Positions 1-6,350 of a stretch of 6,350 bases of DNA are shown in pieces. Position 1 is the stretch's first letter; each line of letters opens with the position of its first letter. The position numbers were made by a program, and so were the translations under genes. The stretch is from Candidatus Atribacteria bacterium (GTDB lineage: Bacteria > Atribacterota > JALVIU01). The stretch covers positions 1 through 6,350 of the forward strand of contig JALVIU010000024.1 of the NCBI GenBank assembly GCA_027028665.1. The letters are read 5' to 3'. Under the pieces are notes generated by a model, which searched no databases, was not told where the DNA came from, and saw only the letters and a program-made list of their open reading frames with translations.

Positions 1-1
1 A

Positions 2-85
2 AAAGAGATGGGATATAAGGCGGTAAGTATGAAAGGGGGAATCAGAGAGTGGATGAAAAATGGTTTCCCCATAACCTTCCAATAG
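2..85 (+). CDS. Rhodanese-like domain protein, C-terminal end only (5' part outside window)
   Basis: An open plus-strand frame enters from the left edge and stops at TAG (83-85), giving 27 residues. They include YKAVSMKGGIREWMKNGFP, which matches the end of a rhodanese domain: the strand leading into the 'L(K)GGI..W...G.P' helix that closes the fold, usually the last element of single-domain rhodaneses and of rhodanese-tailed proteins. The family's active-site Cys loop would lie upstream and is not visible, so whether this is an active sulfurtransferase cannot be judged. A strong terminator starts 6 bases after the stop, which supports this being the true end of a plus-strand gene. The identification rests on a short but characteristic motif. 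Confidence 0.72.
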   Translation, partial: KEMGYKAVSMKGGIREWMKNGFPITFQ

Positions 86-91
86 ATCAAG

Positions 92-123
92 GGATTGGGT
101 CTTTGCCACCCAATCCTATTTTT
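92..123 (+). terminator. Rho-independent terminator after the rhodanese-like gene
   Basis: A perfect 9-bp stem, GGATTGGGT (92-100) with ACCCAATCC (108-116), encloses a 7-base loop and is followed by TATTTTT (117-123). It starts 6 bases after the TAG of the rhodanese-like frame, so it ends that plus-strand transcript. Confidence 0.88.
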
Positions 124-217
124 ATATGCCCCAAGCTACGCTCTTACATTCAACCTCTTTTTATGATTTTTGATACCCACTCTTTATATGCTTAAAAGTT
201 ACATTAAACTCTAATCC

Positions 218-373
218 ATGGTAAGTCAGGACATCCAATTTATATGGATTACAGATGGCCCGGGGTGGGAGAAAATGGAAGAAACCTTATCCCAGGCCAT
301 GGAGAATATGAACTGGATAATAAACTATAGACTCATAGAAAGGACCTTAGGGTACTTAATGAAAACAACTTGA
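218..373 (+). pseudogene. Probable C-terminal relic of a DpnII/MboI-like type II restriction endonuclease
   Basis: A 51-codon plus-strand frame runs from ATG (218-220) to TGA (371-373), with an in-frame TAA only six bases upstream of the ATG and no convincing ribosome binding site. The peptide has FIWITDGPGW at residues 8-17, then an amphipathic helix and WIINYRLIE at 33-41. From memory, this is the layout of the C-terminal end of DpnII/MboI-like restriction endonucleases: a hydrophobic strand, '(I/V)TDG.GW', a helix, then '(I/L)N...L'. Full-length enzymes are several times longer, and the catalytic core would lie upstream, where 124-217 shows no related reading frame in any phase. I therefore read it as a decayed fragment rather than a working gene. 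It ends 5 bases before the convergent stop of livF. It could instead be an unrelated small protein; the family call rests on one motif. Confidence 0.45.
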
Positions 374-378
374 TCTCT

Positions 379-1107
379 TTAATTCCCAAGATATGCCTTT
401 TTTATGTGTGGATCATCTGCTATTTCAGCTGATGTGCCTTCCTTTACTATCTTTCCAAGTTCAAGGATATAAACCCTATCTGAGACCTGTGTAGCCATTT
501 CTGCATTCTGTTCAGATAACAGTATGGTAAACCCCTCTTTTTTGTGTAATCTATCTATTACCTCAAATACTGTATCCACAAGTATAGGCATAAGTCCCAA
601 TGAGATCTCATCTATCATAAGAAATTCAGGTTTCCCCATAAGGGCACGCCCTATAGCAAGCATCTGTCTTTCTCCGCCAGAGAGTGTGCCTGCCATCTGA
701 GTTCTACGCTCTTTTAGCCTTGGAAATACAGAGAACACAAAATCGAGTCTTTCCTGTACCTCTCTATTATTTTTCTCCTTGTATGCACCAAGAATTAAGT
801 TATCATATACACTTATCCTGGGAAATACCCGACCACCTTCAGGGATAAGGGAGATTCCACTCCTTGCACGTTCATAGGCAGGAAGGTGTGATACATCTTT
901 CCCACGAAAATAGATATTCCCTCCTTCACTGGATTTAAGGCCCATAATAGTACGAAGAAGGGTGCTTTTCCCTGCACCATTTGCACCAACTACAGAAACA
1001 AGCTCTCCATCTTTTACCTGAAGGCTTACACCTCTTATAGCACGAATTTCTCCATATGATACCTTAAGGTTATTTATATCAATCTGAATATCAGTAGAAG
1101 GCTTCAT
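379..1107 (-). CDS. livF: Liv-type amino-acid ABC transporter ATP-binding subunit LivF
   Basis: This is one of the two cytoplasmic ATPases that power a branched-chain/hydrophobic amino-acid (HAAT) importer. In 242 residues, the usual LivF length, it shows Walker A GANGAGKST (41-49), the LivF-specific IPEGGRVFP stretch at the Q-loop position (88-96), the signature LSGGERQ (142-148), Walker B FLMIDE (162-167) with catalytic Glu167, LGLMP just after it, and EQNA (199-202), where LivF proteins carry Gln in place of the switch His. The C-terminal ...EGTSAEI..DP...AYLGN is also typical. Ile168 replaces the common Pro after the Walker B Glu. The ATG at 1105-1107 follows AGGAG at 9-base spacing. Livs are normally contiguous as livHMGF, but here livF is about 1 kb from livG, behind an opposite-strand hicBA pair, and has its own promoter. 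No clear terminator follows its stop. Confidence 0.95.
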   Translation of the reverse strand: MKPSTDIQIDINNLKVSYGEIRAIRGVSLQVKDGELVSVVGANGAGKSTLLRTIMGLKSSEGGNIYFRGKDVSHLPAYERARSGISLIPEGGRVFPRISVYDNLILGAYKEKNNREVQERLDFVFSVFPRLKERRTQMAGTLSGGERQMLAIGRALMGKPEFLMIDEISLGLMPILVDTVFEVIDRLHKKEGFTILLSEQNAEMATQVSDRVYILELGKIVKEGTSAEIADDPHIKKAYLGN

Positions 1108-1153
1108 TTTGATATTCTCCTATACTCTTCTATTAAGCTTGCTATTTTTAATT

Positions 1154-1182
1154 ACTATATACTAAAATAAACCAGATGTCAA
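1154..1182 (-). promoter_or_regulatory. Sigma70-like promoter of livF
   Basis: On the minus strand, TTGACA (1182-1177) is followed by a 17-base spacer and TATAGT (1159-1154). This is a perfect -35, a 5/6 match at -10 and ideal spacing. Transcription would start near 1147, giving a leader of about 40 bases before the livF ATG at 1107. This fits livF being cut off from the livHMG transcript. Confidence 0.8.
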
Positions 1183-1200
1183 TAAAAGGTCCTGGTTAAT
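1167..1200. repeat. Inverted repeat around the livF -35 box (possible operator)
   Basis: ATAAACCAG (1167-1175) and CTGGTTAAT (1192-1200) are inverted copies matching at 8 of 9 positions and separated by 16 bases. They straddle the -35 hexamer of the livF promoter (1177-1182). The placement suits a regulator-binding site, but arms this short can arise by chance in AT-rich DNA. Confidence 0.3.
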
Positions 1201-1278
1201 ATTCAAAAAAGCCTTATTTTAAAGCAAAAATTACATCCTAATTCCTAATATTAGAAAATTAATTAAAGGTTTGGTAAT

Positions 1279-1487
1279 GTAAACTTGGCTTTCGGTTAAT
1301 TCCAGTAATAAAAAAAGAGGAAACTATTCCCCTCCCCCAGTCCCTCCCTGGAAGGGAGATCTGAATGGGGTAAGCCCTATCTCACCAGGGAGGGGAGAGC
1401 TTGGGATTCCCGGAAAGTGAAAGAAAAATTATTTATGAACCATAAAAGGTTATAGCAGGATATGTTTAAACCGAAAGTTAAATTGAC
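1279..1487. mobile_element. MITE-like non-coding element with terminal inverted repeats
   Basis: The 19-base ends at 1279-1297 and 1469-1487 are inverted copies matching at 15 of 19 positions, with a perfect 9-bp core: CTTTCGGTT (1289-1297) against AACCGAAAG (1469-1477). The roughly 209-bp interior has no gene and is unlike its surroundings: runs of C and G (CCCCTCCCCC near 1329, GGGAGGGG near 1388) form a strong internal hairpin. Size, lack of coding capacity and terminal repeats fit a MITE or similar non-autonomous repeat. No clear target-site duplication is visible, and no transposase with matching ends lies in the window, so the mobile nature is inferred. Confidence 0.45.
1342..1394. repeat. 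G/C-rich inverted repeat (long hairpin) inside the MITE-like element
   Basis: CCCTCCCTGG (1342-1351) pairs perfectly with CCAGGGAGGG (1385-1394). Inside the loop, GAGAT (1356-1360) can pair with ATCTC (1379-1383), and GGG near 1368 with CCC near 1375, extending it to a three-part hairpin. No T-tract follows on either strand, so it is not a classic terminator. Sequences of this CCCTCCC...GGGAGGG type are often dispersed palindromic repeats in bacterial genomes. Confidence 0.6.
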
Positions 1488-1511
1488 ACTATTAAGGATC
1501 AGGGTTATATT
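1483..1511 (+). promoter_or_regulatory. Sigma70-like promoter of hicBA
   Basis: TTGACA (1483-1488), a 17-base spacer and TATATT (1506-1511) form a near-consensus promoter. Transcription would start near 1518, leaving a leader of about 46 bases before the hicB ATG at 1565. The -35 box overlaps the right terminal repeat of the MITE-like element (1469-1487). A weaker alternative, TTGAGA (1512-1517) with TATATA (1535-1540), also has 17-base spacing. Confidence 0.75.
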
Positions 1512-1527
1512 TTGAGACTAAAAATAT
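1507..1527 (+). promoter_or_regulatory. Candidate operator: inverted repeat over the hicBA -10/start site
   Basis: ATATTTT (1507-1513) and AAAATAT (1521-1527) are perfect inverted 7-base arms separated by 7 bases. They cover the -10 box and the predicted start of transcription, the usual place for autorepression of a toxin-antitoxin operon. The arms are purely A/T, so chance is a real alternative. The short HicB here has no obvious DNA-binding domain that would bind it. Confidence 0.3.
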
Positions 1528-1564
1528 GTTAAAATATATAATAAAAAATAGCGAGGTGATTATA

Positions 1565-1789
1565 ATGACTTTAACTTATAGGGTTTTGCTAAGAAAAGAG
1601 CCTGAAGGAGGTTATACTGCTATTGTTCCTTTACTTCCTGGATGTATCTCTTATGGGGATACCATAGAAGAGGCTATAGAAAGAGTTAAAGAAGCTATAG
1701 AAGGATATTTAGAGACTTTAAAGGCACACGGGGAAGAAATCCCTACAGAAGAGGGAACACTTGAGTATATGGTAGGAGTTAATGGATAA
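1565..1789 (+). CDS. hicB: HicB family antitoxin, short form
   Basis: This is the antitoxin of a type II toxin-antitoxin pair; HicB proteins bind and block the HicA ribonuclease. I chose the ATG at 1565 (74 residues) because GAGGTG (1553-1558) sits 6 bases before it. An in-frame ATG at 1526 has no ribosome binding site and would lie only about 8 bases after the predicted transcription start. Residues 15-51 show the HicB partial RNase H-like fold: GGYTAIVPLLPGCISYGDT (15-33), then the EAIERVKEAIEGYL helix (36-49) and GEEIP (56-60). The protein ends shortly after and lacks the C-terminal ribbon-helix-helix or HTH domain of longer HicBs. The antitoxin precedes the toxin, reversed relative to E. 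coli hicAB, and overlaps hicA by 8 bases. The pair runs opposite to the surrounding liv genes. Confidence 0.9.
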   Translation: MTLTYRVLLRKEPEGGYTAIVPLLPGCISYGDTIEEAIERVKEAIEGYLETLKAHGEEIPTEEGTLEYMVGVNG

Positions 1790-1997
1790 ACTTCCAGCTT
1801 TAACCCCAAAAGAAGTAATAAAAATACTTGAAAGACATGGGTTTATCCTTGATAGGGTTAAAGGTAGCCATTATATTTATTACCAGCCTAAAACAAAAAG
1901 GATAGTTGTAGTCCCTTTACATAAAAGAAGTTTACCAAAAGAGACATTGTTAGAAATCTTAAAACAATCAGGGATAGAAAGAGATAAGCTTAAGTAA
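1782..1997 (+). CDS. hicA: HicA family toxin (mRNA interferase)
   Basis: HicA toxins are small dsRBD-fold ribonucleases that cleave mRNA and are held inactive by HicB. This 71-residue protein has the full family pattern: LPALTPKEVIKILERHGF (4-21), KGSHYIYY (27-34) with the conserved catalytic His30, the RIVVVPLH strand (40-47), and LPKETLLEILKQSGI (51-65). Length is normal and no key residue is missing, so it should be active. The ATG lies inside the last codons of hicB, with the hicB TAA at 1787-1789. AGGAG (1774-1778) precedes it at only 3 bases, so translation probably relies on coupling to hicB, a common way to keep toxin below antitoxin. No clear hairpin terminator follows; 1998-2100 is AT-rich with a pyrimidine tract near 2068-2087. 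Confidence 0.93.
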   Translation: MDKLPALTPKEVIKILERHGFILDRVKGSHYIYYQPKTKRIVVVPLHKRSLPKETLLEILKQSGIERDKLK

Positions 1998-2109
1998 GAT
2001 TCAATATTTATTTGTAAGGCTTATTAGTTCTCCCATATATGTTATGTACTCATCTTTTACACTCCCTTTGCTTTTTCTTTTCTTCCTTATATCAGCTTAA
2101 AAAGTAATT

Positions 2110-2133
2110 AAAAAGGCCTCTTGAGAAAAAGGC
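2110..2133 (-). terminator. Probable Rho-independent terminator after livG
   Basis: On the minus strand, GCCT...AGGC (2133-2116) forms a stem that can extend to 7 bp with one G-T wobble and a TCTC loop. It is followed by CTTTTT (2115-2110), and another T-run lies a few bases on. It begins about 14 bases after the livG stop, so the hut-liv transcript likely ends before the hicBA region. The stem is short, so termination may be partial. Confidence 0.55.
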
Positions 2134-2147
2134 TAATATCTACTTTA

Positions 2148-2921
2148 TCATACTTTTCCCCTCTTTTTACCAAGATATGCCTCAATTACCAGGGGATCAT
2201 GGACAATATCATCTGGTTCCCCCTCTGCGATCTTTTTTCCATAATTAAGCACACTAATGGTTTGACAGAGCTTTAGTGTGATAGGCATATTGTGTTCTAT
2301 TATAAGTACTGTGATCCCCTGTTTATTCAGATTAAGCACAAGTTCAGAAAGCTCATCCATCTCTGAAAAACTGAGCCCAGAGAAGGACTCATCCAGCAGT
2401 ATTACAGAGGGAGAAAGGGCAAGTGCCCGTGCAATCTCAAGCCTCCTCTGATACCCAAGAGGTAGCGTGCTTGCAACACGATCCCTAAAATCCAAAAGCC
2501 CTGTTTCATCCAGGATCTTGTCTACCTCTTCTATATATACCTTCTTCCTATAGTTTTTAAAGGAAAGGACTATATTGGAGTAAAACCTCTCTCCATATGC
2601 AGCAAGTACATTATCCAATACGGTAAGGGAAGAGAAGGGCCTTACTACCTGAAATGTCCTCCCTATACCTATCTTTGCCATTACATGGGGAGGATTTCCT
2701 GTTACATCCTTTCCATTAAAATATACCTTTCCTGCTGTAGGGGAAAGTATCCCACTTATTACATTAAAGAGGGTGGTTTTTCCTGCACCATTTGGCCCCA
2801 CTATCCCAAATATTGCACCCTCCGGGATAGTAAGATCCACCCCATCCAGTGCAGAAAGCCCTCCAAACTGTACTCGTATATCCTGAATCTTTAAGATTTC
2901 TTTGGTTTTATTAGTCTCCAT
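2148..2921 (-). CDS. livG: Liv-type amino-acid ABC transporter ATP-binding subunit LivG
   Basis: This is the partner ATPase to LivF in the HAAT importer. Its 257 residues match the family length and show Walker A GPNGAGKTT (42-50), the Q-loop in IGRTFQ (Gln91), the LivG-type signature LPLGYQRRLEIARAL (153-167), which replaces LSGGQ, Walker B VILLDE (173-178) with catalytic Glu178, and the switch His210 in IIEHNM. The C-terminal AEGEPDDIV.DP.VIEAYLG is the classic LivG tail. Ser179 takes the place of the more usual Pro after the Walker B Glu; such changes occur in LivG and need not impair it. The ATG at 2919-2921 follows AAGGTGG at 6 bases and lies 31 bases inside the livM end, which suggests translational coupling. 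It is the last gene of the hut-liv transcript, with a hairpin following it. Confidence 0.96.
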   Translation of the reverse strand: METNKTKEILKIQDIRVQFGGLSALDGVDLTIPEGAIFGIVGPNGAGKTTLFNVISGILSPTAGKVYFNGKDVTGNPPHVMAKIGIGRTFQVVRPFSSLTVLDNVLAAYGERFYSNIVLSFKNYRKKVYIEEVDKILDETGLLDFRDRVASTLPLGYQRRLEIARALALSPSVILLDESFSGLSFSEMDELSELVLNLNKQGITVLIIEHNMPITLKLCQTISVLNYGKKIAEGEPDDIVHDPLVIEAYLGKKRGKV

Positions 2922-3763
2922 ACTATGCCACCTTCTCCAAAAAATCCACTTGGTTGAAATCTCATCATAATAAGTAAAAGTCCACCATATAGAAGCATCC
3001 TATAATCCTGAATAGGTCTAAATATCTCAGGAAGAGATATGAGGAGTATTGCACCAAAGGTAGGACCCACAATGGTATTTTCTCCCCCCACCATAACCAT
3101 AGATAGGATAGCTACAGATACGGCAAAGGAAAAATCTTCTGGGCTTATAAATCCCATAAAACTTGCATATAAAATGCCTGCAATCCCTGCATATGCACTT
3201 CCCAATGCAAATGCAAGGATCTTAAATCTCCTTGGATCTATTCCTACCATATCTGATGCAAGCTCATCATCCTTTATAGCAGATGATGCAAGACCTGCCC
3301 ATGAACGTTTAAATATAAAACTTACCAGCATGGCAAAAAAGACCATTATATATGTCAAAATGAAAAATTGAGTGTTTGTAAACATATTGTCTCCCCATTT
3401 TGGAAATGGGATACCGCCTATCCCCATTGCTCCGCCAAAAAATGGGGTATATTTGAAAACAGCCTGTACTATAAAGTTTATACCTATGGTTGTTATTGCC
3501 AAAAAATCTTCCTTTACTCTTAGACTGGGTAAGCCAAGGATTACCCCAATAAATACGGTAATTATCACAGCAAGTATCCCGGATAATACAAAAGATAGGG
3601 AAAACTTTGTTGTAAGAATGGCAAAGGAGTATGCACCTATTGCCCAAAATGCTGCATGTCCTAATGAGATCTGGCCTGCATATCCTACAATGATATTAAG
3701 CCCCAATGCCAATATTATATACATACCCATTGTTATAAGTAGTGTAACAAGATAGGAAGACAT
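2891..3763 (-). CDS. livM: Liv-type amino-acid ABC transporter permease LivM
   Basis: This is one of two integral inner-membrane permeases forming the amino-acid channel. The 290 residues are strongly hydrophobic, with several membrane helices (roughly 3-28, 33-50, 56-78, 88-104, 132-151, 183-204, 213-245 and 254-268). LivM hallmarks are GYAGQISLGHAAFWAIGAY (27-45), LGLPSLRVKEDFLAITTIG (76-94), and the cytoplasmic coupling loop RSWAGLASSAIKDDE (153-167) leading into VGIDPRRFKILAFALGSAYAG (173-193), which contacts the ATPases. PSGFFG (271-276) is the usual C-terminal motif. The ATG (3761-3763) has GAGG 6 bases upstream, within the last codons of livH; only 3 bases separate livH and livM, and livG overlaps its end. 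Without a binding protein here, substrate specificity cannot be read from the sequence. Confidence 0.95.
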   Translation of the reverse strand: MSSYLVTLLITMGMYIILALGLNIIVGYAGQISLGHAAFWAIGAYSFAILTTKFSLSFVLSGILAVIITVFIGVILGLPSLRVKEDFLAITTIGINFIVQAVFKYTPFFGGAMGIGGIPFPKWGDNMFTNTQFFILTYIMVFFAMLVSFIFKRSWAGLASSAIKDDELASDMVGIDPRRFKILAFALGSAYAGIAGILYASFMGFISPEDFSFAVSVAILSMVMVGGENTIVGPTFGAILLISLPEIFRPIQDYRMLLYGGLLLIMMRFQPSGFFGEGGIVWRLIKPKKS

Positions 3764-3766
3764 ATA

Positions 3767-4633
3767 TCACCTCTTATTAAACAAGAATGACAGACCTTCA
3801 GGTTTTATCATAAGCACAAGTATCATAAATATAAATGCCAGTGAATCTCTCGGTAGTGGAATACTCAGTGTGCCTATAAGAATTGTCTCAATAAGTCCTA
3901 CAAGGATAGCTGCATAGAATGTACCCCATATATTTCCCATACCTCCCACAACGATTATTGCAAGGGATTTGTATGCAGGCATATCACCCATTGCAGGGTA
4001 AACAGAGTTGAAATATACACCAACTAAAAGACCTGCAATACCTGCAAGTGCAGAACCTATGGCAAATGTAATAAGGGTTACCCTTTTGGAGTTTATACTC
4101 ATAACTTCTGCCATTTCCATATCCTGGGAGACAGCCTTAAGAGATACCCCAAATTTGGTCCTCTCTGTAATATACCAGAGGATCAAAATAAACACAAAAG
4201 AGAGCACAAGTACGGTAAGTTGTGTCCCACTTAGATAGGCAGAACCTAAATGATACCTCTCTGAGAAAAGACCATTGGGAAAGGACTTTATATATGGTCC
4301 AAATATGAGTCTTATACCCTCCTCGATACTTATAAATATACCTATACTTGCAATAAGGGGAACAATAGGAGGGTATTTAAGTAAAGGAAAATAGACATAA
4401 TTCTGTATAAGTACCCCAAAGAATGCACTTACCGCCATAGAGAGGATAAGTGCCAGGAAAAAATTATGTGTAAAGATATATGTATAAAGCCCTGTATAGG
4501 CACCTATCACATACACCCCTGCATGTGCCACATGTATAATCTTTAAGACACCGTAAACCATTGTAAGCCCTATTGAAATAAGGGCATAGACACCACCTAT
4601 TGTTAATCCATTAATTAATTGTTGTAGCCACAC
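3767..4633 (-). CDS. livH: Liv-type amino-acid ABC transporter permease LivH
   Basis: This is the second permease of the HAAT importer. The 288 residues open with LQQLINGLTIGGVYALISIG (3-22), the standard LivH start, followed by TMVYGVLKIIHVAHAG (24-39). They also carry the ATPase-coupling loop FGVSLKAVSQDMEMAEVMSIN (161-181), then FAIGSALAGIAG (190-201), VVGGMGNIWGT (228-238) and KPEGL (277-281) near the end. About eight membrane helices are visible. The start codon is GTG (4633-4631), not ATG; GAGGG 6 bases upstream and the family's N-terminal pattern both support it. The gene begins 23 bases inside the end of hutI, in another frame, so hutI and livH are very likely translationally coupled. 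That ties this transporter to histidine catabolism more firmly than mere proximity. Confidence 0.95.
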   Translation of the reverse strand: MWLQQLINGLTIGGVYALISIGLTMVYGVLKIIHVAHAGVYVIGAYTGLYTYIFTHNFFLALILSMAVSAFFGVLIQNYVYFPLLKYPPIVPLIASIGIFISIEEGIRLIFGPYIKSFPNGLFSERYHLGSAYLSGTQLTVLVLSFVFILILWYITERTKFGVSLKAVSQDMEMAEVMSINSKRVTLITFAIGSALAGIAGLLVGVYFNSVYPAMGDMPAYKSLAIIVVGGMGNIWGTFYAAILVGLIETILIGTLSIPLPRDSLAFIFMILVLMIKPEGLSFLFNKR

Positions 4634-5879
4634 TTTTTACCCTCTTTCCTTTTTTATATGTTGCAAAGATAGGATTTACCCCATAATGATAAGGGATGAA
4701 AAGGTAACTATCCTCTTTCAGAACAATAAAATCTGCCTGTTTCCCTTTATCAAGACTCCCTATCTTATTACCCATACCAATGGCATATGCAGCATTTAAT
4801 GTAGCTGCAGTGATAGCCTCTTCTGGCAAAAGCCCCATCTCAAGTACAGATAGTGTGATTATAAAAGGCATAGATTCTGTATAGGAACTACCTGGATTAC
4901 AGTCTGTAGATATAGCAATAGGGACACCCTCATCTATGATCTTTCGTGCAGGTGCCCTTTCTTCTCGAAGGGAAAATGCAGTACCCGGGAGCAAGACTGC
5001 AATAGTATTTCCCTTTTTGAGGGCAGAGATGCCAGAAGGTGTAATCTTTAATAGGTGATCACAGGATACTACATCCAGCTTTGCGGCAAGCTCTGTACAT
5101 CCTATAGCCTCTATCTCATCTGCGTGGATCTTTGCCCTAAGACCGTGTTTTATCCCTGCATCGAGTATCCTGTATGTCTCATCTGGTGTATATACACCCA
5201 CTTCACAGAAGACATCAATAAATCTGGCAAGGTTATTTTCTGCAATATATGGTATCATTTCATTTATTACTATATTTATATATGCCTCTTTATCTTCTTT
5301 ATATTCCACTGGTATGGCATGTGCACCTAAAAAGGTAGGTACAATCTCTCCATACCCCTCTTCATTTACTACCTTTGCCGCCTTTAATTGCTTTATCTCC
5401 GCATCATAAGAAAGTCCATACCCACTCTTTGCCTCAAAGGTTGTAGTGCCCCATTCGTAAAATATGTCGATCCTCTCTTTTAGGGCATCTACTAAGTCCT
5501 CAAGGGATGCATCTCTTACCCTTTGAGTGGTGGAGAGTATCCCACCACCTGCATTCAGAATTTCAAGATAGGAACGTCCCTCAAGCCTCATCTTGAACTC
5601 CTTCTCACGGGTACCTACAAATATGGCATGTGTATGGGGATCTACAAATCCAGGAAGGATGGCACGACCCTCTACATCCAGGACCTCTTTTATCTCTTCC
5701 CCCTCATATCTTTTCAGTATCTCATCTTGGGGGCCAATATCTAAAATTATACCATCCTTTACTACTATGGCACCTCTTTTGATAAAAGATAGGTCCTGGG
5801 CCTCAGGACCTATCTTTGCCCTTTTGTATATATCACTTACTGTAAAAATATTTGCATTTTTTACAATAAGGTCGATCAT
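4611..5879 (-). CDS. hutI: Imidazolonepropionase (EC 3.5.2.7)
   Basis: HutI hydrolyses 4-imidazolone-5-propionate to N-formimino-L-glutamate, the third step of histidine degradation, in the cytoplasm. The 422-residue amidohydrolase has all expected metal and substrate residues: DPHTH (His82, His84), GTRE.EF (Arg91), KSGYGL (151-156), IHADE (His252, Glu255), SCDH (His275) and STDCNPGSS (Asp326). These line up well with the zinc ligands and active-site residues described for Bacillus subtilis HutI. The N-terminal 75 and C-terminal 50 residues form the usual small beta domain, ending in QADFIVL...Y..G.NP. The ATG (5877-5879) has GGGGAG 7 bases upstream, inside the last codons of hutU, 3 bases after the hutU stop. 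The end overlaps livH by 23 bases. The protein looks complete and active. Confidence 0.97.
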   Translation of the reverse strand: MIDLIVKNANIFTVSDIYKRAKIGPEAQDLSFIKRGAIVVKDGIILDIGPQDEILKRYEGEEIKEVLDVEGRAILPGFVDPHTHAIFVGTREKEFKMRLEGRSYLEILNAGGGILSTTQRVRDASLEDLVDALKERIDIFYEWGTTTFEAKSGYGLSYDAEIKQLKAAKVVNEEGYGEIVPTFLGAHAIPVEYKEDKEAYINIVINEMIPYIAENNLARFIDVFCEVGVYTPDETYRILDAGIKHGLRAKIHADEIEAIGCTELAAKLDVVSCDHLLKITPSGISALKKGNTIAVLLPGTAFSLREERAPARKIIDEGVPIAISTDCNPGSSYTESMPFIITLSVLEMGLLPEEAITAATLNAAYAIGMGNKIGSLDKGKQADFIVLKEDSYLFIPYHYGVNPIFATYKKGKRVKSVATTIN

Positions 5880-5882
5880 AGG

Positions 5883-6350
5883 CTATCTCCCCAACTTATC
5901 TTCCACTACTTCGTCTATTAATTTATCATCCGCAAGGTGTGGCATGGTGATCATACCATCTTTTTCATCATTCCATTCAGATGCTACCTCCATTGCCCCT
6001 TTATTTCTTGCCCAGGAGCGTCTTGCAACACCTACCATTACATCCCAATCAACGGCATTTTTAATGATACGATCCACCCTTTCTGAACCATCAAGCACAA
6101 GTCCAAATCCACCATTTTTCGCCTTACCAATACCTACTCCTCCGCCATTGCTTAGTACTACCATGCTCATACCTCGTGCTGCATTACCTGCAAAGGAATG
6201 TACCGCCATATCTGCCATGATATTGCTACCGTCCTTTATGTTAGCAGTCTCTCTAAATGGTGAATCTGTTGCACCTGTATCATGATGATCACGGCCAAGC
6301 ATAACAGGACCTATCTCACCCTTTCTTATCATTTCATTGAACTTAAGTGC
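5883..6350 (-). CDS. hutU: Urocanate hydratase (EC 4.2.1.49), C-terminal part; 5' end beyond the window
   Basis: Urocanase converts urocanate to 4-imidazolone-5-propionate using tightly bound NAD+, the second step of histidine degradation. The frame is open to the right edge, giving 155 C-terminal residues; an internal ATG at 6330-6332 is not the start, because family sequence (ALKFNE) continues upstream of it. Recognisable are FNEMIRKGEIGPVMLGRDHH (4-23) with the conserved GRDH and the S30-P-F-RET35 segment of the substrate pocket, GNAARG (55-60), SNGGGVGIG (67-75), GGFGLVLDGSE (80-90) and ARRSWARN (109-116). The ARRSWARN stretch and the tail beyond it resemble the longer urocanases of some anaerobes more than the roughly 555-residue Pseudomonas type. 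The NAD-binding core and the FQGLP-type motif lie outside the window. It is the first visible gene of the operon, 3 bases before hutI. Confidence 0.96.
   Translation of the reverse strand, partial: ALKFNEMIRKGEIGPVMLGRDHHDTGATDSPFRETANIKDGSNIMADMAVHSFAGNAARGMSMVVLSNGGGVGIGKAKNGGFGLVLDGSERVDRIIKNAVDWDVMVGVARRSWARNKGAMEVASEWNDEKDGMITMPHLADDKLIDEVVEDKLGR

Follow-up and report, generated by a model that had tools for sequence, protein, structure and literature searches.

MITEs inside operons are already known. The Chunjie MITE of Geobacter uraniireducens (178-235 nt) has one copy in a phosphate-uptake operon and its other copies in intergenic regions (review PMC10969869). With this close precedent in a Geobacter transport operon, the operon split described here is the product of an ordinary kind of event. 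MITEs located just upstream of genes are also known (PMC10969869): the Correia elements of Neisseria lie mostly just upstream of genes and carry outward promoter sequences (PMC10969869, PMC9330008), and outward -35 boxes in transposon ends, together with fusion promoters, are well documented (PMC9330008). Among the HicBA toxin/antitoxin systems, Class 2 combines a small HicB (63-103 codons) that lacks a DNA-binding domain with a BA gene order; it is experimentally unstudied, and its regulation is an open question (mBio 2024, PMC10865869).

The window, i.e. the whole stretch of DNA that was analysed, is one entire contig of 6,350 nt from a metagenome-assembled genome of 1.79 Mb in 413 contigs. 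Its minus strand encodes, in this order, the end of hutU, hutI, livH, livM, livG, and, after 1,040 nt, livF. Upstream, the operon is undisturbed: livM, livH and hutI (coordinates 2891-5879, minus strand) have the same order as in seven sister-clade loci. Both ABC transporter ATPase genes are intact: livG (2148-2921, minus strand; PF00005 and PF12399), whose closest NCBIfam model is LivG NF008449 with a score below the cut-off and whose product shows 56-66% identity with its orthologues, and livF (379-1107, minus strand; PF00005), with 51-64% identity for LivF. The window has the two permease genes (PF02653, matched twice) and two ATPase genes (PF00005, matched twice) of a Liv-type operon; the usual contiguity of livG and livF, present in 21 of 21 comparison loci, is absent. 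The gap between them (1108-2147) contains hicB and hicA, paired on the plus strand, and an old MITE-like copy; coordinates, Pfam matches and inverted repeats confirm the preliminary description on this point. The gap also carries, downstream of livG, an open stretch of 31 codons (2003-2096, minus strand) that has no Pfam match and is possibly a remnant of inserted DNA. A search of the whole window against Rfam returned no match.

A scan of genome contigs with LivM identified the nearest locus (L062, 73% identity) in a metagenome-assembled genome labelled Desulfurellaceae. Its genes are organized as hutU-hutI-livH-livM-livG-livF, with the livF start located 14 nt before the livG stop. Together with six others (G035, G037, G039, G040, G041 and G044) it forms a clade of seven Desulfurellaceae-type loci that share the gene order of the window, with identities of 51-73% for the Liv proteins, 59-66% for HutI and 80-87% for the HutU fragment, and that differ from it in having livG and livF contiguous. 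The contiguity of livGF in relatives, proposed as a check in the preliminary description, was indeed found: the two genes touch or overlap in all seven sister-clade loci (aligned ends 4-11 nt apart) and are contiguous in all 14 more distant liv loci in which both could be read (aligned ends 4-28 nt apart). In a midpoint-rooted FastTree phylogeny of concatenated LivHMGF, the window and the Desulfurellaceae-type clade are sister groups (support 0.996). Since livGF is contiguous both in this sister clade and in the distant loci, contiguity was the ancestral condition, and the livG-livF split is a derived state that originated on the branch leading to the window. Because the livF start lies next to or inside the livG 3' end throughout the sister clade, the two genes are probably translationally coupled there.

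The insert itself is absent from the seven sister genomes, in which DNA 1108-2147 matched only two chance-level stretches of 33-35 nt. The gene hicA is present as a single copy in the window's genome, and a search for it in G031 was negative. No relatives closer than approximately 51-73% Liv protein identity were found, and at this distance the junctions, the timing and the order of events are not readable. The insertion had been called recent, which was not established, the nearest Liv proteins being 51-73% identical and the MITE copies approximately 82% alike; nor was it established that an essential part of the transporter had been hit. Duplicated remnants of livG or livF were sought at the junctions, and none was convincing. 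A 17-nt inverted pair (1145-1161 and 2098-2114) was not retained as the possible limits of a larger insert, being a likely chance occurrence in A+T-rich DNA. Joining of unrelated contigs during assembly could be invoked for a short contig of a 413-contig genome, but LivF and LivHMG match the same clade with uniform relatedness across the gap, and five further contigs of this genome carry the MITE found in the gap, which makes such a chimera very improbable.

The hut-liv operon (2891-6350) has its highest similarity to Desulfurellaceae-type genomes (up to 73% for LivM and 87% for the HutU fragment), and no Desulfurellaceae-type genome was among the same-phylum relatives searched for the window's genome. 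Ribosomal protein L2 is equally distant from both groups, with approximately 70% identity to each. This affinity of the operon, combined with the equidistance of L2, suggests horizontal transfer of the hut-liv operon.

The plus-strand pair is composed of hicB (1565-1789), which starts with an ATG at 1565 preceded by GAGGTGA and encodes a predicted antitoxin of 74 aa without DNA-binding domain (PF15919, E 6e-13), and hicA (1782-1997), which encodes a putative RNase toxin of 71 aa with a G-S-H motif (PF07927, E 7e-20). HicB matches only PF15919 and PF21748 (UPF0150-like) in Pfam. The two genes are arranged with hicB first, and they share 8 nt. According to phmmer, the nearest solved relatives are 1whz (HicA-like), 6g26 and 4c26 for HicA, and 6g1c and 6g1n for HicB. 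The pair, which presumably acts as a toxin/antitoxin system, fits the published Class 2 by its BA order, its 74-aa HicB, its 71-aa HicA and the overlap of the two genes, and differs from the systems described for that class (PMC10865869) in that it interrupts a transporter operon and has a MITE ahead of its promoter. Two candidate promoters, each matching 11 of 12 consensus positions, precede hicB on the plus strand. The native candidate (TTGAGA 1512-1517, 19 nt, TATAAT 1537-1542) has the best score between the MITE end and hicB. The fusion candidate (1483-1511) combines a TTGACA in the MITE end with a TATATT outside the MITE at a spacing of 17 nt, and between livF and hicB no other plus-strand match with a spacing of 16-18 nt reaches 10/12. 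The hicBA pair was presumably acquired horizontally, and searches of mobile elements pointed to no donor: against viral contigs, HicA gave a single partial match (49%) and LivG none; all phage matches of HicA were below 60%; and the best plasmid matches listed for HicB include Thermus and Marivirga at 50-53%.

The MITE-like element is approximately 221 nt long (~1273-1493, plus strand), with its right end toward hicB. It is short and non-coding, and has terminal inverted repeats of 23 nt (1275-1297 and 1469-1491; 78% complementary) and a GC-rich palindromic core (1330-1401). In the window it is flanked by AAGGTTT (1266-1272) and AAGGATC (1494-1500), a degenerate repeat with five of seven positions identical. 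That the element is real, as first described, is borne out by these inverted repeats and by five further right ends in the genome. An exact search with the 11-nt core of the end found one other place only, in the copy on contig C16, and profile models were therefore used. Six right ends were found in total (C24, which is the window, C289, C16, C23, C196 and C137; E <= 3e-12), the five non-window copies matching with E values of 1e-21 to 3e-12 against a right-end profile (68 nt at first, then 75 positions) built from these same copies. The C289 copy was discovered by BLAST and the C16 copy by its end sequence, and C23, C196 and C137 were recovered with a profile from which they were absent. Against 30 relatives from the phylum, the profile gave nothing clearly above chance. 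The C16 copy has inverted repeats at its two ends and is flanked on either side by the 7-nt direct repeat ACTTCCA; the C196 copy has a probable second end and no clear flanking duplication; the C137 copy is shorter and sits where a reading frame is either truncated or begins in the element. The window copy is approximately 82% identical to its best match, and the family reads as old and degenerate. It resembles the Chunjie MITE in its length and in having one copy inside a transport operon and, compared by description, differs from it in being few (six copies) and old, and in sharing its gap with a toxin/antitoxin pair.

Three further observations concern the element. Its ends resemble TGTCAA, as in an IS21-type parent; a search for an IstB gene gave two partial matches, and the parent was not found. 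A palindromic repeat of the form CCCTCCC...GGGAGGG is nested in the MITE (1330-1401) and occurs a second time, without MITE ends, at L002:550-624 (82%). The C137 copy (L114:1300-1545) has a possible GTG start followed by a short frame that resembles the C-terminal part of an interrupted gene.

The adjacency of hicBA and the MITE, and a TTGACA in the MITE end that could serve as the -35 box of the hicBA promoter, would be compatible with the arrival of both in one composite insertion, for example with hicBA as MITE-linked cargo. We consider this improbable: the second end of the MITE (1275-1297) already terminates the element toward livF and leaves hicBA outside it; the window has no additional MITE right end past hicA; and the other copies stand alone, without hicBA, upstream of unrelated genes. 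The single insertion of hicBA plus MITE implied by the preliminary description was therefore not established. Given the solitary other copies and the livF-side end of the window copy, the MITE probably arrived independently of hicBA, in two separate events.

The gene livF appears equipped to be expressed separately. Compared with its orthologues, LivF has an N-terminal extension of approximately 10 residues (MKPSTDIQID) before the conserved INNLKVSYG, and its gene possesses, read directly, its own Shine-Dalgarno and spaced start sequence (TAGGAGAATATCAAAATG). The near-consensus livF promoter noted earlier is present on sequence grounds as a sigma-70-like candidate on the minus strand (TTGACA 1182-1177, 17 nt, TATAGT 1159-1154; 11/12), and when the 168-nt region was subjected to dinucleotide shuffling, 0.75% of the shuffles contained a sense promoter this good. 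The terminator claimed for livG is likewise present, in the form of a terminator-like hairpin with T tail that directly follows the gene (2133-2116, minus strand) and was identified by pattern scan and RNA fold; its strength is modest (-7.1 kcal/mol, z -1.6), with 16 of 200 shuffles folding equally well. With such a weak terminator, readthrough from livG into livF is possible. Carried to its end, this would mean that livG and livF are still transcribed as one long minus-strand RNA, antisense to hicBA, and that the promoter and terminator matches are incidental. The modest z score and the nature of the promoters, which are consensus matches only in DNA of 23% G+C, leave room for this reading; the rarity of an 11/12 sense promoter in shuffles of the same A+T-rich DNA, and the separate start and Shine-Dalgarno of livF, make it rather unlikely. 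We favor the reading in which livF would have its own transcript. LivF is 63% and LivG 61% identical to the L062 counterparts, and because the two are about equally conserved there is no sign of livF decay. The transporter presumably still functions. An altered LivF:LivG ratio after the split is speculation.

Taken as a whole, the following history of the locus is in our judgment likely. The ancestor would have carried a hutU-hutI-livHMGF operon with the livF start abutting livG or lying within its 3' end. The livG-livF junction would have been opened by a hicBA pair, acquired horizontally and inserted in opposite orientation. The MITE-like element would have landed separately, between hicBA and livF, approximately 18 nt ahead of the -35 box from which hicBA is transcribed. 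The gene livG would now end at the terminator-like hairpin, while livF, having lost its translational coupling, would be translated from a ribosome-binding site of its own and, most likely, transcribed from a separate promoter, and it would be through this start of its own that transporter function was retained.

The position of the MITE relative to the hicBA promoter is shared by other members of its family. In five of the six copies (L003:1498-1572, L036:1170-1243, L112:1490-1565, L113:942-1020 and window:1420-1493) the right end faces a gene start in constant orientation at a distance of 70-80 nt. Beginning with the window copy, the element ends 71, 80, 73, 70 and 74 nt before the start codon, and 18, 16, 15, 16 and 15 nt before the -35 box of the best-scoring promoter. 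The downstream genes encode HicB, an AEC-type permease (PF03547), a putative ABC substrate-binding protein named from its sequence alone, a coiled-coil protein and a secreted DcrB-like protein. In a crude model of random insertion into 25 upstream gaps of this genome, none of 200,000 trials placed the five distances within 10 nt of each other. The spacing between MITE and promoter is thus far from random and suggests one of two things: the transposase may have preferred the upstream edge of promoters, or the right arm may be a mobile cis-regulatory sequence that acts on the promoter and for which the copies were retained. Only tentatively do we propose that the family is a mobile cis-regulatory element, whose right arm would modulate sigma-70 promoters from their upstream edge, where it was inserted or has been kept in fixed orientation 15-18 nt ahead of the -35 box. 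The Correia elements are set apart by their descriptions, since in the window's family the orientation is almost constant, as is the distance of 15-18 nt from an existing -35 box. No description of a fixed MITE-promoter spacing was found in the literature searched, which is weak evidence of novelty.

The split represents a clear natural case of two adjoining, probably coupled ABC ATPase genes being uncoupled by the insertion of a toxin/antitoxin pair, and as neither gene has apparently decayed, it could serve to test the importance of LivF:LivG stoichiometry. More important than the split is a repeat family that keeps a fixed distance and orientation to promoters, which would be either a transposon targeting promoter edges or a mobile regulatory element. 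Its spacing bears on the question of Class 2 hicBA regulation raised in PMC10865869: if the regulatory reading is true, the MITE would supply, in the window, regulation that is unavailable to a HicB without DNA-binding domain.
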